Part shown: positions 1 through 64,000 of the stretch, piece by piece | Layout: each line of letters begins with the position of its first letter | Numbering within the stretch: position 1 is the stretch's first letter | DNA from: Cytophagaceae bacterium | GTDB taxonomy: Bacteria; Bacteroidota; Bacteroidia; Cytophagales; Flexibacteraceae | DNA length: 64,000 nucleotides | NCBI GenBank assembly: GCA_027490155.1 | Contig: JAIXYP010000009.1 | Location: 124,001 to 188,000 of the forward strand | Reading direction: 5' to 3' | Made by a program: the position numbers and the translations under genes | The notes under the pieces: model-generated | Databases searched by the model: none | Told to the model about the DNA's origin: nothing | Seen by the model: the letters and a program-made list of their open reading frames with translations, nothing else

Positions 1-1
1 A

Positions 2-196
2 ATCGGCAAAGATGTGCCTTCTGGCCCAGAAGTTGATGCCCTGAAGGTGGAACTAGCTGCTTTGCTGGACATCTACAACAAACTCAATATTGATGAGCAG
101 ATCAAGGCCAACAAAGGCGAAATGATCCTAGGTGATGCCACACTACATGCAATCAGCGAAAAAGTCAAAACGACTAGAACTAGCTTGATCAAATAG
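2..196 (+). CDS. C-terminal end of an unidentified protein (5' truncated)
   Basis: The frame is open from the window edge to a TAG, so only about 64 residues of the 3' end are visible. A GTG lies at base 14, but codons before it are also open, so this is most likely the tail of a longer gene. The residues are charged and helical in character (Leu, Lys, Glu and Asp rich) with no motif I recognise. A strong hairpin terminator follows within 40 bases, which supports a genuine gene end. Function unknown. Confidence 0.55.
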   Translation: MGKDVPSGPEVDALKVELAALLDIYNKLNIDEQIKANKGEMILGDATLHAISEKVKTTRTSLIK

Positions 197-234
197 AGGG
201 TCAAAAGCTAAGGCTCCCTGCCAATCAAATTTCT

Positions 235-271
235 AAAAGCAGCCAATCTGACCAATCAGATGGCTGCTTTT
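235..271 (+). terminator. Rho-independent terminator after the truncated gene
   Basis: A near-perfect inverted repeat: AAAAGCAGCC on the left pairs with GGCTGCTTTT on the right, with a further TCTGA/TCAGA pairing around a CCAA loop, and it ends in a T run. The A run on the left means it could also act on the other strand. Confidence 0.8.
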
Positions 272-409
272 GTCATTTTATGATTTCTAGTTACTAATAT
301 AGGGGTTGAGATTGGTCACCAAGGCAAGGCCAAACCTCATTCGACTTCACTTTGGGTACGATGGTAACGTAGGTTGATCATTGGCCCCCTTAGGCACCAC
401 CAACCGCTG

Positions 410-3400
410 ATGAACGAACAAATCGTCCTAGCCATCGTGCGACTACTCGCGATGAGCACCAAGCTGGATGGCGTCTCGGCCATTGAGCTCACCTTTGTCC
501 GTGCTTTTTTTACCGACCTGCTACCCCCTAGGGAAGTACCTCGATACATGGCCTTGTTCGAGCAATACCTAACAACAGCCTCGTCTGATGATGCTGCAAT
601 CAAAGACCAGTGCGAAAGGTTAAATGCATCGCTGACCTATCCGCAAAAAGTCATTGCCCTGATTAGGTTGCTAGAAGTTGCAATTGCGGACCATAACTTA
701 TCTACCGCTGAACAGGATTTTCTGGTTCGGGTCAGTAATGGCTTATTGTTACCTGCTACAACGCTAAGCTTATTGCTGCAGTTTGTTGTACCCCAAATGC
801 TTTCATTGGATAAGGAAGAAGTCAGTAAAGAGCTTTTATACAAACAACATTGGCCCTTCAGCCATCCTAACTTGCTCTGCCTAAATGGTGGTCATACCGA
901 CCCAGACAAAGGTTTCTACCATCACCATGATCTCGATGGTTGGTTATTGTTTGTGTCCATCCCGGAAACGGAGCTGCTGTTTTTGAGGCCAATAGATATA
1001 TCGGGAGACCTTACCCTATTCGGTGAGCATCTAGAGGTCAACCGAATCTATGCCTTAGCTCCTGGTAGTACAATCAGGAAACTGGGTATGCCCCCAATTT
1101 TCCAGAGTGATATTGTTGCTCACTTTAGGCCTATCCCCCAGGATCAAAAGATTAGACTTCATGCCGAGGGTCTCTGGTATCAGTTCGGGAACAAACATTG
1201 GGGCCTCAGAGATATCAACCTTGAAGCCGAAGGCGGACAACTGGTAGCAATTATGGGGGCTAGTGGTAGCGGTAAAAGCACCCTGCTAAGTGTCCTGAAC
1301 GGCAATACAGAGCCAAGCCAGGGGCATGTCTGGCTTAATGGACAAACTGACCTGCATTTTACCCAACAGCCAATACAAGGTCTGGTTGGGTACGTACCTC
1401 AAGATGACCTCCTAATAGAGGAGCTCACCGTTTGGGAAAACCTCAGGATGGCTGCAAGCCTATGTTTCAAAAACAAACCCATAAGCGAGCTGGATGAGCT
1501 CGTAACCATTACGCTCCAGAGACTTGGCTTATGGGACAGCCGAGACTTGCGGGTTGGCTCTGCCCTTGACAAAACCATTAGCGGTGGGCAACGTAAACGG
1601 GTCAATATTGGACTGGAGCTGCTACGCAAACCACAGCTGCTCTTTGTTGACGAACCAACAAGCGGTCTCAGCTCGCATGATAGCGAAAACATAGTTGACC
1701 TCCTACGCGAGCTTGCCCTAAGTGGCAACCTAGTGTTTGTTGTCATTCACCAGCCGAGTAGTACCATCTTCAAGATGTTCAACAAGCTATTGGTGCTGGA
1801 CACCGGAGGATACCAGCTTTTCTACGGCAATCCGCTCGAGGCTTTAGTATATTTCCGAACTCACGAAGACTTGCTTAACAAAAGCGATGCGGAGTGCCAC
1901 ATCTGCGGCAATGTCAATGCAGAAGAGATTTTCCAGATTATTGAGCGAAAAGAGGTGGACGAATATGGCTGGGAACAAAATCAACGCCGCCTATTGCCTC
2001 AAGATTGGGCCGCCAAGTGGCAGGCACATACCTCTAAGCAGCCTATCAGGGGGCAATCTCTAGATACTACCTTAATTGAATCGCTGCCTCTTTCGACATC
2101 AAAGATCCCGAATTGGGGGCAGCAATGGTTGGTCTTTGTTAGGCGTAATGTCTTGGCCAAGTTGCGCAACAAACAGTATATCTTGCTAAATCTGCTACAG
2201 GCTCCCATTCTCGCCTTGTTGCTTGGTGGCATCCTGCGATTCGACCGTGTTAATGACCTGACCCAAACCGAGGACTATATCTTCAGGGAAAACATGAATA
2301 TCCCTGTCTATATCTTCGTAGGGGTAATTGTGGCCTTGTTTATGGGCCTTCTAGTGAGTGCAGAGGACATCATCAAGGACCGTAAAATAAGGAAACGAGA
2401 GGCATTTTTGCACCTTAGCTGGAGCAGCTATTTAGCAGCCAAGATGACCTGGTTATTTGCCTTATCGGCCCTACAAGCAGCACTTTTTGTCCTGATTGGT
2501 AACCAGCTGTGCGGCCTTGAAGGTCTGAATGGGCACTACTGGTTGATGTTGTTCTCTGTGTCCTGTTTTGCCAACTTATTAGGTCTTAACATATCCGATA
2601 GTTTTAACTCGGCCATCACGATCTATATCATGATACCGCTTATGCTGATTCCGCAGCTGGTGTTAGGTGGGGTTGTGGTGCGGTTTGACAACATGAATCC
2701 GCACGTTAGCGATATTCAGCGGGTGCCTTGGCTAGGCGAGCTTATGGCTTCCCGGTGGGCTTTCGAGGGCCTTATAGTCAATCAGTATGTAAATAATGCC
2801 TACCAAAAACCCCTGTTTGACTGGGAGCGCAAGAGCCGTACAGCACACTACAAAGCCATCATCCTGATTGATAACACATTGATATCCAAACTTAATGACG
2901 TCCAGTCTTCGCTCGAGATCCCGGGTTATATTCCTACCTCAGAGGTCAATGACAACTTGCTGATTGTCAGACAATTCATTGATGTGGAACCAATGGCTAC
3001 CGCCAGCCTCCGTCAATTGGCAAAAGACTCTTTGCTACCTACCTCCCTGACAATTCAGAGCCTTGATCATACTAAGCAACAACTAACAGAAATCAAACAC
3101 CAGTACTTAAAGGCCAGCAATAGGTATATGGAAGAGCGGAACCTATGGCTGATGCGTAACTACCCTACTGGTGCTGCCAAGGCCCAGGTTTATGACCATT
3201 TCGTAAACGATCGGCTAAATGACTTTGTGCTGGATGCAACTAACCCTGATAAGGTGGTGCAAGTGGAATCCAAGCTATACCGCAAGTTCGAGCCCATCCA
3301 TTATGACCCTGACTATTACAGACATCCGCTTGATTTTCGGGCTCACTTTTTTGCCCCACGCAAACACTTTTTAGGTCGCTATTACCCTACCTACACACTC

Positions 3401-3550
3401 AATCTGGCTGTGCTATGGGTTATGACAATCCTTTTGACGGCGTGCCTTTACCTCAGGGTTGGGCGCAACATAGGTAGTCTATCTCGCAACCTCAAGGCTG
3501 CCCTAGCCAGACGTCGCAAGCATCAGTTGCTTGCCAAGAAAGTCAACTAA
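410..3550 (+). CDS. Large ABCG-type ABC transporter (ATPase plus permease) with a TerB-like N-terminus
   Basis: A fused half-transporter of about 1046 residues. I chose ATG 410 over the upstream TTG at 374. Residues 1-115 are helical and TerB-like. The ATPase domain has Walker A GASGSGKST (about residue 283), signature ISGGQRKR (about 390) and Walker B LLFVDEPTSGL, the White/ABCG order with the permease after the ATPase. A pair of cysteines (CHICGN, about 496-499) lies in the linker before the membrane part. Membrane helices fall near 590-613, 631-655, 683-703, 717-735 and 741-762, with a last one at 997-1016; between the last two is a large loop of over 200 residues. Family knowledge: long ABCG-like fusions with this cysteine pair are common in Bacteroidota, and their substrate is not known to me. 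It stands alone between a terminator and an inverted repeat. Confidence 0.85.
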   Translation: MNEQIVLAIVRLLAMSTKLDGVSAIELTFVRAFFTDLLPPREVPRYMALFEQYLTTASSDDAAIKDQCERLNASLTYPQKVIALIRLLEVAIADHNLSTAEQDFLVRVSNGLLLPATTLSLLLQFVVPQMLSLDKEEVSKELLYKQHWPFSHPNLLCLNGGHTDPDKGFYHHHDLDGWLLFVSIPETELLFLRPIDISGDLTLFGEHLEVNRIYALAPGSTIRKLGMPPIFQSDIVAHFRPIPQDQKIRLHAEGLWYQFGNKHWGLRDINLEAEGGQLVAIMGASGSGKSTLLSVLNGNTEPSQGHVWLNGQTDLHFTQQPIQGLVGYVPQDDLLIEELTVWENLRMAASLCFKNKPISELDELVTITLQRLGLWDSRDLRVGSALDKTISGGQRKRVNIGLELLRKPQLLFVDEPTSGLSSHDSENIVDLLRELALSGNLVFVVIHQPSSTIFKMFNKLLVLDTGGYQLFYGNPLEALVYFRTHEDLLNKSDAECHICGNVNAEEIFQIIERKEVDEYGWEQNQRRLLPQDWAAKWQAHTSKQPIRGQSLDTTLIESLPLSTSKIPNWGQQWLVFVRRNVLAKLRNKQYILLNLLQAPILALLLGGILRFDRVNDLTQTEDYIFRENMNIPVYIFVGVIVALFMGLLVSAEDIIKDRKIRKREAFLHLSWSSYLAAKMTWLFALSALQAALFVLIGNQLCGLEGLNGHYWLMLFSVSCFANLLGLNISDSFNSAITIYIMIPLMLIPQLVLGGVVVRFDNMNPHVSDIQRVPWLGELMASRWAFEGLIVNQYVNNAYQKPLFDWERKSRTAHYKAIILIDNTLISKLNDVQSSLEIPGYIPTSEVNDNLLIVRQFIDVEPMATASLRQLAKDSLLPTSLTIQSLDHTKQQLTEIKHQYLKASNRYMEERNLWLMRNYPTGAAKAQVYDHFVNDRLNDFVLDATNPDKVVQVESKLYRKFEPIHYDPDYYRHPLDFRAHFFAPRKHFLGRYYPTYTLNLAVLWVMTILLTACLYLRVGRNIGSLSRNLKAALARRRKHQLLAKKVN

Positions 3551-3568
3551 GGGCGGACCTATCCAATT

Positions 3569-3593
3569 GCGGCATGTTAAGGGATTATGCCGC
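3569..3593. repeat. Inverted repeat after the ABC transporter gene
   Basis: GCGGCAT and ATGCCGC form a perfect 7-bp stem with an 11-base loop, starting 18 bases after the stop. There is no T run, so termination is possible but not certain. Confidence 0.4.
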
Positions 3594-3794
3594 CTAAACC
3601 ATTACTTTGGTGGCACCAACTTGGCTTATTTTGCCCACCAACGCTTCAAAAAAAATCTTGGCACCTCTTAACCATAGTGAATTTAATCTAGTTTTGGTGT
3701 TGGCCATGCAACTTTTATAGTACTTTGCATTGTCTATGTACTGAACGTAAAACACACCAATTCCAACTACAGAAACGCTTTACACACACACTTA

Positions 3795-6700
3795 ATGAAT
3801 CTCTTCAGGAAACTCGCACTCTTAGGACTAATGTCTATGGGAGCTGCAACAGCTGCAGTAGCTCAACAACCGTTTTTCAGGACCTTGTCTGGAACTGGAG
3901 GGCGCCTCGACTCTACAGGGGTCTTGTCTCAGCTCAATGCACCCCAGCTGGCCGCCATAAGTGCTGACAGCCAGTACATCTACTTTGCCGACCAAGGTAA
4001 ACATACAATCCGTAGGGTTCACATACCATCATCTCGGGTAACCACACTATTGGGTAATGGCTATAACAATAATGGCATTACCAGTGGCCAAGCACTAAGT
4101 GTTTTCCTCAACTTCCCGACCTCAGTTGCACATGTAGGAGACTCAATCCTATACGTGACTAGCTTCGGACAGACAGCGTGTAACTTTTGTGGAGGGGGCA
4201 TCACACAAGTCAACCTCAAGACTGGCGCTGCAAGAGCGTTGTCTCTTGGCTCGTTCTCAGGTCAGGCTATCACAGGAATTAGCGTAATTGGAGGACCAAC
4301 GGCAGATACACTTTTCTACACTGGCGCCTATGGTACAGCAGGTGGGCTCAGTAAACTGATCCTGAACAAGAATACTGGTGCCTTGATTTCTGGTATGGTC
4401 CTAATCCCTACCTCGGCAGCGACAGCTGGTGGTATAGGCGCCAGTCCTGGTGGTTCGCTTATTTTTGGGGATAGCGTCTTAGTCGCTGACCGTGCAAATG
4501 GACGCATTTTAATTAGTGGCAAAAATGGAGTAGGGTTCCGTGACTTTGTTACTGGCCTTAACCAACCTTATGGCATCGCAAAAGCCACGGATACAAGTAT
4601 TTACCTCACTGACGTCAACAACAATCGTCTGATACTGATCAACATCAAAACTGGCGGTATCACAACATTGGCTAATGGGCTTAGCCGCCCTCGTGGCGTT
4701 GTTAGCAATGATAGCGCCATCTTTGTCCTAGAAGAAACGGCGAACCGTATTAGGTATGCACTGAAATCATCACCTGGTGTTTTCAAGAATTTCTCTGGCC
4801 GGCAGGCAACCGTCATAAATGGTGACGCTAAAATTTCAAATTTTGAGGTACCAAGTGATGTTGCTTTCGGACCAGGACGTGCCCTTTATGTGGCTGACCG
4901 CGGCAATAGCCTAATTAGGGTCGTAAATGCTGATACAGGATCCTCAAGGACTTTGGTATCTGTCCCTTCTATCAGCGATATTGTTTTCAAAGACAGTGTC
5001 TTATACTACAACCAATCATCTCGTAATGCCATTTATCGTGTTACAAGCTACAATCTCCGTACCGGAAGGACAGAAATACTAGGCGGAGCATCTGGCTTTT
5101 CTGGCCCTGCTGGTAACCAAGTTGATGGCGACTCAGCCACTAGCCGTTTCAAATACCCAACCGGATTGGCTATTGACGAGTCCGGTCGTAACCTATACGT
5201 TGGATCTGTTGGGGCTAATAATGAAGAAGGATTCTCAATCCGTCGTGTGAATATTGCTACTAAGATTACAACAACCATTGTTGGGTCAATTACACCGACT
5301 TCAGGCTATATTGATGGCATTGGCAATGCCGCGCGTGTTGGGGCTGTGTCTGACGTTGCCGTTTCTGGTGACACAATACTCTATTTTGCAGATGCATCTA
5401 ATGAACGCATCCGTAAGGTTGATCTCCGTACAATGGCTGTTAGCACTGTTGCTGGTACGGGTTTTGATGTCCGCACACCGCGTGATAATGCCAATGGATT
5501 ATCGGCAGCTATTGCAGATATCAGCAAACTAGCACTGGACACAGTAAACGGGTATCTATATTTTACAGACGGTAATCTACTAAGGCGGCTTACCTTGAGC
5601 GGAACGTATGAAGTCAAAACTGTTTCGGGCACCATTGGCGCAGCCTACCAAGATGGCCTTTCTACAGCTGCTCGCTTTTCAGCCCCAAGGGGAATGGCTT
5701 TTGATAGCACATCCAAAATATTATATCTGGCTGATGCTAATAACGGTCGTATCCGTGCCGCAAACTTTATTGTGAATACTGCCCCAAGCTTCACCAAAGG
5801 CCCTGACACCAATGCCTTGGAAAATGCTCCACTTCAAGTCATCAGAGGTTGGGCCACAAATATTGTTGCGGGCACTCAGAGTGTAGAAAGCTCTCAGGTC
5901 GTCAAGTACATCCTAAGCAACAATAACCCTACCCTATTTGCTGTCCAACCAACTGTTGATAGCACTGGCACCTTGAGGTTCCGCCCTGCTACTAATCGTT
6001 TTGGCCTAGCTACAGTTAGCATAATTGGGCGTGACAACGGCGGTACCGACGCTGGCGGTATTGACTCCTCAGCCCGCACCACTTTTGTGATCCGGATTGA
6101 CTCTGTGAACAACGCACCTGTTTACACCACAACAGTTGCCAACGGAACCATCACGACAACAACTGGAGTTGCGGCTGTTAATGTACCTAACTGGGCCACA
6201 GCAATTGCTGCTAGCAACGCGCCAAACTTCGAAGGTTGGCAGACAACAGCCTTCACATTCCGCACCAAGAATCCGCAATTCTATACCACCCTGCCAAACG
6301 TAACCATTACTGGTGCAGCTGGTGCTTTGAACTTTGTTCCTAGCCGTGTAAACGCTGGTCGGGATACAATCGATGTTATCTTGCGTGACAACGGTGGTAT
6401 TGCCAACGGTGGTGTGGATAGCGTTAAAGGTCGTCTGATAGTCATTATCAATCAATACGTTAACGTTCGCCCTGCTTTCACAATTAGCGCTGTCAATGCT
6501 AGCCTGACTTATCCTGCCATCATAGGTGGAGCCCAAACAACAGTAAACAACTGGCTCACTGCGCTATCAGCTGGCCCAACTGCCGAGGCTTGGCAGACGC
6601 TGAACCTAACTGTGCGTACCCTTACACCTGCCATGTACACTGTTGCACCTAGTGCTGCAATCGTCACAGTTGGCACCGCACGCAATGCCAACCTGAGCTT

Positions 6701-7439
6701 CACCCTGAGTGGTCAGCCAGGGGTTGATACCTTATACGTTGTGCTAAGAGACAATGGTGGTAGTGCCTTTGGTGGTGCTGACTCCATCCTGCGTAAAGCT
6801 GTGGTAAGAGTCAACGTAAACACTGCGCCTGCCTTTACTGTCAGTGCCGCTAACCTTGCTTTGGTTTATCCGAACAACTCGACTCAGGCAGTTAGTCTTA
6901 ACAGCTGGGGTACTGCTGTTGGACCTGGTGCTGTAATTGAGGCGCCTCAGACGCTCAACTTCACAATAACCTCACGTCGTCCATCACTCTATAGCGTGCA
7001 GCCTGCTCTCGCCATCCTTGGCACAACAGCACGTACCGCTGGCTTGACCTTCACCCTAGCTGGTGTAGACGGTATGGATACCCTCACCGTTGTCCTAAAA
7101 GATAATGGCGGCACACTTGGCGGTGGTATTGATACATTGGTACGCACCTTCACTGTCAAAGTTGGTACAGTAAGCCTACAGGACAAAATTGTAGCTTCTG
7201 AGGTCCGTATCTACCCGAACCCAACTACCGGTATGATCAACATCGACCTAACTGGTATGAGCTCTGCGGCACCTGTAACAGCAACTTTGACCAACCTTGC
7301 TGGTCAGCAAATCTGGAATGGCGAGCTTAACACCCAAACACAGAATCAACTTTCCGTTGATGGCCAAGCAGCCGGCCTATACCTACTGCACCTCGTGCAA
7401 GATGGTAAGCACCTTGTCCAGAAAATCCGTAAACAATAG
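3795..7439 (+). CDS. Secreted NHL-repeat protein with four cadherin-like repeats and a T9SS sorting domain
   Basis: A 1214-residue surface or secreted protein. The N-terminus is a clear signal peptide ending near AAVAQQ. Residues 30-655 hold beta-propeller-type NHL repeats (recurring ALYVADRGNSLIRVVN-like strands such as LYLADANNGRIRAAN). Four tandem modules of about 110-120 residues start near 660, 771, 890 and 1010; each opens with N-x-x-P-x-[FY]-T and ends with [RK]DNGG-x-x-x-GG-[VIA]-D, a likely calcium-binding acidic loop. The last 80 residues are a type A T9SS sorting domain (YPNPTTG, then AGLYLLHL and the basic end QKIRKQ), so export runs through Sec and then T9SS. An imperfect promoter (TTG at 3700-3702, TACTTTG at 3721) lies upstream. 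Function is probably adhesive or matrix-related, which is inference. Confidence 0.85.
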   Translation: MNLFRKLALLGLMSMGAATAAVAQQPFFRTLSGTGGRLDSTGVLSQLNAPQLAAISADSQYIYFADQGKHTIRRVHIPSSRVTTLLGNGYNNNGITSGQALSVFLNFPTSVAHVGDSILYVTSFGQTACNFCGGGITQVNLKTGAARALSLGSFSGQAITGISVIGGPTADTLFYTGAYGTAGGLSKLILNKNTGALISGMVLIPTSAATAGGIGASPGGSLIFGDSVLVADRANGRILISGKNGVGFRDFVTGLNQPYGIAKATDTSIYLTDVNNNRLILINIKTGGITTLANGLSRPRGVVSNDSAIFVLEETANRIRYALKSSPGVFKNFSGRQATVINGDAKISNFEVPSDVAFGPGRALYVADRGNSLIRVVNADTGSSRTLVSVPSISDIVFKDSVLYYNQSSRNAIYRVTSYNLRTGRTEILGGASGFSGPAGNQVDGDSATSRFKYPTGLAIDESGRNLYVGSVGANNEEGFSIRRVNIATKITTTIVGSITPTSGYIDGIGNAARVGAVSDVAVSGDTILYFADASNERIRKVDLRTMAVSTVAGTGFDVRTPRDNANGLSAAIADISKLALDTVNGYLYFTDGNLLRRLTLSGTYEVKTVSGTIGAAYQDGLSTAARFSAPRGMAFDSTSKILYLADANNGRIRAANFIVNTAPSFTKGPDTNALENAPLQVIRGWATNIVAGTQSVESSQVVKYILSNNNPTLFAVQPTVDSTGTLRFRPATNRFGLATVSIIGRDNGGTDAGGIDSSARTTFVIRIDSVNNAPVYTTTVANGTITTTTGVAAVNVPNWATAIAASNAPNFEGWQTTAFTFRTKNPQFYTTLPNVTITGAAGALNFVPSRVNAGRDTIDVILRDNGGIANGGVDSVKGRLIVIINQYVNVRPAFTISAVNASLTYPAIIGGAQTTVNNWLTALSAGPTAEAWQTLNLTVRTLTPAMYTVAPSAAIVTVGTARNANLSFTLSGQPGVDTLYVVLRDNGGSAFGGADSILRKAVVRVNVNTAPAFTVSAANLALVYPNNSTQAVSLNSWGTAVGPGAVIEAPQTLNFTITSRRPSLYSVQPALAILGTTARTAGLTFTLAGVDGMDTLTVVLKDNGGTLGGGIDTLVRTFTVKVGTVSLQDKIVASEVRIYPNPTTGMINIDLTGMSSAAPVTATLTNLAGQQIWNGELNTQTQNQLSVDGQAAGLYLLHLVQDGKHLVQKIRKQ

Positions 7440-7474
7440 TGTTTTGGCCATTAATTGGCCTTAGAAAAGTTAAG

Positions 7475-7507
7475 AAATGGGAGCCAGCAATGGTTCCCAT
7501 TTTTTAT
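7475..7507 (+). terminator. Terminator after the NHL/T9SS gene
   Basis: ATGGGAGCC pairs with GGTTCCCAT (one G-T wobble) around a short loop, followed by six T. It closely resembles the terminator after the next T9SS gene (12410-12441). Confidence 0.8.
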
Positions 7508-7611
7508 GTTAGGCAGCGAATACAACCATCGAATCACTACAATCTAATGATGCCCCAAAAAACTGACTAGCCAAAAAATAAATTCCAACCTGTCATCAAT
7601 AAATTCTGTCT

Positions 7612-7619
7612 TAGATTTG
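7612..7619 (+). promoter_or_regulatory. Possible Bacteroidota -7 element for the GEVED/T9SS gene
   Basis: TAGATTTG matches the Bacteroidota -7 consensus TAnnTTTG exactly, 23 bases before the ATG. No good TTG element is visible at the expected distance upstream, so the call rests on the -7 match alone. Confidence 0.35.
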
Positions 7620-7642
7620 ATATCCAAAACACCTTATAAGCT

Positions 7643-10600
7643 ATGCCCAATCAAACACATATACGCGTCTTATTATTGCTGTCAGCAATCTTAGCCGTTA
7701 ATGGATTAGTAGCACAGCCTACTATTAGCCGTTTTACGCCCTCCTCGGGTCAGCAAGGACAACTGGTCAGGATTCAAGGAACAAACCTTGGCAATGTCCT
7801 GCAAGTTAGATTTGGATCACTAAATGCCTCATTCTACAGGGTCAACAACAACCTCTTGTATGCAGTTGCACCCCAGAACGTCGCAAATGGCATCATTGAA
7901 GTGCGCTCGGCTGCAGGTTCAGATCAGAGTGGATCTCTTTTTTCCATAGTAAGCGCCTGGGATAGCCAGTGCCTCCAGGGATTAAGCCCCTTGTGCGAGT
8001 CGCCCATGATTGCCCAGATCAGGATACCAACAACTAGGTTTCGTTATGACACAATTGGAACGCGCTTGTTGCAATGCGCAGGCGGTGGCGCTGGCGGTGT
8101 GATTCCGGAAATAACCTTGCCAACATTAACCGACTGGACAGATACACTGCGTGGTGGGAACACCTATAATCTTCAAGTGACCACCTTAAGGCCAAGCCGC
8201 GTAATTTGTTGGGTTGACTGGAACAAAAACGGTAGATACGAGAGTAACGAATACTATGATGGTGGTATACAAACAGCTCCAGGTACATCAAGCATGTCTT
8301 TCACCGTCCCCGACACGGCATTTGGGGGCCTTACAAGGGTAAGGGTCAAAACTTTACCAGCAAGCCAAACATTCGACGCTGCAACTTATGGTTGTCAAAG
8401 CACGAGCAACACCCAATCGGTTGACTTTAGCCTCTTCATGATTGGGAGTGGCAATGTTGCTGGATACTGTGGCCCTAGGCAAGCGACAGCCGCCTGTGAC
8501 CCTGCTAATCGGTTAACCAGCCTCGCCATTACAAATGGCAAAGGCCTGACAACATCCTTAATTAGTTGCCCTACAAACGGATTTAATGGCTATACCCTAA
8601 TCCCCCACACCGGGCCGAATGCCGTCACAACTACTTTACATGCGGGCGCAGAGTACAACATGAGGCTGGGCGTCACGACTGCAACGATGCGAGCTGCTGG
8701 CTATATCGACTTTAACCGTGATGGGGTGTTTGACACTGATGAGATTGTCTTTGGAACTACATTTTTCCCTAACTCGAGGGTGGCAACACAAAAATTCGTT
8801 GTACCACGAGACGTGCCTTCAGGCCTGACCCGCATGAGGATCCGGGTAGGTGCCGCAGGTGCGATGCCTCCAGCCTGTGGCTTCGGTACCTCCCAAACCC
8901 TCGATTATACAATCTTGTTGGACTCAATCCCTAACGCATACTGCCAAGGGACGCTCCAGACAAATACCTGTAATGGCGCTTCGCGTATTTTGTCCATTTC
9001 AGCTGAAAATAGCGGCCTAAACCTCGTTATGCCTGCTTGCCCAGTTGGAAGCTCTGCCTATTATGATCTGTTTGGCAGCCCAGTGCCCAGCCATTTGCTG
9101 GACATCACAGAGTTAACCCACAGGTTAACAGTGACAGCAAACCAAAGCGGAACCGTTTTGGTCTGGGTAGATTATAACCTCAACGAGCACTTTGACGAAA
9201 TTGAAGGCTATGGGATCAACGTAGTAGCCAACGTACCTGCTAACATCAACCTTAGCCGAATAGCTAATGCACTAAACGGTACTGGTATAGCTCGTATTCG
9301 GTTTTTACCAGGTCAGACATTTAACACAAGCCTCCTGAGCACGGCCTGTACGCCAAGAACATCTGGTCAAACGATCGACCTACCCATCAGGATTCGTCAA
9401 ATTAGCACTGCCCCAACTGCCTGCTACACCGCACAGCACAATGGTGTTTGTGGCAGCACTGGGATCATCAGCCAAGCAACGATATCAACCACCCCTTTTG
9501 ACTATACAGAGAGCAACTGCCTAGGCGATCGTGTTGACCTTCGCAACTTTGATGTTCCAGAAAACAACGCCACATTTTTTGTAGGCAACACTTATAGTTT
9601 CACGCTGGAAAGCAATAGCACCCGTCTTCAGATGGAAGCCTGGATCGACCTCAATGGCGATGGCTTCTTTGCAGCCTCCGAATGCGTTCGACTATCTCGC
9701 TTCAATAACATTTCCTTCCGAGGTTCGATCACGATCCCACAGTCTGCCACATCGGGCCATGTCACGATGCGCCTTCGTGGCGTCAATTCTCCTGATGTTA
9801 TGACGCCATCTGATGCCTGTATTTTTTATGCAGAAGGCGTCACCCGTGATTTCCTTGTTCGCTTACAGGGGACTTGCTTAAGTCAGCCAATTATCACTAA
9901 TAGCATCAGCACTAATAACCAAGTTGGTATCTGTTCAGGCGGCTCAGTGGAGCTAAGAGGACCTTTGGGCTATCAATACCTATGGTCCAACAACGCAACA
10001 ACGCAAAACATTACGGTAAACACGGCAGGCAACTATTCGCTTAGGTTGATTGCAGGCACTTGTACTTCGGCTGCCTCGGCTGCAATTCAGGTAAGCCTCG
10101 TGGCAACTCCAACTGCAGCCACAATAATCAACAATAGTGGTTCGAACGTCATCTGCGGCGGGCCAATAATGCTGTCAACAAATTATACGGCAGCCAATGC
10201 TCGTTATCGTTGGTCAAATGGCGATACGACAGCCACAATATCAGTTTCGCAGCCGGGAACCTATACGGTCGCAGTCGGCCAAGGAAGCTGTTTCAGTCCG
10301 CAAAGTGTCGGATATCCAGTTGTAAGTGGTGTGGCTAGCCCTATCCCAACCATCGCCTCGCCTGGCAGCACAACAGTTTGCCTTGGACAATCACTAATCC
10401 TATCTGGGCCAGCAGGCGCCGCCCAGTATCTCTGGAGTAACGGAGCCACTTCCCAACAGATTCAGGTAACAGCAGGTGGTACTTTCAGCTTGCAGGTCCG
10501 TAATCCGAATGCTTGTTTATCGGCTCCGAGCCAACCTATTACCGTTTCGGTCCTGCCCAAGCCTCTACCTGTCCCGGTTACAGCTGCAACAAGCCCTTCA

Positions 10601-12376
10601 ATCTGTCCTGGGGATAGTGTTAACCTAAGCGCACCTGCTGGTTATGCTCAATATTTGTGGAGTAATGGCCAAACGAGGAGGACGATTAGGGTAGGCTCCG
10701 CAGGCAATTATACCGTACGTGTTGCTTCAGTTGTCGGTGGATGTTTTTCAGATACGCTAGCAGGCTTTTCTGCCTCTGGTATCACCGCCTATCCTGTAGG
10801 CGCAACTGCGACAGACTCCATTACCCTATTCTTGAATCCGAATCTAACCTGCCCATTGGCTAGCCAAAATGCGTCTACAAGCATGGTCGGAGCATCTGTG
10901 GTGCGGCTACATGCGGGTGTCACAATTGGTGGGACACCATTTTCTCGCTTGGTGAATACAACAACCGTGGCAGTTGAGCCACAGACAAGGTTTAGTGGTA
11001 ATGCTACAAGTGGTTGGTACAAAAAAATCTTACCTACTGCCTATTTTGGTATCCCGAATACGGAGGTCGCCACCGCTCTTGATTTCGTGCTCAATGGTGA
11101 CGCTGCCAGTGGTGGTTGGTTTGTCAAAGAAGGAAAAGTAGCGGCAATTTGCTCAGACTTCAAGGTTAACTTCCCAATCACAGCATCTGCCGTTGCATCA
11201 CCATTTGGCGTTACAGTAAGGGTCTTGTCTGCCCCTAGCCCTGTCACCCCATCGGTCACTGGTAGTAGGCAAGCCTGTAACGGAGATAGCATCCTGATTT
11301 CAGCACCAACAGGTTTCAGCGCTTATCGTTGGTCCAACGGTGCTACAACCCGCACGATTTATGCCAAAACCAGTGGTCGTTACAACGTTAGGGTCTCAAA
11401 CGGAGCTTGCTTTTCGGATACCGGGATAGGGGCAAATAGTGTTGCTATAACCATCCTACCAGCAGTCGCAACGCCAACAATTAGCGCAACTATTGACTCT
11501 GTTTGCCCTGGCGGACAATCAGTGATCAGTGTGATTAATCCACAACCGGGCTTGCAATACCTATGGTCTAACAACCAAGTCGGAACCCAAATCACGACCA
11601 ACGGACCAGGTAGCTACCGAGTACGAACTATTTCTGGAACCTGTACCTCATCATTTTCTGCAATACTCATAGTTAGGCTATTGGCGACACCACCAGCTCC
11701 TTTGCTCACACCTTTTGGCAAAACATTCCTATGCAATACAGGTTCGGATAGCGTAGTTCTTATTGCTAATGTTGCTTCAGGTACAGTACGGTGGAATAAT
11801 GGCTTTATCGGAAACCGACTAACAGTACGGATAGGAGGTCAATACTCTGCCATCAATATCGGCGCATCTGGTTGCCCATCTCCTAGTAGTAGTACTTTTA
11901 CGATCGTAACCTACAATCAACCAATAGCTGGCCTAACCCAACGCAACGACACTTTGTTTGCTTCTGGTGGTCAATCTTATCATTGGTTGTTGAACGGAAG
12001 CCGAATAAGTCCGCTTGCCGGCAACTTTCTGGTCCCATCTGCAAGTGGCAGGTATCAGGTAGTGGCCATCAATGGTCTCTGCACCGACACATCCTCAATC
12101 CTGACACAAATCGAAAGTGGCCCAATTAGCAAGCCAACTCTTAAGATATACCCTAACCCTACCTCAGGTCAACTCCAGATAGACTTATCTGACTTTGGTG
12201 GCAACAACAATCTGTCTGGTCGACTGACCACACTAACAGGGCAAGTTGTTTGGCAGGGTATACTAGAGGTCGGGGCTACCAATAAGATCGATTTCACGTC
12301 GATGCCTGCAGGGCTATACTTATTTGACTTGTGGGACGGCAATAAACATGTCATCCAGAAAATTCGCAAAGATTAG
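7643..12376 (+). CDS. Giant secreted protein: IPT/TIG domain, GEVED domains, Ig-like repeats, T9SS sorting domain
   Basis: A 1577-residue secreted protein with a signal peptide ending near NGLVAQP. Residues 26-105 look like an IPT/TIG fold (FTPSSGQQGQLVRIQGTNLG). Four GEVED-type modules follow, each marked by a W/Y-[VI]-D-x-N-x-[ND]-G-like strand: WVDWNKNGRYE (about 189), YIDFNRDGVFD (351), WVDYNLNEHFD (506) and WIDLNGDGFF (663). From about 750 to 1450 there are Ig/PKD-like repeats with the recurring YLWSNG-x-TxxTI and GxYxVRV strands and paired cysteines. The last 78 residues are a T9SS sorting domain (YPNPTSG, ending QKIRKD). GEVED modules are typical of large surface proteins of this phylum. 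Probably an adhesin or extracellular structural protein; no catalytic residues were recognised. Confidence 0.87.
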   Translation: MPNQTHIRVLLLLSAILAVNGLVAQPTISRFTPSSGQQGQLVRIQGTNLGNVLQVRFGSLNASFYRVNNNLLYAVAPQNVANGIIEVRSAAGSDQSGSLFSIVSAWDSQCLQGLSPLCESPMIAQIRIPTTRFRYDTIGTRLLQCAGGGAGGVIPEITLPTLTDWTDTLRGGNTYNLQVTTLRPSRVICWVDWNKNGRYESNEYYDGGIQTAPGTSSMSFTVPDTAFGGLTRVRVKTLPASQTFDAATYGCQSTSNTQSVDFSLFMIGSGNVAGYCGPRQATAACDPANRLTSLAITNGKGLTTSLISCPTNGFNGYTLIPHTGPNAVTTTLHAGAEYNMRLGVTTATMRAAGYIDFNRDGVFDTDEIVFGTTFFPNSRVATQKFVVPRDVPSGLTRMRIRVGAAGAMPPACGFGTSQTLDYTILLDSIPNAYCQGTLQTNTCNGASRILSISAENSGLNLVMPACPVGSSAYYDLFGSPVPSHLLDITELTHRLTVTANQSGTVLVWVDYNLNEHFDEIEGYGINVVANVPANINLSRIANALNGTGIARIRFLPGQTFNTSLLSTACTPRTSGQTIDLPIRIRQISTAPTACYTAQHNGVCGSTGIISQATISTTPFDYTESNCLGDRVDLRNFDVPENNATFFVGNTYSFTLESNSTRLQMEAWIDLNGDGFFAASECVRLSRFNNISFRGSITIPQSATSGHVTMRLRGVNSPDVMTPSDACIFYAEGVTRDFLVRLQGTCLSQPIITNSISTNNQVGICSGGSVELRGPLGYQYLWSNNATTQNITVNTAGNYSLRLIAGTCTSAASAAIQVSLVATPTAATIINNSGSNVICGGPIMLSTNYTAANARYRWSNGDTTATISVSQPGTYTVAVGQGSCFSPQSVGYPVVSGVASPIPTIASPGSTTVCLGQSLILSGPAGAAQYLWSNGATSQQIQVTAGGTFSLQVRNPNACLSAPSQPITVSVLPKPLPVPVTAATSPSICPGDSVNLSAPAGYAQYLWSNGQTRRTIRVGSAGNYTVRVASVVGGCFSDTLAGFSASGITAYPVGATATDSITLFLNPNLTCPLASQNASTSMVGASVVRLHAGVTIGGTPFSRLVNTTTVAVEPQTRFSGNATSGWYKKILPTAYFGIPNTEVATALDFVLNGDAASGGWFVKEGKVAAICSDFKVNFPITASAVASPFGVTVRVLSAPSPVTPSVTGSRQACNGDSILISAPTGFSAYRWSNGATTRTIYAKTSGRYNVRVSNGACFSDTGIGANSVAITILPAVATPTISATIDSVCPGGQSVISVINPQPGLQYLWSNNQVGTQITTNGPGSYRVRTISGTCTSSFSAILIVRLLATPPAPLLTPFGKTFLCNTGSDSVVLIANVASGTVRWNNGFIGNRLTVRIGGQYSAINIGASGCPSPSSSTFTIVTYNQPIAGLTQRNDTLFASGGQSYHWLLNGSRISPLAGNFLVPSASGRYQVVAINGLCTDTSSILTQIESGPISKPTLKIYPNPTSGQLQIDLSDFGGNNNLSGRLTTLTGQVVWQGILEVGATNKIDFTSMPAGLYLFDLWDGNKHVIQKIRKD

Positions 12377-12409
12377 GCTCTAGGTCCAGCCATAAAGGTA
12401 TTTTCTACG

Positions 12410-12441
12410 ATATGGGAGCTAGTGATGGCTCCCATATTTTT
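12410..12441 (+). terminator. Terminator after the GEVED/T9SS gene
   Basis: A perfect 10-bp stem, ATATGGGAGC with GCTCCCATAT, around an 8-base loop, followed by T4. It resembles the terminator at 7475-7507, differing only by transitions across the core. Confidence 0.85.
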
Positions 12442-12509
12442 GTTGCAGCCATTGTTATGGGTTCAACGCAATCATGTCATATTTGCCGAGCATATACCGT
12501 CCTTATCCA

Positions 12510-13142
12510 ATGTCCAAAAAAGCGCTCCTTAAACGCTGCCGAGCCTTGATGATCTTGATGTGCTTTGTGGTAGGGCTTAAGCTGCTGTCAAGCTGCGAAC
12601 AACATAAACCACAGAAAACACGCCGAGAGGCCAAACGGATTGCGGATAGCATCGCTGCCAGTGGGCCAGACTCACTCAATCTGATCAATCAGGGATATAC
12701 CTACCAACCTCAAAAAACAGGTAGTTTTCCTGCTTGTTATGCACTGCCTATTAAGTCATCTGAAGGCTGGCACAGCCTTGAGATCAAAGTTATGGGCGAA
12801 GATGATATGGCGGTCAAATTGATCGAAACCAGAACACAAGAGGTAGTACGGTTTGCCTACATCATACATGGTAAAAAATTCGAGATGACCGAGATACCTG
12901 GCGGAACCTACTACTTGCGCATAATGTCCGGCAAACACTGGTATGCTAAAATGAAGGGGAAACGCTGCGAAGGTGTATTTGGCGAAAACTTACGCTATCG
13001 TTCTAGTCAAAAGTGCACCTTTAGGAACCATATTGATAAGAATCACCAGCCTACAGCGAATAGTTTTTATATCGTTCTGGGGGGCTCAACTGGTAAGGGC
13101 GAACGATTCAACACTGATGTCATTGATAAGGAGCAGTATTAA
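12510..13142 (+). CDS. Putative lipoprotein of unknown function
   Basis: About 210 residues. I chose ATG 12510 because it puts a compact signal peptide (basic MSKKALLKRCR, then a hydrophobic stretch) directly before the lipobox LSSC; an ATG 36 bases upstream is also in frame. After the predicted lipidated cysteine comes a charged linker and a beta-rich domain with the phrases GSFPACYALPI and GGTYYLRIMSGKHWYAKMKG, suggesting a small beta-sandwich. Two cysteines near the end (GKRCEGV, SQKCTF) could form a disulfide. I do not recognise the family. It follows the terminator of the large T9SS gene and is probably transcribed on its own. Confidence 0.7.
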   Translation: MSKKALLKRCRALMILMCFVVGLKLLSSCEQHKPQKTRREAKRIADSIAASGPDSLNLINQGYTYQPQKTGSFPACYALPIKSSEGWHSLEIKVMGEDDMAVKLIETRTQEVVRFAYIIHGKKFEMTEIPGGTYYLRIMSGKHWYAKMKGKRCEGVFGENLRYRSSQKCTFRNHIDKNHQPTANSFYIVLGGSTGKGERFNTDVIDKEQY

Positions 13143-13296
13143 GCGCCTAAGACTTGTATAGATATGCGATAAAATCTGTAGCCTGAAATAAACCGCTCCT
13201 GCCTTTCGGATAGGCAAAAGGTCAATCGTCCTTCAAAAAAACCATTGCACAAGGCTATTGGTGGCAGATTGGGCCTAAAAGACTTACCTTAGTCAT

Positions 13297-14502
13297 ATGA
13301 AGATCCACCCCAGATTCCTTTTGACCTATTTTTTAGTCGGCCTGATGTTGTCATCTAGTATGATAAGTATTGCCCAAACCGACAACGTTGTAGTCCTTAC
13401 GGGCACTGTGACTGCATCGGCCACAGGAGAGGCGCTGGTCTGGGTAACGGTACGTGTAGGCAAACAAGGGCCAGGTGTCGTGACCAATACCGAAGGCGAG
13501 TATCGATTAGTTGTCAAGCCCGAGTATAAAGATAGCCTGGTTCAGTTCAGCAGTGTTGGGTACCAAACCAGTAGGCTAACTATAAACGAGGTAAATCGGC
13601 AGGAAGGTAAAATCAAGCTGCAAGAGGCTACCCTACTAACCCAGGAAATCGTCGTGACGCCCAACAACACAGGCTTCAAACCCCTCGAGGATGGCAAATG
13701 GCAGGCAGCTTTCTACCGCGAATATTTTTCAACTGAGGCACCAGACAAACCGGATGGCAACCCAGTTGAAATGCTAGAGTGTGACTACTGGATGCAGCGC
13801 CTAGCCCCCAACAAAATCAAAGATAAGGTCCTGATAACAAATAGTCGGGCAAGGGCCAATTTTGATAAGGTAACCTTATCTAGCACCTACTGCCTTACCT
13901 CAGTTTGGATACAGGCCAACAGCCGCCTGAAATATTATTATGACTCCCTTTCTGGTAAAACTCCGCTATCAAGCAAGGTGATTGATTTCAAAGGCCAGAA
14001 AGCTGTCGAAACAATCCACCCCTATCGCAACGAGACATTTGCAGGCCATTATACGGTACTCCGCCTAGCGCAAACAGGCGAAGTGGTCCAGATCATCATT
14101 AAAGGAAACAGGAGACCCGAGGTCCAAAACTCGACTAGAAGCTATTTTAATCCCTTACGGTTTTATAAGGGACGTATCAAGTTTGTTCTGAATGAGCTCA
14201 ATGACGACGTCACGATCCGATATAACAACTCAGTACCCGAGTTCTTTTGGCGCAATCTGCGCTTATACCTCAAGTTTGATGATGCCTCTTTCCAACAAGC
14301 CAACACCTACAACTTTACCTCGATGTGGGCCAAAACCGGAGAGGCAGAGACTGAACCAACAACCTTTAGCTTCCGTTGGAAACCCGGAAATGCACTTCAT
14401 CGCCAGGCTATAAGCAAAGGAGAAAAATTCTGGGAGCTAAGCAATACCATCCTGCCCAACCGCAAAGAAGAGTCCTTCTTGAAGATCTTATCTGAAAAAT
14501 AG
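13297..14502 (+). CDS. Exported protein with carboxypeptidase-regulatory-like (CarboxypepD_reg) domain
   Basis: A 401-residue protein with a signal peptide ending near SIAQT. Residues 30-110 form the beta-sandwich common at the start of TonB-dependent receptors and related Bacteroidota envelope proteins (VLTGTVTASATGEALVWV, TNTEGEYRL, VQFSSVGYQT). The remaining 280 residues are not a TonB barrel: they resemble the stand-alone family in which this domain precedes an uncharacterised region. No TonB box or plug is seen. Likely periplasmic or outer-membrane associated; precise role unknown. A strong bidirectional terminator follows, shared with the convergent pdxA gene. Confidence 0.75.
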   Translation: MKIHPRFLLTYFLVGLMLSSSMISIAQTDNVVVLTGTVTASATGEALVWVTVRVGKQGPGVVTNTEGEYRLVVKPEYKDSLVQFSSVGYQTSRLTINEVNRQEGKIKLQEATLLTQEIVVTPNNTGFKPLEDGKWQAAFYREYFSTEAPDKPDGNPVEMLECDYWMQRLAPNKIKDKVLITNSRARANFDKVTLSSTYCLTSVWIQANSRLKYYYDSLSGKTPLSSKVIDFKGQKAVETIHPYRNETFAGHYTVLRLAQTGEVVQIIIKGNRRPEVQNSTRSYFNPLRFYKGRIKFVLNELNDDVTIRYNNSVPEFFWRNLRLYLKFDDASFQQANTYNFTSMWAKTGEAETEPTTFSFRWKPGNALHRQAISKGEKFWELSNTILPNRKEESFLKILSEK

Positions 14503-14521
14503 GTTAGCCTTTTTCAGAAGC

Positions 14522-14569
14522 AAAAAGGGCCTTATGATCTGGAGTTGCCTCCAAGATCATAAGGCCTTT
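14522..14569. terminator. Bidirectional terminator between convergent genes
   Basis: A 13-bp perfect stem (GGCCTTATGATCT with AGATCATAAGGCC) extended inwards by GGAG/CTCC around TTGC. It has an A run on the left and a T run on the right, so it can end transcripts from both the gene before it (+) and pdxA (-). Confidence 0.85.
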
Positions 14570-14587
14570 GTTGTTAATGGGTTGGAA

Positions 14588-16426
14588 CTAAGCTTTGAAC
14601 TTTTTAGGTTCTTTACGGCGCCTAACGATGTCCGAGGCTAGATATATCGCTTGGCGGAAACTATTGGCATCTGCTACCCCTTTACCTGCTATGTTGAAGG
14701 CAGTACCATGATCCGGACTAGTCCGAACAACAGACAATCCACCGGTGTAGTTGACACCATCATCAAAGGCAAGTGTCTTGAATGGCCCTAAGCCTTGGTC
14801 ATGATACATGGCCAAAATACCATCAAACTGATTTTGTTGGCCTGCCCCGAAAAATCCATCTGCTGGATAAGGACCTACCACAACCTCGCCAGCCTTAGCC
14901 AGCTTATTGATGAGCGGTATCATGATCTCCAACTCTTCGCGGCCTAACTTTCCAGCTTCGCCAGCATGCGGATTAAGCCCTAGAATGGCGACCCTTGGTT
15001 TCTGGATACCAAAATCTTTCTTGAGGGTCGAAATCAATGTTTTGATCTTATCCTCCAGCAATGGGGTGCTGAGCATCCTAGGTACTTCGGATAGGGGTAC
15101 GTGTGCCGTTGCAAGTGCAATCCTGACCTCTTCGGCCACCATAAGCATTAATCCCTCGTCCGTGCCAAAAGCATGGGCAAAGTACTCGGTATGGCCAGGC
15201 CAAGTAAACTCTGCGGGCATATTGGCCTTGTTGATCGGGGCTGTGACAATGGCATCTATGAGACCAGCTTTGGCAGCTTCGACCGTAGCCTGCATGCTAT
15301 TGTAGGCACATAGGCCGGCCTCTGGTTTGGCTTGGCCGATGGATAAAGCATAATCCTCTGTCCAGACCTCAATCAAGTTTACTTTCCCAAATTTAAAGGG
15401 CTCACCAGGGGCGACTACCCAAAGTAGGTCAGTGGGCAAATCAAGTACTTTGGACCAATGGTCGAACAATTGCTTATTGCCATAGACCACGAGCTGCACA
15501 AGGTCCGTGATGCGCTTGTCACCCGCAATCTGGAGGATGATTTCAGGGCCGATACCGTTAAAATCACCAATGGAAATGCCGATATTCATAAGTGGGCGCC
15601 TGCCAAGGGCATCAATGCTAATTTGGTTCGGTGTTGTGTTTGAGGCGGACTTGTTTGCGTTCGGTTTGTCATCGAAGTCAAAGTAGCTATCGTCTTCTGG
15701 TGCAGCTTTGAAGGCAGGACTTGCATTTCGTCCTGCTTGGCGATCTTGATTGCGGGACTGAGGACGGCTAGATGCTCGGTCCTGGTTCCGATCTGGTCGA
15801 GAATCAGACCTAGAATCTGACCTACGATCTGATTTGCGGTCTGCCTGGCCAGGCCGATCAACACGTTCTGGCCGATCAGATTTACGATCGGATCCACGGT
15901 CATTATTACGACCTTGTCCACGCTCTGGCCTTGTGCTCGGACCGCGTTCGGCTCTGATGTCAGCACTGCCTTCAAATTGCGCCTCTACACTGATATCATT
16001 TTTTGCCTCTGCCTTGACCTCTTGGTTCCGCTGCGGATTTCGCTCACGACCACCATCTCGTCCACCACGATCTTTGTTAGGCTGTCCTCCTCTGCTGCCA
16101 CCGTCACGACCTGTTCTATCCATCCTTATATTATCAGGATTATGAGGTCGGGAGTTGCCATTTGGGTCACCATCCTGTGACGAAGTTCCTCCTTCGGCAG
16201 TAGCTGTAACTTTGCCCTCTATATTTTGGCGATTCGGTCTTGGCCTATCAATGTTTTTATTGTCAGTACCAGCCACACCATCTATTCCATTTAACGGTCT
16301 AGGACCCCGCGAGCGATCTCGATCTCGCCGACTACGATTCCTGTTCTCGTTTCTAGGTCCCTCTGTCCCACCCTGATTGTTGCGTGGAATATCGTTTTGG
16401 TTGCCTTTGTCAGTGCTTTGTTCCAT
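14588..16426 (-). CDS. pdxA: 4-hydroxythreonine-4-phosphate dehydrogenase PdxA with a long disordered Arg/Asp-rich N-terminal extension
   Basis: The C-terminal 330 residues are PdxA, which oxidises 4-phosphohydroxy-L-threonine with NAD in pyridoxal-phosphate synthesis. The domain opens with MNIGISIGDFNGIGPEI (internal ATG at 15589) and carries the metal-binding and substrate motifs WPGHTEYFA, LNPHAGEAGKLG and MYHDQGLGPFKTLAF. Before it, in the same open frame, lie about 280 residues of low-complexity sequence made almost only of R, D, S, N, G, P and Q (short repeats such as DRKSDRRSDSRSDSR), predicted to be disordered. I chose the ATG at 16426; in-frame ATG 16459 and TTG 16471 lie only 12 and 0 bases clear of the divergent gldD start. 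Initiation at 15589 would give an ordinary PdxA. The extension is unusual for this enzyme. Confidence 0.88.
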   Translation of the reverse strand: MEQSTDKGNQNDIPRNNQGGTEGPRNENRNRSRRDRDRSRGPRPLNGIDGVAGTDNKNIDRPRPNRQNIEGKVTATAEGGTSSQDGDPNGNSRPHNPDNIRMDRTGRDGGSRGGQPNKDRGGRDGGRERNPQRNQEVKAEAKNDISVEAQFEGSADIRAERGPSTRPERGQGRNNDRGSDRKSDRPERVDRPGQADRKSDRRSDSRSDSRPDRNQDRASSRPQSRNQDRQAGRNASPAFKAAPEDDSYFDFDDKPNANKSASNTTPNQISIDALGRRPLMNIGISIGDFNGIGPEIILQIAGDKRITDLVQLVVYGNKQLFDHWSKVLDLPTDLLWVVAPGEPFKFGKVNLIEVWTEDYALSIGQAKPEAGLCAYNSMQATVEAAKAGLIDAIVTAPINKANMPAEFTWPGHTEYFAHAFGTDEGLMLMVAEEVRIALATAHVPLSEVPRMLSTPLLEDKIKTLISTLKKDFGIQKPRVAILGLNPHAGEAGKLGREELEIMIPLINKLAKAGEVVVGPYPADGFFGAGQQNQFDGILAMYHDQGLGPFKTLAFDDGVNYTGGLSVVRTSPDHGTAFNIAGKGVADANSFRQAIYLASDIVRRRKEPKKFKA

Positions 16427-16473
16427 ATCTTGGCAGCCCGAAGAAGCCAAGCTTCTCATGCTAAGTCGCAAAT

Positions 16474-17115
16474 ATGGTCAAAACAAGCTCGTTCTACGGT
16501 ATCAATTGGGCCAAAACTATCCATCGGACCACAACAATTTGGCTATCTGTCATGGTTTGCGCCTTTGTCTGGACCGGATGTGAGCAAATCTATCAACCCA
16601 AACAAGTGGGGTACAACAAGATTGACCTGCCTGATCAGACCTACACCCGTTTTGACAGTGCGGGCTATCCATTTAGCTTCGACCGGAGCACAGCAGCCAC
16701 TGTCTTGCCAGACCATAGTAAAAATGCCGAGCCTTTTTGGGTTAACATCCATTACCCTGCCTTTGATGCGGATGTGCAGATCACGTACAAGTCTCTGAAT
16801 AGGAACATGACCTTAATGCACGAATACATTGAGGATGTGCGACTCCTGACCAACAAACATAACATCAAGGCAATTCAGATATCTGAACATCTCTACAAAA
16901 CTGCAGACAGTAACTCGGCCTATGTGTTTTTGCTGGGTGGTCAGGTGCCAACTCAGTTTCAGTTTTATACGACTGATAGTGCGCAACACTTTTTGCGTGG
17001 TGCACTGTATTTTAAAATGGCAGATCGGAACGATAGCCTCCAGCCGGTGATCGACTTTATATCCCGAGATATGGAGCACTTGCTAAGTACCTTGAGGTGG
17101 AAAGGTAAAAAATAG
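16474..17115 (+). CDS. gldD: Gliding motility lipoprotein GldD
   Basis: A 213-residue lipoprotein with the N-terminal hydrophobic stretch ending in lipobox VWTGC. The body matches what is known of GldD: GYNKIDLPDQTYTRFD near the start, then GYPFSF, FWVNIHYPAFDADVQITYK, and the helical YIEDVRLLTNKHNIKA stretch. GldD is essential for gliding and for T9SS function in Flavobacterium, where it is thought to sit in the envelope near the motor. The start is divergent from pdxA with almost no spacer. A PorP/SprF gene follows 139 bases on, so two T9SS/gliding parts are adjacent. Confidence 0.85.
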   Translation: MVKTSSFYGINWAKTIHRTTTIWLSVMVCAFVWTGCEQIYQPKQVGYNKIDLPDQTYTRFDSAGYPFSFDRSTAATVLPDHSKNAEPFWVNIHYPAFDADVQITYKSLNRNMTLMHEYIEDVRLLTNKHNIKAIQISEHLYKTADSNSAYVFLLGGQVPTQFQFYTTDSAQHFLRGALYFKMADRNDSLQPVIDFISRDMEHLLSTLRWKGKK

Positions 17116-17254
17116 CCCCCTTGAAAGGCTCTCAGGACCAATAATTAAGCCCAAAATTTCGTTTTCCCACTAGCTAGGTCTATCATTGCTCATTACATCT
17201 CCCTCCCAGCGAAGCTAACAAACCTAACAGGTATGTTGGAAATGGTACCAGCAC

Positions 17255-18304
17255 ATGATTAACAAGCCCAAAACATTTGGTCAACCAACTAGCACCATAA
17301 CGGCTTGGAGCTTCGTCATGGTCATGACTATGGTTTTTTGGGGATTGACCCAAGGATACGGGCAGGATCCGCAGTATTCGCAATACTATAATGCTGCTGT
17401 CTATCATAACCCTGCCTTTGCAGGCACATCGACCCCACAACGGCTATCTGTAAACTACAGGGCACAATGGCCTGGGTTGCCCGCTCCCTACATTAACTAT
17501 TCTGCAGCCTTTGACTTTTGTTTCCAGAAGACGGGCACCTCATTTGGTTTAATTGCAACCCAAGATGTTGCGGGAATATCCAAATTCCGGATGACCTCTG
17601 CAGGGCTGTTAATCGCACAGAAAGTAAAACTCAACAAGGATATCACTGCTAGTTTTGGTGTACAAGTCAGCTTTGATACCCGTGACATTGGATCGGCCAG
17701 TTTGATTTTTCCTGATCAGGTCACGAAGGATGGCCTAATTGCGGCCACTGCCGAACCTAAACGTGCTGGCTCAACTAGCTATGTCAACACCTCTATCGGA
17801 GGCCTGGTATTTGGTCGTGATTGGTGGGCGGGTCTTAGCATTCATAATTTTAATCAGCCAAGCCTAGACCCTCTTGGGGGTAAAGCGGGAATTCTCTATC
17901 CTAGGACTACACTCATCGGGGGGCTAAGATTCCCATTACAGGATGACCGGTACCTAAAGCCACACCAACAAGGTGATGCGATAATGCCTTCGATTATGTA
18001 TCGGTCACAAGGGAGTGCTGCACAAATCGATCTTGGTGTCACCGCTGAGCTTAATAGTTTTGTATTTGGCCTTTATACACGTGGGCTACCTTTCCTGAAC
18101 AACATTCGTGGCGTTTTTACCCAAGATGCCATTATCGGCATGGTCGGAGTCAGGACCAACGATATCCGGCTGGCCTACAGCTATGACTATAACTCGGCTA
18201 GCTACCTGTCCGAGTTCCAGGGTGCCCACGAGATTTCATTGCAAATAGGCTTTAATCTAAGGCGTTACCTTAAGTACCGAAACGGGCCATGCCCAGGGAT
18301 GTAA
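17255..18304 (+). CDS. PorP/SprF family T9SS outer-membrane protein
   Basis: A 349-residue protein. After a signal peptide (hydrophobic stretch ending about YGQDP) comes the family hallmark QYSQYYNAAVYHNPAFAGT, followed by alternating beta strands of an outer-membrane barrel (FGVQVSFDTRD, AYSYDYNSASYLSEFQGAHEISLQIGF). PorP/SprF proteins are linked to T9SS and to anchoring of secreted adhesins; many copies occur per genome, often beside the adhesin they serve. Here no giant adhesin follows directly; the nearest T9SS substrates are the two large genes at 3.8-12.4 kb. The C-terminus lacks the OmpA domain found in some partners. Confidence 0.87.
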   Translation: MINKPKTFGQPTSTITAWSFVMVMTMVFWGLTQGYGQDPQYSQYYNAAVYHNPAFAGTSTPQRLSVNYRAQWPGLPAPYINYSAAFDFCFQKTGTSFGLIATQDVAGISKFRMTSAGLLIAQKVKLNKDITASFGVQVSFDTRDIGSASLIFPDQVTKDGLIAATAEPKRAGSTSYVNTSIGGLVFGRDWWAGLSIHNFNQPSLDPLGGKAGILYPRTTLIGGLRFPLQDDRYLKPHQQGDAIMPSIMYRSQGSAAQIDLGVTAELNSFVFGLYTRGLPFLNNIRGVFTQDAIIGMVGVRTNDIRLAYSYDYNSASYLSEFQGAHEISLQIGFNLRRYLKYRNGPCPGM

Positions 18305-18468
18305 GAGTAGCCTTTCTGGGTTATTTTTCGTGGCGAATAGCATTTTTTTTGATCAAGGAAGTTGGCACAACAGTAATCTTACCTATATTCCTGCCTAAAT
18401 GGTATTTGACCAAATTATCATTGGCCAAAGTCTGATCATTAGATACACTTCATCCTCAGGATCTGAAT

Positions 18469-19173
18469 ATGACAGAACAATATTTCAAGTGGTACTCTCA
18501 GCATCTTGGTATGGACACCGAGATGCTGGTCTTTGGTGACAATGGCTATCCCATTGTCCTTTTCCCGACAAGTATGGGAAAATACTACCAGAATAAGGAC
18601 TTTTTACTATTAGAATCAGTCCGCTGGTGGGTCGAAAACGGCTTCGTCAAGATCTACTGCCCCGACAGCATTGATACCTATAGCTGGTACAACAAAAACA
18701 TCCACCCAGCCGAGCGTGCATTACGCCACAACTGGTACGATAAGATGATCCTTGACGAGGTTGTGGGACGGGCGCGTCACGAAACAGGCCGCCATCAGGT
18801 AGCGATGGCAGGATGCAGTTTTGGCGCCTATCATGCAACCAACTTTGCATTCCGTCATCCAGAACATGTGGGCTATTTGTTCAATATGGGTGGTGGATTT
18901 GACATCAAGATGCAGCTAGACGGTTATTATGATGACAATTGTTTTTACAATAATCCGCCAGACTTTTTGCCCGGTTTGTACCACCCTGCGCTTTTTAACA
19001 TGAAAATCGTACTAGGTGTTGGTGAGCATGATTTCTGCCTAGAGCAGAACAAAAGAATGTCCGCCATCCTTGGTGCCAAGGGGATACCGCATTGGCTTGA
19101 TATCAGGCCGGGGCAGGTGCATGACTGGCCAGCTTGGCGCGAAATGTTTCCGGACTATTTGGCACAAATGTAA
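18469..19173 (+). CDS. Alpha/beta-hydrolase fold esterase-like protein of an amide-ligase cluster
   Basis: A 234-residue cytosolic protein without a signal peptide. The nucleophile elbow is MAGCSFGAYHATNFAFRHP (GCSFG, serine in the centre), and a late histidine sits in PGQVHDWPAWREMFP; an acidic residue in GVGEHDFCLEQ may complete the triad. The length and the opening LGMDTEMLVFGDNGYPIVLFP fit the small esterase family (COG4947-like) that often accompanies ATP-grasp and GCS2 ligases. It is 72 bases upstream of the ATP-grasp gene on the same strand, probably co-transcribed. In this context it may hydrolyse or transfer an ester or amide of the cluster product; that is inference. Confidence 0.78.
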   Translation: MTEQYFKWYSQHLGMDTEMLVFGDNGYPIVLFPTSMGKYYQNKDFLLLESVRWWVENGFVKIYCPDSIDTYSWYNKNIHPAERALRHNWYDKMILDEVVGRARHETGRHQVAMAGCSFGAYHATNFAFRHPEHVGYLFNMGGGFDIKMQLDGYYDDNCFYNNPPDFLPGLYHPALFNMKIVLGVGEHDFCLEQNKRMSAILGAKGIPHWLDIRPGQVHDWPAWREMFPDYLAQM

Positions 19174-19245
19174 ATCTTTAGCGCAACTTGTATTAGTTTT
19201 AACCCAGTATCTTGCTGTTTTGATACTGATTTCCATTACCCAACC

Positions 19246-20379
19246 ATGAAAAAAATAGGTATTTTATTTGGCAAGGAAAGTACATTTCCACAGGCTTTTG
19301 TTGACCGAGTCAATAGCAAAAATATCCCTGGCATCGTTGCAGAGTTTGTCCATATTGACAAAGTGGTACAAGGCGAACTGAGTGAATATGCAGTCATCAT
19401 CGACCGCATTTCGCAAGATGTTCCATTCTATCGTGGATTCCTCAAGAATGCTGCCATCAGTGGGACAGCCGTGATCAACAACCCTTTCTGGTGGTCAGCT
19501 GACGAAAAGTTCTTCAACAATGCCTTGGCCACCAAAGTGGGAGTGCCAGTACCTAAGACCGTCCTCCTGCCTAGCCAAGAGCATCCAGATGATACCAGCT
19601 CCGAAAGTTTCCGGAACCTAGCTTATCCACTAGACTGGCCAGCGATCTTTAACTATGTTGGCTTCCCAGCCTACTTCAAACCCTTTGCTGGTGGTGGATG
19701 GAAGAACGTTTACAAGATCGAGAATCCTGATCAATTCTGGGGTGCATACGAAGAAACTGGCAAGTTGGTCATGATGCTTCAAGAGGAGATCAAATTCGAT
19801 CTTTACTTCCGCTGTTATTGCATCGGTGGTAAAGACATCTTGATCATGCCATACGAACCCCGCAATCCGCACCACCTTCGTTATGTCGTTGAAGGCTATG
19901 AGGCGGATCCTACCCTTTTGGCTACTATCAAGGACTATGTCTTGCGCCTGAACGAAGGTCTAGGCTACGACTTCAACACGGTTGAGTTTGCAGTCCGCGA
20001 CGGGGTGCCTATCGCAATTGACTTCTGCAACCCTGCGCCTGATGCTGATGTCAACTCTGTTGGGCAAGCCAACTTTGACTGGGTTGTCGAGGCAGCAGCA
20101 AATATGGCCATCGAGCGGGCACAAGCAGCCGAGCCTGGCAAGATGAACCTTACATGGGGTACATTTGTTAAGGAAGCAGTACTTGGTATTGGACTGACTG
20201 AAGCAACTGTGAACCAAAGTGGCCCATTACCAAAACGTAAGGCAGCGCCCAAAGCCACAATAGAAGCTGAAACAAAACCAGCTACCGCCAAAAAAGCTAC
20301 CCCTAAGAAGGAGGTTCAGCAGGTAGTGGTTGTGCCGGCCGCAGAGGCCAAAACAAAAAAAGCCACTAGCAAAAAATAG
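19246..20379 (+). CDS. ATP-grasp amide ligase (RimK/D-Ala-D-Ala ligase-like) with an Ala/Lys-rich tail
   Basis: A 377-residue ATP-grasp enzyme. The pre-ATP-grasp opening is MKKIGILFGKESTFPQAFVD. ATP-binding strands are seen in YFKPFAGGGWKNVYK and VMMLQEEIKFDLYFRCY, and metal ligands in NTVEFAV and AIDFCNPAPDAD. These families join a carboxylate to an amine through an acyl phosphate. Residues 325-377 are a basic low-complexity tail (KRKAAPKATIEAETKPATAK and similar), like a histone-H1 end, which is unusual for a small-molecule ligase. It sits between the esterase and the YbdK-type ligase, but two hairpins separate it from the latter. The substrate is unknown. Confidence 0.8.
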   Translation: MKKIGILFGKESTFPQAFVDRVNSKNIPGIVAEFVHIDKVVQGELSEYAVIIDRISQDVPFYRGFLKNAAISGTAVINNPFWWSADEKFFNNALATKVGVPVPKTVLLPSQEHPDDTSSESFRNLAYPLDWPAIFNYVGFPAYFKPFAGGGWKNVYKIENPDQFWGAYEETGKLVMMLQEEIKFDLYFRCYCIGGKDILIMPYEPRNPHHLRYVVEGYEADPTLLATIKDYVLRLNEGLGYDFNTVEFAVRDGVPIAIDFCNPAPDADVNSVGQANFDWVVEAAANMAIERAQAAEPGKMNLTWGTFVKEAVLGIGLTEATVNQSGPLPKRKAAPKATIEAETKPATAKKATPKKEVQQVVVVPAAEAKTKKATSKK

Positions 20380-20382
20380 CCC

Positions 20383-20443
20383 TTTCAGGATACCCTGAAA
20401 ACTAGAATTGACCAAAGACACTTCCGAAACGAGGTGTCTTTGG
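20383..20443 (+). terminator. Tandem hairpins after the ATP-grasp gene, and a description of the 301-base gap
   Basis: Just after the stop, TTTCAGG/CCTGAAA forms a small hairpin. At 20412-20443 the arms CCAAAGACAC and GTGTCTTTGG form a perfect 10-bp stem, probably the main terminator. The rest of the gap up to 20680 shows no gene or clear promoter. Confidence 0.7.
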
Positions 20444-20680
20444 CATTTATAGCCTGCTGCCAAACAAAATATATGTTATTTTAGAGTGCATCGCTCATTT
20501 TGATTGTTAATCTTGCTGATAACAACTAGTTTAGGCCCTAAGGTAACTATCACCACGAAAACAATAGGCCGGAGTCTAGTCAAGTATCACTGCTTCAAGA
20601 TTCTGTCCATCATTCTTAACCAAATTGGCGAACCAACCACAATGTTCGTCAGAGGGAAGCCCCTCCTTAAAACCTGACTT

Positions 20681-21790
20681 ATGGCCCAGACAGTTTACAC
20701 ATTAGGTATCGAAGAAGAGTTCCAGATCATTGACCCAGTGACACGCGAGCTGCGGTCACACATGGAGCAAATCGTGGAAGGTGGAAAAGTCCTGCTCAAG
20801 GAGCAAGTGAAGGCCGAGATGCACCAAAGCGTTGTCGAGGTCGGGACCAACATTTGCCAGAATATAGAGGAAGCTCGCAAGGAAGTGACCTACCTCCGAA
20901 AAACGATCTTAGACCTTGCAAATCAGTCTGGCCTCCGCGTAGCCTCGGCAGGTACACACCCTTTTTCATTGTGGTCTGAGCAGCAAATCACAGATCATCC
21001 AAGGTACGAAGAGATCGTGAATGAGTTGCAGGATGCCGCACGTGCCAACCTTATCTTTGGGCTCCATGTCCATGTCGGGATTGAGGAGCGTGAGCTTGGC
21101 GTCCAGATCATGAATGCAGCTCGGTACTTTTTGCCACACATTTTTGCGCTCAGCACAAACTCTCCATTCTGGGAGGGTCGTAATACTGGCTTCAAGTCGT
21201 TTAGGAGTAAGGTGTTTGACAAATTTCCAAGGACTGGTATCCCAGACTATTTTGGATCAGCAGCCGAGTATGATAGTTACATCAATTTGCTGGTCAAGAC
21301 AGGATGTATTGACAATGGCAAAAAGATTTGGTGGGATATCAGGCTACACCCTTTCTTTGATACACTTGAGTTCCGCGTTTGTGATGTTCAGATGCGTGTC
21401 GAGGAAACTATTGCGTTGGCAGCATTGATGCAGGCTATCGTAGTCAAGATCCACCGCCTAATGCAAAAGAACCTGAACTTCAGGCTTTACCGCCGGGCCT
21501 TAATCAACGAGAACAAATGGCGTGCTTGCCGCTATGGTATGCAAGGCAAACTCATTGATTTTGGCAAACAAGAGGAGGTGTCGGCCATTGAACTTGTATA
21601 TGAGTTGATGGAGTTTGTGGACGACGTGGTCGATGATCTTGGCAGCAGGGATGCCATCAATTACATCCATACCATGATCGCAAATGGCTCGGGGGCTGAT
21701 CGTCAGCTCAGGGTTTACGAAGAGTCGGGAGGTGACCTTAAAGCAGTTGTGGATTATATCATTAGCGAAACGGCCCACGGAGTCCATTAG
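20681..21790 (+). CDS. YbdK/GCS2 family carboxylate-amine ligase (glutamate-cysteine ligase-like)
   Basis: A 369-residue enzyme of the glutamine-synthetase-like superfamily. The diagnostic TLGIEEEFQIID opens the protein, followed by AEMHQSVVEVGT, the metal-binding FGLHVHVGIEE, and WWDIRLHP with LEFRVCDVQMRVEET. Family members use ATP to form gamma-glutamyl or similar amide bonds; YbdK itself has weak glutamate-cysteine ligase activity and an unclear natural role. The length is normal (about 370). Its neighbours, an esterase, an ATP-grasp protein and an ATP-grasp-like protein on the same strand, suggest it catalyses one step in an unknown amide or peptide metabolite pathway rather than glutathione synthesis. 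Confidence 0.87.
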   Translation: MAQTVYTLGIEEEFQIIDPVTRELRSHMEQIVEGGKVLLKEQVKAEMHQSVVEVGTNICQNIEEARKEVTYLRKTILDLANQSGLRVASAGTHPFSLWSEQQITDHPRYEEIVNELQDAARANLIFGLHVHVGIEERELGVQIMNAARYFLPHIFALSTNSPFWEGRNTGFKSFRSKVFDKFPRTGIPDYFGSAAEYDSYINLLVKTGCIDNGKKIWWDIRLHPFFDTLEFRVCDVQMRVEETIALAALMQAIVVKIHRLMQKNLNFRLYRRALINENKWRACRYGMQGKLIDFGKQEEVSAIELVYELMEFVDDVVDDLGSRDAINYIHTMIANGSGADRQLRVYEESGGDLKAVVDYIISETAHGVH

Positions 21791-21984
21791 TATGGGGTAA
21801 ATTGCTGCCTTACCGATTTTGATCCCTTGGTTCCTTCAAACCTTAGATACCAAACTCGGCAGGGGCAAGACAATTTTGTTTATCCTACCATACCTCGCAA
21901 GTGAATATTGGTTGACTTGGAACCAATAAGTTTCCTTGTAGCTACCTCTGTCATATTATTCCTAACAAAAAAACAAGCCTAGGC

Positions 21985-23178
21985 ATGGTCCCAGCAGCTC
22001 GACAGGCATTTAATGCCCAATTTACTGATGCGCAATACGAGGCATACGTTAAGTATCTGAATGATCTCTACAACTATGAAATAGAGTTCAGGATTGCCGA
22101 AACGCCTATTTTTATCCCACGCGATCTTAAGCATAAGGTGGTCAGGGCTGGCGAGCATATCATTGACTTGATCACTAGTCCTGACTTCAAGGCAAGGACG
22201 GACCGGGCAGTACCACAAGGCCTTGAGGTGCCGAACGAAACCCCTCATACCCACTTTTTGGCCATCGACTGGGCCATCAGTACCGATGATGAAGATAACT
22301 TCGCACCAAGGTTGATAGAGCTCCAAGGTTTCCCATCCCTCTATGGTTTTCAGGAGGTTATCAGCCAAGCAGCACTGAAATTCTGGCCCATCCCAGACAA
22401 TTTCGAGTACTTGTTTAATGGCCTCGATACCAGTTCTTATTTGGCATTGTTAGCCAAAGTGATCCTGGGAGAACACGCCATCGAAAATGTAATCCTACTC
22501 GAGATCGAACCTGAAAAACAAAAAACAAAGGTCGATTTCTACGCAATGGAGCAACTAATCGGACTCCGTTCAGTCTGTTTGACGGATGTGATTCTGGAGG
22601 ATCGAAGGCTGTACTACATGCGTGATGGGGTCAAAACCCGCATTAACAGAATTTACAACCGTGTTATTTTTGACGAGTTGCAACAACGGACAGATCTGAA
22701 GCTGGCCTTTGATATGCAGCAAGATGTGGAAGTCGAATGGGCAGGACACCCTGCTTGGTTCTTCAGGATAAGCAAGTACATCCTTCCGATGCTGGAGAGC
22801 GAATTCGTGCCTAAAACTTGGTTCTTGAACGAGTTACCCACGATACCAACCGACCTAGAAAACTACGTCTTGAAACCATTGTTCAGCTTTGCGGGTAGTG
22901 GTGTTTTGGTCAATGTCACCAAAGCTGACATCGAGGCCATCCCAGATCCGGAAAACTGGATCTTGATGAAGAAAGTAAATTATGCTCCAGCTGTGAAGTC
23001 TCTCGATATACCTGTAAAGGTCGAGCTGAGGATGTTGTATTTATGGCCAGATGGTGATGCTAGACCAACGCTCGCTACCAGCCTAGTACGGATGAGCAAA
23101 GGATTGATGATGGGCGTAAAATTCAACAAGAACTTTACTTGGGTTGGTGGTTCTTTAGCGTTCTTTGAGGCTGATTAG
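21985..23178 (+). CDS. Uncharacterised ATP-grasp-like protein of the amide-ligase cluster
   Basis: A 397-residue cytosolic protein that I recognise only in part. The C-terminal third looks ATP-grasp-like: NYVLKPLFSFAGSGVLVNV gives the strand-lysine and glycine-rich turn, and DIPVKVELRMLYLW the later acidic strand; KGLMMGVKFNKNFTWVGG may close the site. The N-terminal part (PHTHFLAIDWAIS, RLIELQGFPSLYGFQ) could be substrate binding. No signal peptide is seen. It follows the YbdK-type gene by 194 bases and precedes purK by only 32, so it may be co-transcribed with purK. It could be a third ligase for the same product, or a divergent protein that lost catalysis. Confidence 0.6.
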   Translation: MVPAARQAFNAQFTDAQYEAYVKYLNDLYNYEIEFRIAETPIFIPRDLKHKVVRAGEHIIDLITSPDFKARTDRAVPQGLEVPNETPHTHFLAIDWAISTDDEDNFAPRLIELQGFPSLYGFQEVISQAALKFWPIPDNFEYLFNGLDTSSYLALLAKVILGEHAIENVILLEIEPEKQKTKVDFYAMEQLIGLRSVCLTDVILEDRRLYYMRDGVKTRINRIYNRVIFDELQQRTDLKLAFDMQQDVEVEWAGHPAWFFRISKYILPMLESEFVPKTWFLNELPTIPTDLENYVLKPLFSFAGSGVLVNVTKADIEAIPDPENWILMKKVNYAPAVKSLDIPVKVELRMLYLWPDGDARPTLATSLVRMSKGLMMGVKFNKNFTWVGGSLAFFEAD

Positions 23179-23210
23179 TCGCCACAACTAACACTCCATG
23201 TATTACCCTT

Positions 23211-24440
23211 ATGGGAAAGCTCACTAGTACCCATGCCGTACTTTCGGATAGCGAGGAAAAGCTAAACTTAAATCCTAGCAAAGCCCAGGCCCCTTTTGTA
23301 GCAAACCTAAACAATGGCTATAAACCTGGGGTCAGTATTGGGCTTTTAGGAGGTGGCCAGCTGGGAATGATGTTGTGCCAGGCTGCTATTGATCTCGGCA
23401 TTGCGTTGCATGTTCTAGACCCTGATCCAGATTGCAGTTGTCATCATTTGGCACATAGCCACACTGTTGGTTCCTTTAAGGATTATCAGACGGTGCTCAA
23501 TTTTGGGCGGAGCTTCAGCCATATCACGGTCGAGATCGAGGCAGTTAACACCGATGCGCTCAAACAACTAGTTTCAGAGGGGGTAAGGGTTTACCCTAAA
23601 CCAGAGCATCTAGACCTTATCAAGGACAAAAGCCTACAAAAGCAATTTTACAAACAGGCTGGTATCCCTACCTCTGATTTTGTCCTAACACAAACTGGTG
23701 CTGAAGTGCTGGCCTATCCCGACTTTTTCCCTGCAGTGCATAAGTCTGCCACTGATGGTTATGACGGACGTGGAGTGGTTTTACTTTCGACTCCGTCCGA
23801 GGTAAGTCAAGCATTTGACTGCCCTGCCGTTCTAGAAAAAAAGGTCGATATCCAGACCGAATTCAGCATCATTATTAGTCGCAACGAACTCGGGCAAACT
23901 GCTCATTTTGAGGCTGTTGAGCAGGTTTTTCACGCGACAAAACACATCCTACAATACTTGGTCGCCCCTGCATCCATACCGCAAGGAGTTAGTGACGAAG
24001 CGATCAAGATCGCGCACCAAATTGTCGAAGAGCTCGACTATGTTGGTTTGTTAGCTGTTGAGTTTTTCTTGACAAAGGCTGGCGCAGTCTTGGTAAATGA
24101 GATTGCACCTAGGCCGCACAACAGCGGACATCATACAATCAGGGCCTGCCGAAGTAGCCAGTTCGAACAACACCTAAGAGCAGTACTTGGGTTACCAAGT
24201 GCTGACACATCCACCCATAGCCATGCAGCCATGCTTAACATATTAGGAGCTGAAGGCGCAGAAGGTAAAGCGCAATACACAGGGCTTACTGATGCCTTAT
24301 CCTTACCTGGAGTCTATCCCTTTTTGTATGGCAAATCACTAACAAGGCCTTTCCGCAAAATGGGCCATGTAACGGTCGTGGGTACAACTCGAGAAGAGGT
24401 CCTTAAAAAGGCGGAGATGGTTATTGTGGAGGCAAGGTAA
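23211..24440 (+). CDS. purK: 5-(carboxyamino)imidazole ribonucleotide synthase PurK
   Basis: A 409-residue ATP-grasp enzyme that makes N5-carboxyaminoimidazole ribonucleotide from AIR, bicarbonate and ATP in purine synthesis. After about 40 extra N-terminal residues comes the typical IGLLGGGQLGMMLCQAA, then HKSATDGYDGRGVVLL (ATP loop), AVEFFLTKAGAVLVNEIAPR and HNSGHHTIRACRSSQFEQ. The family is normally about 370-380 residues, so the extension is a mild oddity. No purE is in the window. It converges on purL with only 19 bases between stops and no clear terminator. Confidence 0.93.
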   Translation: MGKLTSTHAVLSDSEEKLNLNPSKAQAPFVANLNNGYKPGVSIGLLGGGQLGMMLCQAAIDLGIALHVLDPDPDCSCHHLAHSHTVGSFKDYQTVLNFGRSFSHITVEIEAVNTDALKQLVSEGVRVYPKPEHLDLIKDKSLQKQFYKQAGIPTSDFVLTQTGAEVLAYPDFFPAVHKSATDGYDGRGVVLLSTPSEVSQAFDCPAVLEKKVDIQTEFSIIISRNELGQTAHFEAVEQVFHATKHILQYLVAPASIPQGVSDEAIKIAHQIVEELDYVGLLAVEFFLTKAGAVLVNEIAPRPHNSGHHTIRACRSSQFEQHLRAVLGLPSADTSTHSHAAMLNILGAEGAEGKAQYTGLTDALSLPGVYPFLYGKSLTRPFRKMGHVTVVGTTREEVLKKAEMVIVEAR

Positions 24441-24459
24441 ATTTAGTTACCTGTATACT

Positions 24460-26709
24460 CTACCCAAACAACTTCTCCAGGACGGTATCATATGCATCCT
24501 TTATGGAGTTGTTGATCAGTTCTTGGCCGTCCACAACATAGGCTGGCCCTTTTGTGACGACACCTAGTTTTGCCCAAGGAATATTAGCCTCTTGGACTAA
24601 GTAGCGCTCAAACTCAGCTTTTTGGCCTGGGCTAACGGAAACCACTACCCTACTTTGGCCTTCGCCAAACAGAAAGGCATCCTTCCGAACATCTGGGTTG
24701 GTCTGAATGCTAAAACCTAAATCCTTCGGCATGGCTGACTCCGCAAGTGTAACCAGTAGCCCGCCATCCGAAACATCATGGGCACTCTGGATGTACCCAG
24801 ACTTAATGCTATTGCTGACGACTTGCTGCACATTCCACTCAATGTCGAGATCAAGGTATGGAGCTGTGCTTAGCTTGATGCCGAGGTAGCTATACACATA
24901 CTGAGAAGACCCAATATCATCTGTGCTGGGCCCTAAAAGGTAGATCAGATCGTCTGGCTGGGCGAAGGCAAGCCCAGTGTGGTTTGCAGCATTATCCAAC
25001 AGACCTAACATACCAATGGTAGGTGTCGGGAAAACTGCCCCGCCATCATTGCTTTGGTTGTAGAAACTAACGTTACCTCCGGTGACAGGAGTGCCAAACT
25101 TGAGACACGCAGTTGTCATACCCTTGATGGCCGATACAAATTGCCAATAAACCTCTGGGTTATAGGGGTTACCAAAATTGAGGTTATTGGTGATAGCGAT
25201 GGGGGTTCCACCACTACAAACGACGTTGCGAGCAGCCTCTGCGACAGCAATAGCGGTGCCCTTTTCTGGGTTGGCATGTACATACCGACCATTACAGTCC
25301 ACACAAATGGCAATAGCTTTATTGGTCCCTTTTACCATCACGACACCTGCGTCCGAAGGTTTGTTGGTGGTCAGGGTGCCAGTGCCAACCATGCTATCAT
25401 ACTGACGAGCTACCCAACGGCGCGAGGCAATATTAGGATGGGTCAGCAAATGATTTGCAACAGAGGCATAGTCTGGTTGGGGAACCTTGGATGGGTTAAA
25501 GGCAGCCACCTCAGCAGTGTAGGCTGGCTCCTTGTATTCGCGGTGATAGACGGGTGCGCCACCACCCAGGACCAAATCATCTGCTGGGACATCGGCAACA
25601 AGCTCGCCGTGCATATAGAAATGCAATCGTTCGGTGTTGGTTACCTCGCCTATGAGTGCACAGTTTAGATCCCACTTGTCGAAAATTGCCTTAATTTCTT
25701 GCTCGTGACCTTTGTCAATCACGACCAACATCCGCTCTTGGCTTTCGCTTAGCAGAATTTCCCAAGGTAACATATCAGCCTGCCTGGTCGGAACCTTGTC
25801 AAGCCAGATGGTCATGCCATGTTCGCCTTTAGCACTCATTTCACTAGTACTACAGATAATGCCTGCTGCACCCATATCCTGGATGCCTATAACATACCCT
25901 GTCGCAATAGCCTCGAGAGTGGCTTCAAGCAATAATTTCTCTTGGAAGGGATCACCAACCTGGACGGCAGGCAATTTAGCAGCACTGTGGGCACCGATAT
26001 CTTCAGAGGCAAAAGTGGCCCCATGGATACCATCCTTGCCAGTTGCAGAGCCAACAATATAAACAGGATTGCCTACACCATAACTGGTGGCTCGGGCCAC
26101 CTTATCTACCTCGACAATACCTGCACTGAAAGCATTGACTAAGGGGTTAACTTGATAACAATCATCAAAATAGAGCTCACCACCGACGGTAGGCACACCA
26201 AACGCATTGCCATAGTCACCGATACCCTTAACAACACCACGCACTAACCACTTGGTGCGTTCAAGGTCCGGATTGCCAAACCGCAAGCTGTTAAGCTGGG
26301 CAATTGGGCGAGCTCCCATAGTAAATATATCCCTGTTGATGCCGCCTACACCTGTTGCCGCGCCTTGGTAGGGCTCAAGTGCACTGGGGTGGTTGTGGCT
26401 CTCGATCTTGAAACTACAGGCCAAGCCTCCACCGATGTCAACAAGGCCTGCATTCTCTTCGCCAGCTTTTGCCAACATCCTAGGGCTATCCTTAGGTAAA
26501 GTCTTGAGCCAAACAATACTGTTTTTGTATGAGCAGTGCTCAGACCACATTACAGAGAAAATACTGAGCTCTGTGAAGTTGGGCACACGACCCAAGATTT
26601 CTTTTATGCGCTCGAACTCTTCTTCTAACAAACCAAGTTTTTGGGCTGTCCGGAACGTGATAGCAGCGTTGCTAGATTGATTATTGGTCGTGGCTGAGGA
26701 TGAGGACAC
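24460..26709 (-). CDS. purL: Phosphoribosylformylglycinamidine synthase subunit PurL (small, PurQS-dependent type)
   Basis: A 749-residue AIR-synthase-fold enzyme that converts FGAR to FGAM with ATP and ammonia. Motifs: [50 protein letters not shown], and [19 protein letters not shown]. The size is that of the small PurL that works with PurQ and PurS; neither is in the window. I keep the GTG start at 26709 since no ATG precedes the first conserved block; the first 20 residues are a Ser/Asn/Thr-rich tail. It faces purK tail to tail, giving two purine enzymes in one spot but on opposite strands. Confidence 0.93.
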
Positions 26710-26844
26710 AGCAAGGGGTGGTTATGTGAGTGGAATCGGATCTGCCATTTGGATAGACCTAAGGCGGGTCCGCTTGGGGATTTTTGACAATATGGTGCCA
26801 TCAGGACCCCAAAAGCAACTGAAATGCGAAATTGCCACAAAAAA

Positions 26845-27825
26845 TCAATAGTCGAAGTCCATTCCGAACTTTTGGCGCAAGGTTTCCAGTATTGGGTGCT
26901 TATGGGCAAGAAGCTGATATTTGTCGTTTTGGGTGTAAGGACGCCGCGAATCTGTTGTTTCCTCAACAAGTTCTGAACGTATCATGAGGTTGGATACACT
27001 TGTGAGGCGGCGCATAATCAGTGTCATATCCTCTTTGCCTTTGAGTAAGATACTTTCCTCAATGGTGCCAGTGATAGGAACAATAATGGTATTTGGTGGC
27101 TCAACAGAAATAGACCTAGAGGTCAATAGGCCAATAAGGGACATTTCACCTCGTTCACGGATGTGATCAAGGTAAAGCTGCCAGTATGGAGCAACTTGGT
27201 CTGTGTCTGACAAACTACTGAGCAGCGGCAAGTCATGGGTTATCATGGGTTGATCAGACACCTTGGTCGATGCACTAGCATTTCCACGCTGGTTTGCTGT
27301 CTGCTGGGTAACGGATCTTGTAGATCGGAATCCGGAAGGAGGGCCTACAACTGGCGGCACCAAAAGTGGCGGCTGGCCAGAGGTAGCACCATAACCACTT
27401 TGCTGGTAGCTACTTTGCTGCTGATATGCCCCGTTGGTATTTGGCGCATCCATCAAACCTGCCGGCGGGCCATCTGACAAACCTGAAAGTTGGGTCGCAT
27501 CAGGACTGACCTGTGGCCTAAGCGATTCCTGCTGGCTAAGGGGTTGTGGCAATCCCACACCTAGAACCGTGGGTGGGACATGCTGGGTCTGAGGTGTGAC
27601 CTCGATTAGGGATGCTTCTGGATTAGAGCCGGCAGCAACATCAATAGGTGCATGCCTGGGCTGGGAATCACCATCATTTTCAGCGCCCTTGGCTGCGGTG
27701 ATCTCGGATGTAGACTCTGAAGTCGTTTGAGCGACAGGAATTGCTGAATGCGACTTTGTAACTAGGGTTTCAGGATGGCTTTCCGCAATCAGTATACTAT
27801 CCTTAGGCGACGTTATTTTTTTTTT
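26845..27825 (-). CDS. dnaX: dnaX tau-specific C-terminal part, read in the +1 frame after the A10 run
   Basis: This reading frame has no start of its own at the right place but is open without a stop from the A10 run through to a stop at 26845. Reading on by +1 (or -2) from the gamma frame gives about 320 further residues: a Ser/Pro/Gln-rich linker, then a conserved-looking domain (YWQLYLDHIRERGEMSLIGLL, NTIIVPITGTIEESILLKG) ending YQLLAHKHPILETLRQKFGMD, which fits the C-terminal tau domain of Bacteroidota DnaX. Total tau would be about 703 residues. The tau tail binds the polymerase alpha subunit and the helicase in the holoenzyme. A homopolymer sequencing error could also explain the break. 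Confidence 0.75.
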   Translation of the reverse strand, partial: KKKITSPKDSILIAESHPETLVTKSHSAIPVAQTTSESTSEITAAKGAENDGDSQPRHAPIDVAAGSNPEASLIEVTPQTQHVPPTVLGVGLPQPLSQQESLRPQVSPDATQLSGLSDGPPAGLMDAPNTNGAYQQQSSYQQSGYGATSGQPPLLVPPVVGPPSGFRSTRSVTQQTANQRGNASASTKVSDQPMITHDLPLLSSLSDTDQVAPYWQLYLDHIRERGEMSLIGLLTSRSISVEPPNTIIVPITGTIEESILLKGKEDMTLIMRRLTSVSNLMIRSELVEETTDSRRPYTQNDKYQLLAHKHPILETLRQKFGMDFDY

Positions 27826-28957
27826 GACCAGCCTCTAAAGGTATAGAAGCTAGGCGAAACGCGGATGGCAAGTGGGCCAACTTGATGAGGGCCAGCTCGA
27901 CCAATAGTCGTTGATTTTTGCTGGTTTTATACTGGACATCTGCCCCAGAAAGAATGTTGAGGCCAGATAGGATGTATCCAGTGTCAAGGATGCGAGCTTG
28001 CTCTAGGTACTTTTGTTGGACCGCAGCAGAAACCTCGAGCAGGCGCACAGTGTTGGCATCCTTGCAGACTAACAAGTTACGGAAGTGCCCTGCAAGACCT
28101 GTAAGGAAGTTGTGGCTGTCAAATCCTTTGCGCAAGATCTCATCATAGAGCAGAAGTACGGAGCCACTTTGCTGAGCTAGGAGGCTATCGGTTATCTTGA
28201 AGTAGTAGTCATAGTCCAGAATATGGAGGTTGGCTACAGCATTCTCATACGTGATGTTTTTGCCCCCACCAAAGGTGGCTAGCAAGTCAAATATGCTTAA
28301 TGCATCCCGCATCCCGCCGTCTGCCTTCTGAGCTATCATTGCAAGGGCCTCAGGCTCGGCGTCAATACCTTCTTTGGCTGCCACACCCGCTAGGTGATCG
28401 ACGATGTCCTGCAGCTGGATCCGATTGAAATCGAATATCTGGCAGCGTGACAGAATGGTCGGTAGGATCTTGTGTTTTTCGGTGGTGGCAAGTATAAACT
28501 TGGCATAGCTAGGCGGCTCTTCTAACGTCTTGAGAAAGGCGTTGAAGGCCGAGTTGCTAAGCATGTGCACCTCATCGATGATGTAGATCTTGTATTTGCC
28601 GTATTGTGGTGGGTAGCGCACCTGATCCACTAACGACCTGATGTCTTCAACAGAGTTGTTGCTAGCGGCATCAAGCTCATGGATATTGAAGGCACTATTG
28701 TTTGCGAACGAAACACAGTTATCACAAGTACCGCAAGGCTCGATCTCAGGGGTCAGGTTCTGACAGTTGATAATCTTTGCCAATATGCGGGCGCAGGTTG
28801 TCTTACCGACACCCCTAGGGCCGCAGAACAAGAAAGCGTGCGCCAAATGATCGTTGGCAATGGCGTTCTTGAGCGTTGTACTGATGTGGGATTGACCAAC
28901 AACAGAGTCAAATGTGAGAGGGCGGTATTTGCGCGCCGATACAACAAACTTGTCCAT
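27803..28957 (-). CDS. dnaX: DNA polymerase III clamp-loader subunit DnaX (gamma product of the zero frame)
   Basis: A 384-residue AAA+ clamp-loader ATPase. I chose ATG 28957 (MDKFVVSARKYRP), the standard start; an upstream codon at 29032 adds 25 unlikely residues. Visible: Walker A CGPRGVGKTTCARIL, the zinc site from CQNLTPEIEPC to CDNC, Walker B and sensor parts YIIDEVHMLSNSAFNAFLKT, and ATTEKHKILPTILSRCQ. The frame ends after GQKKNNVA, four codons past an A10 run, giving a gamma-like protein without tau domains; the tau part lies in another frame downstream. It follows the nuclease gene on the same strand. Confidence 0.92.
   Translation of the reverse strand: MDKFVVSARKYRPLTFDSVVGQSHISTTLKNAIANDHLAHAFLFCGPRGVGKTTCARILAKIINCQNLTPEIEPCGTCDNCVSFANNSAFNIHELDAASNNSVEDIRSLVDQVRYPPQYGKYKIYIIDEVHMLSNSAFNAFLKTLEEPPSYAKFILATTEKHKILPTILSRCQIFDFNRIQLQDIVDHLAGVAAKEGIDAEPEALAMIAQKADGGMRDALSIFDLLATFGGGKNITYENAVANLHILDYDYYFKITDSLLAQQSGSVLLLYDEILRKGFDSHNFLTGLAGHFRNLLVCKDANTVRLLEVSAAVQQKYLEQARILDTGYILSGLNILSGADVQYKTSKNQRLLVELALIKLAHLPSAFRLASIPLEAGQKKNNVA
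27816..27825 (-). other. dnaX: A10 slippery run in dnaX (frameshift or transcriptional slippage site)
   Basis: Ten consecutive A on the coding strand, read CAA AAA AAA AAT in the gamma frame. The gamma frame stops four codons later, the -1 frame stops at once (TAA), and the +1 frame stays open to the end of tau. Thermus thermophilus makes both DnaX forms by RNA polymerase slippage on A9, so slippage is the closest known parallel. Confidence 0.7.
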
Positions 28958-29082
28958 GACTGAGCTGCAAGGTAGTACAAAATCGGCATGGCCAAGGGGT
29001 CCGAAGTCGCCTAGGCCCGAAATTTGGTACAATGGTCACCTGTGGCTACTGGATATTAGGGCCACCACCAAAACATGGCCTC

Positions 29083-30201
29083 CTAAGGCCAAATGGTGAT
29101 ATCCGCTTGAGACTCGAGGTCATCCTCAAGGTCATCTGGCAGGAGGGGATAAAAGTCTATCCCTGTACGCCGCTCGACTTCATTGACTGACATCACAAAA
29201 GCAGAGAGTGGCATCTTGCTAGAGGCATTAGGGATAAAAAATCCAATCGCTCGAGACCGTTTGCCATCTGCCACAAGCACCACTTTGTAAAAATATTCTG
29301 GCACAGCCACACCCGATACACCAATCTTTTGCGTCGGCATAGGTTTGAGGCATGGGCCAGTTGTGACATAAACTTTGCCGTAGTGTTTGGCCCAAGTCCG
29401 TACTTGTCGTTCGGCGTGTTCCCAGATGCCTGCGTTCATGCTATGGTTTTGTGGGCTTACATTGCTCAGGAGGAAGGTTTCAGCTAGGTCCGCTTCATTC
29501 GCTTTCCGATCTGCAGCCGGAATTAGATGCCCACGATCAAAGCCTGAGCCACGATAGTCCTTTAGGGTGGCCGACCCAGATTTGACAGCTCCATCTTCTT
29601 TAAACTGATCATCCTTGCGGCTAGCCTTGCCCTCAATATCAGCTGGGGTCAGGATATAAGCAACCCAACTTGGTTGCTCGGCCGCATCACTATAGCTCAG
29701 GGTGTATGTTCTGTGCCGGACGATCTGTTGACCGGGGATGGCTGCTGGGTAAGCAAACCCTGGCGCCTTGGTAAAGTCAAACTCAGTTTTGTCTTTTGGG
29801 TCCTCTTGGTTAGTCTTGGTGGCACCGTCACCCAACAAAGCTTTTGCCTTAGCCTTGAGAGTTGCACCAAAAGACTGTTCCTTAGCGTCAGCTGCGTCTG
29901 ATTCAGCTTGTTTTTTGGCCTTAGCCTCGGCATCAGCTTTGGCCTTCCGGTCGGCTGCACGTTGGCGTTTTTTGTCCTGTTGTTCTTGTTTATGTCTTGC
30001 TTCGAGATCACTATCCACTGTCGACGGGATAACCCATTTGATCGACATCCAGACTATTAAGATTAGCAAAGTACCCAACCAAAGCCATTGTGGGATAATT
30101 GGCTTGCTACTGCCTCGCTGTGCTTGTTGTTTGGCTGCCCTGCCAAGGGGGTCAAACTGGGGCTGAACGTTAAATCTGCTGTTAGCTTTGCGGGTGGCCA
30201 T
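29083..30201 (-). CDS. Membrane-anchored DNA/RNA non-specific endonuclease (NUC1 type)
   Basis: A 372-residue protein. Residues 37-60 form one membrane helix (WLWLGTLLILIVWMSI). Residues 65-115 are a charged Lys/Ala/Asp/Glu-rich, probably coiled-coil linker. The nuclease domain covers about 150-360 with the beta-beta-alpha-metal motif GFDRGHLIPAADR (catalytic His about 225), LSNVSPQNHSMNAGIWE (metal-binding Asn) and YVTTGPCL. Such enzymes cut single- and double-stranded DNA and RNA; the N-terminal helix suggests that the domain is held at the periplasmic face, as a nutrient-scavenging nuclease, though a cytoplasmic orientation is not excluded. It is upstream of dnaX on the same strand, about 125 bases from its start. 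Confidence 0.85.
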   Translation of the reverse strand: MATRKANSRFNVQPQFDPLGRAAKQQAQRGSSKPIIPQWLWLGTLLILIVWMSIKWVIPSTVDSDLEARHKQEQQDKKRQRAADRKAKADAEAKAKKQAESDAADAKEQSFGATLKAKAKALLGDGATKTNQEDPKDKTEFDFTKAPGFAYPAAIPGQQIVRHRTYTLSYSDAAEQPSWVAYILTPADIEGKASRKDDQFKEDGAVKSGSATLKDYRGSGFDRGHLIPAADRKANEADLAETFLLSNVSPQNHSMNAGIWEHAERQVRTWAKHYGKVYVTTGPCLKPMPTQKIGVSGVAVPEYFYKVVLVADGKRSRAIGFFIPNASSKMPLSAFVMSVNEVERRTGIDFYPLLPDDLEDDLESQADITIWP

Positions 30202-30317
30202 GGGTATTTGAAGAGTGGCTATTTGTTCCTTTATGTCCTGACACCATTATAACCAGACTTTCGGTCAGCATGTAAGGTTGGCGACCCGAAACACTTTAGT
30301 TGAACGTTGGGTATGGC

Positions 30318-31604
30318 TTAAGTTTTCTGCTTTTTCTTCTTGGCCGCGGGGAACAAGATGTTATTCAGGATAAGCCGATAACCTGGCGAATTGGGGTGCA
30401 AATTTAAGTCTGTTGGCTCTTCTCCGACACGGTGTTCATAATCTTCTGGGTCATGACCACCATAAAACGTCCAGGTGCCTTTGCCAAAATTGCCATGGAT
30501 GTACTTGGACTCGTTGATGGCCTTGTTTTCGCCCATGACTACAACATCTGACTTAATCATCTTGGACTTGAAGGCGGTGGTCTGCCCCATGAAGGCCTTG
30601 ATCGACGTCTCGTGGTTTTGGGTCAGCATGGTGGGGATGGGATCCCATTTGGCAGAGAACTGAAACAGCTGGAAATAGTCCGTGGCCTCGCGCATCCCGG
30701 GGCGCTCATAGACTTGGTTGTCTATATCACTATATTCGTACTGCATAGGGTCATCGACAAGCCTGAAGTTCCGGAAGGCAAAGGTGTTGTTGAAGTTGAG
30801 TTTTGATGATGCCCTTGGGTCAGCACCATCACCGTCATAAATGCTGGCACAAATGTCAAGACCATCAGCAGCAAGGGCGATGTCATAGGTATCAGTCGCT
30901 GAGCACATGGCAAACAGAAACCCCCCGCCTGAAACAAATTCCCTGATCTTCTTGACGACAGCTAGTTTCATTTGGCTCACCTTCTGGAAACCGAACTTCT
31001 GGGCTACAGCTTCATAAGTCCGGACCTGCTGCTGATACCAAGGGAAGTTGTGATAGGCAGCGTAGAACTTACCATACTGCCCTGTAAAATCTTCATGATG
31101 AAGGTGGAGCCAATCATACTTTGGAAGCTTGTCCGAAAGCAGCTCTTCGTCAAAGACCACGTCATAAGGAATCTCGGCATAAGTCATTACCAAAGTGACT
31201 GCATCATCCCATGGCCGCTTTTCTTTAGGACTATAGACCGCAATTTTGGGCGGCTTCTCGAGCTTCATGACATCCTGATTGACCTCTGGGCCTGCCATTT
31301 CGTTACGGATGGACTGAGCTTGCGCCTCGGACAACACAGTGTAACTGACCCCTCGGATGACGCACTCGTTCTCGATAGCGACGTTTTGGGCCATCATAAA
31401 ACAGCCTCCTCTGTAGTTTAGCAACCACTCTACCTCTACACTTTTGGTAAGTGCCCAATAAGCCAGACCGTATGCCTTGAGATGATTTTTTTGCTCCTGA
31501 TCCATCGGGAGCAAAATCTGTGTAGACTTTCCGACGTAGCCGACTAGGAGTAAGGCGGTCAGGATAAGGACAAAAAGCTTAGGTTTCTTGAGGTGCATCA
31601 CCAT
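30318..31604 (-). CDS. Bacteroidota exported protein often named asparagine synthetase B (function unproven)
   Basis: A 428-residue protein with a hydrophobic N-terminal signal or anchor (LFVLILTALLLVGYVG). The opening ILLPMDQEQKNHLKAYGLAY and WLLNYRGGCFMM are conserved in a Bacteroidota family frequently labelled asparagine synthetase B. It has neither the Cys2 glutaminase start nor the PPi-loop synthetase domain of AsnB, so the label is almost certainly wrong. Features such as GGGFLFAMCSATDTYDIAL and the final FYGGHDPEDYEH, LHPNSPGYRLILNNILFP suggest a glutamine-amidotransferase-like (ThuA-like) alpha/beta fold. It ends in a Lys-rich tail. Probably periplasmic; the reaction is unknown. It stands between the nuclease gene and the receiver gene, all on the minus strand. 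Confidence 0.75.
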   Translation of the reverse strand: MVMHLKKPKLFVLILTALLLVGYVGKSTQILLPMDQEQKNHLKAYGLAYWALTKSVEVEWLLNYRGGCFMMAQNVAIENECVIRGVSYTVLSEAQAQSIRNEMAGPEVNQDVMKLEKPPKIAVYSPKEKRPWDDAVTLVMTYAEIPYDVVFDEELLSDKLPKYDWLHLHHEDFTGQYGKFYAAYHNFPWYQQQVRTYEAVAQKFGFQKVSQMKLAVVKKIREFVSGGGFLFAMCSATDTYDIALAADGLDICASIYDGDGADPRASSKLNFNNTFAFRNFRLVDDPMQYEYSDIDNQVYERPGMREATDYFQLFQFSAKWDPIPTMLTQNHETSIKAFMGQTTAFKSKMIKSDVVVMGENKAINESKYIHGNFGKGTWTFYGGHDPEDYEHRVGEEPTDLNLHPNSPGYRLILNNILFPAAKKKKQKT

Positions 31605-31624
31605 TCAGAAGGTCAGGAAAGTAG

Positions 31625-31807
31625 ATGGAGAAAACCGATGATATCTGGCCCGGACTTTATGATTACAGTAAAGGGCAATACGTAACCGAGGTCAGAAAAG
31701 AGGTGCTAGCCACTTTGGAATGGCATGCCTACTACCGATCTTTCAGGCGTCAATATACAACGGTATGGTCCAAAGCAAAGTGTATGTCAATGGGGTTTAA
31801 CAGCTGA
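31625..31807 (+). other. Short doubtful open frame in a 246-base gap
   Basis: A 60-codon frame (MEKTDDIWPGLYDYSKGQYV at its start) reads divergently from the gene before, starting 21 bases away. It is rich in Tyr and Trp, without a recognised motif, signal peptide or visible promoter, and it may be chance or a decayed gene. Nothing else is seen in the gap up to 31850. Confidence 0.2.
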
Positions 31808-31850
31808 TTGGCAATAACGCGAAATGGTTCTACGGTTTGTGGGAGCCTTC

Positions 31851-32291
31851 TTACGCAGCCGTACCCCATTTACCATTAGGCACAGGCTGTTGTAGGATAT
31901 CAGAAACACGAGAAGCATCGAGTGGTTTGTTCAGGAAACATTCGACAGCAGGATGTTGCTCGATGGCCTCAATGTCGCGATCGTCAATCGTGGAGCTTAC
32001 GATAAACATACGACAACGACTCTGGACCTCATGGGGTAACTCTAGCACATGCTCTGCAATGTCAAGACCGGACATTTCGGGCATCATCAGGTCCACCAAC
32101 ATCAAGATACGCTTTGGTAACTCATCAGCTGGTTTCTGCAAAAAATCTAACAACTCTTGGCCCTCAGAAAATATCTGTCGAGGCATCAACAAGTTATTGT
32201 AACCCAGCATCTTGTCCGCAATCAGATTATGTAGAGGCACGTCATCTAACAAAATGAGGCAATCAGCCTCTAACTTGGCTTTCGCGTCCAT
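31851..32291 (-). CDS. Single-domain response regulator (receiver)
   Basis: A 146-residue CheY-like receiver and nothing else. The acidic pair is in LILLDDVPLH, the phospho-acceptor Asp in LMLVDLMMPEMSG, the Thr/Ser switch in FIVSSTIDD, and the conserved Lys in CFLNKPLD. The start overlaps the 3' end of the upstream receiver-kinase gene by 29 bases, so translation of the two is probably coupled and the kinase is its likely partner. It has no output domain, so it works by protein contact or as a phosphate relay. It is the last gene of a five-gene minus-strand run that begins with the E1-like gene. Confidence 0.87.
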   Translation of the reverse strand: MDAKAKLEADCLILLDDVPLHNLIADKMLGYNNLLMPRQIFSEGQELLDFLQKPADELPKRILMLVDLMMPEMSGLDIAEHVLELPHEVQSRCRMFIVSSTIDDRDIEAIEQHPAVECFLNKPLDASRVSDILQQPVPNGKWGTAA

Positions 32292-33354
32292 TGGGGATGG
32301 TGATAGTGAAACGTGTGAATTGACCTAGTACGGAGGCCACGTTTATGGTACCGTCCATTTTATTGAGGGTTTCTTTGACCAAGTAGAGGCCAAGACCTGA
32401 CCCTGCATTATCGGCCGCAATACGGTAGAAAATATTGAAGATGGACCCTAGGTGTTTGTCCGCAATGCCTCGCCCATTGTCCTCAATAACGAAAGTCACG
32501 AGGTTGCCTTCGGCTCTGACTTTAATGTCCAGTTGTTTGTAGGGCTGATTGGTTGCGTAGTACTTCGCCGCATTGTTGACCAAGTTGCCAAGCACAAGGT
32601 TAAGTCTAAATTCGTCCGAATATAGGTTAAGCGTAGGGTCGATATCCATCTTGATGTTAACCTCTGGCCGCATCGTTTGCGGGATTTGGGTCTCGATGAC
32701 CAAGGCAAACAAAGCCTTAAGGTCAATCAGCCGCACGGTATTCTCAGTCCTAAGGTTTTTATAGTGATCGATTACACTTCGGATGAAGGTATCCAGCTTA
32801 TGGACACTTTGCTCCATATAGTCTAGGTACCGAGGCGCAGACTCTGGCTCAAGCCTAGTTATCTGGATGAGGCCCAAAACAGACATCAAAGGAGCCCTAA
32901 TGTCGTGTGAAATGCTATAAACAAATCGCTCGAGCTCATCTACGAGTTTGAGCAGCTCGGTATTCTGGTTCTGGATTAGATTTTGGTTGTAGCTATGTTG
33001 GCTTGCTCTGAGCAAAAGGGCAGATAATTGGTGGTTGTTCCATGGCTTCTGTAGGTAGTAGAAAATACTACCTTTGTTAATGCCATCAATCAAGGGGCGG
33101 TTTTCGTCATAGCCTGTCACTAAAATCCGGACAGTATTGGGGTGCGTTGCCTGCACTAGCTCTAGTAGCTCAACCCCTGTCATATTGGGCAGGCGTTGGT
33201 CAGCGAGCAGGACAGAAGGTTTATGCTGTTGCACCAGGCTCAGGGCAAGCTCAGCCGAGTCGGCCAATATAACGTCGTAGTCATGCCTGAACATCGCCTT
33301 GAACGCGTTAAGGTTGGGCCACTCGTCATCGACATAGACTATCTTGGGTTTCAT
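32263..33354 (-). CDS. Receiver-histidine kinase hybrid (REC-HisKA-HATPase)
   Basis: A 363-residue cytosolic protein. Residues 1-120 are a receiver (IVYVDDEWPNLNAFKAMF, phospho-acceptor in LLADQRLPNMTGVELL, ILVTGYDENRP, YYLQKPW). A coiled stretch leads to the H-box FVYSISHDIRAPLMSVLG (His about 150), then a HATPase domain with LVNNAAKYYATN (N-box), VIEDNGRGIADK and GSGLGLYLVKETLNKMDG. A kinase with a receiver at its front and no membrane part is driven by phosphorylation from another kinase, plausibly the 7TMR-DISM kinase just upstream. Its receiver is similar to the divergent receiver at 37971 (both LxDQRxPxMTGVE and KPW). Confidence 0.9.
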   Translation of the reverse strand: MKPKIVYVDDEWPNLNAFKAMFRHDYDVILADSAELALSLVQQHKPSVLLADQRLPNMTGVELLELVQATHPNTVRILVTGYDENRPLIDGINKGSIFYYLQKPWNNHQLSALLLRASQHSYNQNLIQNQNTELLKLVDELERFVYSISHDIRAPLMSVLGLIQITRLEPESAPRYLDYMEQSVHKLDTFIRSVIDHYKNLRTENTVRLIDLKALFALVIETQIPQTMRPEVNIKMDIDPTLNLYSDEFRLNLVLGNLVNNAAKYYATNQPYKQLDIKVRAEGNLVTFVIEDNGRGIADKHLGSIFNIFYRIAADNAGSGLGLYLVKETLNKMDGTINVASVLGQFTRFTITIPNGRESQVRG

Positions 33355-33496
33355 GTATTGCGATATGCGTTAGTAGTCGCAGATTTAGCTTCTTAGTCGA
33401 AATAATCAGCCTAAAAATGACCAATTCTGCGGGATAATGTCGACCAATGTAGTCAAATCATAAACGAATGCCTCAATATGACACTTTTCCTTCGGC

Positions 33497-35767
33497 CTAT
33501 AGCTGCTCTTTAGGTAAAAAAATCCTAAAAGTTGAGCCCGACCCTACAACAGAGTCAACCTCAATCCGGCCGTTGTGTGCTTTGATAATCCCATGGACAA
33601 TGGAAAGGCCCAGTCCGGTCCCCTTACCAACCTCTTTGGTAGAGAAAAAAGGCTCAAATATGTGTTGTTTGACTTCGTCCTTCATGCCAGGTCCATTGTC
33701 GGTCATCTGGATCATGACTTCATGATCCAGATCTTGGGTTTGGATAATGATCTTGGGGGGCTGACCATTGGTGCCTAGTTCGGTGGCCTGGATGGCGTTG
33801 GTCAGGACGTTCATGAAAACCTGGTTAATTTTACCGGGTTGACAGTCAATGTCTGGCAGGACGGCAAATTCTCGCACCATCTCGATTTTAGTTTTGGTGA
33901 TGCTGTTAAGCAAAATCAGGGTGCTATCAAGGCAGCTATTGATTGAGGCCTTCTTCATACTTCGCTCGTCTAGGCGGCTGAAGTTCCGTAGCCCAATCAC
34001 GATTTCAGATGTTCGTTTGGCGCCTTCGTCTATTCCATTTAACAGCTGCTGGACTTCCTCAAGCAAATAATCCAGCTCAAGGTCCTTTATCAACTTTTTA
34101 GCTACAACAGCTTTTTCGTTATCCCACGAAGGGGTTGTGGCGGTCTCTAGCACCGTCAAGACCTCTTTGATATCCTCAAAATCACGCCTTAGGGGCTGTA
34201 TGTTGCTGATAACAAAATTGATGGGGTTATTGATCTCGTGTGCGATGCCTGCAGTGAGCTGACCTAGGGTAGCCATTTTTTCTGCATCTACAAGTTGGGT
34301 TTGGGCCTCCTTCAGGTCGGTGAGGGCCACAGATAGCTGCGTATTGGACTGTTGCAGACTTAGGGTTCGGGCCTCTACTTTTTGCTCGAGTATAACGTTC
34401 TGTTCCTTAACAAGATTATTCTGGGCGATTACCAGTTTTTCGTTCTCAACCAAGGCGGAGATGGTTTCGGCCTGGCTTTGTTCCTTCTCCAGCTTGAGAA
34501 TGTTAATCCGGTCAGCAAGCGCAATAGATAGTAGTATTGTCTCGACACCTGAGCCTATCAAGAGGCTATAGTTTGTCCAGCTATTGTGAGGTACAAAATC
34601 AAAGTCCTTGAGGACAAAGACAATGACCGAAATCAAAAACATTGTCCAAGAAACGAGGATAAACTTAGCGGGCCTATATCCTTGAACACTAATCGTGATT
34701 GCTGCTGCCAAGATCGTCAAGGCACCGAGCAAGGCCCCAAGGTCTATCAGGTTATAGGCCAGAACCTTTTTATCCAACATAATGACCAGCAGGACAAATA
34801 AATAGAGGCCAAAAATGCCTAGCATAACCATGTCCAGCTTCGGGGCTCGTTGCCGCATCTGGAGGATCGGTCTGATGAACAAGATCGTGGAAATCCCTGA
34901 ACTAGCGCCTGCAATTAGGACAGCATATACTTGGAACTGTGGTAAACCAGGCCACAAAAATCGGTAGCCATATCCCTGTAAACAGATTTGTGTGAAGGCC
35001 ACACAAATGACATACAGGACATATAACAGGTAAAGTGGGTCACGCAGACTAAACCAAATAAATAGGTTATAGAAGATCATGACCAGCATTAGGCCGTAAT
35101 ACAGTCCGCTCAGGAAATCAAAAAAAGTAAGGTCCTGCAAGATTTCGGCCTCTGTGCCTAACTTAACTGGTAAGTGTAATGCCTCCTCGGCCCAGACCTT
35201 AAGGTAGATGGTTGAGGTCTGGCCAACAGGTATCGGGACCTTGAACAAGAGATTTTGATGCTGATAAGCCCTATCAAAAAAATTGTTTGTCGGCGAAATA
35301 GACTGCGTTTGCTGCAGTTTGCCTCCAAACATTACATACACCTCTGCACCATCCAGCACGGGCTGCTCTAGGTTGATAAGCAACTCAGGATAGCGAGTGG
35401 CGTTGGTAAGGTCGAGTTTGATCCAGTGTACCACCTCGCCGATTCCTAGGTTAAGTACATCTTCATTACTAGGCGCAAAGGTAGCTTTTGCAATAACTTG
35501 GCCTAGTGACAATCGCTTGGTGGAGTCGGTATAGACGGACAAAAAATGCCCTATTGGCCTCAAAGGTTGGCCCGCCATCACGACAATGATGGGCGACTGT
35601 AGCCCAGATTGACCGCTTTTAGCCTCTTGTGCCGGTGCCACAAAGCCAAACATGGCCATCACTACAGTTACTAGCAGCATGCGCACAAGTTGTCCTGACG
35701 GCCTAGGACTAACGTACAATTGGCCTTGGGGCCTCCTGATCAAATCCAATAATCTGGTTGGGGGCAT
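33497..35767 (-). CDS. 7TMR-DISM sensor histidine kinase
   Basis: A 756-residue membrane sensor. After a signal peptide (about 28-47, ending APAQE) comes an extracytoplasmic beta-sandwich domain of about 130 residues (7TMR-DISMED2 type: GEVVHWIKLDLTNATRYPEL, STIYLKVWAEEALHLPVKL), then seven membrane helices (about 215-430), a coiled coil (KLVIAQNNLVKEQNVILEQK), and a HisKA H-box LTAGIAHEINNPINFV (His about 510) and HATPase motifs MTDNGPGMKDEV and KGTGLGLSIVHGI. 7TMR-DISM proteins bind carbohydrate-like or small ligands outside the cell; this one's ligand is unknown. It lies 36 bases after the GNAT-like gene, almost certainly in the same operon. Confidence 0.9.
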   Translation of the reverse strand: MPPTRLLDLIRRPQGQLYVSPRPSGQLVRMLLVTVVMAMFGFVAPAQEAKSGQSGLQSPIIVVMAGQPLRPIGHFLSVYTDSTKRLSLGQVIAKATFAPSNEDVLNLGIGEVVHWIKLDLTNATRYPELLINLEQPVLDGAEVYVMFGGKLQQTQSISPTNNFFDRAYQHQNLLFKVPIPVGQTSTIYLKVWAEEALHLPVKLGTEAEILQDLTFFDFLSGLYYGLMLVMIFYNLFIWFSLRDPLYLLYVLYVICVAFTQICLQGYGYRFLWPGLPQFQVYAVLIAGASSGISTILFIRPILQMRQRAPKLDMVMLGIFGLYLFVLLVIMLDKKVLAYNLIDLGALLGALTILAAAITISVQGYRPAKFILVSWTMFLISVIVFVLKDFDFVPHNSWTNYSLLIGSGVETILLSIALADRINILKLEKEQSQAETISALVENEKLVIAQNNLVKEQNVILEQKVEARTLSLQQSNTQLSVALTDLKEAQTQLVDAEKMATLGQLTAGIAHEINNPINFVISNIQPLRRDFEDIKEVLTVLETATTPSWDNEKAVVAKKLIKDLELDYLLEEVQQLLNGIDEGAKRTSEIVIGLRNFSRLDERSMKKASINSCLDSTLILLNSITKTKIEMVREFAVLPDIDCQPGKINQVFMNVLTNAIQATELGTNGQPPKIIIQTQDLDHEVMIQMTDNGPGMKDEVKQHIFEPFFSTKEVGKGTGLGLSIVHGIIKAHNGRIEVDSVVGSGSTFRIFLPKEQL

Positions 35768-35803
35768 GGTTGATTTGATGAGCGGAACAAAACTTGAGTG
35801 ATA

Positions 35804-36526
35804 CTACCAACTGGTCGCTTGATTGATATTTATGTTAAGGTCATAGCTTATCTTAACTTGTCCCATACGGGTCATGTCGATGGATTCTTGAATAGGCCTT
35901 ATGCGCAGATCCTGAATCAAGGCACGCTCCTCTGGGTGTGCAGCTGGTAGGTTCACGATGTCCTCGATGATAATGGCCGTAGCAATAAAATCTTCCTTAG
36001 GGTAATAGAACGTGCCCCTCTGGCCAAACTGCTCAGCAACAACGAAACCAGCACGTTTACCCATGTCTAGGGTCCAGCTAGCCGCCAAACCGACTAAAGT
36101 GCTAACCCCAATCTGTGTCAGTAAGGAGATGCCAATGCGGTTAACATAGGTACTACCAATGCCCATGCCGCCGACCTCTCGGCTGTTCCACATGCCGCAC
36201 ATCTCTGCACACGACAATGGTGGCATCGATGCAATAAAGGGATGGATCGAAGGATCCATCATCCCAATGGCTCCTTCGATCGGAAGCGGAAACGCTTGTG
36301 TGGAAATCTGGACCCTTGTCCCTCCCAAGACCCTTCCAGTGGCAGGATCCTGGGCAACGATAACGTAACAATGTGGGTCTTTTGTCCAGACCTCATTAGC
36401 GGAGGTTAGCTTCCTAACCCCTACGGCCTCGAGCACGCGCCTATGCCCCTGCAAGTATTTTTGGCAGAGGTCAGGATCGTCAGTGGCCTTGTAGGCATGA
36501 AAATGTATGCTCGGGATCGGGTCCAA
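35804..36526 (-). CDS. GNAT-fold acyltransferase resembling autoinducer/N-acyl amino acid synthases
   Basis: A 240-residue cytosolic protein. I see a GNAT/LuxI-like order: CYVIVAQDPATGRVLGGTRV (strand pair before the cofactor site), a middle segment PLPIEGAIGMMDPSIHPF, then SCAEMCGMWNSREVGGMGIG where LuxI-type enzymes have an E-[IL]-[SC]-R-like acidic strand, and a helical part TLVGLAASWTLDMGKRAGFV. No ATG is available; TTG 36526 is the best start and an in-frame stop lies seven codons before it. LuxI and FeeM-type enzymes attach acyl chains to amino acids or SAM; whether this one does so is inference. It lies between the E1-like and kinase genes. Confidence 0.6.
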   Translation of the reverse strand: MDPIPSIHFHAYKATDDPDLCQKYLQGHRRVLEAVGVRKLTSANEVWTKDPHCYVIVAQDPATGRVLGGTRVQISTQAFPLPIEGAIGMMDPSIHPFIASMPPLSCAEMCGMWNSREVGGMGIGSTYVNRIGISLLTQIGVSTLVGLAASWTLDMGKRAGFVVAEQFGQRGTFYYPKEDFIATAIIIEDIVNLPAAHPEERALIQDLRIRPIQESIDMTRMGQVKISYDLNININQATSW

Positions 36527-36604
36527 AAGGCTTACAATTCTGGTTTAGTCAAAGATAAGACTTATTCGGAATGGTGTAGTGCTGATTTTTTATGGTTCCA
36601 GACC

Positions 36605-37711
36605 TCAAACTTGCAATGCAAACTGATCCTGAATGAGATAAGGCATTGGCTCTGACTGCTTAAGTATGGTATCAATATCAAAATAGTACCGCCCAGCCCT
36701 AATACCGTCGCCAAGTAGGATTTTCCGGCTTACTTCGGCCACAACCCCGCCTCCAATTACGACAGAACTCGCTAGCTGTGGCCATGTTGTGAGGGACTTG
36801 CCAATCTCTGCAAATGAGTCTCTTAGCCGCGAACTAATCAAATCTCCGTTAATCATCTGCCAAACCATTGCCATCCGAGCAGCCGGAGCGAGGGATTGTA
36901 AAGCTGCCGGATCCTCAGGCATAAGGCCATGTAACAACTTAGTGTCGGGCGCAAGGTCAAAACGCTCAATATCAAGCATCCCACGGTCGTTGGTTTCCAT
37001 GAGGACAGGAATGCGCTGGAGACGCGCCTGTAACCTAACTAACTGTTTGACAATGAGGTCATCACACTCCTCGACGACAAGGTCCAATGCGGTTTCACCG
37101 CCAAAAAATGACTCGATATTCTCAGCGGTTAGACCTTCCGAAAATACCTCCACCTGTAAATACGGATCAATTTCGGCAATTTCTTGCGCCGTTATAACTG
37201 CTTTGTTCAATCCAGACATGTGCAACCCAGCCTTGATCCTGTTGAGGTTACTAAGCTCAAGTGTATCAAAATCAGCCAGTTTGAGGTATCCAGCTCCACG
37301 TTCTTGCGCAATGGTGGTAGCGATGGCAGAACCGACTGAAAGACCCACAATGCCAATAGTTTTGGTACGCAAAATAGCCTGTTCTTCCTTCGTTATCTTG
37401 AGCTGATTACGGCTTGTCCTAACCTCTATGAAGTCATTTTCAGCTAAAATATGTAGCAATCGGCCCGACCAAGGGTAGTAAACCCAAGCGCCTGCCAATA
37501 TTAAGTCCTGCCCATCGTGATGATTGTCAAAGGCTGTAGCACGCTCAAACAAGCTAAGACGAGTCGTCGGGTTACGCAACTGATACAACTCCATCCACTG
37601 CTGCTGATAGAGGTCAAACACCAGTTGCGGGTTTATTGAGACTCGATAGTTAATTATTTGGCTCAGCTGCTGCTGTACACCCGGATTGAGAATCAAATGA
37701 CTGGTCTGCAT
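36605..37711 (-). CDS. ThiF/MoeB-type E1-like adenylating enzyme (Rv1355c-like family)
   Basis: A 368-residue protein; I chose ATG 37711 over the TTG at 37792. The N-terminal 130 residues are of unknown fold. The E1 domain starts at TIGIVGLSVGSAIATTIAQE (nucleotide loop), followed by LADFDTLELSNLNRI, which carries the Asp and Asn/Arg residues that bind ATP, GLNKAVITAQEIAEIDPYL, and VVEECDDLIVKQLVRL (position of the magnesium Asp). E1-like enzymes adenylate a C-terminal carboxylate; no ubiquitin-like or ThiS-like partner is seen nearby. Larger relatives of this type also carry a nitroreductase domain, which is missing here. It is the first gene of the minus-strand operon with a GNAT and two kinases. 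Confidence 0.78.
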   Translation of the reverse strand: MQTSHLILNPGVQQQLSQIINYRVSINPQLVFDLYQQQWMELYQLRNPTTRLSLFERATAFDNHHDGQDLILAGAWVYYPWSGRLLHILAENDFIEVRTSRNQLKITKEEQAILRTKTIGIVGLSVGSAIATTIAQERGAGYLKLADFDTLELSNLNRIKAGLHMSGLNKAVITAQEIAEIDPYLQVEVFSEGLTAENIESFFGGETALDLVVEECDDLIVKQLVRLQARLQRIPVLMETNDRGMLDIERFDLAPDTKLLHGLMPEDPAALQSLAPAARMAMVWQMINGDLISSRLRDSFAEIGKSLTTWPQLASSVVIGGGVVAEVSRKILLGDGIRAGRYYFDIDTILKQSEPMPYLIQDQFALQV

Positions 37712-37970
37712 CTTGGTTTCGTAGCATTGATAACCTTGGCATGAAAGGTCATCAGGATTGGTACCCAATAATAGGATCAAAACCGACCACAAGTTGGGCT
37801 TTGCTATGGCTGATTGCGAAGTTTACTTACATCTTTACTATTGAGCCAAAGGTCAGGAGTCTCAGAATATTTGCTTAGCTTTAAGGCCATATTGTTAGCT
37901 GATGCCAAGCCATAGTGGCTACCTTTAAGATCTTGCTCTACTAATTTATTGAACCCTTTTAATATCTGCC

Positions 37971-38468
37971 ATGTCTAGTGTTGACCACTCACTGAAAGTA
38001 CCCCTTGAGAAAGAAAAGGTCAGGATTTTGTATGTCGATGACGAAGAAAACAACCTAACCGCCTTCAAGGCGACCTTCAGGCGCGACTTTACGGTCTTTA
38101 CTGCCCTATCTGGGGCAGAGGGTCGTGTTGTTTTAGAAAAGGAGGATATCAATATCATTGTGACAGATCAGCGGATGCCACAGATGACTGGCGTGGAATT
38201 TCTTGCAAGCATCCTGCCTGATCACCCAAAACCTATTCGGATACTGCTTACTGGCTTTGCGGACATCGAGGCGGTTATCAATGCTATCAATTTGGGGCAG
38301 GTCTATCGGTATATTACTAAACCTTGGGATGCGAAGGAGCTGATGATCTCGATCATGAACGCCTATGAGATCTGGCACCTAAGACAAGAAAATGAGCAGC
38401 TAACCCAAGATCTGCTTGAGGCAAATGAGAAGATGGAATTCATGCTTCGGCAATCATTGCTTAGCTAA
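37971..38468 (+). CDS. Response regulator receiver with a coiled-coil tail
   Basis: A 165-residue protein. The receiver has the acidic pair VRILYVDDEENNLTAF, phospho-acceptor Asp in IIVTDQRMPQMTG (about residue 66), ILLTGFADIEAV and the Lys in YRYITKPWD. After it, residues 130-165 form a helical, probably coiled-coil extension (RQENEQLTQDLLEANEKMEF) without an output domain. It is divergent from the E1-like gene, with about 260 bases between starts, and its receiver is close to the receiver of the hybrid kinase, so I count it as part of the same signalling locus. The output is unknown. Confidence 0.87.
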   Translation: MSSVDHSLKVPLEKEKVRILYVDDEENNLTAFKATFRRDFTVFTALSGAEGRVVLEKEDINIIVTDQRMPQMTGVEFLASILPDHPKPIRILLTGFADIEAVINAINLGQVYRYITKPWDAKELMISIMNAYEIWHLRQENEQLTQDLLEANEKMEFMLRQSLLS

Positions 38469-38627
38469 AGCTCGGGTTTCTACCCACCCCAAGCATATTC
38501 TGGGATGCGATAAAAGCCCACTTACACAGGCCGATACTCAAATAAATGTGGTTAAGGCTTAGTTATAACCTAGCCTACCGGCACTTATGTTGACGTGCTA
38601 AGTCAAATTGTTACTCAGACTACATGA

Positions 38628-38654
38628 TTTATCCTTATCCCAAGGATAAATTTT
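38628..38654 (+). terminator. Hairpin terminator between the receiver gene and the beta-helix gene
   Basis: TTTATCCTT and AAGGATAAA form a perfect 9-bp stem with a five-base loop followed by TTTT. It lies 160 bases after the receiver stop and before the promoter of the next gene. Confidence 0.6.
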
Positions 38655-38699
38655 GGGTATGTGCGCGAAAGGACTACATATATTACTCACAAAGTCTGC

Positions 38700-38707
38700 T
38701 AACTTTG
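38700..38707 (+). promoter_or_regulatory. Possible Bacteroidota -7 element of the secreted beta-helix gene
   Basis: TAACTTTG is an exact match to TAnnTTTG, 25 bases before the ATG. No convincing -33 TTG is seen at the right distance. Confidence 0.4.
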
Positions 38708-38732
38708 TAAGCACACCTAACCATTCAAGTGT

Positions 38733-40994
38733 ATGTATTGCTTTAGAAAAACGATATCGGCGGTGGTCTTGATGACCTTGGCCTTCGGAACCACAATGGC
38801 TCAGTTCCCGACAAACAACCCCTACAAAACAACCTACGCCATCACCAACAACCACTGGACTGATAGCCTGAAATGGAGCACAGTGATTTCAGTTGCAGAT
38901 TTTGGTGCAGTGGCCAATGATCAACAAGATGACTACCCAGCCATTGCAGCAGGTGTTGATACACTGCATGCTCGAGGCGGAGGTGTTTTGTTTTTCCCAG
39001 CAGGAAAGTACTACAGCAGCCAAACCCTCAAGGTTAAATCTGGCGTCATCCTGCGTGGTGATGTGATCCCAGCAGGGCAAAACGACCCAATGCAGGCCAG
39101 CTTTGTGCCACCAAGTATGATCGAGTTCCCACAGTATGTGTTTGACACATTGGCAAATGGCGGCTCGGGAACTGATAACAGCACTGCTTTCAAACTTATA
39201 TCTGGCGAAGTTGGTGGTAGCAATATGGGCGTTGTTGATCTTGATATCAACCGTGCGGTAATCAAGTTCCAGCCAGATTGGGTTCAAGTATCAGGATTTT
39301 CGAATCGGCAACCTTCAGGTGCCATTCGGAATGTGGTTGTGATGGGGGTTCGGAGCAATAACGCTGCTTTGGCTGACCCAGGAGTACCTGCAACCGGCCA
39401 AAAACCTTGGCAACGATTCTCATGGCGCTTCAGCACCAATATAGATGTCAACGTGGCTGCAAATTGCATAGTTGCCAAATGTCGCCTCAATGATGGATTG
39501 CCTAAGGATAACTTCATGATGGAGGGTTTTGCCATTCAGCAACGAAACACCACACGTATGCGTTTGCTGACAGTCGCAGAACGGCCTTTGTTTGACTATG
39601 ATGCCCATTATGGCATATCAGTCAACCGTAAAAAAACATACTTAACACCGGCTGGAGCATGGGCAATCGATGGGTATGCACTCTGGGCGTCCCCAGCTGA
39701 GGAACCGACATTGTTCTCTCCAGGCATCGAGGTACTTGATAACTGGATCTATAAGACTAGCCGTGTGGCCATTATCGGTGCCGGCAATGGCCTTGTGATG
39801 AAAGGTAATAAGATGTATGACGATCTTGCCAAACCCAGCAGGTCTGACTATATGGGCCCAACCGGCAGGGTCACCCCTCAAGGTGCAACAACGTTCGAAA
39901 ATCGTGGCATTGACTTTAGCGGTTGGAACATCAGGATTGAGAACAACCATATTGAATGCACTAGAAACCTTGCTGGTGGATACCTAAGTACCGATGGTGA
40001 AGGAATCTTGCTACAAGAGTGCTGCGGCGGCACTCAAGTCAACGATTATGTAATCAAAGGCAATGTAATGGCCCTAGGCAACTACGTCGGTATCTACAAG
40101 ATGCGCACCATCAACAATGTCAACATTTCGGATAACGATATGGGGACTGGGCCTATTTGGGTTTGGGCAAATACTAACGGGACTGACTATTACCTTAATG
40201 GTACCTACATTGCTAACAATCGTAATGTTGGTGGTATTTCTCTCAATGGCGACATAGGTGGTGTAAACTGCTTGGTAACAGGAAACCAAGGTCAAGGCGG
40301 TAGTAGCATGAGCGTAGCTTGCCATGTTGAGGTCGCACCTGACAACCAAGGCTATGCCGCAACAACCTACAATAACAACGGCGGCCAGTCTTGCGCTCCA
40401 ATGACAAGTTTCCCACAAGCTATTATTGTTGGCCAAGGCACCGATAGTAGCTTCTGCGCCTCTGGCTCAGGCGGCACAACAGTTCCTGTCCTTATTAAGG
40501 TCACGATGCGTAATGGCGACCCTGCCAACGCCTCTGGTAGCTTGATGCTTAACAACGTTGTGGTGGCCAATAGCCTAACCTTTGATGTCAATGACAGCAC
40601 TGCGCGTGTTTTGGTCGATTTACCGATTGGCAACGGGACCTATAATTTCGCTGCAACAGTCTTGGCTGGTGGCAACTCGACTTTCACACGTGTTCGGACT
40701 TTTACACAAAATTGTGCGATCACTAGCCTTGCTGGTAAAGCAAACGCTACGTTCAGCATCTACCCTAACCCTGCCAAAGACGTCCTTTACATTCAGAATC
40801 AAGTTGCGATGAAAGGTTTGGTTGAAGCCTCTGCCTATAACCTAATCGGTAGTAGAATGCTGTCCAAAAGCTGGATGCTAGGTGGCCAAACAGACAATGG
40901 AGCAATTGATGTCAGCAGCTTGCCACAAGGTGTTTATATGTTGAAGGTATCAGCCAATGGGATGCAGACGAGCAAACGCTTTGTTAAGCAATAG
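38733..40994 (+). CDS. Secreted pectate-lyase-like right-handed beta-helix protein with T9SS sorting domain
   Basis: A 753-residue exported protein. The signal peptide ends near TTMAQF. From about residue 45 the pectate-lyase superfamily opening is clear: VISVADFGAVANDQQDDYPAIAAGVDTLHARGGGV, here seen as VADFGAVANDQQDDYPAIAA and GGGVLFFPAGKYY. Beta-helix turns with Asn-rich rungs follow (NWIYKTSRVAIIGAGN, NNHIECTRNLAGGYLSTDGE, NVNISDNDMGTG). The last 80 residues form a T9SS sorting domain (FSIYPNPAKDVLYI, LPQGVYMLKVSA). Such proteins are polysaccharide lyases or hydrolases (GH28-like), but catalytic residues could not be assigned by eye, so the substrate is open. Confidence 0.85.
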   Translation: MYCFRKTISAVVLMTLAFGTTMAQFPTNNPYKTTYAITNNHWTDSLKWSTVISVADFGAVANDQQDDYPAIAAGVDTLHARGGGVLFFPAGKYYSSQTLKVKSGVILRGDVIPAGQNDPMQASFVPPSMIEFPQYVFDTLANGGSGTDNSTAFKLISGEVGGSNMGVVDLDINRAVIKFQPDWVQVSGFSNRQPSGAIRNVVVMGVRSNNAALADPGVPATGQKPWQRFSWRFSTNIDVNVAANCIVAKCRLNDGLPKDNFMMEGFAIQQRNTTRMRLLTVAERPLFDYDAHYGISVNRKKTYLTPAGAWAIDGYALWASPAEEPTLFSPGIEVLDNWIYKTSRVAIIGAGNGLVMKGNKMYDDLAKPSRSDYMGPTGRVTPQGATTFENRGIDFSGWNIRIENNHIECTRNLAGGYLSTDGEGILLQECCGGTQVNDYVIKGNVMALGNYVGIYKMRTINNVNISDNDMGTGPIWVWANTNGTDYYLNGTYIANNRNVGGISLNGDIGGVNCLVTGNQGQGGSSMSVACHVEVAPDNQGYAATTYNNNGGQSCAPMTSFPQAIIVGQGTDSSFCASGSGGTTVPVLIKVTMRNGDPANASGSLMLNNVVVANSLTFDVNDSTARVLVDLPIGNGTYNFAATVLAGGNSTFTRVRTFTQNCAITSLAGKANATFSIYPNPAKDVLYIQNQVAMKGLVEASAYNLIGSRMLSKSWMLGGQTDNGAIDVSSLPQGVYMLKVSANGMQTSKRFVKQ

Positions 40995-41068
40995 CCCAAG
41001 CTGATCTCGAAACCTATCAGCAGCTAGTATAATGATGGTCGAGCCTTAGGCTAGGCCTTTCGCCAATG

Positions 41069-41115
41069 AAACCCTCAACAGGTTTGGTACTTAATACCAG
41101 ACTTGTTGAGGGTTT
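41069..41115 (+). terminator. Strong terminator after the beta-helix gene, within a 360-base gap
   Basis: AAACCCTCAACA pairs perfectly with TGTTGAGGGTTT, with an inner TGGTA/TACCA stem, one of the longest hairpins in the window. The remaining gap up to 41354 shows no gene; a partial promoter-like TACCTTTC lies at about 41278. Confidence 0.85.
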
Positions 41116-41354
41116 ATTGTTGTTTGACGAGAAAGTAAATCAGCAACCTCGGTCAGATCAGGAAACCGATAGACTACCCTAGAAGGAAGGCTCAAAATAA
41201 TATTGAGGGTAGATATGCAGCTAGGTTGTATTTTTGGGACGCTAATTGACTATTTAACCTCCGGAAGGGTCACAATATACCTTTCCGACAGGCATAGCCA
41301 CTAGCCTACACAGCCAAACAAGCACCGACGGCCAAGAACAGAAGTCGGGTAGAG

Positions 41355-43568
41355 ATGAAGAAAAAACAACCTGCTCAATCAGCGGTAGAGCCAAAAAAAG
41401 GCCTCAAGTATGACCATGAAGATATTCTGGAATTTCTGGACCAGAACGCACGTCATACCTTTACTTTTAAGCAGTTGGCGCGCCAGCTCAACATCACCAC
41501 CAAGGACGAAAAGGTCGAATTAGCCCTAGTCCTACAACAATTATCAGATAATGGTGGCCTGACGATGCTGGGCGATGGTTCATTCCAGAGTGTGAAAGGT
41601 CAGCGGATCATCACCGGTCGTTGTGACTTTGTAAATGCAAGGTTTGCCTGGATCGTGAGCCCTGAAACCGAAGAGGATACGAAGGTTCAAGCAGATCATC
41701 TTTTGTGGGCCCAAGACGGCGACATGGTCAAGGTCCGGCTCTTTAACTATAAAAACCGTGGCGGTCAAGAAGGCGAAGTAGTTGAGATCTTATCCAGAGC
41801 TCGTACCACGTTTGTTGGCAAACTCGAAAACCGAGGTCGGTTTGCATTTGTAATCCCGGATAACAAACGGGCACACTTTGACATATTTGTCGCCGGTGAA
41901 GATACAATGGATGCGCCGACAGGCCACAAGGTAATCGTCCAGATTGTTGATTGGGGAAATGCCGAGCGCAATCCTGTTGGTGTCGTAACAGACATACTAG
42001 GTGCAGCAGGCGAAAACAACACCGAGATGCACGCAATCTTGGCTGAGTTTGGTTTGCCATCTGCCTTCCCACCGGCGGTTGAGGCAGAAGCAGAAGCCAT
42101 TTCGGGTACCATACCTGCTTCCGAGATTGCAAAGCGACGTGACATGCGCAAGGTCTTGACCTTTACCATCGACCCAGTTGATGCAAAGGACTTTGATGAT
42201 GCCCTTTCTTTTGAAGAGCTACCGAACGGTAACTTCAGTATCGGGATCCACATTGCTGACGTAACCTATTACATCAAGCCTAATACCGAGCTGGAGCGTG
42301 AAGCATATAGCCGTGCGACATCGGTATATTTGGTAGATAGAGTCGTGCCCATGTTGCCAGAAAAGCTCAGCAACAACTTGTGTTCACTAGTCCCGCATGA
42401 GGACAGGCTCACCTTTGGTGCGATTTTCGAGATCGACCCACAGGGCCATATTGTGGACGAGTGGTTTGGCAGGACGGTCATCTACAGTGACCATCGATTC
42501 AGCTATGAGTCCGCTCAGGAGGTGCTAGACAATAAAGAAGGGCTACATCTTGGGCCCCTAACCGTCCTGAATGAACTGGCACATAAGCTGCGTGATCTCA
42601 GGTTCCAGAACGGTGCCATCGGATTCGAGAGCCCAGAGGTTAAATTCGTTCTCGATGAGCGCGGCAAACCATTGGCTGTCACCCCTAAGGTCCGGAAGGA
42701 TACCCACAAGTTGGTTGAAGAGTTTATGCTACTAGCCAACAAACAAGTAGCAGAGTTCGTGTTCAACAAACGTAAGGGCAAACTTCGCAACACAATGGTC
42801 TACAGGATCCATGAGCCGCCACACCAAGAACGAGTCAAGATCTTTGCAGCCTTTAGCAAGAAGTTTGGGTACAAACTCAGCCTTGAGCCAGACCAAATCA
42901 GTGCAAGCCTCAATAACTTTATTGAGGCCCTGCAGGGTAAGCCAGAGCAAGATGTTCTTCAGAACCTAGCTATCCGGACAATGACCAAGGCGCGCTATAG
43001 CACCGAGGTTATTGGTCACTTTGGTCTAGCATTTAAGCATTATTCCCATTTCACGAGTCCCATCCGTCGGTATCCCGATATGATGGCCCACCGTCTGCTA
43101 CAACACTACCTTGATGGAGGTGAGCCTGTAGATGCACAAGCCGAAGAGGCCAAATGCAAACACAGTAGCGATATGGAAAAAAGAGCTGCCGATGCCGAGC
43201 GAGCTAGTATCAAATACAAGCAGGTGGAATTTATGCAGCTCCAGAATACGAGCCGCACCTGGGATGGCATCGTGAGTGGAGTCACCGAGTGGGGCTTCTA
43301 TGTTGAGATCACCGAGACTAAGTGCGAAGGCTTGGTCCGGATTAGCGATCTGCGAGACGACTTTTATGAGCTCGATTCGGATAACTATCGCCTGATAGGC
43401 CAACGTACCAAACGAACCATCAACTTTGGCGACAAAATTGAGGTCCGGGTAAAGGCCACCAACCTAGAAAAACGAACCATTGACCTCGTGTTAGTCGATG
43501 AGGACCTGGAACGGTACAAACGTGCTAAAAACAGCCCTCGGAGCACCAAAGCCAAACGCTATCATTAA
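41355..43568 (+). CDS. rnr: Ribonuclease R
   Basis: A 737-residue 3'-5' exoribonuclease of the RNase II/RNB family that degrades structured RNA and takes part in mRNA and rRNA turnover. Order: winged-helix-like head (residues 15-80, FLDQNARHTFTFKQLARQL), cold-shock domains (about 90-240), RNB domain with catalytic acidic cluster in TIDPVDAKDFDDALSFEEL (about 270) and HFTSPIRRYPDMMAHRLLQH (about 560), then an S1 domain (WDGIVSGVTEWGFYVEITE, about 635-715) and a short basic end. The size is typical. A short gap separates it from kup on the same strand. Confidence 0.94.
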   Translation: MKKKQPAQSAVEPKKGLKYDHEDILEFLDQNARHTFTFKQLARQLNITTKDEKVELALVLQQLSDNGGLTMLGDGSFQSVKGQRIITGRCDFVNARFAWIVSPETEEDTKVQADHLLWAQDGDMVKVRLFNYKNRGGQEGEVVEILSRARTTFVGKLENRGRFAFVIPDNKRAHFDIFVAGEDTMDAPTGHKVIVQIVDWGNAERNPVGVVTDILGAAGENNTEMHAILAEFGLPSAFPPAVEAEAEAISGTIPASEIAKRRDMRKVLTFTIDPVDAKDFDDALSFEELPNGNFSIGIHIADVTYYIKPNTELEREAYSRATSVYLVDRVVPMLPEKLSNNLCSLVPHEDRLTFGAIFEIDPQGHIVDEWFGRTVIYSDHRFSYESAQEVLDNKEGLHLGPLTVLNELAHKLRDLRFQNGAIGFESPEVKFVLDERGKPLAVTPKVRKDTHKLVEEFMLLANKQVAEFVFNKRKGKLRNTMVYRIHEPPHQERVKIFAAFSKKFGYKLSLEPDQISASLNNFIEALQGKPEQDVLQNLAIRTMTKARYSTEVIGHFGLAFKHYSHFTSPIRRYPDMMAHRLLQHYLDGGEPVDAQAEEAKCKHSSDMEKRAADAERASIKYKQVEFMQLQNTSRTWDGIVSGVTEWGFYVEITETKCEGLVRISDLRDDFYELDSDNYRLIGQRTKRTINFGDKIEVRVKATNLEKRTIDLVLVDEDLERYKRAKNSPRSTKAKRYH

Positions 43569-43691
43569 CCACCAAGGGAATTGGGTTATCATACCGTCTT
43601 TGGCACTAGTGTTGACCGTCGGGCGAAATGGTAACCTTAAGTATAAAGAAGGGCACCAGCAGCCGACCAATAACTTAGATCGTGAATCATA

Positions 43692-45644
43692 ATGCAAAGT
43701 AGCACATCCGACCATAACGCATCCTTACACAAGGTTACGGCGGCGGGTATCCTGATCAGTATCGGTATCGTTTTTGGTGATATCGGCACATCCCCTCTGT
43801 ATGCGTTTGGTGCCATCATTGGCGAGCGACCAATCAGCGAGATGTTAGTACTAGGAGGTTTGTCCTGCGTTTTCTGGACACTAACCCTGCTAACAACCAT
43901 TAAGTACGTGATCATTACGCTCAGGGCTGACAACCGTGGTGAAGGTGGTGTGTTTTCGCTATATGCACTGGTCCGCCGCTTCAAGAAATGGTTGTTGTTT
44001 CCTGCCATAATCGGGGGCAGCTTCCTGCTTGCAGATGGAATCATCACACCACCTATTTCGGTTTCTTCTGCCATCGAAGGCCTCAAGATCTTCAGCCCTG
44101 ATCTGAACACGGTGCCAATCGTGATCGTGATCCTGATCTTGATCTTCATGGCACAACAGCTGGGGACGAACCTCATTGGTAAAGCCTTTGGGCCGATTAT
44201 GTTGGTATGGTTTAGCTTTTTGGCCGTGATGGGTTCCATCCAGGTGATTGCGAACCCTGCAATTTTGGCGGCACTATCCCCTCATTACGCCATCCAACTA
44301 TTGGTGGCCTACCCAGAAGGTTTCTGGCTGTTGGGTGCTGTTTTTCTCTGTACCACTGGGGCCGAGGCCCTTTACAGCGACATGGGCCACTGCGGCCGGA
44401 ATAACATCAGAGTCAGCTGGGTCTTTGTCAAGTTAGCCCTTTTGCTCAACTATACTGGGCAAGGTGCCTGGATGCTAAACCATGTCGGTGAAACCCTCCA
44501 TGGTGCCCGACCATTCTACGAAATCGTTCCGGCCGAGCTATTGCTTCCGGCCATCGGACTTGCTACGCTTGCAACCATTATTGCAAGCCAGGCGCTCATC
44601 AGTGGATCCTTCACCCTAATCAGCGAGGCCATGCGCCTCAATCTCTGGCCTAAACTCAGGATCATTTACCCAACCAATTTCAGAGGCCAGCTCTATATAC
44701 CGGCCATCAACTGGATGCTGATGGTAGGCTGTATTAGCGTTGTACTCTACTTTGAGGAATCAGAGAAGATGGAAGCTGCCTATGGCTTAGCCGTCACCCT
44801 CACGATGATGATGACCACGCTCTTGATCGCAAGCTTCTTGTTGATCAGGCGGCAGAACAAGTTCCTGATCCTCCTGATTACTATTGTATTCCTGAGCATC
44901 GAAGTTTCGTTCCTGATTGCGAATGCCACCAAGTTTACAGATGGTGGCTGGGTTAGCATCTTGTTTGGTTTTGGGCTCTTCATCATGATGTTTATCTGGA
45001 ACCGTGCCCGTGCCCTTAAAGATCGGTTGGTAGAATATGAGTCCGTAAACGAGTTTTTGCCTATCCTGAAACAGCTCTCTGCTGACCTTACAGTGCCGAA
45101 GTATGCCACCCACTTGGTTTACCTCACGGCCTCAGACGGACCTCATAAGATCGAGAAAAAGATACTATACTCGGTGTTCCAAAGAGCGCCAAAACGGGCA
45201 GACGTCTATTGGTTCATCCACATCAATGTGGTGGATGAGCCTTACAACCTGAGCTACAAAACTGATATCCTTGCTGAGGACGACGTGGTCTGGATCACGT
45301 TCAACTTAGGATTCCGGATTGAGCCAAGGATCAATATGTACTTCAGGATGGTAGTCGAGGAACTGGTAAGGAATCAGGAGATTGACATCAAAAGCCGCTA
45401 TGCTTCGCTGAGCCAAAACAATATGGCAGGCGACTTTAGGTTCGTGATCCTAGAGAGTTTCCTGAGCTATGACAACAAGCTTAGCCTTGTGGACCGCCTC
45501 ACGATGAATGGCTACTACAATCTGTCGCGCTTCAGCCTCAACGACAAGCGTAGCTATGGCCTCGACACGAGCAATGTGACGATTGAGAAAACGCCATTGG
45601 TCGTGACGCCAATCAAAAACATCCGCCTAACTAGAGAAATTTAG
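43692..45644 (+). CDS. kup: Low-affinity potassium transporter Kup
   Basis: A 650-residue inner-membrane KUP/HAK/KT potassium uptake protein, probably a proton symporter. The opening GILISIGIVFGDIGTSPLYA is the family hallmark, followed by GEGGVFSLYALVRRF, ADGIITPPISVSSAIEGL and TTGAEALYSDMGHCG. About 12 membrane helices fill residues 15-440, then a cytosolic C-terminal domain of about 200 residues. The size is normal (about 620-650). The mutL gene follows 104 bases on. Confidence 0.94.
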   Translation: MQSSTSDHNASLHKVTAAGILISIGIVFGDIGTSPLYAFGAIIGERPISEMLVLGGLSCVFWTLTLLTTIKYVIITLRADNRGEGGVFSLYALVRRFKKWLLFPAIIGGSFLLADGIITPPISVSSAIEGLKIFSPDLNTVPIVIVILILIFMAQQLGTNLIGKAFGPIMLVWFSFLAVMGSIQVIANPAILAALSPHYAIQLLVAYPEGFWLLGAVFLCTTGAEALYSDMGHCGRNNIRVSWVFVKLALLLNYTGQGAWMLNHVGETLHGARPFYEIVPAELLLPAIGLATLATIIASQALISGSFTLISEAMRLNLWPKLRIIYPTNFRGQLYIPAINWMLMVGCISVVLYFEESEKMEAAYGLAVTLTMMMTTLLIASFLLIRRQNKFLILLITIVFLSIEVSFLIANATKFTDGGWVSILFGFGLFIMMFIWNRARALKDRLVEYESVNEFLPILKQLSADLTVPKYATHLVYLTASDGPHKIEKKILYSVFQRAPKRADVYWFIHINVVDEPYNLSYKTDILAEDDVVWITFNLGFRIEPRINMYFRMVVEELVRNQEIDIKSRYASLSQNNMAGDFRFVILESFLSYDNKLSLVDRLTMNGYYNLSRFSLNDKRSYGLDTSNVTIEKTPLVVTPIKNIRLTREI

Positions 45645-45748
45645 GTCAATAAAGCATGAAATGATTTTGCCCAAACTAAGGGGCAGAATGGCAAGTATAT
45701 TGGGCCATACCACTGCCAAAAAGGCCACAACTGGCTTATCTTTACTCT

Positions 45749-47704
45749 GTGGAAGACATTATCTACTTGTTGCCAGACGCTGTTGCGAACCAGATCGCAG
45801 CTGGCGAGGTCGTGCAACGGCCTGCCTCGGTAGTCAAGGAGCTGCTTGAGAATGCTGTTGACGCTGGTGCCACACAGGTCACGCTTATCATCAAGGATGC
45901 TGGAAAGGGGCTAATCCAGGTGGTGGACAATGGCAAAGGCATGAGCTTTAATGACGCCGCCATGTGTTTTGAGCGGCATGCTACCAGTAAACTCCGCTCT
46001 GCTGAAGACCTATTTGCCCTCAGAACGATGGGTTTCCGTGGGGAGGCAATGGCCAGTATCGCAGCCGTGGCACAGGTCGAGATGAAGACCCGACAGCACA
46101 ACCAAGAGGTTGGGACCCTCATCCAAGTGGATGGCAGCGAGATCTTGAAACGAGAAGCAACTGCATGTAATGCTGGTACCTCAACCTCGGTCCGGAACTT
46201 GTTTTTTAACACACCGGTTAGGCGGAATTTCCTGAAGTCTAATGCTGCAGAAACCAAACTGGTTCTGGAAGAGCTCCAAAGAGTAGCACTAGCCTACCCC
46301 GAGATTGCCTTCACTGTATTTAATAATGACCAAGAGGTAAGCCGCTGGCCAGGTGGCAAACTCAGCCAACGCATTGTGGATGTATTTGGCAACCAATACC
46401 GTGGTCAACTACTACCTTGTCAAGAAGAACTGACCTCAACAACAGTGCAGGGCTATGTGGGCAAACCAGAGTTCGCCCGCCGGACCAAGGGAGACCAATA
46501 CCTATTTGTTAATGATCGGTTTGTACGGTCGCCCAGTTTGTTCCATGCCATCGCTTCGGCTTTTGAAGGATTGCTACCTCCGGATACCTATCCTTTTTAT
46601 GTAGTCAAAATCAAGATCGATCCGCAATTGATTGACGTTAATGTCCATCCCAGCAAAACTGAAATCAAGTTCCAAGATGAGCGCATTGTCTACTCGGTAA
46701 TACAGATTGCCGTAAAGCGGGCCTTAGCGACCTTCCAGATTGTGCCATCAATCGACTTTGAGGAAAACATCAATCATGGGTTCAACTCCATTGACTTTTC
46801 GGGAGCTGTGGTGCCACCTCAAATTAGAACCAACCACCCAAACCCAAACATCCCGACTGGTAACAACTGGCAACCAAGTCACCAGCGGACCTCCCAACAA
46901 CAGGCCGAAAACTTCCTAAAGTTACAGGCACCTTTCCGGAGCCAACCAGCACAAGTCCCCCTGCCATTGGCTAACCCCGATGGTATCAATACGCTACATA
47001 CCTCAAGGCTCAACCAACAGCACCACACCTTCCCTGATGGCAGCACAGCCTTAATGGTCTCTAGTGGTCTATCACGCCTCGACCATAATCGACCCAAACT
47101 CCCGCACCTTGAGGACCAAGAAACGACTGGCCAGGACCCTATGTTGGTCCTTGGTCGCTTTATAGTTAAGGCTTACGACCATGGACTAATGCTAATCAAT
47201 GTCCGGGCTGCACTAGAACGCATTAGTTATGAACGTTTGCAACGCCAACGCGAACACCCCAGCCATGGTGCGCAAGCCAATATTTTCCAGCAAACATTGC
47301 GTTTGGGCCCTGCTGACTATCAGCTAGCAGTTGATATGCAAGAGGAATTGGCGATCCTCGGTTTAGTGATTGAGCCATTCGGCAGCAACAGCATCGTGAT
47401 CCGGAGCCTACCTCCAGACTATGTACAGACACCAGGCAGCACTGAGGCCTCTGTGCTAGAGGAACTTTTGGAGCTCATTAAACAACCAGGCAACAACCAA
47501 ACCCTACCCTATCGGGAACGCATGATCAGGAGCATGGCCAAACAACAAGCCAGCCGAGCCGACCGCCCACGCACAGTTGAGGCACAAGAGGAGCTGATCA
47601 GTCGCTTGCTAGCCACAAACGTGCCACACTACACCCCTGATGGCCGCCCCACGATGATCATGCTGGATGGCGATAAACTTGAGGCAGCGCTAAAACTCAG
47701 CTAG
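45749..47704 (+). CDS. mutL: DNA mismatch repair protein MutL (endonuclease motif not seen)
   Basis: A 651-residue GHKL ATPase that couples MutS to downstream repair. I chose GTG 45749, which gives the conserved opening IIYLLPDAVANQIAAGEVVQ; no in-frame ATG is near. ATPase motifs: VVKELLENAVDAGA, VVDNGKGM, RTMGFRGEAMAS, NLFFNTPVRRNFLKS. Residues about 355-450 are a Gln/Asn/Pro-rich linker. The C-terminal domain lacks the DQHAxxE metal motif: the place reads LINVRAALERISYERL, with Asn/Val/Arg in the metal positions, and no CPHGRP-type motif follows (TPDGRPT instead). So nicking activity looks lost or moved; a missed, divergent motif is possible. Confidence 0.92.
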   Translation: MEDIIYLLPDAVANQIAAGEVVQRPASVVKELLENAVDAGATQVTLIIKDAGKGLIQVVDNGKGMSFNDAAMCFERHATSKLRSAEDLFALRTMGFRGEAMASIAAVAQVEMKTRQHNQEVGTLIQVDGSEILKREATACNAGTSTSVRNLFFNTPVRRNFLKSNAAETKLVLEELQRVALAYPEIAFTVFNNDQEVSRWPGGKLSQRIVDVFGNQYRGQLLPCQEELTSTTVQGYVGKPEFARRTKGDQYLFVNDRFVRSPSLFHAIASAFEGLLPPDTYPFYVVKIKIDPQLIDVNVHPSKTEIKFQDERIVYSVIQIAVKRALATFQIVPSIDFEENINHGFNSIDFSGAVVPPQIRTNHPNPNIPTGNNWQPSHQRTSQQQAENFLKLQAPFRSQPAQVPLPLANPDGINTLHTSRLNQQHHTFPDGSTALMVSSGLSRLDHNRPKLPHLEDQETTGQDPMLVLGRFIVKAYDHGLMLINVRAALERISYERLQRQREHPSHGAQANIFQQTLRLGPADYQLAVDMQEELAILGLVIEPFGSNSIVIRSLPPDYVQTPGSTEASVLEELLELIKQPGNNQTLPYRERMIRSMAKQQASRADRPRTVEAQEELISRLLATNVPHYTPDGRPTMIMLDGDKLEAALKLS

Positions 47705-47803
47705 TGGAAGATATGGCCCTTATACAAAAAATGGACCCAAAATGTGGTCCTATGGCCTCTATTTCGTAATATTGCAGCCCGATCAGCAAACGAGCTGACC
47801 GAT

Positions 47804-47875
47804 GGCCTCATAGTTCAACGGATAGAATAGAAGTTTCCTAAACTTTAGATCTGGGTTCGATTCCCGGTGAGGCTA
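47804..47875 (+). tRNA. tRNA-Arg (anticodon CCT)
   Basis: A full cloverleaf: acceptor GGCCTCA with TGAGGCT (first pair a G-T wobble), U8 A9, D-stem GTTC/GAAT with GG in the loop, anticodon stem GAAGT/ACTTT with loop TTCCTAA, T-stem CTGGG/CCCGG with loop TTCGATT, discriminator A. CCA is not encoded. It reads AGG codons. Confidence 0.9.
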
Positions 47876-48221
47876 CTAATACGTGCAACATATAACTTAT
47901 TAAAATCGATCTCAAAGATCTTAATATGCGAATACATCGTCTAAAAATGAAAACTTTAGACGGTCTGCAGAAGGTCGTTTACGTTAAAAAAGGAATCTAA
48001 GATCATCCTTGGCATTACAGGGAATTCGAATATCCAGAATTGAGATGCAATAACAAACTCCCACATGAGTTTATGATTTATGCAATAGGTTAATATCATG
48101 GAGGTAATGAAATAGAATTCCACAAAAAATAACAACCAATCGTAAAAATAATTGGTTGGTCATGCACGATATATTCTGACAAAGTAGTCTTAGATTTCTG
48201 TAGAACTAACTTTCCCGCAAC
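47876..48221. other. AT-rich gap between two tRNA genes, no gene seen
   Basis: About 345 bases clearly richer in A+T than the rest of the window. It holds two perfect hairpins, CGTCTAAA/TTTAGACG (47938-47962) and CAACCAAT/ATTGGTTG (48133-48158), but no convincing protein gene or tRNA. It could be a decayed integrated element, an untranslated RNA or just spacer. Confidence 0.4.
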
Positions 48222-48253
48222 AAAAAACCCCACCAGCATAACACCAGTGGGGA
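48222..48253 (-). terminator. Terminator of tRNA-Leu
   Basis: On the minus strand CCCCAC and GTGGGG pair around a longer loop and are followed by T6, starting five bases after the tRNA 3' end. Confidence 0.75.
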
Positions 48254-48257
48254 TTCG

Positions 48258-48342
48258 TGCGGACGAGAAGACTCGAACTTCCACACACATTACATGCTCT
48301 GGCTTCTGAGACCAGCGCGTCTACCAATTTCGCCACGTCCGC
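48258..48342 (-). tRNA. tRNA-Leu (anticodon CAG)
   Basis: A class II tRNA of 85 bases on the minus strand: acceptor GCGGACG/CGTCCGC, anticodon stem CTGGT/GCCAG with loop CTCAGAA, a long variable arm, T-arm with GTTCGAG, discriminator A. CCA is not encoded. It reads CTG codons. Confidence 0.92.
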
Positions 48343-48490
48343 AGCAGGTAGCGCCAATTGTAGTAGGCGGGGTGCAAAAGTACGGTAGGTTTTGACATTG
48401 GCAAGCGCCAAGACGGTAGTTTTAGCAGAAAAAATTCGGGCAATCGGGTCCATAATTCCTCAAGCAATTTTTATTTGCGCTGTGGCGGCC

Positions 48491-48498
48491 TATTTTTG
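48491..48498 (+). promoter_or_regulatory. Possible -7 element of pdhB
   Basis: TATTTTTG fits TAnnTTTG, 43 bases before the ATG. The nearest TTTG upstream (48474-48477) is only 13 bases away, closer than usual. Confidence 0.3.
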
Positions 48499-48540
48499 CC
48501 CTGCTTTAGTAATCCCCCCTACAGCTACTACCCAACAGGT

Positions 48541-49518
48541 ATGAGAGAAATACAGTTCAGAGAAGCCCTAAGAGAAGCCATGACCGAGGAAATGCGTCGC
48601 GATCAGCACGTATTCCTTATGGGTGAAGAAGTAGCACAGTACAATGGCGCCTACAAAGTCAGCCAAGGTATGCTGGACGAGTTTGGCCCAGAGCGCATAA
48701 TCGATACGCCAATTGCTGAGCTTGGCTTTGCTGGTATCGGTGTTGGTGCAGCAGTAAATGGTCTGCGCCCGATCATCGAGTTTATGACCTTTAACTTTAG
48801 CCTTGTTGCTATCGATCAGGTCATCAACTCTGCTGCCAAGTTTATGTCAATGTCTGGTGGTCAGTATAGCTGCCCGATGGTCTTCCGGGGCCCGACAGGC
48901 AACGCTGGCATGCTAAGCAGCCAACACAGCCAAAACTTCGAGAACTGGTATGCAAACACCCCTGGCCTCAAGGTCGTGGTACCAAGCAATCCATACGATG
49001 CCAAAGGCCTACTCAAGACTTCTATCCGTGACAATGACCCTGTCATTTTCATGGAAAGCGAACTGATGTACGGAGACAAAGGCGAGGTGCCTGAAGAGGA
49101 ATACCTATTACCAATCGGAGTTGCTAATGTTGTTAAGGCCGGACAAGATGTTACCCTCGTTAGCTTCGGCAAGATGATGAAGGTCGTTCTGGCCGCAGCT
49201 GCAGAGCTAGCCAAAGATGGCATTTCTGCTGAGGTCATCGACCTTCGCTCTGTCCGTCCCATCGACTATAAAACCATTGTCGAGTCTGTCAAAAAAACCA
49301 ACCGCCTCGTTGTTGTTGAGGAGGCTTGGCCACTCGCGAGCATTAGCAGCGAGATAGCATATCACATTCAGCGTTACGCCTTCGATTACCTCGATGCGCC
49401 AGTGAACCGTGTGACAAGCCGCGACGTACCATTGCCGTATGCCCCAACTCTGATTGACGCCATCCTACCTAATGTGGACAGGACCATCAAGGCTGTGAAA
49501 GCTGTTATGTACCGCTAG
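48541..49518 (+). CDS. pdhB: Pyruvate dehydrogenase E1 component, beta subunit
   Basis: A 325-residue thiamine-diphosphate enzyme subunit, the partner of E1 alpha in pyruvate oxidation to acetyl-CoA. I chose ATG 48541 (MREIQFREALREAM), the usual start, over an upstream in-frame start at 48475. Motifs: FLMGEEVAQYNGAYKVSQG, RIIDTPIAELGFAGIGVGAA, the potassium-site region around GPTGNAGM, HSQNFENWYANTPGLKVVVP and SFGKMM. C-terminal domain ends KAVKAVMYR. The alpha and E2 genes are not adjacent. The branched-chain 2-oxo acid E1 beta is an alternative, though the close match favours pyruvate. Confidence 0.9.
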   Translation: MREIQFREALREAMTEEMRRDQHVFLMGEEVAQYNGAYKVSQGMLDEFGPERIIDTPIAELGFAGIGVGAAVNGLRPIIEFMTFNFSLVAIDQVINSAAKFMSMSGGQYSCPMVFRGPTGNAGMLSSQHSQNFENWYANTPGLKVVVPSNPYDAKGLLKTSIRDNDPVIFMESELMYGDKGEVPEEEYLLPIGVANVVKAGQDVTLVSFGKMMKVVLAAAAELAKDGISAEVIDLRSVRPIDYKTIVESVKKTNRLVVVEEAWPLASISSEIAYHIQRYAFDYLDAPVNRVTSRDVPLPYAPTLIDAILPNVDRTIKAVKAVMYR

Positions 49519-49588
49519 TTAACCAATCCTCATGGGTAATGTCTGCCCATACTGGTTGTCATTATTGATGCAGAATAATCTGCCAATT

Positions 49589-49626
49589 GCCCAGTTGCTG
49601 CGAACCAGCCGCTGGGCTTTTGTTTT
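49589..49626 (+). terminator. Terminator after pdhB
   Basis: GCCCAG and CTGGGC form a 6-bp stem with a long loop followed by TTTTGTTTT. Confidence 0.5.
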
Positions 49627-49687
49627 CTAACCTATTAAGCGCTGCGCATCAAGACCTCTACCTTGCCTCCCCAACTCAACTAGCATT

Positions 49688-50446
49688 ATGTCCATAATTC
49701 TGAGCATCGAAACAAGCGGAACAACTGGCTCTGTTGCCCTAACTTTCGATGGCCGTTGTGTCGGCACCACCGTAATCTATAAAGCCTTTTCGCATTCTGC
49801 CACGCTTGGGCGCTCTTCGGAACAACTGCTTGAGAATTGCGGGATTGTGCTTCGAGATGTCACACACGTAGCGTTGAGTGATGGTCCGGGCTCGTACACT
49901 GGCCTCCGGATAGGTGCTGCCTATGCGAAGGGGATTTGTTATGGCCTTGGGCTGCCCCTCTTGCCGATACCGACGCACCTAGCCATGGCCAGCCAATACC
50001 TACCCTTGCTGCCCGATGGTGTATTTATTGTGGCGATGCAAGATGCCCGCCGAATGGAAGTCTATCAGACTATCTACCAAGTTGTGGCAGGTATGTTGGT
50101 CGAAGTTAGCCCATGCACAAACCACATCCTGACGACAGATAGCTACGCTGAGATCATCGACGGACCAAAGGCCAGCTGCTATTTCATCGGCGATGGTGCC
50201 CAGAAATGGCAGTTGATGCTTCAAAACAAACAGGCCCTACAGGATCGTTTTATCTTTATGCCAGCTGTGGTGCCCTTGGCCGAAACCATTGGTCAAATAG
50301 CTACCTCCGTAATAAAGCATGGTTCGGCACAGCCCACAACGGATATCGTGAATTATATCCCGAACTACCTCAAGCCATGGATTGGCAACCAAACAACGCC
50401 AAAACCACCAGCTGCAGCTCAGTTTCGGGTCGGCAGTTCTAGCTGA
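49688..50446 (+). CDS. tsaB: tRNA threonylcarbamoyladenosine biosynthesis protein TsaB
   Basis: A 252-residue ASKHA-fold protein that acts with TsaD and TsaE to make t6A37 in tRNAs reading ANN codons. Typical: ILSIETSGTTGSVALTFDGR at the start, HSATLGRSSEQLLENCG, and the family signature ALSDGPGSYTGLRIGAAYAKG. The C-terminal part ends VNYIPNYLKPWIGN. The length fits (about 220-250). A ChaN-like gene follows after 64 bases on the same strand. Confidence 0.9.
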   Translation: MSIILSIETSGTTGSVALTFDGRCVGTTVIYKAFSHSATLGRSSEQLLENCGIVLRDVTHVALSDGPGSYTGLRIGAAYAKGICYGLGLPLLPIPTHLAMASQYLPLLPDGVFIVAMQDARRMEVYQTIYQVVAGMLVEVSPCTNHILTTDSYAEIIDGPKASCYFIGDGAQKWQLMLQNKQALQDRFIFMPAVVPLAETIGQIATSVIKHGSAQPTTDIVNYIPNYLKPWIGNQTTPKPPAAAQFRVGSSS

Positions 50447-50510
50447 TTAACTCTGGCTCATCCCTATTCTGTATTACCAAATAGAACATGGGCCACCAAC
50501 ACCAAGCCAA

Positions 50511-51443
50511 ATGAACAAAAGCAATCTACCTTACCGCCTAAACGCCAAAACTTGTTACATCCTGTTGGTCCTGATGTTATTAACCAAGCTAAGTTATAGT
50601 CAGGAGGCACCGTTGGCCTATAGGCTGTATGACGCTAATGGAAAATTAACTGACTGGTCAACTTTGGTCAAAACAACTGCCAAGGCCGATATCGTTTTCT
50701 TTGGTGAGCTGCACAACCAATCTCAAGTGCATTGGCTCCAACTTCAGCTGGCAAAGGCACTCTGGACATCCAAAAAAGGCCAACTATCTTTAGGTTATGA
50801 GATGATCGAGACTGACCGACAGGCAGCTCTCGATAGCCTTAGCAAAGGACAACTAACGGAGGAGGAATTTGCCAAACCTAGCCGCGTTTGGCCCAACTAT
50901 GACACCGACTACAAACCGATCGTCACATGGGGCATAAAGAACAATTTACGGCAAGTAGCGAGCAACTGCCCCCGCCGATATGCTAGCCTCGTCCATAAAC
51001 AAGGGTTAGATGCCTTGCTGAAACTTGATAGCTCAACCAAAAGCCTACTTGCCCCACTTCCATACACTAGCGATACGAGCCTACCAGGCTACAAGGCTAT
51101 GATGACGATGATGGGTGGCCATGGTCAGAGAGTCTACCAAATGGTACAAGCTCAGGCCCTAAAGGATGCCACAATGGCCTACCAAATCGTACAAAACCAC
51201 CAGGCAGGTACTACCATGCTTCACCTGAACGGCAGCTATCATTCGGACAATTATGAAGGAATATTGGCACATCTGCCAACCTATCGTAGGGCAACTAAAC
51301 AACCCGATTTGAAAGTTGTTACAATAAGTACTGTAATGTCCGAAACGGAGCTTAAACCTAGGGACAAGACCTATACACCGATGGCCGACAAAAAAGCCGA
51401 CTTTTATCTGCTGCTACCATCAGATGCGCCAAGTAGCTACTAG
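50511..51443 (+). CDS. ChaN-like (haem-binding uptake, Tiki superfamily) exported protein
   Basis: A 310-residue protein with a signal peptide (hydrophobic TCYILLVLMLLTKLSYS, probable cut near SYSQE). The core opens with ADIVFFGELHNQSQVHWLQ, which holds the conserved Gly-Glu-x-His of the Tiki/ChaN fold, followed by SLGYEMIETDRQAALDSL and TMLHLNGSYHSDNY, the later conserved His. ChaN is a haem-binding lipoprotein of Campylobacter; related proteins are TIKI-type metalloproteases, so binding or peptidase activity are both open. No lipobox is seen. Confidence 0.82.
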   Translation: MNKSNLPYRLNAKTCYILLVLMLLTKLSYSQEAPLAYRLYDANGKLTDWSTLVKTTAKADIVFFGELHNQSQVHWLQLQLAKALWTSKKGQLSLGYEMIETDRQAALDSLSKGQLTEEEFAKPSRVWPNYDTDYKPIVTWGIKNNLRQVASNCPRRYASLVHKQGLDALLKLDSSTKSLLAPLPYTSDTSLPGYKAMMTMMGGHGQRVYQMVQAQALKDATMAYQIVQNHQAGTTMLHLNGSYHSDNYEGILAHLPTYRRATKQPDLKVVTISTVMSETELKPRDKTYTPMADKKADFYLLLPSDAPSSY

Positions 51444-51528
51444 CAGCATGATTGGTTTAAGCGTTTGAATTATACGACTAACCACGAACCGCAGAAACAA
51501 ACACTATTTTTTTGTATCAAACCACACC

Positions 51529-52665
51529 ATGCCTACCGACCCAACGGACACTTCCCACAATAGCCCTAAGATGCTAAGCCAGAGCGGGCCCGTGCTCGAA
51601 AGTCTTTTTGGGCCAAACAAACATCGGCCAACGATCATCGCGGGACCTTGTAGTGCCGAAACCGAAGAGCAGGTGATGACCACAGCCATTGCTCTGGCTG
51701 CAGGTGGCACGATCGATGCGTTCAGGGCTGGAGTTTGGAAACCACGGACACGACCAAGCTCATTTGAAGGTGTTGGCACAGTTGCCTTGCCGTGGCTTCA
51801 GCGGGTGCAGGACGAAGTGGGCATCCCGGTCGCTGTCGAGGTTGCTAGCCCAGCACAGGTAGAAGCATGCTTAAAGGCTGGTATCAAAATCGTCTGGATT
51901 GGAGCCCGGACGACAGTCAATCCATTTTATGTACAGGAGATCGCCCAGTCATTGATGGGGACAGATATACCCGTGCTAGTCAAAAACCCAGTCAACCCTG
52001 ATTTGGCCCTTTGGTTGGGCGCCATCGAGCGGTTACAACAGGCTGGCATAAAACAAATTGTAGGGATCCACCGAGGGTTTACCCCTTACGAGCCCACCCA
52101 ATATCGCAACAGTCCCCTCTGGGCAATTGCAATCAAATTCAAACAAGCCCTGCCCAATATCCCACTTATTGGCGACCCAAGCCATATCGCGGGCAGAAGG
52201 CATTTGCTGAATGACTTAGCCCAAACCGCGATGGACCTGCATCTGGATGGGCTCATGATCGAAACGCACCCAGACCCAGACCATGCCTGGAGCGATGCTG
52301 CACAGCAAATCACACCAGCTAAGTTAAGAACCCTGCTGGCAGGGCTAAATGTACGCCAAGCCACCTGCCCCGACACCGATGCCATCCAATTGTTAGAGGA
52401 CCTCAGACAGCGCATCGACCAGGTTGATGAACAGATCCTGAACACCTTTGCCGAACGTATGCGGATTGTCCGGCAGATTGCAAGCATCAAAAAACAACAC
52501 AATATCACACCCCTACAGCTCACACGCTGGTCCGAACTGCTAGATAGCCGCACCCAAAAGGGGATAGAGCTAGGCCTGTCGCCAACGTTACTCCAGAAAC
52601 TGTACGAGCTCATTCATACAGAGTCTCTGGCCCTTCAACACCAGCTAATCAACACTCCAGAGTGA
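51529..52665 (+). CDS. Bifunctional 3-deoxy-7-phosphoheptulonate synthase / chorismate mutase
   Basis: A 378-residue fusion at the head of the shikimate pathway. Residues 25-270 are type I-beta DAHP synthase (TIIAGPCSAETEEQ, GVWKPRTRPSSFEGVG, GDPSHIAGRRHLLN and DGLMIETHPDP). Residues 280-375 are an AroQ-type chorismate mutase (LEDLRQRIDQVDEQIL, MRIVRQIASIKKQHNI). The order, DAHPS first and mutase last, is the one known from Bacteroidota (for example Prevotella), where the mutase domain also mediates feedback by prephenate. No other aro genes are near. Confidence 0.92.
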   Translation: MPTDPTDTSHNSPKMLSQSGPVLESLFGPNKHRPTIIAGPCSAETEEQVMTTAIALAAGGTIDAFRAGVWKPRTRPSSFEGVGTVALPWLQRVQDEVGIPVAVEVASPAQVEACLKAGIKIVWIGARTTVNPFYVQEIAQSLMGTDIPVLVKNPVNPDLALWLGAIERLQQAGIKQIVGIHRGFTPYEPTQYRNSPLWAIAIKFKQALPNIPLIGDPSHIAGRRHLLNDLAQTAMDLHLDGLMIETHPDPDHAWSDAAQQITPAKLRTLLAGLNVRQATCPDTDAIQLLEDLRQRIDQVDEQILNTFAERMRIVRQIASIKKQHNITPLQLTRWSELLDSRTQKGIELGLSPTLLQKLYELIHTESLALQHQLINTPE

Positions 52666-52768
52666 GGCTAGTACCAAATATTGTTGCTCTAAAAGGCAAC
52701 TTTGGCCACATAATGCCTGTCTTGTTTAGGATTTGAAGACAAATTCACACAAATAGTCCGCTTCAGGA

Positions 52769-52799
52769 TTGGTTTTACCCCATTCGCTTGTTAGTTTTG
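52769..52799 (+). promoter_or_regulatory. Bacteroidota-type promoter
   Basis: TTGG at 52769-52772, a 19-base spacer, then TAGTTTTG at 52792-52799: a full match to TTG-N(17-23)-TAnnTTTG. The predicted transcription start is near 52806, about 60 bases before the lipoprotein start. It is the best promoter in the window. Confidence 0.6.
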
Positions 52800-52864
52800 A
52801 CCCAAACCTATCCTATGCCATTGTTATGCCAACATTGCGTCAGGATGAATATCACGTTTACGTT

Positions 52865-53857
52865 ATGATGTTCCGCCATTTACTAAAGCCACTTGCCCTA
52901 GGTGCCGCGCTTGTCGCTGCCCTAACAAGCTGTGTGCCAACACCAAAGCAAGAGATCAACAACATTCCTGGTCCAGACCTGGTACCACGACCTGAGATTC
53001 GACTCACAGGCACAAACTGGCCTGCAGCTGATCTTGAAAATGCCTTTGTCATCGCTGGTGACTCGATCACTTTCAATTTCACGGCCAGTTCACCGCTCGG
53101 TTTGGTAGCTAACCGCATTGTGCGATCAAGCAGCCTCAACTACACCTACACCTTACTTAAGGTAGATTCATTGCGCGGTGCCACCTCTGGCAACTACAGC
53201 TACACCTACCGCATTCCTACCACTACAGCAGCTTGGATCAAACTTGGCTTCTACACGCGGGATGTCCAGGGACAAGAATCGTTCACGTTCTTCAAAATCA
53301 ACGTGTTGCGTCCTACCACAGGCACTAATATTAAGGAGATTACACTGTACCGTCAAGGATTACCTGCTACGGTGGCAACCGCTGGTACTGTCTATGCCCA
53401 ATTCCTAAGCACAAGGACACAGTCCATTTCGAATCGTTTCCGTAACGATCTCAAAATCGATTTAGCCTATGGTGTTGATACACTAACTGGTGAGCCCTAC
53501 TTCTTCTCACCTGATCTCCCAATTGCAGACATTAATGCTTCATTCATTGGGTTCCCATCTTCACAGATCACCAATCCGTTCGTAGGCGGCATTCGCCCAA
53601 CCACCTCTTCAATTGCAGCCTTCAATGCTGACTCACTGCGCAGGGTCTGGACACCGAATGCCTCACAAAAGAAAATCAAGATCGAGCCAAACAAGTCTTA
53701 TGTGGTCCGCTCTTTCCCTCTTGATCCACTAACACCACCCTACAATGCCATCATCAATGTGACCAGCATTGTTGATACCATCGCTTTCAGTGCTACCACT
53801 GGCAGGAGATCAAAAAGTATTCGAGTCAAAGCCAATGTCAGCATCCTGACCAACTAG
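52865..53857 (+). CDS. Putative lipoprotein, beta-sandwich type, unknown function
   Basis: About 330 residues. I chose ATG 52865 (a second ATG directly follows) because it gives a compact signal peptide (MMFRHLLKPLALGAALVAA) ending in lipobox LTSC; longer in-frame starts would overlap the promoter. The mature protein is Thr/Ser/Asn-rich with repeated Ig-like strands (AGDSITFNFTASSPLGLVAN, YTYRIPTTTAAWIKLGFYTR), suggesting one or two beta-sandwich domains at the cell surface. Similar to SusF-like or DUF-type outer-membrane lipoproteins, but I do not recognise a family. A very strong terminator follows and a well-matched promoter precedes it, so it is likely a monocistronic, well-expressed gene. 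Confidence 0.72.
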   Translation: MMFRHLLKPLALGAALVAALTSCVPTPKQEINNIPGPDLVPRPEIRLTGTNWPAADLENAFVIAGDSITFNFTASSPLGLVANRIVRSSSLNYTYTLLKVDSLRGATSGNYSYTYRIPTTTAAWIKLGFYTRDVQGQESFTFFKINVLRPTTGTNIKEITLYRQGLPATVATAGTVYAQFLSTRTQSISNRFRNDLKIDLAYGVDTLTGEPYFFSPDLPIADINASFIGFPSSQITNPFVGGIRPTTSSIAAFNADSLRRVWTPNASQKKIKIEPNKSYVVRSFPLDPLTPPYNAIINVTSIVDTIAFSATTGRRSKSIRVKANVSILTN

Positions 53858-53884
53858 GTCGGATTGCTACAATACTTACACATC

Positions 53885-53920
53885 AAAAAGCCCAATCTCG
53901 TCGCTGAGTTTGGGCTTTTT
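53885..53920 (+). terminator. Strong terminator after the lipoprotein gene
   Basis: AAAAAGCCCAA with CTC pairs with GAG and TTGGGCTTTTT (one mismatch) around a six-base loop; A and T runs on both sides allow action in both directions. Confidence 0.9.
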
Positions 53921-54016
53921 GCTTTCCGGATAGTTTGGTAGATGTCTCCAAACATCGGCACACTACCCTAGGCAGAAGGCAGACAAATCAAGATGGAAAG
54001 ATTTACTTTGGCATGT

Positions 54017-54059
54017 ACCTACCTAACGCAATTCAGCCACGTTGATCTGTTAGATAGGT
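54017..54059. repeat. Inverted repeat after uvrB
   Basis: ACCTACCTAAC and GTTAGATAGGT pair with one mismatch across 21 bases, just beyond the uvrB stop on the minus strand. No T run, so a terminator role is uncertain. Confidence 0.35.
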
Positions 54060-54082
54060 CTGAGGGCGTGCCTTAAGGGCGC

Positions 54083-56119
54083 TTAGCTTTTCCCCTTAAT
54101 CATACCCAACAACTCGAGGTACTCGTCACGCAGGCGAGCCGCCTCCATAAAGTCAAGGTCCTTGGCTGCTTTTTCCATGTTACGCTGCGTTTCCTTGGCT
54201 GCCTTCTCAAGGTCGGCCTTGGTGCGAGGTTTATAAGTAGCCCCAGTTTCGGCCGCGATATTTGGTACAGTAGAGTCATTCTCAATCATGTAGACCTTGG
54301 CCCCCAACTTAGAGTCAGCCACGGTGGTGGACTCCATGATCTCACCCTTGTTCTTCTTGACAGTGGTCGGAGTGATGTTATGCAAGACGTTGTGCTCGTG
54401 CTGGGCTTTGCGGCGGCGGGCAGTTTCGTCAATGGCCGACTGCATGCTCTGGGTCATTTTGTCGGCATACATGATAACCCGTCCATTTTCATTCCTTGCA
54501 GCCCGACCAATGGTCTGGATCATACTACGGTTATCACGCAAGAAACCCTCTTTGTCAGCATCCATGATCGCAACCAAGGATACCTCAGGCAAATCCAGCC
54601 CCTCCCTCAGTAAGTTGACACCTACTAAGACGTCAAAAATACCGAGCCTAAGCTCTCGCAAAATCTCCACCCTGTCAAGTGTCTTGACCTCTGAGTGGAT
54701 GTAACGGCTACGGACCCCAACACGATCAAAGTACTTGGAAAGTTCCTCAGCCATCCGTTTGGTGATGGTCGTGATCAAGACCCGCTCATCACGCTTAACC
54801 CGAAGGCTGATTTCGTCCAACAGATCATCAATCTGATTGAGTGTAGGCCGCACCTCCACAATAGGATCTAGCAACCCAGTAGGGCGCACAATCTGCTCTA
54901 CCACTACCCCATCTGTTTTGCGTAGCTCGAAGTCACTTGGTGTGGCACTAACGAACACTGTCTGGCCGATAAGCTCTTCAAACTCGTCAAACTTAAGAGG
55001 TCTATTGTCCATTGCTGATGGCAAACGGAAACCATAATCCACCAAGTTAACCTTACGGCTGCGGTCGCCTCCCCACATGGCCCTGATTTGCGGGATCGTA
55101 ACATGGCTTTCGTCCACTACTAGCAGAAAGTCATCTGGGAAGTAATCCATCAGGCAGAATGGCCTAGCCCCTGGTTTACGCCCGTCAAAGTATCTTGAAT
55201 AGTTCTCGATGCCACTGCAATAGCCTAGCTCACGCATCATCTCGAGGTCAAACTCAGTCCGTTCTTTGATCCGTTGAGCCTCTTGGGTCCTCAGATCGCG
55301 CTCAAAGAACTTGATCTGCTCTACCAAATCATCCTGTATCTGGCCAATTGACGCATGGAGCGCTTCCTTACCTGTAACGAAAAGGTTGGCGGCATAGAGT
55401 GTAATCTGGAACTCCTCGGACAAGGTGGCGCCAGTATCAGGGTCTATCCGGCTGATACGCTCGACCTCATCCCCAAAAAAATAGATACGATAGGCAAAAT
55501 CAGCATAAGCTGGGAATACGTCAACCGTATCCCCCTTAACCCTAAAAGTGCCACGTTTGAACTCGGTCGTGGTCCGGCTATAGAGGATCTCGACCAATGA
55601 GTAAAGGAATTGGTTACGTGGCTTGAGCTCTCCTTTGGCCACCTTGACGATGTTTTTGGCAAACTCCTCTGGGTTGCCCATACCATAGATGCAACTTACC
55701 GAAGCCACCACCAAGACATCACGCCTGCCACTTGCCAAGGCACTTGTGGCAGCCAGACGTAGCTTCTCAATCTCTTGATTGATGCTCAGGTCCTTCTCAA
55801 TATAAAGGCCAGAAGTAGGTATATAGGCCTCTGGCTGATAGTAGTCGTAGTAACTGATAAAGTACTCGACGGCATTGTTCGGAAAAAAGCCCTTAAACTC
55901 GCCATAAAGCTGGGCTGCCAGTGTTTTGTTATGGCTCAGGATCAGCGTAGGTTTCTGGACCTGGGCCACGACGTTAGCCATTGTAAAGGTCTTGCCTGAC
56001 CCTGTCACCCCCAGTAGTGTCTGATAAGGCTCACCGGCATTAAGGCCTTCAACTAGTTTCGCAATAGCCTTTGGCTGGTCGCCATTTGGTTGGTATTGAC
56101 TGTGAAGCTCAAATTGCAT
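54083..56119 (-). CDS. uvrB: Excinuclease ABC subunit UvrB
   Basis: A 678-residue damage-recognition helicase of nucleotide excision repair. I chose ATG 56119 (MQFELHSQYQPNGDQPKAI); the frame continues 14 codons upstream without family support. Motifs: Walker A LGVTGSGKTFTMANV, beta-hairpin YYDYYQPEAYIPTSG, LVVDESHVTIPQI, TATPSDFE-like FVSATPSDFELRK, and GRAARNENGRVIMYADKM. The UVR motif that contacts UvrC closes the protein (KDLDFMEAARLRDEYLEL). Length is normal. No other uvr genes are near. Confidence 0.95.
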   Translation of the reverse strand: MQFELHSQYQPNGDQPKAIAKLVEGLNAGEPYQTLLGVTGSGKTFTMANVVAQVQKPTLILSHNKTLAAQLYGEFKGFFPNNAVEYFISYYDYYQPEAYIPTSGLYIEKDLSINQEIEKLRLAATSALASGRRDVLVVASVSCIYGMGNPEEFAKNIVKVAKGELKPRNQFLYSLVEILYSRTTTEFKRGTFRVKGDTVDVFPAYADFAYRIYFFGDEVERISRIDPDTGATLSEEFQITLYAANLFVTGKEALHASIGQIQDDLVEQIKFFERDLRTQEAQRIKERTEFDLEMMRELGYCSGIENYSRYFDGRKPGARPFCLMDYFPDDFLLVVDESHVTIPQIRAMWGGDRSRKVNLVDYGFRLPSAMDNRPLKFDEFEELIGQTVFVSATPSDFELRKTDGVVVEQIVRPTGLLDPIVEVRPTLNQIDDLLDEISLRVKRDERVLITTITKRMAEELSKYFDRVGVRSRYIHSEVKTLDRVEILRELRLGIFDVLVGVNLLREGLDLPEVSLVAIMDADKEGFLRDNRSMIQTIGRAARNENGRVIMYADKMTQSMQSAIDETARRRKAQHEHNVLHNITPTTVKKNKGEIMESTTVADSKLGAKVYMIENDSTVPNIAAETGATYKPRTKADLEKAAKETQRNMEKAAKDLDFMEAARLRDEYLELLGMIKGKS

Positions 56120-56316
56120 AACGAAACAGGCGAGATAGTGGTGGCAAATGGTAACCTGCAAAAATAACCAATCAGCAGGCCCATTGTCCTAACGGATCAG
56201 ATATAATCAGGTGTATAACAGAATTGGAGAAGGAATAGGTTCGGTAAACACAATAACACTACCTAATTTGGCATCCTGAATTGCCTATTGCCTGCAAACG
56301 GACTTTCCTTATCGTT

Positions 56317-56745
56317 ATGTTTTACATCCATCGGACCAACAATACCCAAGAGTTAAAGTCGCACCTGGTCAACTTGTTCCGAGTGGCAGGCATAGACGGC
56401 AAAATTTCTCGAGACGAGTTTGAGCTCTTGTTTGTCCAGAGCCGCAAGCTGGGGTTTAGCGATCAAGACCTAGCCAAAATCACGGCCCATGACCAAGAAG
56501 AGGTACTCAATATCCCCGACTCACTCGAGGAACGCGTCCAACACTTGTTTGACTTGGTGTGTATGGTGGTGGCAGATCACAAAATTGACCACCGAGAAAT
56601 CCTCCTTTGCCAAAAAATAGCCGAAAGTTATGGCATTGGCCAAGACAAGGTGGAACAACTGATCGGCAAACTGGTCATAGCAAGTAGCAACCCTGCCCTC
56701 TCAGAGACTTTTTTGGCTGATGTTGAGCAACTATTGAAGGCCTAA
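56317..56745 (+). CDS. TerB family protein
   Basis: A 142-residue all-helical protein. I chose ATG 56317 (MFYIHRTNNTQELKSHLVNL); an upstream in-frame TTG gives a longer but unlikely start. The typical TerB acidic metal-binding pattern is seen in VAGIDGKISRDEFELLFVQS and again in VADHKIDHREILLCQKIAES, two related halves. TerB-like proteins bind calcium or other metals at the membrane and occur in tellurite and stress clusters, but no other ter genes are near, so a housekeeping metal-sensing role is possible. It resembles the N-terminal part of the ABC transporter at 410. Confidence 0.8.
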   Translation: MFYIHRTNNTQELKSHLVNLFRVAGIDGKISRDEFELLFVQSRKLGFSDQDLAKITAHDQEEVLNIPDSLEERVQHLFDLVCMVVADHKIDHREILLCQKIAESYGIGQDKVEQLIGKLVIASSNPALSETFLADVEQLLKA

Positions 56746-56936
56746 TCTGTTTAGCCATCGGTCTTGACCCTAATCATTGGCCCAATTTGCAATCCATAAA
56801 ATTTCCAGAGGCAGACCTCAAGCACCAGCTATAGTATCTAGGTACATCCACAATAGATGTACTTTGGTTTGACGGCCAGACTCTCACTACAACGCATACA
56901 TTTATAATCCACCACGCCCCCCCAGATCAGCACCCA

Positions 56937-58409
56937 ATGGCCATCCTTTCTGACCTAATGTACAATACCAGCATCATCCAGACCATTGGTTTGGTGAGTG
57001 TGGAAGTAGCTGAGATCGTGTTTGACTCTCGTCAGGCGGGCCCAACAGCGGTTTTTGTAGCCACCAAGGGCAGTACAGTGGATGGCCATGCCTATATAGA
57101 TAAGGCCATTGAGCTTGGTTGCCGAGCCATCGTTTGTGAAGATTGGCCCAGCTCCCTGACCGAAGGTGTAACCTACTTGCAGGTAAACGATAGCGCACGT
57201 GCCCTAGGCATTATGGCGGCCAACCTTTATGGCAACCCCAGCAATCAGCTGACAGTGGTGGCTGTTACGGGCACCAATGGCAAGACGACGACCGCTACCC
57301 TGCTGTTCAAACTATTTCGTGCGATGGGCTACAGCTCTGGTCTTATCTCAACGGTCCAGAACCAGGTAAATGACCAAGTCATCCCTAGTACCCATACTAC
57401 ACCTGATGCCGTCCAACTGCAGCGCCTATTAGCCCAGATGCTCAAGGCAGGCTGTACCCATGTTTTTATGGAGGCAAGCTCACACGCTATTCATCAACAA
57501 CGCATCGCAGGGCTGGTGCTAGCAGGAGCTGTTTTCACCAACATCACCCACGATCACCTAGACTATCACGTAACGTTCGACAATTATATCAGGGCCAAAA
57601 AGCAACTTTTTGACCAGCTGCCAGCCTCGGCTTTTGCCCTAGTCAATGCCGATGACAAACGGGGTATGGTTATGCTCCAGAATACCAAAGGCAAAAAACT
57701 TAGCTACGGCTTGCAAGGTCATGCCACATACAAAGGCCGGCTCTTGGCTGACGGTCTTCATGGTTTACAGCTTGACCTAGATGGTCATGAAGTCTGGTTT
57801 AAACTGATTGGCAAGTTCAATGCCTATAATCTCTTGGCGGTCTATGGTGTCGCTATCCAACTAGGCGAAGAGCCCGAAAACATCTTGGCACACCTCAGCA
57901 GTCTGGAGTCGGCCCCTGGTCGGTTTGACCGTATTTTGACGACCAACGAGGTCACCTATATTGTGGACTATGCCCACACGCCAGATGCCCTCCAGAATGT
58001 ATTACAGACCATCACCGACCTCCGGACCCAGAACGAACATGTGATCACGGTCATCGGCTGCGGTGGCAATCGGGACGCAGCTAAACGCCCGATCATGGCC
58101 GAGGTGGCGGTCAAACAAAGTAATATCGTCATACTGACAAGCGACAACCCTCGCAACGAAGACCCTGAGACCATCCTAGACGATATGCAGAAAGGCGTCA
58201 GTCCCAGCAACTTCCGCAAGGTCAAACGCATCCCGGACCGCAAAGAAGCCATCGAAAAAGTAGTCGCCCTAGCCCAGCCAGGGGACATCGTCCTGATCGC
58301 AGGTAAAGGACACGAAAACTATCAAGAGATTGCTGGCGTGAAACATCCTTTTGATGATAAGCTGGTATTGCAGGCGGCGTTGAAGGCGACTGGGGTTGGG
58401 ATTTTGTAG
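56937..58409 (+). CDS. murE: UDP-N-acetylmuramoyl-L-alanyl-D-glutamate--2,6-diaminopimelate ligase MurE
   Basis: A 490-residue Mur ligase adding meso-diaminopimelate to the peptidoglycan precursor in the cytoplasm. Motifs: the ATP loop VTGTNGKTTTATLLF (about residue 110), MEASSHAIHQQRIAG, FTNITHDHLDYHVTFDNYI, YAHTPDALQNVLQT, and the DAP-specific DNPRNEDP (about 400). The size is standard. It converges on dnaE with only four bases between stops and stands apart from the usual division and cell-wall cluster. Confidence 0.95.
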   Translation: MAILSDLMYNTSIIQTIGLVSVEVAEIVFDSRQAGPTAVFVATKGSTVDGHAYIDKAIELGCRAIVCEDWPSSLTEGVTYLQVNDSARALGIMAANLYGNPSNQLTVVAVTGTNGKTTTATLLFKLFRAMGYSSGLISTVQNQVNDQVIPSTHTTPDAVQLQRLLAQMLKAGCTHVFMEASSHAIHQQRIAGLVLAGAVFTNITHDHLDYHVTFDNYIRAKKQLFDQLPASAFALVNADDKRGMVMLQNTKGKKLSYGLQGHATYKGRLLADGLHGLQLDLDGHEVWFKLIGKFNAYNLLAVYGVAIQLGEEPENILAHLSSLESAPGRFDRILTTNEVTYIVDYAHTPDALQNVLQTITDLRTQNEHVITVIGCGGNRDAAKRPIMAEVAVKQSNIVILTSDNPRNEDPETILDDMQKGVSPSNFRKVKRIPDRKEAIEKVVALAQPGDIVLIAGKGHENYQEIAGVKHPFDDKLVLQAALKATGVGIL

Positions 58410-58413
58410 GAAT

Positions 58414-61371
58414 TCACACCTCCCACCCTATCTTCCCAGGCAGCACCTTGCACTTGGCTACCTCGACGGAATAGACGTTAAACTCGGTTGTGACACGGCC
58501 ATAGATAAGGTAAATGCCATGACCATAGACGGGCCAAGCCTTGAGGGCAGGCGGAAAGTGGACGGTGTCGATGTATTCGCCCTCGTGGTCCAGAAAGGTG
58601 CCAAACAACATGCGTTCGCCATGTTTGGTCGTGACAGGTTTGGTATCCACTAGTTTGCCCATCACCTTAACGTACTGGCCCAGATATTCAGGCAGGCTGC
58701 GCTTGGTGACGCTAGGCCGCCAACTGGTGCCGACAAGGTCAAACCAGCCCAAAGATATGGGAAAGCCCAAGAGCTCAACTTCATCAAGGGCATTGTCAAG
58801 GGCTTGGTCGGGAGGCTCCTGCAGCGGGGGGATGCGCAATGGCGGATTAAGGGCGGGCAACCCCAACGATGTTTTGACAGGTTGACCAGCGAGCAAGTGG
58901 GCCTTCATCAGCAACAGTTTGCGCGACTGGCCAGTCAAGTCAAGGGCACCCGTCTTGACCAAAAGACGCAGCTGGTCAAACGGCATTGGCAGGCGGATGG
59001 CCAAGTCCTCGATGCCGAGATAAGGACCAAAGCTGACCCTGTCAGAGATGATGGCCTCCATCCACTTTCTCTCTAGCCCCTGGATGTGGACCAAGCCCAC
59101 AAACACATCGGCGGCATCCCCCTCCAGATCAACAATGGCAGTTGTGAGCTGACTGTGGTTAACGCTGGGGGTATGCAGCCGCCCACCAGCCTTTTGGGCC
59201 TCGTGGACATAGACCCAGGTACTATAAAAGCCGCCAAAGTTATTGATCACCGCCACATAGAACGGCAATGGATAGTAGGTCTTGAGGTGCATGCTCTGAT
59301 AGCTCTCGACGGCATAGGAGGCCGAGTGGGCCTTGCAGAACGAGTAGCCCCCAAAGGAAGAAACTTGTCGCCAGATTTCTTGGGTCGTTTCTGGTGGCCT
59401 GCCAAGAGCGGTGGCACCGTCAAAAAACTGCTGCCGAATACGCTCAAAGGCATTGGTACCTCGGTTTTTGCCACTCATGGCACGGCGCAAGATGTCCGCA
59501 TCGCTGAGGTCCATGCCGGCATAGTGGTGGCAGACCTTGAGTACATCTTCCTGATAGACCATCACACCATAGGTCTCGCCCAGGTGCTCTTCCATCACTG
59601 GGTGGAGGTACTGCACGGAAGCAGGGTCGTTATAGCGCTGGATGTAGGCATTCATCATACCAGACGAGGCCACACCAGGGCGGATGATGGAGCTGGCTGC
59701 CACCAAGGTGATGTACTCACGGCAGCGGAGCTTGAGCAGGAGCTGGCGCATGGCGGGCGACTCGACATAAAAGCAGCCGATGGTGTCACCCTGATAAAGT
59801 TTGTCAGCAATCTGGGAGTCGGCCTTGAGGGCAGGGATGTTATGGATGTCCACCGCAATGCCATGGTGCTGCTGGACAAGGCTGACGGCCTCGTTGATGT
59901 GGCCAATGCCCCGCTGGCTCAGGATATCAAACTTGTCAAGCCCGATGCGTTCTGCTTCGTACATATCCAGCTCGGCAGTGGACATGCCTTTGGGGGGCAT
60001 GATGAGGGCCGTGTACCAACTGAGGGGTTTGTCGGCAATGATGACCCCACCCGCATGGATGGAGTGGGCAGCCGGGAAACTTTCCATCTGGTACCCTACC
60101 CTAACCATCTTGGCGAAGGTCTGGCTACCGGTGACATAAGGACTTGACGGCTCACGGATGATGCGGTCGATCTCGGCCTTGGGCAGACCCCGGACTTTGC
60201 CTAGCTCACGGATGATGCTACGGCCTTGCAGGGTGATGGTCGCCCCTAGAAGTGCGGCATGCCCCTCCTCATACCGTGAGAGGAGATAACGCTGCACATC
60301 TTCGCGATCGGTCCAGCTATAGTCGATGTCAAAGTCGGGCGGCGAGCTGCGCTTGGGGTTCAGGAATCGCTCAAAGTATAGATCGAGCTCGATCGGGTCC
60401 ACGTCTGTTATCCGGAGGCAAAAAGCGACAATGCTATTGGCACCAGACCCCCGCCCAACGTGATAGTAGCCTTTGCGCATCGAGTACGAAATCAGATCCC
60501 ACGTTATGAGGTAATAGGCCGTGAAACCTAGGTCGAAGATGACCTTGAGCTCACGCTCGACACGGATGGCAGCCTCCGCATGTTTGGGGCCATAACGCTC
60601 TAGCATACCTGCCCGGGTCAATGCTGTCAGCTGAAGTCGATCAGCAGCAGGCGAGGCACCAAAGACATTCTTGTTCAGCCGCTGGCCAAAGTCAAACGTG
60701 AAATCGCAGATGGCCGCTAGGTGATCTGTCTGGCGGCAGAGCTCCGGGAACTGTTGCCTGAGACTGGCCTCCTGACCTGGAGCAAGCCAATGCGCTGTAC
60801 GGGAGCAGACCCAGTCCTTCTGGAGCTGCGTCAGCAAGATGTTACGCCCGATTGCGACCAAATAACAATGCAGCAGAAAGTCGGCAGGTGCTCCTAGGGT
60901 GATGGGTTGGGTCAGCACCAAGCGGTCGGCTTTGCGCAACCGAATACTGGCTGCCACCGCCTGCTGGGGTGTGAGACTTACGTAATGCCCTTCTGGCAGT
61001 GCATCCGGAGGGGGTAATTTGGGTGTGTAGGGGTACAGAAAAGCCGTATGGGGCAGAATGGGGGCTTGGGCTGGCAGGGATTTGCCGCTCAGGTTGTGTT
61101 TGGTCAGGAAACTATTGAGGTGATGGAGACCTTCGTGATTGTGGGCAATGCCTGTATATAGGTGCTGCCCGCCCTGCCAAAAAGCAATGCCAACGATGGG
61201 TTTGATGCCAGCCTCTTGGCATTGCTGCACAAACTCGAACGCACCTGCACTGGTGTTGATATCTGCCAGGCCTAGGTAGCGCAAGCCCTGTGCTTGGGCC
61301 TGCGCCACCAGCTTGTCGATGCTGAGCGTGCCGTAGTGTAAGGAATAGTAGCTATGACAGGTGAGGTACAT
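58414..61371 (-). CDS. dnaE: DnaE-type DNA polymerase III alpha subunit (short, probably translesion paralogue)
   Basis: A 985-residue C-family polymerase, shorter than replicative DnaE (1150-1400). The PHP head opens MYLTCHSYYSLHYGTLSIDK and LADINTSAGAFEFVQQCQE, in which metal His positions of active PHP domains are missing. The palm keeps the catalytic Asp pair in SPPDFDIDYSWTDR and a third in IGLDKFDILSQRGIGH. It ends with an OB-like region (GQYVKVMGKLVDTKPV). It lies 69 bases after dinB on the same strand, forming an operon, and has no beta-clamp-like tail that I can see. Bacteroidota are known to carry such dinB-dnaE pairs, similar in spirit to ImuB-DnaE2; error-prone repair is the likely role. 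Confidence 0.85.
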   Translation of the reverse strand: MYLTCHSYYSLHYGTLSIDKLVAQAQAQGLRYLGLADINTSAGAFEFVQQCQEAGIKPIVGIAFWQGGQHLYTGIAHNHEGLHHLNSFLTKHNLSGKSLPAQAPILPHTAFLYPYTPKLPPPDALPEGHYVSLTPQQAVAASIRLRKADRLVLTQPITLGAPADFLLHCYLVAIGRNILLTQLQKDWVCSRTAHWLAPGQEASLRQQFPELCRQTDHLAAICDFTFDFGQRLNKNVFGASPAADRLQLTALTRAGMLERYGPKHAEAAIRVERELKVIFDLGFTAYYLITWDLISYSMRKGYYHVGRGSGANSIVAFCLRITDVDPIELDLYFERFLNPKRSSPPDFDIDYSWTDREDVQRYLLSRYEEGHAALLGATITLQGRSIIRELGKVRGLPKAEIDRIIREPSSPYVTGSQTFAKMVRVGYQMESFPAAHSIHAGGVIIADKPLSWYTALIMPPKGMSTAELDMYEAERIGLDKFDILSQRGIGHINEAVSLVQQHHGIAVDIHNIPALKADSQIADKLYQGDTIGCFYVESPAMRQLLLKLRCREYITLVAASSIIRPGVASSGMMNAYIQRYNDPASVQYLHPVMEEHLGETYGVMVYQEDVLKVCHHYAGMDLSDADILRRAMSGKNRGTNAFERIRQQFFDGATALGRPPETTQEIWRQVSSFGGYSFCKAHSASYAVESYQSMHLKTYYPLPFYVAVINNFGGFYSTWVYVHEAQKAGGRLHTPSVNHSQLTTAIVDLEGDAADVFVGLVHIQGLERKWMEAIISDRVSFGPYLGIEDLAIRLPMPFDQLRLLVKTGALDLTGQSRKLLLMKAHLLAGQPVKTSLGLPALNPPLRIPPLQEPPDQALDNALDEVELLGFPISLGWFDLVGTSWRPSVTKRSLPEYLGQYVKVMGKLVDTKPVTTKHGERMLFGTFLDHEGEYIDTVHFPPALKAWPVYGHGIYLIYGRVTTEFNVYSVEVAKCKVLPGKIGWEV

Positions 61372-61439
61372 GGCGTCAGGCCAACAAGCTGGTGGTGGGG
61401 ATGGATTAGCAATCGGGAAAAGAAATAGGGATGGCAGTG

Positions 61440-62681
61440 CTAGCGTCCGTGGTGGCCATCATAACGGCTACGGAGGAGCTTGGCCGCATAGCTTGGCAGG
61501 GCAGATGGGATTTCGGGCACCTTCTCGGTATGGGCCTCGATGCCACAAGCACGGATGACGGCCTTCTCGCCAAACTTGTCCCGCAGGCGGTCCAGCTTCT
61601 GGTAGAGACTGATGAGCTCGCTGCTTTCCTCGAACAAGGTCATCTGTTGGAAACCATGGACCAGCCCGCTGACCTTAAGACCAATCAGACGGATCATCAT
61701 GCGCCTGTCATAGACCTTGTCCAGCAGCTGGCCCGCCTTCTCGATCAGCATGTGGTCTGAGGCGGTGTAGGGCAGCTGGGCATCACGCGAGTGGGTGTCA
61801 AAGTTGGCATACCGGATCTTGACACTGATGCCAGAGGCCAGCTTGCCTTGGTGCCGTAGCTGGTAGCCCAGGTTTTCGGCCATCGAGACTAAGACTTGGC
61901 GGATGAGTTTTTGGTCCATGGTATCGGCCTCGAAGGTCAGCTCCTTGCTGATCGAGAGCTGGTCGTTGTACGGTACCACAGGTGTGGGGTCAATGCCATT
62001 GGCCCGCTCCCAAAGTTTGAGGCCGTTTTTGCCAGCTATGCGTAGCAGGAGCTCAAGCGGGAGTGCCGCTAGCTGCGCAATGGTACGGACGCCAATCTCA
62101 GTCAGCTGGATACCCATCTTGGGACCCACACCTGGCATGTCACGCACAGGGAGGGGACCCAAAAAATGCCGTATCTGGTCTGGGAAAACTTGGCGTTCCC
62201 CATCTGGTTTGGCAGTGCGGGTCGCAATCTTGCTGACCGTCTTGTTAGCGGATAGACCCAGAGAAATCGGCAGCCCTGTCTCCTTCCGGATACGGCGGCG
62301 GATGTCATGCACCCAGTCATAAGCGCCATAAAACCGCTCGAAACCCGTCAGATCGATATAATGCTCGTCTATGCTGGCCTTCTCAAAGTCAGGCACCCGG
62401 TCGGCAATGATGGCGGTGACCTCCTTGGACTTGGCCGAGTAGGAGTCCCAGTCGCCACGCACAACAATGGCCTCAGGGCAGAGCATGCGGGCACGCTTCA
62501 TCGGCATGGCTGAGTGGACACCAAACTTGCGGGCTTCGTAGCTGCAGGCCGCCACCACCGCACGGTCGCCCATACCCCCCACCAGCACTGGCAGACCATG
62601 CAAACGGGGGTTATGTAGCCGCTCGACAGACACAAAAAAGGTATCCATATCGAGGTGTGCGATGTATCGTGTAGGCTCCAT
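61440..62681 (-). CDS. dinB: DNA polymerase IV (DinB, Y-family translesion polymerase)
   Basis: A 413-residue Y-family polymerase. The start MEPTRYIAHLDMDTFFVSVE holds the first catalytic Asp; ACSYEARKFGVHSAMP is the fingers motif; and KASIDEHYIDLTG carries the paired Asp-Glu of the active site (His replaces the usual Ala after Glu). The little-finger domain follows from about 245. Translesion polymerase, usually damage-induced. It is the first gene of an operon with the short dnaE; an inverted repeat sits directly upstream of the ATG. Confidence 0.92.
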   Translation of the reverse strand: MEPTRYIAHLDMDTFFVSVERLHNPRLHGLPVLVGGMGDRAVVAACSYEARKFGVHSAMPMKRARMLCPEAIVVRGDWDSYSAKSKEVTAIIADRVPDFEKASIDEHYIDLTGFERFYGAYDWVHDIRRRIRKETGLPISLGLSANKTVSKIATRTAKPDGERQVFPDQIRHFLGPLPVRDMPGVGPKMGIQLTEIGVRTIAQLAALPLELLLRIAGKNGLKLWERANGIDPTPVVPYNDQLSISKELTFEADTMDQKLIRQVLVSMAENLGYQLRHQGKLASGISVKIRYANFDTHSRDAQLPYTASDHMLIEKAGQLLDKVYDRRMMIRLIGLKVSGLVHGFQQMTLFEESSELISLYQKLDRLRDKFGEKAVIRACGIEAHTEKVPEIPSALPSYAAKLLRSRYDGHHGR

Positions 62682-62721
62682 TGATTAAATTATCGTCATA
62701 CTTGAGATCATAATATAATCA
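62682..62721 (-). promoter_or_regulatory. Inverted repeat over the probable dinB promoter (candidate operator)
   Basis: TGATTAAATTAT at 62682-62693 and ATAATATAATCA at 62710-62721 are inverted with one mismatch, 16 bases apart. On the minus strand a possible promoter TTTG (62737-62740), 19-base spacer, TATATTAT (62710-62717) overlaps the right arm, so a protein bound here would block dinB-dnaE. Confidence 0.5.
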
Positions 62722-62729
62722 AAATGGCG

Positions 62730-62765
62730 TAATCCACAAAGCAGAAAACCCAAAAATGTGGATAA
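62730..62765. promoter_or_regulatory. Pair of opposed DnaA-box-like sites
   Basis: TAATCCACA at 62730-62738 (one mismatch) and TGTGGATAA at 62757-62765, a perfect minus-strand TTATCCACA. They face each other in the dinB/symporter intergenic region. They could be DnaA sites or chance. Confidence 0.4.
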
Positions 62766-62823
62766 GTTGCGCAGATGCGCCTAGCTACATTGCTTTACGC
62801 CATTTCGTTACCATATTTACCCC

Positions 62824-64000
62824 ATGCAACTAGCAACGATCTACTTGGTGCTGCGGTGGGTAGCCGTGGCTTTGGCCCTGTACTACGGATACAAAAAACG
62901 GGATGGCACCATCTGGATTTTGGTTAGCATGGTCGTCGGTGTTGCCATCGGGCTTGACTTCCCCGAGCTGGGCAAGGAGCTGAAAGTCGTTAGCAAGGTT
63001 TTCCTACGGCTGATCAAGACCATCATCGCCCCACTGCTTTTCGCAACCTTGGTCTATGGCATTGCGGGGCATAGCAACCTCAAACAGGTGGGGCGTATGG
63101 GCCTCAAGTCCATTATCTACTTCGAGATCGTGACGACCTTGGCGCTGATCATCGGGCTATTGGCCATCAATTTCAGCGGGGCGGGCCTAGGCCTTAAGCT
63201 GCCACCAGGTGTCGAATCCGAAAACCTAGCTGTCAAGAGCCAAAGTTGGCAGGACGTCGTGCTCCATATTTTCCCCGAAAACATTGCCAAGTCCGTCTAT
63301 GAAGGCGAGGTTTTGCAAGTGGTGGTCTTCAGCATCCTGTTTGGTATTGGGGTGGCAATGGTGGCACAAGAGCACCAAAAACGCATGGTTCACTTCACCG
63401 AGAGCCTAGCCGAAGTGATGTTCAAGTTCACGGAAGCGATCATGATCTTGGCCCCGTTTGCAGTCGGTGCAGCTATTGCCTTCACCGTAAGCCAAATGGG
63501 CCTAGAGGTATTGCAGAACCTATTTATGTTGCTGATCACGCTCTATGCAGCCTTGGTCATCTTCTTACTAACGACCTTGCTGCCGATTGGCCTGTTGGTG
63601 GGCCTGCCCATCAAGCGGTTCGTCCAGGCCATTGCTGAGCCAGTGTCCTTAGCCTTTGCGACAACCAGCAGCGAGGCAGCTCTGCCCAAAGCCATGCGCG
63701 CCATGGAAGGCCTAGGCGTACCCCGTAAAGTCGTCGCCTTCGTGATGCCGATGGGCTATAGCTTCAACCTGGACGGCACAACGCTCTACCTATCATTGGC
63801 CTCTGTTTTTGTGGCCCAGATCGCAGGCATTGACCTGAGCTGGAAACAACAGCTACTGATGTGTTTTACACTGATGCTGACCAGCAAAGGGGTTGCTGGT
63901 GTCCCCAGAGCATCATTGGTGATCCTGCTCGGCACATGCGCGGCTTTTGGCCTGCCAAGTGAGCCCGTCTTTATCATCCTCGGTATCGATGTACTGATGG
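62824..64000 (+). CDS. Dicarboxylate/amino acid:cation symporter (DAACS family), 3' truncated by the window edge
   Basis: The open frame runs off the window, so about 392 residues are visible of a usual 400-450. It is an inner-membrane symporter for glutamate, aspartate or C4-dicarboxylates driven by protons or sodium. Motifs: FLRLIKTIIAPLLFATLVYG in helices TM2-3, AFATTSSEAALPKAM (substrate-binding serine-rich hairpin), MPMGYSFNLDGTTLYLSL in TM7, and TSKGVAGVPRASLVIL in hairpin 2. Divergent from dinB with about 140 bases between starts. The substrate cannot be fixed by eye. Confidence 0.9.
   Translation, partial: MQLATIYLVLRWVAVALALYYGYKKRDGTIWILVSMVVGVAIGLDFPELGKELKVVSKVFLRLIKTIIAPLLFATLVYGIAGHSNLKQVGRMGLKSIIYFEIVTTLALIIGLLAINFSGAGLGLKLPPGVESENLAVKSQSWQDVVLHIFPENIAKSVYEGEVLQVVVFSILFGIGVAMVAQEHQKRMVHFTESLAEVMFKFTEAIMILAPFAVGAAIAFTVSQMGLEVLQNLFMLLITLYAALVIFLLTTLLPIGLLVGLPIKRFVQAIAEPVSLAFATTSSEAALPKAMRAMEGLGVPRKVVAFVMPMGYSFNLDGTTLYLSLASVFVAQIAGIDLSWKQQLLMCFTLMLTSKGVAGVPRASLVILLGTCAAFGLPSEPVFIILGIDVLM

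Follow-up and report, generated by a model that had tools for sequence, protein, structure and literature searches.

A conserved amide-ligase gene set of Bacteroidota that probably makes a small amide-linked compound

Amidoligase gene neighbourhoods were reportedly surveyed by Iyer et al. in 2009. The pairing of a class I GATase with an ATP-grasp protein is the CarA/CarB arrangement of carbamoyl-phosphate synthetase, PuuA/PuuD and BtrJ/BtrG are precedents for gamma-glutamyl tagging, and the NAGGN osmolyte system links an ATP-grasp dipeptide-type synthesis to a peptidase. To our knowledge, YbdK has no established physiological substrate, and we know of no gene set of the present kind in E. coli. 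Linked ATP-grasp and COOH-NH2 ligases are said, in PMC4431377, to perform successive ligations in peptide metabolites, and Pederick 2023, as cited in PMC12568646, gives YgiC and YjfC as peptide-spermidine ligases.

The locus described here lies in a 64,000-nt stretch of a Cytophagaceae bacterium contig (the window), where four + strand ORFs at 18469-23178 were verified and all are genuine genes (Table 1). These ORFs and their family and fold matches agreed with a preliminary description of two ATP-grasp proteins, a GCS2 ligase and an alpha/beta-hydrolase on one strand. Overall, the locus very likely represents most of one conserved amide-ligase pathway. Since relatives across much of the Bacteroidota retain the genes together with a fifth partner enzyme, their product is probably a small compound with amide linkages. 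Literature searches on the cluster and related subjects, which did not cover the Iyer 2009 survey, returned no description of the set.

Table 1. Features of the locus, with positions in the window
Feature	Position	Strand	Description
ABH	18469-19173	+	234 aa; alpha/beta hydrolase, PF00756-like
GR1	19246-20379	+	377 aa; predicted RimK/LysX/Ddl-like ATP-grasp ligase
Hairpin, terminator- or attenuator-like	20412-20443	+	13 pairs; between GR1 and GCS; without strong T run
GCS	20681-21790	+	369 aa; predicted YbdK-family (GCS2) carboxylate-amine ligase, NF010039/PRK13515 equivalog
GCS-GR2 slot	21791-21984		Empty in window; GATase or M29 in relatives
GR2	21985-23178	+	397 aa; predicted divergent glutathionylspermidine-synthetase/YgiC/glutathione-synthetase superfamily ligase

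The four genes are adjacent and on the same strand, as their description as lying in a row had it, but they need not form one operon because a 301-nt gap with a hairpin separates GR1 from GCS and a 194-nt gap separates GCS from GR2. The hairpin had a fold z of -5.95 with 0/200 shuffles folding equally well, and it was not among the calls of a terminator scan. The GR1-GCS gap of the window was overlapped only by ORFs of 22-78 aa and held no RiPP precursor gene. In nine other direct pairs measured, GCS and GR2 were ≤7 nt apart or overlapping, while in a congener (L200) the gap resembled that of the window.

Comparison of GCS with family models showed 557 bits against NF010039 (cut-off 371) and 224.9 bits against PF04107 (cut-off 21; E 1.9e-66), and by these matches GCS is a clear YbdK-type GCS2 carboxylate-amine ligase. 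Its columns E11, E12, E13, E46, E53, R221, E230 and R232 were invariant in 32/32 proteins, and we take them to be YbdK-type active-site residues that are likely catalytic. GR1 scored 25 of 143.4 bits on rimK_fam (TIGR00768), below the curated score. Its predicted model matched D-Ala-D-Ala ligases, LysX and RimK-like proteins (Foldseek E ~1e-13 to Ddl/LysX), and the columns K88, K145, E180, E247, D259 and N262, presumably ATP-site residues, were invariant in 34/34 proteins. On its modelled fold and these columns, GR1 is an ATP-grasp superfamily ligase. The three ligase kinds keep their ATP-site or active-site columns and also co-occur, which fits the proposal of an amide-ligase cluster with a gamma-glutamyl or short-peptide product.

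ABH passed the Pfam Esterase model PF00756 at the border (22.0 bits, cut-off 22) and showed no signal peptide on inspection by eye. An apparent catalytic triad of S117 (GCSFG), D188 and H218 was present in the window protein and 17/20 relatives. The apparent catalytic Ser and His were gone in the other 3/20 cluster relatives, and the suggested role of this hydrolase in trimming or transferring the product was not supported. In addition, a second esterase, ABH2, often lay divergently beside ABH.

The window GR2 matched no family model of its own, and PF03738 stayed below the Pfam gathering score. Its predicted structure (pLDDT 93.7) gave YgiC (Z 25.8), YjfC (25.4) and GspS (24.3) as the best VIA-align rows, followed by glutathione synthetases (23.8-23.2). 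The fold match with YgiC covered the whole length (rmsd 3.5, 341 aligned), and YgiC was also the sole PDB sequence match (E 0.011). Among 35 aligned GR2 proteins, 10 matched PF03738 with E values no higher than 0.1, the lowest being 5e-5, and alignment of GR2 against six PF03738 proteins with hhalign produced an E of 4e-6 and a probability of 86.6. According to these models, GR2 belongs, as a divergent member, to the glutathionylspermidine-synthetase/YgiC/glutathione-synthetase superfamily; the preliminary description, which labelled the fourth gene ATP-grasp-like, had overlooked the kinship with GSP synthetase. Foldseek ranked yeast glutathione synthetase first, so the closer kin may be either GspS or GS. 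The D, E and two lysines shared with PF03738 proteins were invariant in 35/35 GR2 proteins. In the same 35/35 proteins, R98 of the PF03738 R-x-D was replaced by A, Q, T or V and E-x-N (N114) by E-x-Q, so the substrate or chemistry of GR2 presumably differs from that of PF03738 proteins.

A search of 148 Bacteroidota genomes showed strong co-occurrence of the four families, with all four genes in 46 genomes, 14 of which kept all four with GR1 and GCS apart. GR2 and GCS were both present in 47 genomes, single in 2 and 5, and both absent in 94 (Fisher p 3e-30, genomes counted as independent). GR1 and GCS were adjacent in 13 families, separated in 18/50 genomes with both, and less than 60 nt apart in 46/62 gaps. 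ABH and GR1 were both found in 58/148 genomes and were adjacent in 28 of these, a count drawn from 28 ABH places beside GR1, as ABH matches elsewhere may be paralogues. In the family of the window, 4/8 GR2 genomes (L201, L202, L204 and L205) had no other core gene beside GR2. The doubt raised in the preliminary description, that the neighbours might be shuffled among relatives, was not borne out: many families retain them side by side, and genomes in which they are dispersed have not lost any of them. Pairwise distances of GR1, GCS, GR2 and GATase correlated over 49 loci (r 0.63-0.85, with no housekeeping baseline) and, as far as such distances go, show a shared history of the four. GR2 was present in cultured genera including Hymenobacter, Dyadobacter, Chitinophaga, Spirosoma and Larkinella (best 80 of 588 relatives), and it matched none of 72,556 plasmid records in a search for plasmid mobility. 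Going by the 46/148 genomes of one phylum and these cultured genera, the set probably yields a common metabolite.

The largest non-core protein cluster occurred at ≤16/80 loci. A Pfam scan of 123 neighbours, hand-picked from a random 145 of 202 with esterase paralogues and some near-duplicates excluded, showed scattered families (M42 6, aminotransferase III 5, DinB_2 3). In two genomes of one family, GR2 was accompanied by a sodium:solute symporter, as a fusion in L024 and as a neighbouring gene in L027. Several known systems were rejected. Canonical glutathione synthesis, the other doubt raised in the preliminary description, does not account for the set, as GshB (TIGR01380) was unmatched in the window genome and exceeded its cut-off in 1/148 genomes. 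Bacillithiol as a link is uninformative because bshC is near-universal (147/148 genomes). PADLOC models of known defence systems matched 0/6 proteins, a result that does not bear on defence systems of a new kind, and a RiPP cluster would require a precursor-peptide gene, which was not found and for which the GR1-GCS gaps are mostly too short.

The set includes a fifth gene, encoding a class I GATase-like protein or an M29 metallopeptidase, which the window locus lacks; the preliminary description had overlooked this partner. Among 65 loci where GCS and GR2 share a strand, the slot held GATase alone in 44, M29 in 3 (L049, L064 and L203), nothing in 10 and other arrangements in 8, and in L206 the M29 gene was one ORF from GR2. 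The window genome has its own GATase on another contig (G000:C59:63147-63917), which scored 37.1 bits against PF00117 (cut-off 22.8). The Cys-His-Glu triad was invariant in 20/20 relatives, with the same motifs present in the window genome's copy, and the nearest proteins were orphan GATase-like proteins. All 40 GATase genomes carried GR1, ABH and either GR2 (30) or GR2b (10), another circularly permuted ATP-grasp distinct from GR2, while 8 of them lacked GCS, which makes GR2 the partner that the GATase follows. It was adjacent to GR2 in 20/30 genomes and to GR2b in 10/10, and overlapped GR2 in 21/83 consecutive pairs, a number that may be overstated by the use of first-start ORFs. GATase was absent from 20/52 GCS genomes and unmatched at E 1e-10 in 18/46 four-gene genomes, which indicates that it is dispensable or replaced in the latter.

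From the observed gene set, its conservation, the folds and the conserved ATP-site residues, we infer the reactions, their order and the product as follows. The pathway would consist of soluble, ATP-dependent amide ligases. GCS would link an amine to the (probably gamma-) carboxyl of glutamate or a similar acid, and GR1 would extend this product by another amino acid or amine, giving a short acid of gamma-glutamyl or peptide-like type. GR2 would then attach an amine, either a polyamine or an amino acid, to the free carboxylate, and the GATase-like cysteine hydrolase, or M29 in some lineages, would hydrolyse the GR2 product again. GR2 and its hydrolase partner would thus be an analogue of the bifunctional glutathionylspermidine synthetase/amidase, while ABH (and ABH2) would act on the product or a precursor. 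That GR2 and GATase/M29 form such a ligase/amidase pair, after GCS and GR1 have built the short acid, is put forward tentatively.

GATase homology fits ammonia supply equally. A CarA/CarB-like, glutamine-dependent amide synthase, in which the GATase would free ammonia and GR2 would make a terminal carboxamide on the GCS/GR1 peptide, is unlikely, even though the same class of GATase is paired with an ATP-grasp protein, invariably accompanies GR2 or GR2b, overlaps GR2 in some loci and keeps its Cys, His and Glu. The two M29-slot genomes among the 148 (G055 and G093) had no GATase match, and M29 in the slot of GATase-less genomes suits a hydrolytic role better; the 18 four-gene genomes without a GATase match and the nucleophile elbow ICHSFQ, instead of the usual G-x-C-x-G-x-Q, also argue against the amide synthase.

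A gamma-glutamyl tag, put on an amine by GCS, carried while the ATP-grasps act and removed by a PuuD- or GGP1-like GATase, is rather improbable: PuuA/PuuD and BtrJ/BtrG set a precedent and the orphan GATase-like relatives would suit it, but GCS and GATase are often found without each other. Nor is a glutathione-like low-molecular-weight thiol probable, where GCS would make gamma-Glu-Cys or similar, GR2 and GR1 would lengthen the chain, and the resulting thiol would serve a DinB-type thiol transferase. This reading draws on GCS2 together with a GS-superfamily enzyme, on ABH2 of L033 fused to a DinB_2/mycothiol-S-transferase-like domain that L076 also has, and on a DinB_2 gene adjoining GATase in L167. 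However, the near-universal bshC means that a thiol usable by DinB is present anyway, and DinB linkage is rare (3/123 scanned neighbours, one being the L033 fusion itself).

Modification of a protein or ribosomal peptide, RimK- or graspetide-like, is very improbable. The GR1 fold is near RimK-like proteins, LysX and the graspetide ligase PsnB, and its C-terminal tail (~residues 314-377), Lys/Ala-rich, disordered (pLDDT <50) and present with differing length in many of the 70 GR1 proteins compared, might be an acceptor; against this, the short GR1-GCS gaps leave a precursor gene no room, and many GR1 proteins have no such tail. Finally, chance neighbours with no common function, which the separated GR1 and GCS and the solitary GR2 of the window's family would allow, are highly implausible given the GR2-GCS co-occurrence, the adjacency in 13 families and the retention of all four genes after dispersal.

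The ligase/amidase reading may extend, though this is doubtful, to a Bacteroidota-wide, unrecognised system in which GCS2, RimK-like ATP-grasp and GSP-synthetase-like ligases would make a peptide-amine conjugate with a GATase-fold or M29 protein as amidase. If so, bacteria that also carry bacillithiol genes would hold a second, reversible peptide-amine pool, perhaps of peptidyl-polyamines.

Compared with known systems, GR2 shares with glutathionylspermidine synthetase/amidase and YgiC/YjfC (PF03738) a whole-length fold (Z 24-26), the invariant D, E and two Lys and an accompanying hydrolase. It differs in scoring below the PF03738 cut-off, and the presumed amidase is a separate class I GATase or M29 gene. 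The superfamily fold is also common to eukaryotic glutathione/homoglutathione synthetase and to Cp1B of E-64 synthesis (PMC12568646), with 10-16% identity to GR2 and nothing pointing to a glutathione product. An M42 peptidase upstream of GATase in ten Chitinophagaceae-type loci resembles the NAGGN arrangement; however, the M42 protein of the loci scored 47 of 398 bits on the NAGGN model, and a class II GATase was not seen in the loci. YbdK (PDB 1r8g) is an unmistakable homologue of GCS (E 4e-66). Linked ATP-grasp and COOH-NH2 ligases, as in the window, are found in the amidoligase neighbourhoods of Iyer et al. 2009, as cited in PMC4431377.

Four consecutive ORFs were found on one strand, as the preliminary description had claimed. 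They lie on the plus strand and encode a PF00756-like hydrolase (ABH), a RimK/LysX/Ddl-like ATP-grasp (GR1), a ligase assigned by sequence to the YbdK family (GCS) and a ligase of the glutathione-synthetase superfamily (GR2). The window corresponds to G000:C41:124001-188000 of a 3.99 Mb genome (69 contigs), and its other genes include GldD, PorP/SprF, PurK and PurL. Together with the relatives of the cluster, these neighbours point to Bacteroidota, perhaps close to Cytophagales. GR1 scored below the RimK-family threshold (25 bits, cut-off 143). A structure search with an AlphaFold model of this protein, at pLDDT 80.4 on average and <50 in the tail, matched D-Ala-D-Ala ligases, LysX, RimK-like proteins and graspetide ligases. 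The tails of GR1 and its relatives are Lys/Ala/Pro-rich, histone-H1-like and very variable in length. ABH barely reached PF00756 (22.0 bits, cut-off 22); its profile matched esterases and the window protein has an apparent Ser-Asp-His triad. The apparent catalytic Ser and His are lost from ABH in the clusters of L060, L061 and L062, which suggests a non-catalytic role in that family, and ABH may be partly non-catalytic. A 13-pair hairpin (fold z -5.95) in the GR1-GCS gap makes a single transcript through the cluster doubtful in this genome, and a scan for promoter-like sites gave chance level (7 found, 7.4 expected).

Coordinates of the cluster and associated features (window positions unless a contig or locus is named)
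Feature	Position	Strand	Remark
PdxA ORF	14588-16471	-	TTG start; PdxA domain at residues 326-612; N-terminal extension of ~290 residues, Arg/Asp/Gly-rich, apparently disordered
Four-gene row	18469-23178	+	
ABH	18469-19173	+	
GR1	19246-20379	+	
GR1 tail	20185-20376	+	
Hairpin	20412-20443		
GCS	20681-21790	+	
GR2	21985-23178	+	
GATase, window genome	G000:C59:63147-63917		
ABH2 (second PF00756 esterase), window genome	C7:89412-90158		away from other core genes
Symporter-GR2 frame	L024:73-2673		
GR2b example	L157:7643-9058		
ABH2 with DinB_2	L033:11963-13522		
ABH2 with DinB_2	L076:2918-4432		

Co-occurrence of the four families, proposed as a check in the preliminary description, was borne out among 148 Bacteroidota genomes (E limits 1e-20; GR2 1e-3; GATase 1e-10). 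ABH was present in 63, GR1 in 60, GCS in 52, GR2 in 49 and GATase in 40, with all four window genes in 46. GR2 and GCS occurred together in 47, GR2 only in 2, GCS only in 5 and neither in 94, with p-values that ignore phylogeny. GR1 and GCS were adjacent in 32 of the 50 genomes having both (13 families) and separated in 18, 14 of which still hold all four families. GCS and GR2 lay ≤1.5 kb apart in 28/47 genomes, and all four genes shared one contig in 20/46, ABH being counted only at places beside GR1. Within the window's family, GR2 was found in 8 of 11 genomes searched for it. By a GR2-based search of the neighbourhood only, the full row occurred in three (the window, L200 and L203), M29 peptidase lay near GR2 in L206, and GR2 stood without adjoining core genes in four (L201, L202, L204 and L205); this patchiness counts against conservation of the set.

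A family-model search matched no family of GR2's own. Its structural model (pLDDT 93.7) gave 23 Foldseek matches at E ≤0.001, all in the glutathione-synthetase/GSP-synthetase superfamily and led by yeast glutathione synthetase, while VIA-align ranked YgiC first (Z 25.8, rmsd 3.5, 341 aligned), followed by YjfC (25.4), GspS (24.3) and glutathione synthetases (23.8-23.2). The sequence evidence agrees with this placement: YgiC was the sole PDB match (E 0.011), 10 of 35 family members touched PF03738 at E ≤0.1 (best 5e-5), and hhalign against six same-phylum PF03738 proteins gave E 4e-6 (probability 86.6). A PF03738 search of the window genome gave no match. When aligned with PF03738 proteins, GR2 shows D95, E112, K264 and K297, whose functional roles are presumed, as invariant (35/35 GR2 proteins). 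The E-x-N motif of the PF03738 proteins reads E-x-Q in GR2, and A, Q, T or V stands where their R-x-D motif has R. GR2 is thus a divergent member of the superfamily, with an ATP site that seems to be retained and changes elsewhere. A sodium:solute symporter and GR2 share a single 867-aa reading frame in L024, and a similar symporter gene lies immediately upstream of GR2 in L027.

Relatives carry a class I GATase-like gene in the slot between GCS and GR2, and 66 of the 80 named loci have a GATase gene. All 40 GATase genomes had GR1 and ABH, 30 had GR2, and the remaining 10 had GR2b, a PF14403 circularly permuted ATP-grasp adjoining both GR1 and GATase in every case and occupying GR2's place. 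GR2b, perhaps an alternative ligase for GR2's step, occurred in 12/148 genomes, the other two being G137 (GR2 also present) and G102 (weak match). Since GCS was absent from 8/40 GATase genomes and GATase from 20/52 GCS genomes, GATase tracks the GR2-type enzyme, not GCS. GATase preceded GR2 in 83/86 places (GCS-GAT-GR2 45, other-GAT-GR2 34, GR1-GAT-GR2 4), loci picked mostly through GR2 and so biased toward that order. A conserved family directly upstream of GATase-GR2 in ten loci (L084, L086, L098, L107, L108, L110, L114, L118, L123, L148), judged M42 aminopeptidase from two members tested, may simply reflect gene order shared within a single clade.

Where GCS and GR2 share a strand (65 loci), the slot is filled by GATase alone in 44 loci and by M29 in 3; it is empty in 10, among them the window and L200, and the remaining 8 show other arrangements. 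The window's GCS-GR2 gap is 194 nt; the other nine direct pairs measured were ≤7 nt apart or overlapping. L203, with the window's flanks (PdxA, GldD, PorP, PurK), carries an M29 metallopeptidase there, so the window lineage probably lost a slot gene. The window genome's GATase lies on another contig (42% identity to the query; PF00117 37.1 bits; motifs ICHSFQ, FHPEAD). Two genomes whose slot is occupied by M29, G055 and G093, gave no GATase match genome-wide at E 1e-10.

What is shown is gene content, folds and residues. The mechanism tentatively favoured is a ligase/amidase cycle, in which GCS and GR1 would assemble a short acid, gamma-glutamyl or peptide-like, for GR2 to join to an amine, and GATase or M29 would cleave the conjugate. 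Replacement of GATase by M29 suits such a hydrolytic role. The chief alternative, held less probable, is that GATase and GR2 instead perform glutamine-dependent amidation; a peptidase could hardly replace an ammonia supplier. A thiol product is a still weaker candidate because bshC is present in 147/148 genomes, even with ABH2 (15/148 genomes) carrying a C-terminal, thiol-transferase-like DinB_2 domain beside the cluster in two loci, L033 and L076 (Hymenobacter).

The gene set was undescribed in the literature searched, which did not include the amidoligase survey cited in PMC4431377. Linkage of amidoligase genes as such is already known, from work cited in PMC4431377.

Follow-up and report, generated by a model that had tools for sequence, protein, structure and literature searches.

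A gene module in Bacteroidota that may make and sense its own N-acyl-amino-acid-derived signals

In several bacterial signaling systems, the gene for a synthase lies beside that of a membrane histidine kinase feeding a relay, as in LuxM-LuxN and CqsA-CqsS of Vibrio and Lqs of Legionella. RetS of Pseudomonas aeruginosa is a hybrid kinase that acts on GacS, and it has no linked small-molecule synthase. In Ralstonia, PhcS-PhcR-PhcQ form a quorum-sensing relay, and the phcBSRQ system uses 3-OH MAME/PAME (PMC8578825).

Oxazolone pathways are described from other bacteria. For TrzA/TrzS and TyzACB, whose hosts are Mycobacterium and Rhodococcus, biochemical work has proven the N-acyltransferase, the ATP-dependent cyclase, and the oxidase (PMC12856293, PMC10404671), and the structures nearest to TyzA are those of FeeM and BjaI. 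OxzAB of Pseudoalteromonas is also a proven oxazolone pathway. Oxazolones, which acid and methanol destroy, are mostly cell-associated in mycobacteria and Rhodococcus, whereas acyl amino acids also occur in the medium; the physiological role of bacterial oxazolones is regarded by the discoverers of the mycobacterial pathways as a major unresolved question (PMC12856293).

The window, which is the whole 64,000-nucleotide stretch of DNA that was analyzed, comes from a Cytophagales-type bacterium and includes six open reading frames at positions 31851-38468 whose products are an E1/ThiF enzyme, a GNAT protein, a 7TMR-DISM kinase, a kinase with a receiver domain (REC-kinase), and two receivers, one of them divergently encoded. 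The features are listed here, with the basis of each assignment in parentheses.

36605..37711, minus strand: E1/ThiF-like adenylating enzyme of the Rv1355c (TrzS) family, cyclase half only (Pfam ThiF, NF005901)
35804..36526, minus strand: GNAT-fold N-acyltransferase, predicted N-acyl amino acid synthase, with a TTG start (AlphaFold2 fold, Foldseek)
33497..35767, minus strand: 7TMR-DISM sensor histidine kinase with DISMED2 extracytoplasmic domain, 7TM, HisKA, and HATPase_c (Pfam, model)
32263..33354, minus strand: receiver plus histidine kinase (REC-kinase, PhcR-like layout), without a DNA-binding domain (Pfam)
31851..32291, minus strand: single receiver REC1 (Response_reg below cut-off; orthologues in relatives)
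37971..38468, plus strand: divergent single receiver REC2, with the conserved C-terminal tail EFxLRQxLLS (Response_reg)
36527..36604, minus strand: E1-GNAT intergenic stretch, which contains TATCTTTG (alignment with a relative)
37712..37970, no strand assigned: region separating the divergent E1 and REC2 genes, a probable shared promoter region (layout, likely E1 start)

The open reading frames and Pfam domains bear out the five minus-strand genes of an earlier note on this DNA, including gaps of 78, 36, and 142 bases and one 29-base overlap (REC-kinase/REC1). That note also placed a divergent receiver upstream. This receiver, REC2, is no bystander but belongs to the core of the module: of 64 loci, named or from MAGs, that have sufficient flanking sequence, 52 carry it, always on the opposite strand. 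The E1 gene probably starts at ATG 37711 (368 aa) and not at the mechanically listed TTG 37792, because this TTG is absent from a relative. The E1-GNAT intergenic stretch does not differ from that of relative G007 (alignment with L016), and TATCTTTG within it, at 36550-36557, matches the Bacteroidota -7 motif TAnnTTTG and is a candidate promoter element. Comparison with a near relative indicates purifying selection on GNAT (dN/dS 0.08), E1 (0.17), the DISM kinase (0.25, for part of the gene), and REC2 (0.01).

The GNAT protein has no Pfam family at E<=1, and hence no autoinducer-synthase sequence-family match. However, the top Foldseek matches of its AlphaFold2 model (pLDDT 89) are MesI, TofI, BjaI, RpaI, and FeeM, and VIA-align scores the model at Z 16.7 over 179 residues against FeeM (2g0b) and Z 15.6 against LasI. 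The predicted fold is of the AHL-synthase/FeeM type, as is that of LuxI-type AHL synthases. It agrees with the LuxI/FeeM-like features named in the earlier note and is not that of an ordinary ribosomal or sugar acetyltransferase. GNAT probably links an amino acid with a fatty acid, and the second enzyme would then close or cap the product. An alignment of 14 GNAT sequences has 17 invariant columns, and in one relative (L069), a natural E1-GNAT fusion protein is found. A phmmer search of GNAT against the PDB returned HIV protease fragments only, which are chance matches.

The adjoining E1 protein matches Pfam ThiF (4.7e-18) and scores 412 bits against NF005901 (Rv1355c family), covering model positions 9-343 of 722. 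Its adenylation residues G150, G154, D174, D176, N182, N184, R185, K197, and D244 (395-aa numbering) are invariant in 83 of 83 sequences, which include actinobacterial homologues. The enzyme half of the window's module is related to OxzAB, TyzACB, and TrzAS, in that an N-acyltransferase of FeeM/BjaI fold adjoins a ThiF/E1 cyclase of the Rv1355c family. A further feature that many relatives in Bacteroidota share with these pathways is a full-length ThiF-flavin oxidase fusion, which occurs in 44 of 80 relatives; some, such as L018, exceed the Rv1355c equivalog cut-off over the full length (734 versus 476 bits). In contrast, the window's E1 has no flavin-dependent oxidase (nitroreductase fold), either fused or in the cluster, so what the pathway finally yields may be something other than a stable oxazolone. 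A search of the rest of the window's genome with a single query found no homologue of the flavin oxidase, which is a weak negative.

The DISM kinase carries the full domain set of 7TMR-DISM histidine kinases, namely 7TMR-DISMED2 (6.1e-23), 7TMR-DISM_7TM (9.8e-47), HisKA, and HATPase_c. The model of its sensor half (pLDDT 89) resembles the periplasmic domain of RetS (3jyb; Z 16.1 over 136 residues), with which it shares the DISMED2 domain and the 7TMR-DISM layout. Carbohydrate-binding folds are also among the structural matches of DISMED2, and because of this resemblance, the ligand could be a glycan. Mean distances among relatives are 0.72 for the extracytoplasmic part, 0.59 for the 7TM part, and 0.42 for the kinase part, and this greatest divergence in the sensor fits the expectation for a diversifying receptor. 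The REC-kinase matches Response_reg (2.3e-16), HisKA (1.6e-8), and HATPase_c (1.2e-21). REC1 matches Response_reg at 2.4e-6, and its 28.1 bits lie just below the Pfam cut-off of 30.2; REC2 matches at 1.1e-18. The Pfam domains of the receivers and the REC-kinase include no DNA-binding domain.

An even draw of 395 Bacteroidota genomes contains 13 (11 genera) with GNAT, and exactly these 13 also have the DISM kinase; this recurrence excludes chance. A fourteenth GNAT match (G106) is an unrelated open reading frame that matched by chance. Orthologues of the DISM kinase never occur without GNAT in these genomes, and E1 is found in 10 of the 13 and in none outside them at E<=1e-40. In 40 further neighborhoods, the DISM kinase is beside GNAT every time (40/40). 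Within the 64-locus set, GNAT, DISM kinase, and REC-kinase are together in 57 loci, the REC-kinase is conserved beside the DISM kinase in 58, and a REC1 orthologue is present in 46. The earlier note had considered that these genes might never occur together in other genomes; instead, they make up a single unit that is conserved across Bacteroidota. The distribution is patchy, both in the even draw (13 of 395) and in one family, where 78 of 246 have the module. No flanking gene recurs as a possible output, as flanking families reach at most six genera, and gene order inside the module is permuted among relatives. Because the flanks do not recur and the internal order is shuffled, the linkage reflects function and not mere synteny. 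Neither the Pfam domains nor the flanking families reveal a resistance or export gene that is part of the module.

The second enzyme varies among modules and may be E1, E1 plus flavin oxidase, an ICMT methyltransferase, a soluble methyltransferase, an FAD oxidase, or none. The acyltransferase, sensor, and relay are retained whichever second enzyme is present. This replacement by methyltransferases or FAD oxidase sets the Bacteroidota modules apart from oxazolone clusters. In a label-change test of second-enzyme type, the sensor half required 17-23 changes, versus 24-29 for GNAT and 25-29 for the kinase half. However, the advantage of the sensor half vanishes in the gene order with GNAT between sensor and second enzyme, so linkage can explain this tracking.

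The relay half of the module resembles phcBSRQ in layout and domains: a signal-making enzyme, a membrane sensor kinase, a REC-kinase without a DNA-binding domain, and a lone receiver are in one cluster. The two differ in that the window's synthase chemistry is N-acylation plus E1, its sensor is DISMED2 plus 7TM, and it has the extra receiver REC1; a PhcA-type output was not identified. The window's module also lacks a PhcB-type methyltransferase, although some relatives have an ICMT or class I methyltransferase as second enzyme and are thus like phcB in principle. The LuxM-LuxN, CqsA-CqsS, and Lqs systems have other sensor domains and an unrelated synthase combination. The tyz and trz clusters lack the dedicated 7TMR-DISM kinase, REC-kinase, and receivers of the window's module. 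The earlier note knew of no characterized system with this set of genes, which holds for the whole but not for its halves, as the enzymes have relatives in OxzAB/TyzACB/TrzAS and the relay layout has one in PhcS-PhcR-PhcQ. We found no description of the combined synthase-sensor module in open-licence literature. Part of the enzymology is known, but the module itself appears to be undescribed.

Because about a hundred of the Bacteroidota genomes examined contain this block of genes, the module looks like a chemical communication system. We consider it moderately probable that this is a self-contained signal system of Bacteroidota, in which N-acyl-amino-acid-derived signals are made and sensed by one module. 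The make-and-sense circuit proposed in the earlier note is thus still the best reading, but the order of its chemistry, with E1 acting before GNAT, would be reversed, as acylation comes first in TyzACB and TrzAS (PMC12856293, PMC10404671). Judging from its fold and homologues, GNAT would acylate the amino group of an amino acid, with acyl-CoA or acyl-ACP as donor. By analogy with homologues, E1 would then use ATP to adenylate this N-acyl amino acid at its carboxylate, and ring closure by the amide oxygen would give a 5-oxazolone or derived product. In many relatives, a fused flavin oxidase would desaturate this product; others have a methyltransferase, which would probably yield a methyl ester, or an FAD oxidase, or lack a second enzyme altogether. 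The neutral, lipid-like product might exit the cell and be sensed by the RetS-like DISMED2, a pocket in the 7TM region, or both. The module contains no exporter gene, and the mostly cell-associated oxazolones of mycobacteria and Rhodococcus speak against a secreted signal, although acyl amino acids do reach the medium there. The domains suggest that phosphate would move among the DISM kinase, REC-kinase, REC1, and REC2, and that, as in PhcS-PhcR-PhcQ, the target of REC1 and REC2 might be a regulator or partner protein whose gene lies elsewhere.

Alternately, the module might make an N-acyl amino acid or oxazolone as a regulated natural product (an antimicrobial, a surfactant, or a stress lipid), with the kinase sensing an outside cue (a glycan, envelope stress, or a competitor) that switches production on, and with the product not being its ligand. 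Metabolite genes commonly adjoin a kinase that controls them, and the RetS-like DISMED2 with its carbohydrate-binding matches would suit such a cue. Also, Stieleria N-acyl tyrosines are antimicrobial, and antibiotics induce proteobacterial oxazolone production (PMC12856293). However, because the kinase orthologue never occurs without GNAT in 395 genomes and persists when the second enzyme is swapped or missing, sensing of GNAT's product is the easier explanation. As the receivers also have no DNA-binding domain and the module has no resistance or export gene, we regard regulated production of this kind as somewhat unlikely.

Bacteroidota produce glycine and serine lipids through N-acylation (PMC12479983), and the cell-associated mycobacterial oxazolones (PMC12856293) would likewise fit an N-acyl amino acid membrane lipid that serves envelope or membrane homeostasis under phosphate or envelope stress, the 7TM kinase reading the state of the membrane. 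Such a role is improbable, given the AHL-synthase/FeeM-like fold of GNAT, a module without a second (O-)acyltransferase gene, and a distribution (13/395 genomes; 78/246 in one family) too patchy for a housekeeping lipid. Protein modification or anti-phage defense by ubiquitin-like or CBASS-like conjugation would draw on the E1 fold, which is common to E1-E2 defense proteins (best PADLOC E1-E2 match 2e-11, about 100 residues). However, the Rv1355c metabolic family scores 412 bits versus 42, no E2, Ubl, or JAB gene is among the neighbors, which are GNAT and relay genes, and the constant partner is an acyltransferase. Conjugation is thus very improbable, and the defense-system reading of E1, for which PADLOC gave only weak fold-level matches, was rejected.

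If one module does make and sense these compounds, oxazolones would be autoinducers. Enzymes related to oxazolone pathways here come with a receptor and relay of their own, and hosts of the module include harmless, culturable soil bacteria of the genera Dyadobacter, Chitinophaga, Pedobacter, Mucilaginibacter, and Sphingobacterium, among others, so an oxazolone role is directly testable. The chances seem about equal for and against a widespread Bacteroidota signaling class of N-acyl amino acids whose finishing step is exchangeable (ring closure, desaturation, methylation, or oxidation) or lacking, with each signal read by its matching 7TMR-DISM kinase and a Phc-like relay. To our knowledge, Bacteroidota have no well-characterized acyl-type quorum sensing of their own, and they would gain a diversified one. 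Most 7TMR-DISM receptors are, as far as we know, orphans, and a natural ligand class would be assigned to them.

The E1 alignment served as query for the collection scan, since that of GNAT diverges too strongly for this use. Viral contigs scanned with GNAT as a single-protein query gave no match, and no relatives of GNAT or the REC-kinase were found on plasmids. Plasmid relatives of E1 are actinobacterial; one from Streptomyces adjoins a GNAT gene and lacks the oxidase, and one from Rhodococcus is near a GGDEF gene.

The module occupies positions 31851-38468 of the window and consists of six genes.

Within 31851-38468, minus strand: an E1/ThiF enzyme (E1), a predicted N-acyltransferase (GNAT), a 7TMR-DISM sensor kinase, a receiver-kinase and a single receiver.
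Within 31851-38468, plus strand: a second single receiver (REC2), divergent from the other five genes.

The domains of these proteins were confirmed with Pfam and NCBIfam, and the gaps and overlap between genes given in an earlier note proved correct when the ORFs were checked. The E1 ORF as listed begins at a TTG codon (37792). Because the nearest relative lacks this codon and retains an ATG at 37711, E1 is probably a protein of 368 amino acids that starts at the latter. Every module gene tested is under purifying selection (dN/dS 0.01 to 0.25 between the window genome and its nearest relative). The stretch between E1 and GNAT (36527-36604) is identical in the near relative G007, while the surrounding coding DNA differs by roughly 10%. 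This stretch includes TATCTTTG (36550-36557), a match to the -7 motif of Bacteroidota; GNAT may therefore be transcribed from a promoter of its own. A T9SS-sorted secreted protein with a rhamnogalacturonidase/pectinase-like N-terminus (38733-40994) adjoins the module here and in G007, but is not recurrent in other loci. Downstream of the module is a 428-amino-acid protein (30318-31604) with no family in Pfam or NCBIfam.

The module genes form one unit. In 395 evenly drawn Bacteroidota genomes, which are not independent draws and among which those with the module span 11 genera, a GNAT search gave 14 matches, one of which (in genome G106) is a chance match to an unrelated ORF. The remaining 13 genomes are exactly those with a DISM kinase orthologue (E<=1e-100), and all 10 genomes with E1 at E<=1e-40 are inside this set, which bears out the co-occurrence raised in the earlier note. 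GNAT lies next to the DISM kinase, or one gene away from it, in 13/13 neighbourhoods. The receiver-kinase is next in 12 of the 13 (locus L027 has a REC-PAS-HisKA_3 kinase in that place), and E1 is present in 11, once only as a fragment where the contig ends; L020 and L022 have, in place of E1, an isoprenylcysteine-type integral-membrane methyltransferase (ICMT). The divergent receiver is present in 11/13 neighbourhoods and degenerate in one of these. The phosphorylation site of this copy (L028:9912-10403) is degenerate, but the C-terminal tail EFMLRHSLLS is retained; it may be the functional part of REC2.

When the E1 alignment was used to scan the GTDB contig collection, 585 relatives were found, and the best 80 of these, which were kept, are all from Bacteroidota (Dyadobacter, Mucilaginibacter, Chitinophaga, Pedobacter, Sphingobacterium, Algoriphagus, Taibaiella and others). 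Among the 64 loci with enough flank, GNAT, DISM kinase and receiver-kinase occur together in 57, the divergent receiver in 52 and the other receiver in 46. Gene order is variable (E1-GNAT-DISM or GNAT-E1-DISM), the divergent receiver is found at either module end, yet on the opposite strand, and flanking genes recur in at most 6 genus-level groups. Constant content with shuffled order points to genes linked by function rather than to a chromosome region inherited as a whole. The gene set was correctly noticed, and is more general than was visible from the window alone.

A second search, centred on the ICMT-type GNAT within one family (246 genomes, 103 genera), found GNAT in 78 genomes and 40 genera, with the DISM kinase next to it or one gene away in 40/40 neighbourhoods. 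The finishing enzyme in these is an E1-oxidase fusion (15), E1 without oxidase (8), ICMT (4) or none of these (13); the last group has a class I methyltransferase (3), an FAD-linked oxidase (2) or no gene between GNAT and kinase (8). From these counts, acyltransferase, sensor and relay are the constant core, and the finishing enzyme can be exchanged. A natural E1-GNAT fusion in a Saprospiraceae MAG (L069:6409-8307; GNAT model 184 bits at residues 395-617), on a contig without the kinase, confirms that E1 and GNAT work together. Three E1 proteins (L042:9920-12001, L037:9890-11791, L060:9893-12133) continue at the C-terminus for about 270-390 residues with no match to the flavin oxidase or to a Pfam family, possibly a different finishing domain.

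The sensor half of the DISM kinase (model pLDDT 89) combines a RetS-like DISMED2 domain (3jyb, Z 16.1) with a 7TM bundle below it; the bundle also resembles those of GPCRs, a match that may mean only a common arrangement. The receiver-kinase and receivers have no DNA-binding domains. Sensor kinase, receiver-kinase and receivers have the same layout as Ralstonia phcS-phcR-phcQ, where the signal is made by the methyltransferase phcB (PMC8578825). Within the module, the sensor half evolves fastest. Its distances correlate poorly with those of its own kinase half (0.56-0.59), whereas the kinase half tracks the separate receiver-kinase (0.88), which suggests that sensor halves have been swapped among DISM kinases.

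A kinase that reads the finished product should have a sensor half that follows the type of second enzyme more closely than other parts of the module. When each part was given the same number of columns and bootstrapped 40 times, enzyme type had to change 17-23 times on the sensor tree, compared with 24-29 for GNAT, 25-29 for the kinase half, 25-28 for the receiver-kinase and about 50 with shuffled labels. However, joint transfer of neighbouring genes can explain this tracking, because the sensor advantage is limited to loci where E1 adjoins the sensor (3-5 versus 5-7, 6-8 and 6-8) and vanishes where GNAT lies between them (8-13 versus 8-12, 8-10 and 8-10). The test is therefore suggestive, not decisive, of a sensor half matched to the finished product.

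The GNAT was modelled with confidence (pLDDT 89) and aligns with FeeM (VIA-align Z 16.7, rmsd 2.8, 179 residues), but other GNATs are close behind (1xeb, Z 15.9), so the fold alone leaves the substrate unsettled. Its nearest structures are also those of M. tuberculosis TyzA, a proven N-acyltransferase for tyrosine and phenylalanine (PMC10404671). The window E1 belongs to the Rv1355c family (412 bits over the ThiF half), and oxidase-fused Bacteroidota relatives exceed the family cut-off over their full length (734 versus 476 bits). Rv1355c is TrzS, which adenylates and cyclises N-acyl tryptophan, then desaturates it (PMC12856293). Because of this kinship, TyzA, and adenylation-site residues that are all invariant in 83 sequences, actinobacterial included, N-acylation by GNAT is likely to precede ATP-dependent ring closure by E1. 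The window module has no flavin oxidase, and its product would be a saturated oxazolone or a derivative of one. The interpretation in the earlier note is partly right: the make-and-sense circuit that it proposed is the best account of the module, but its chemistry, which placed E1 before GNAT, has to be reversed. The accompanying statement that no characterised system has this set holds for the combination, but each of the two halves is related to a characterised system. In the open literature accessible to the search, no description appears to exist of the combination, of its spread in Bacteroidota or of the exchange of its finishing enzyme.

Dyadobacter loci L065, L075 and L079 have a second E1 copy upstream of E1, without a kinase, beside a 249-276-amino-acid protein with a weak match to GNAT families (Acetyltransf_5); the pair may represent an orphan oxazolone pathway that uses another acyltransferase. 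On actinobacterial plasmids, an Rv1355c-family gene is near a GGDEF gene in Rhodococcus (L134:3838-8040), and a ThiF gene without oxidase is beside a GNAT in Streptomyces (L132:5836-7634). The proximity of signalling genes to oxazolone genes may be more widespread.
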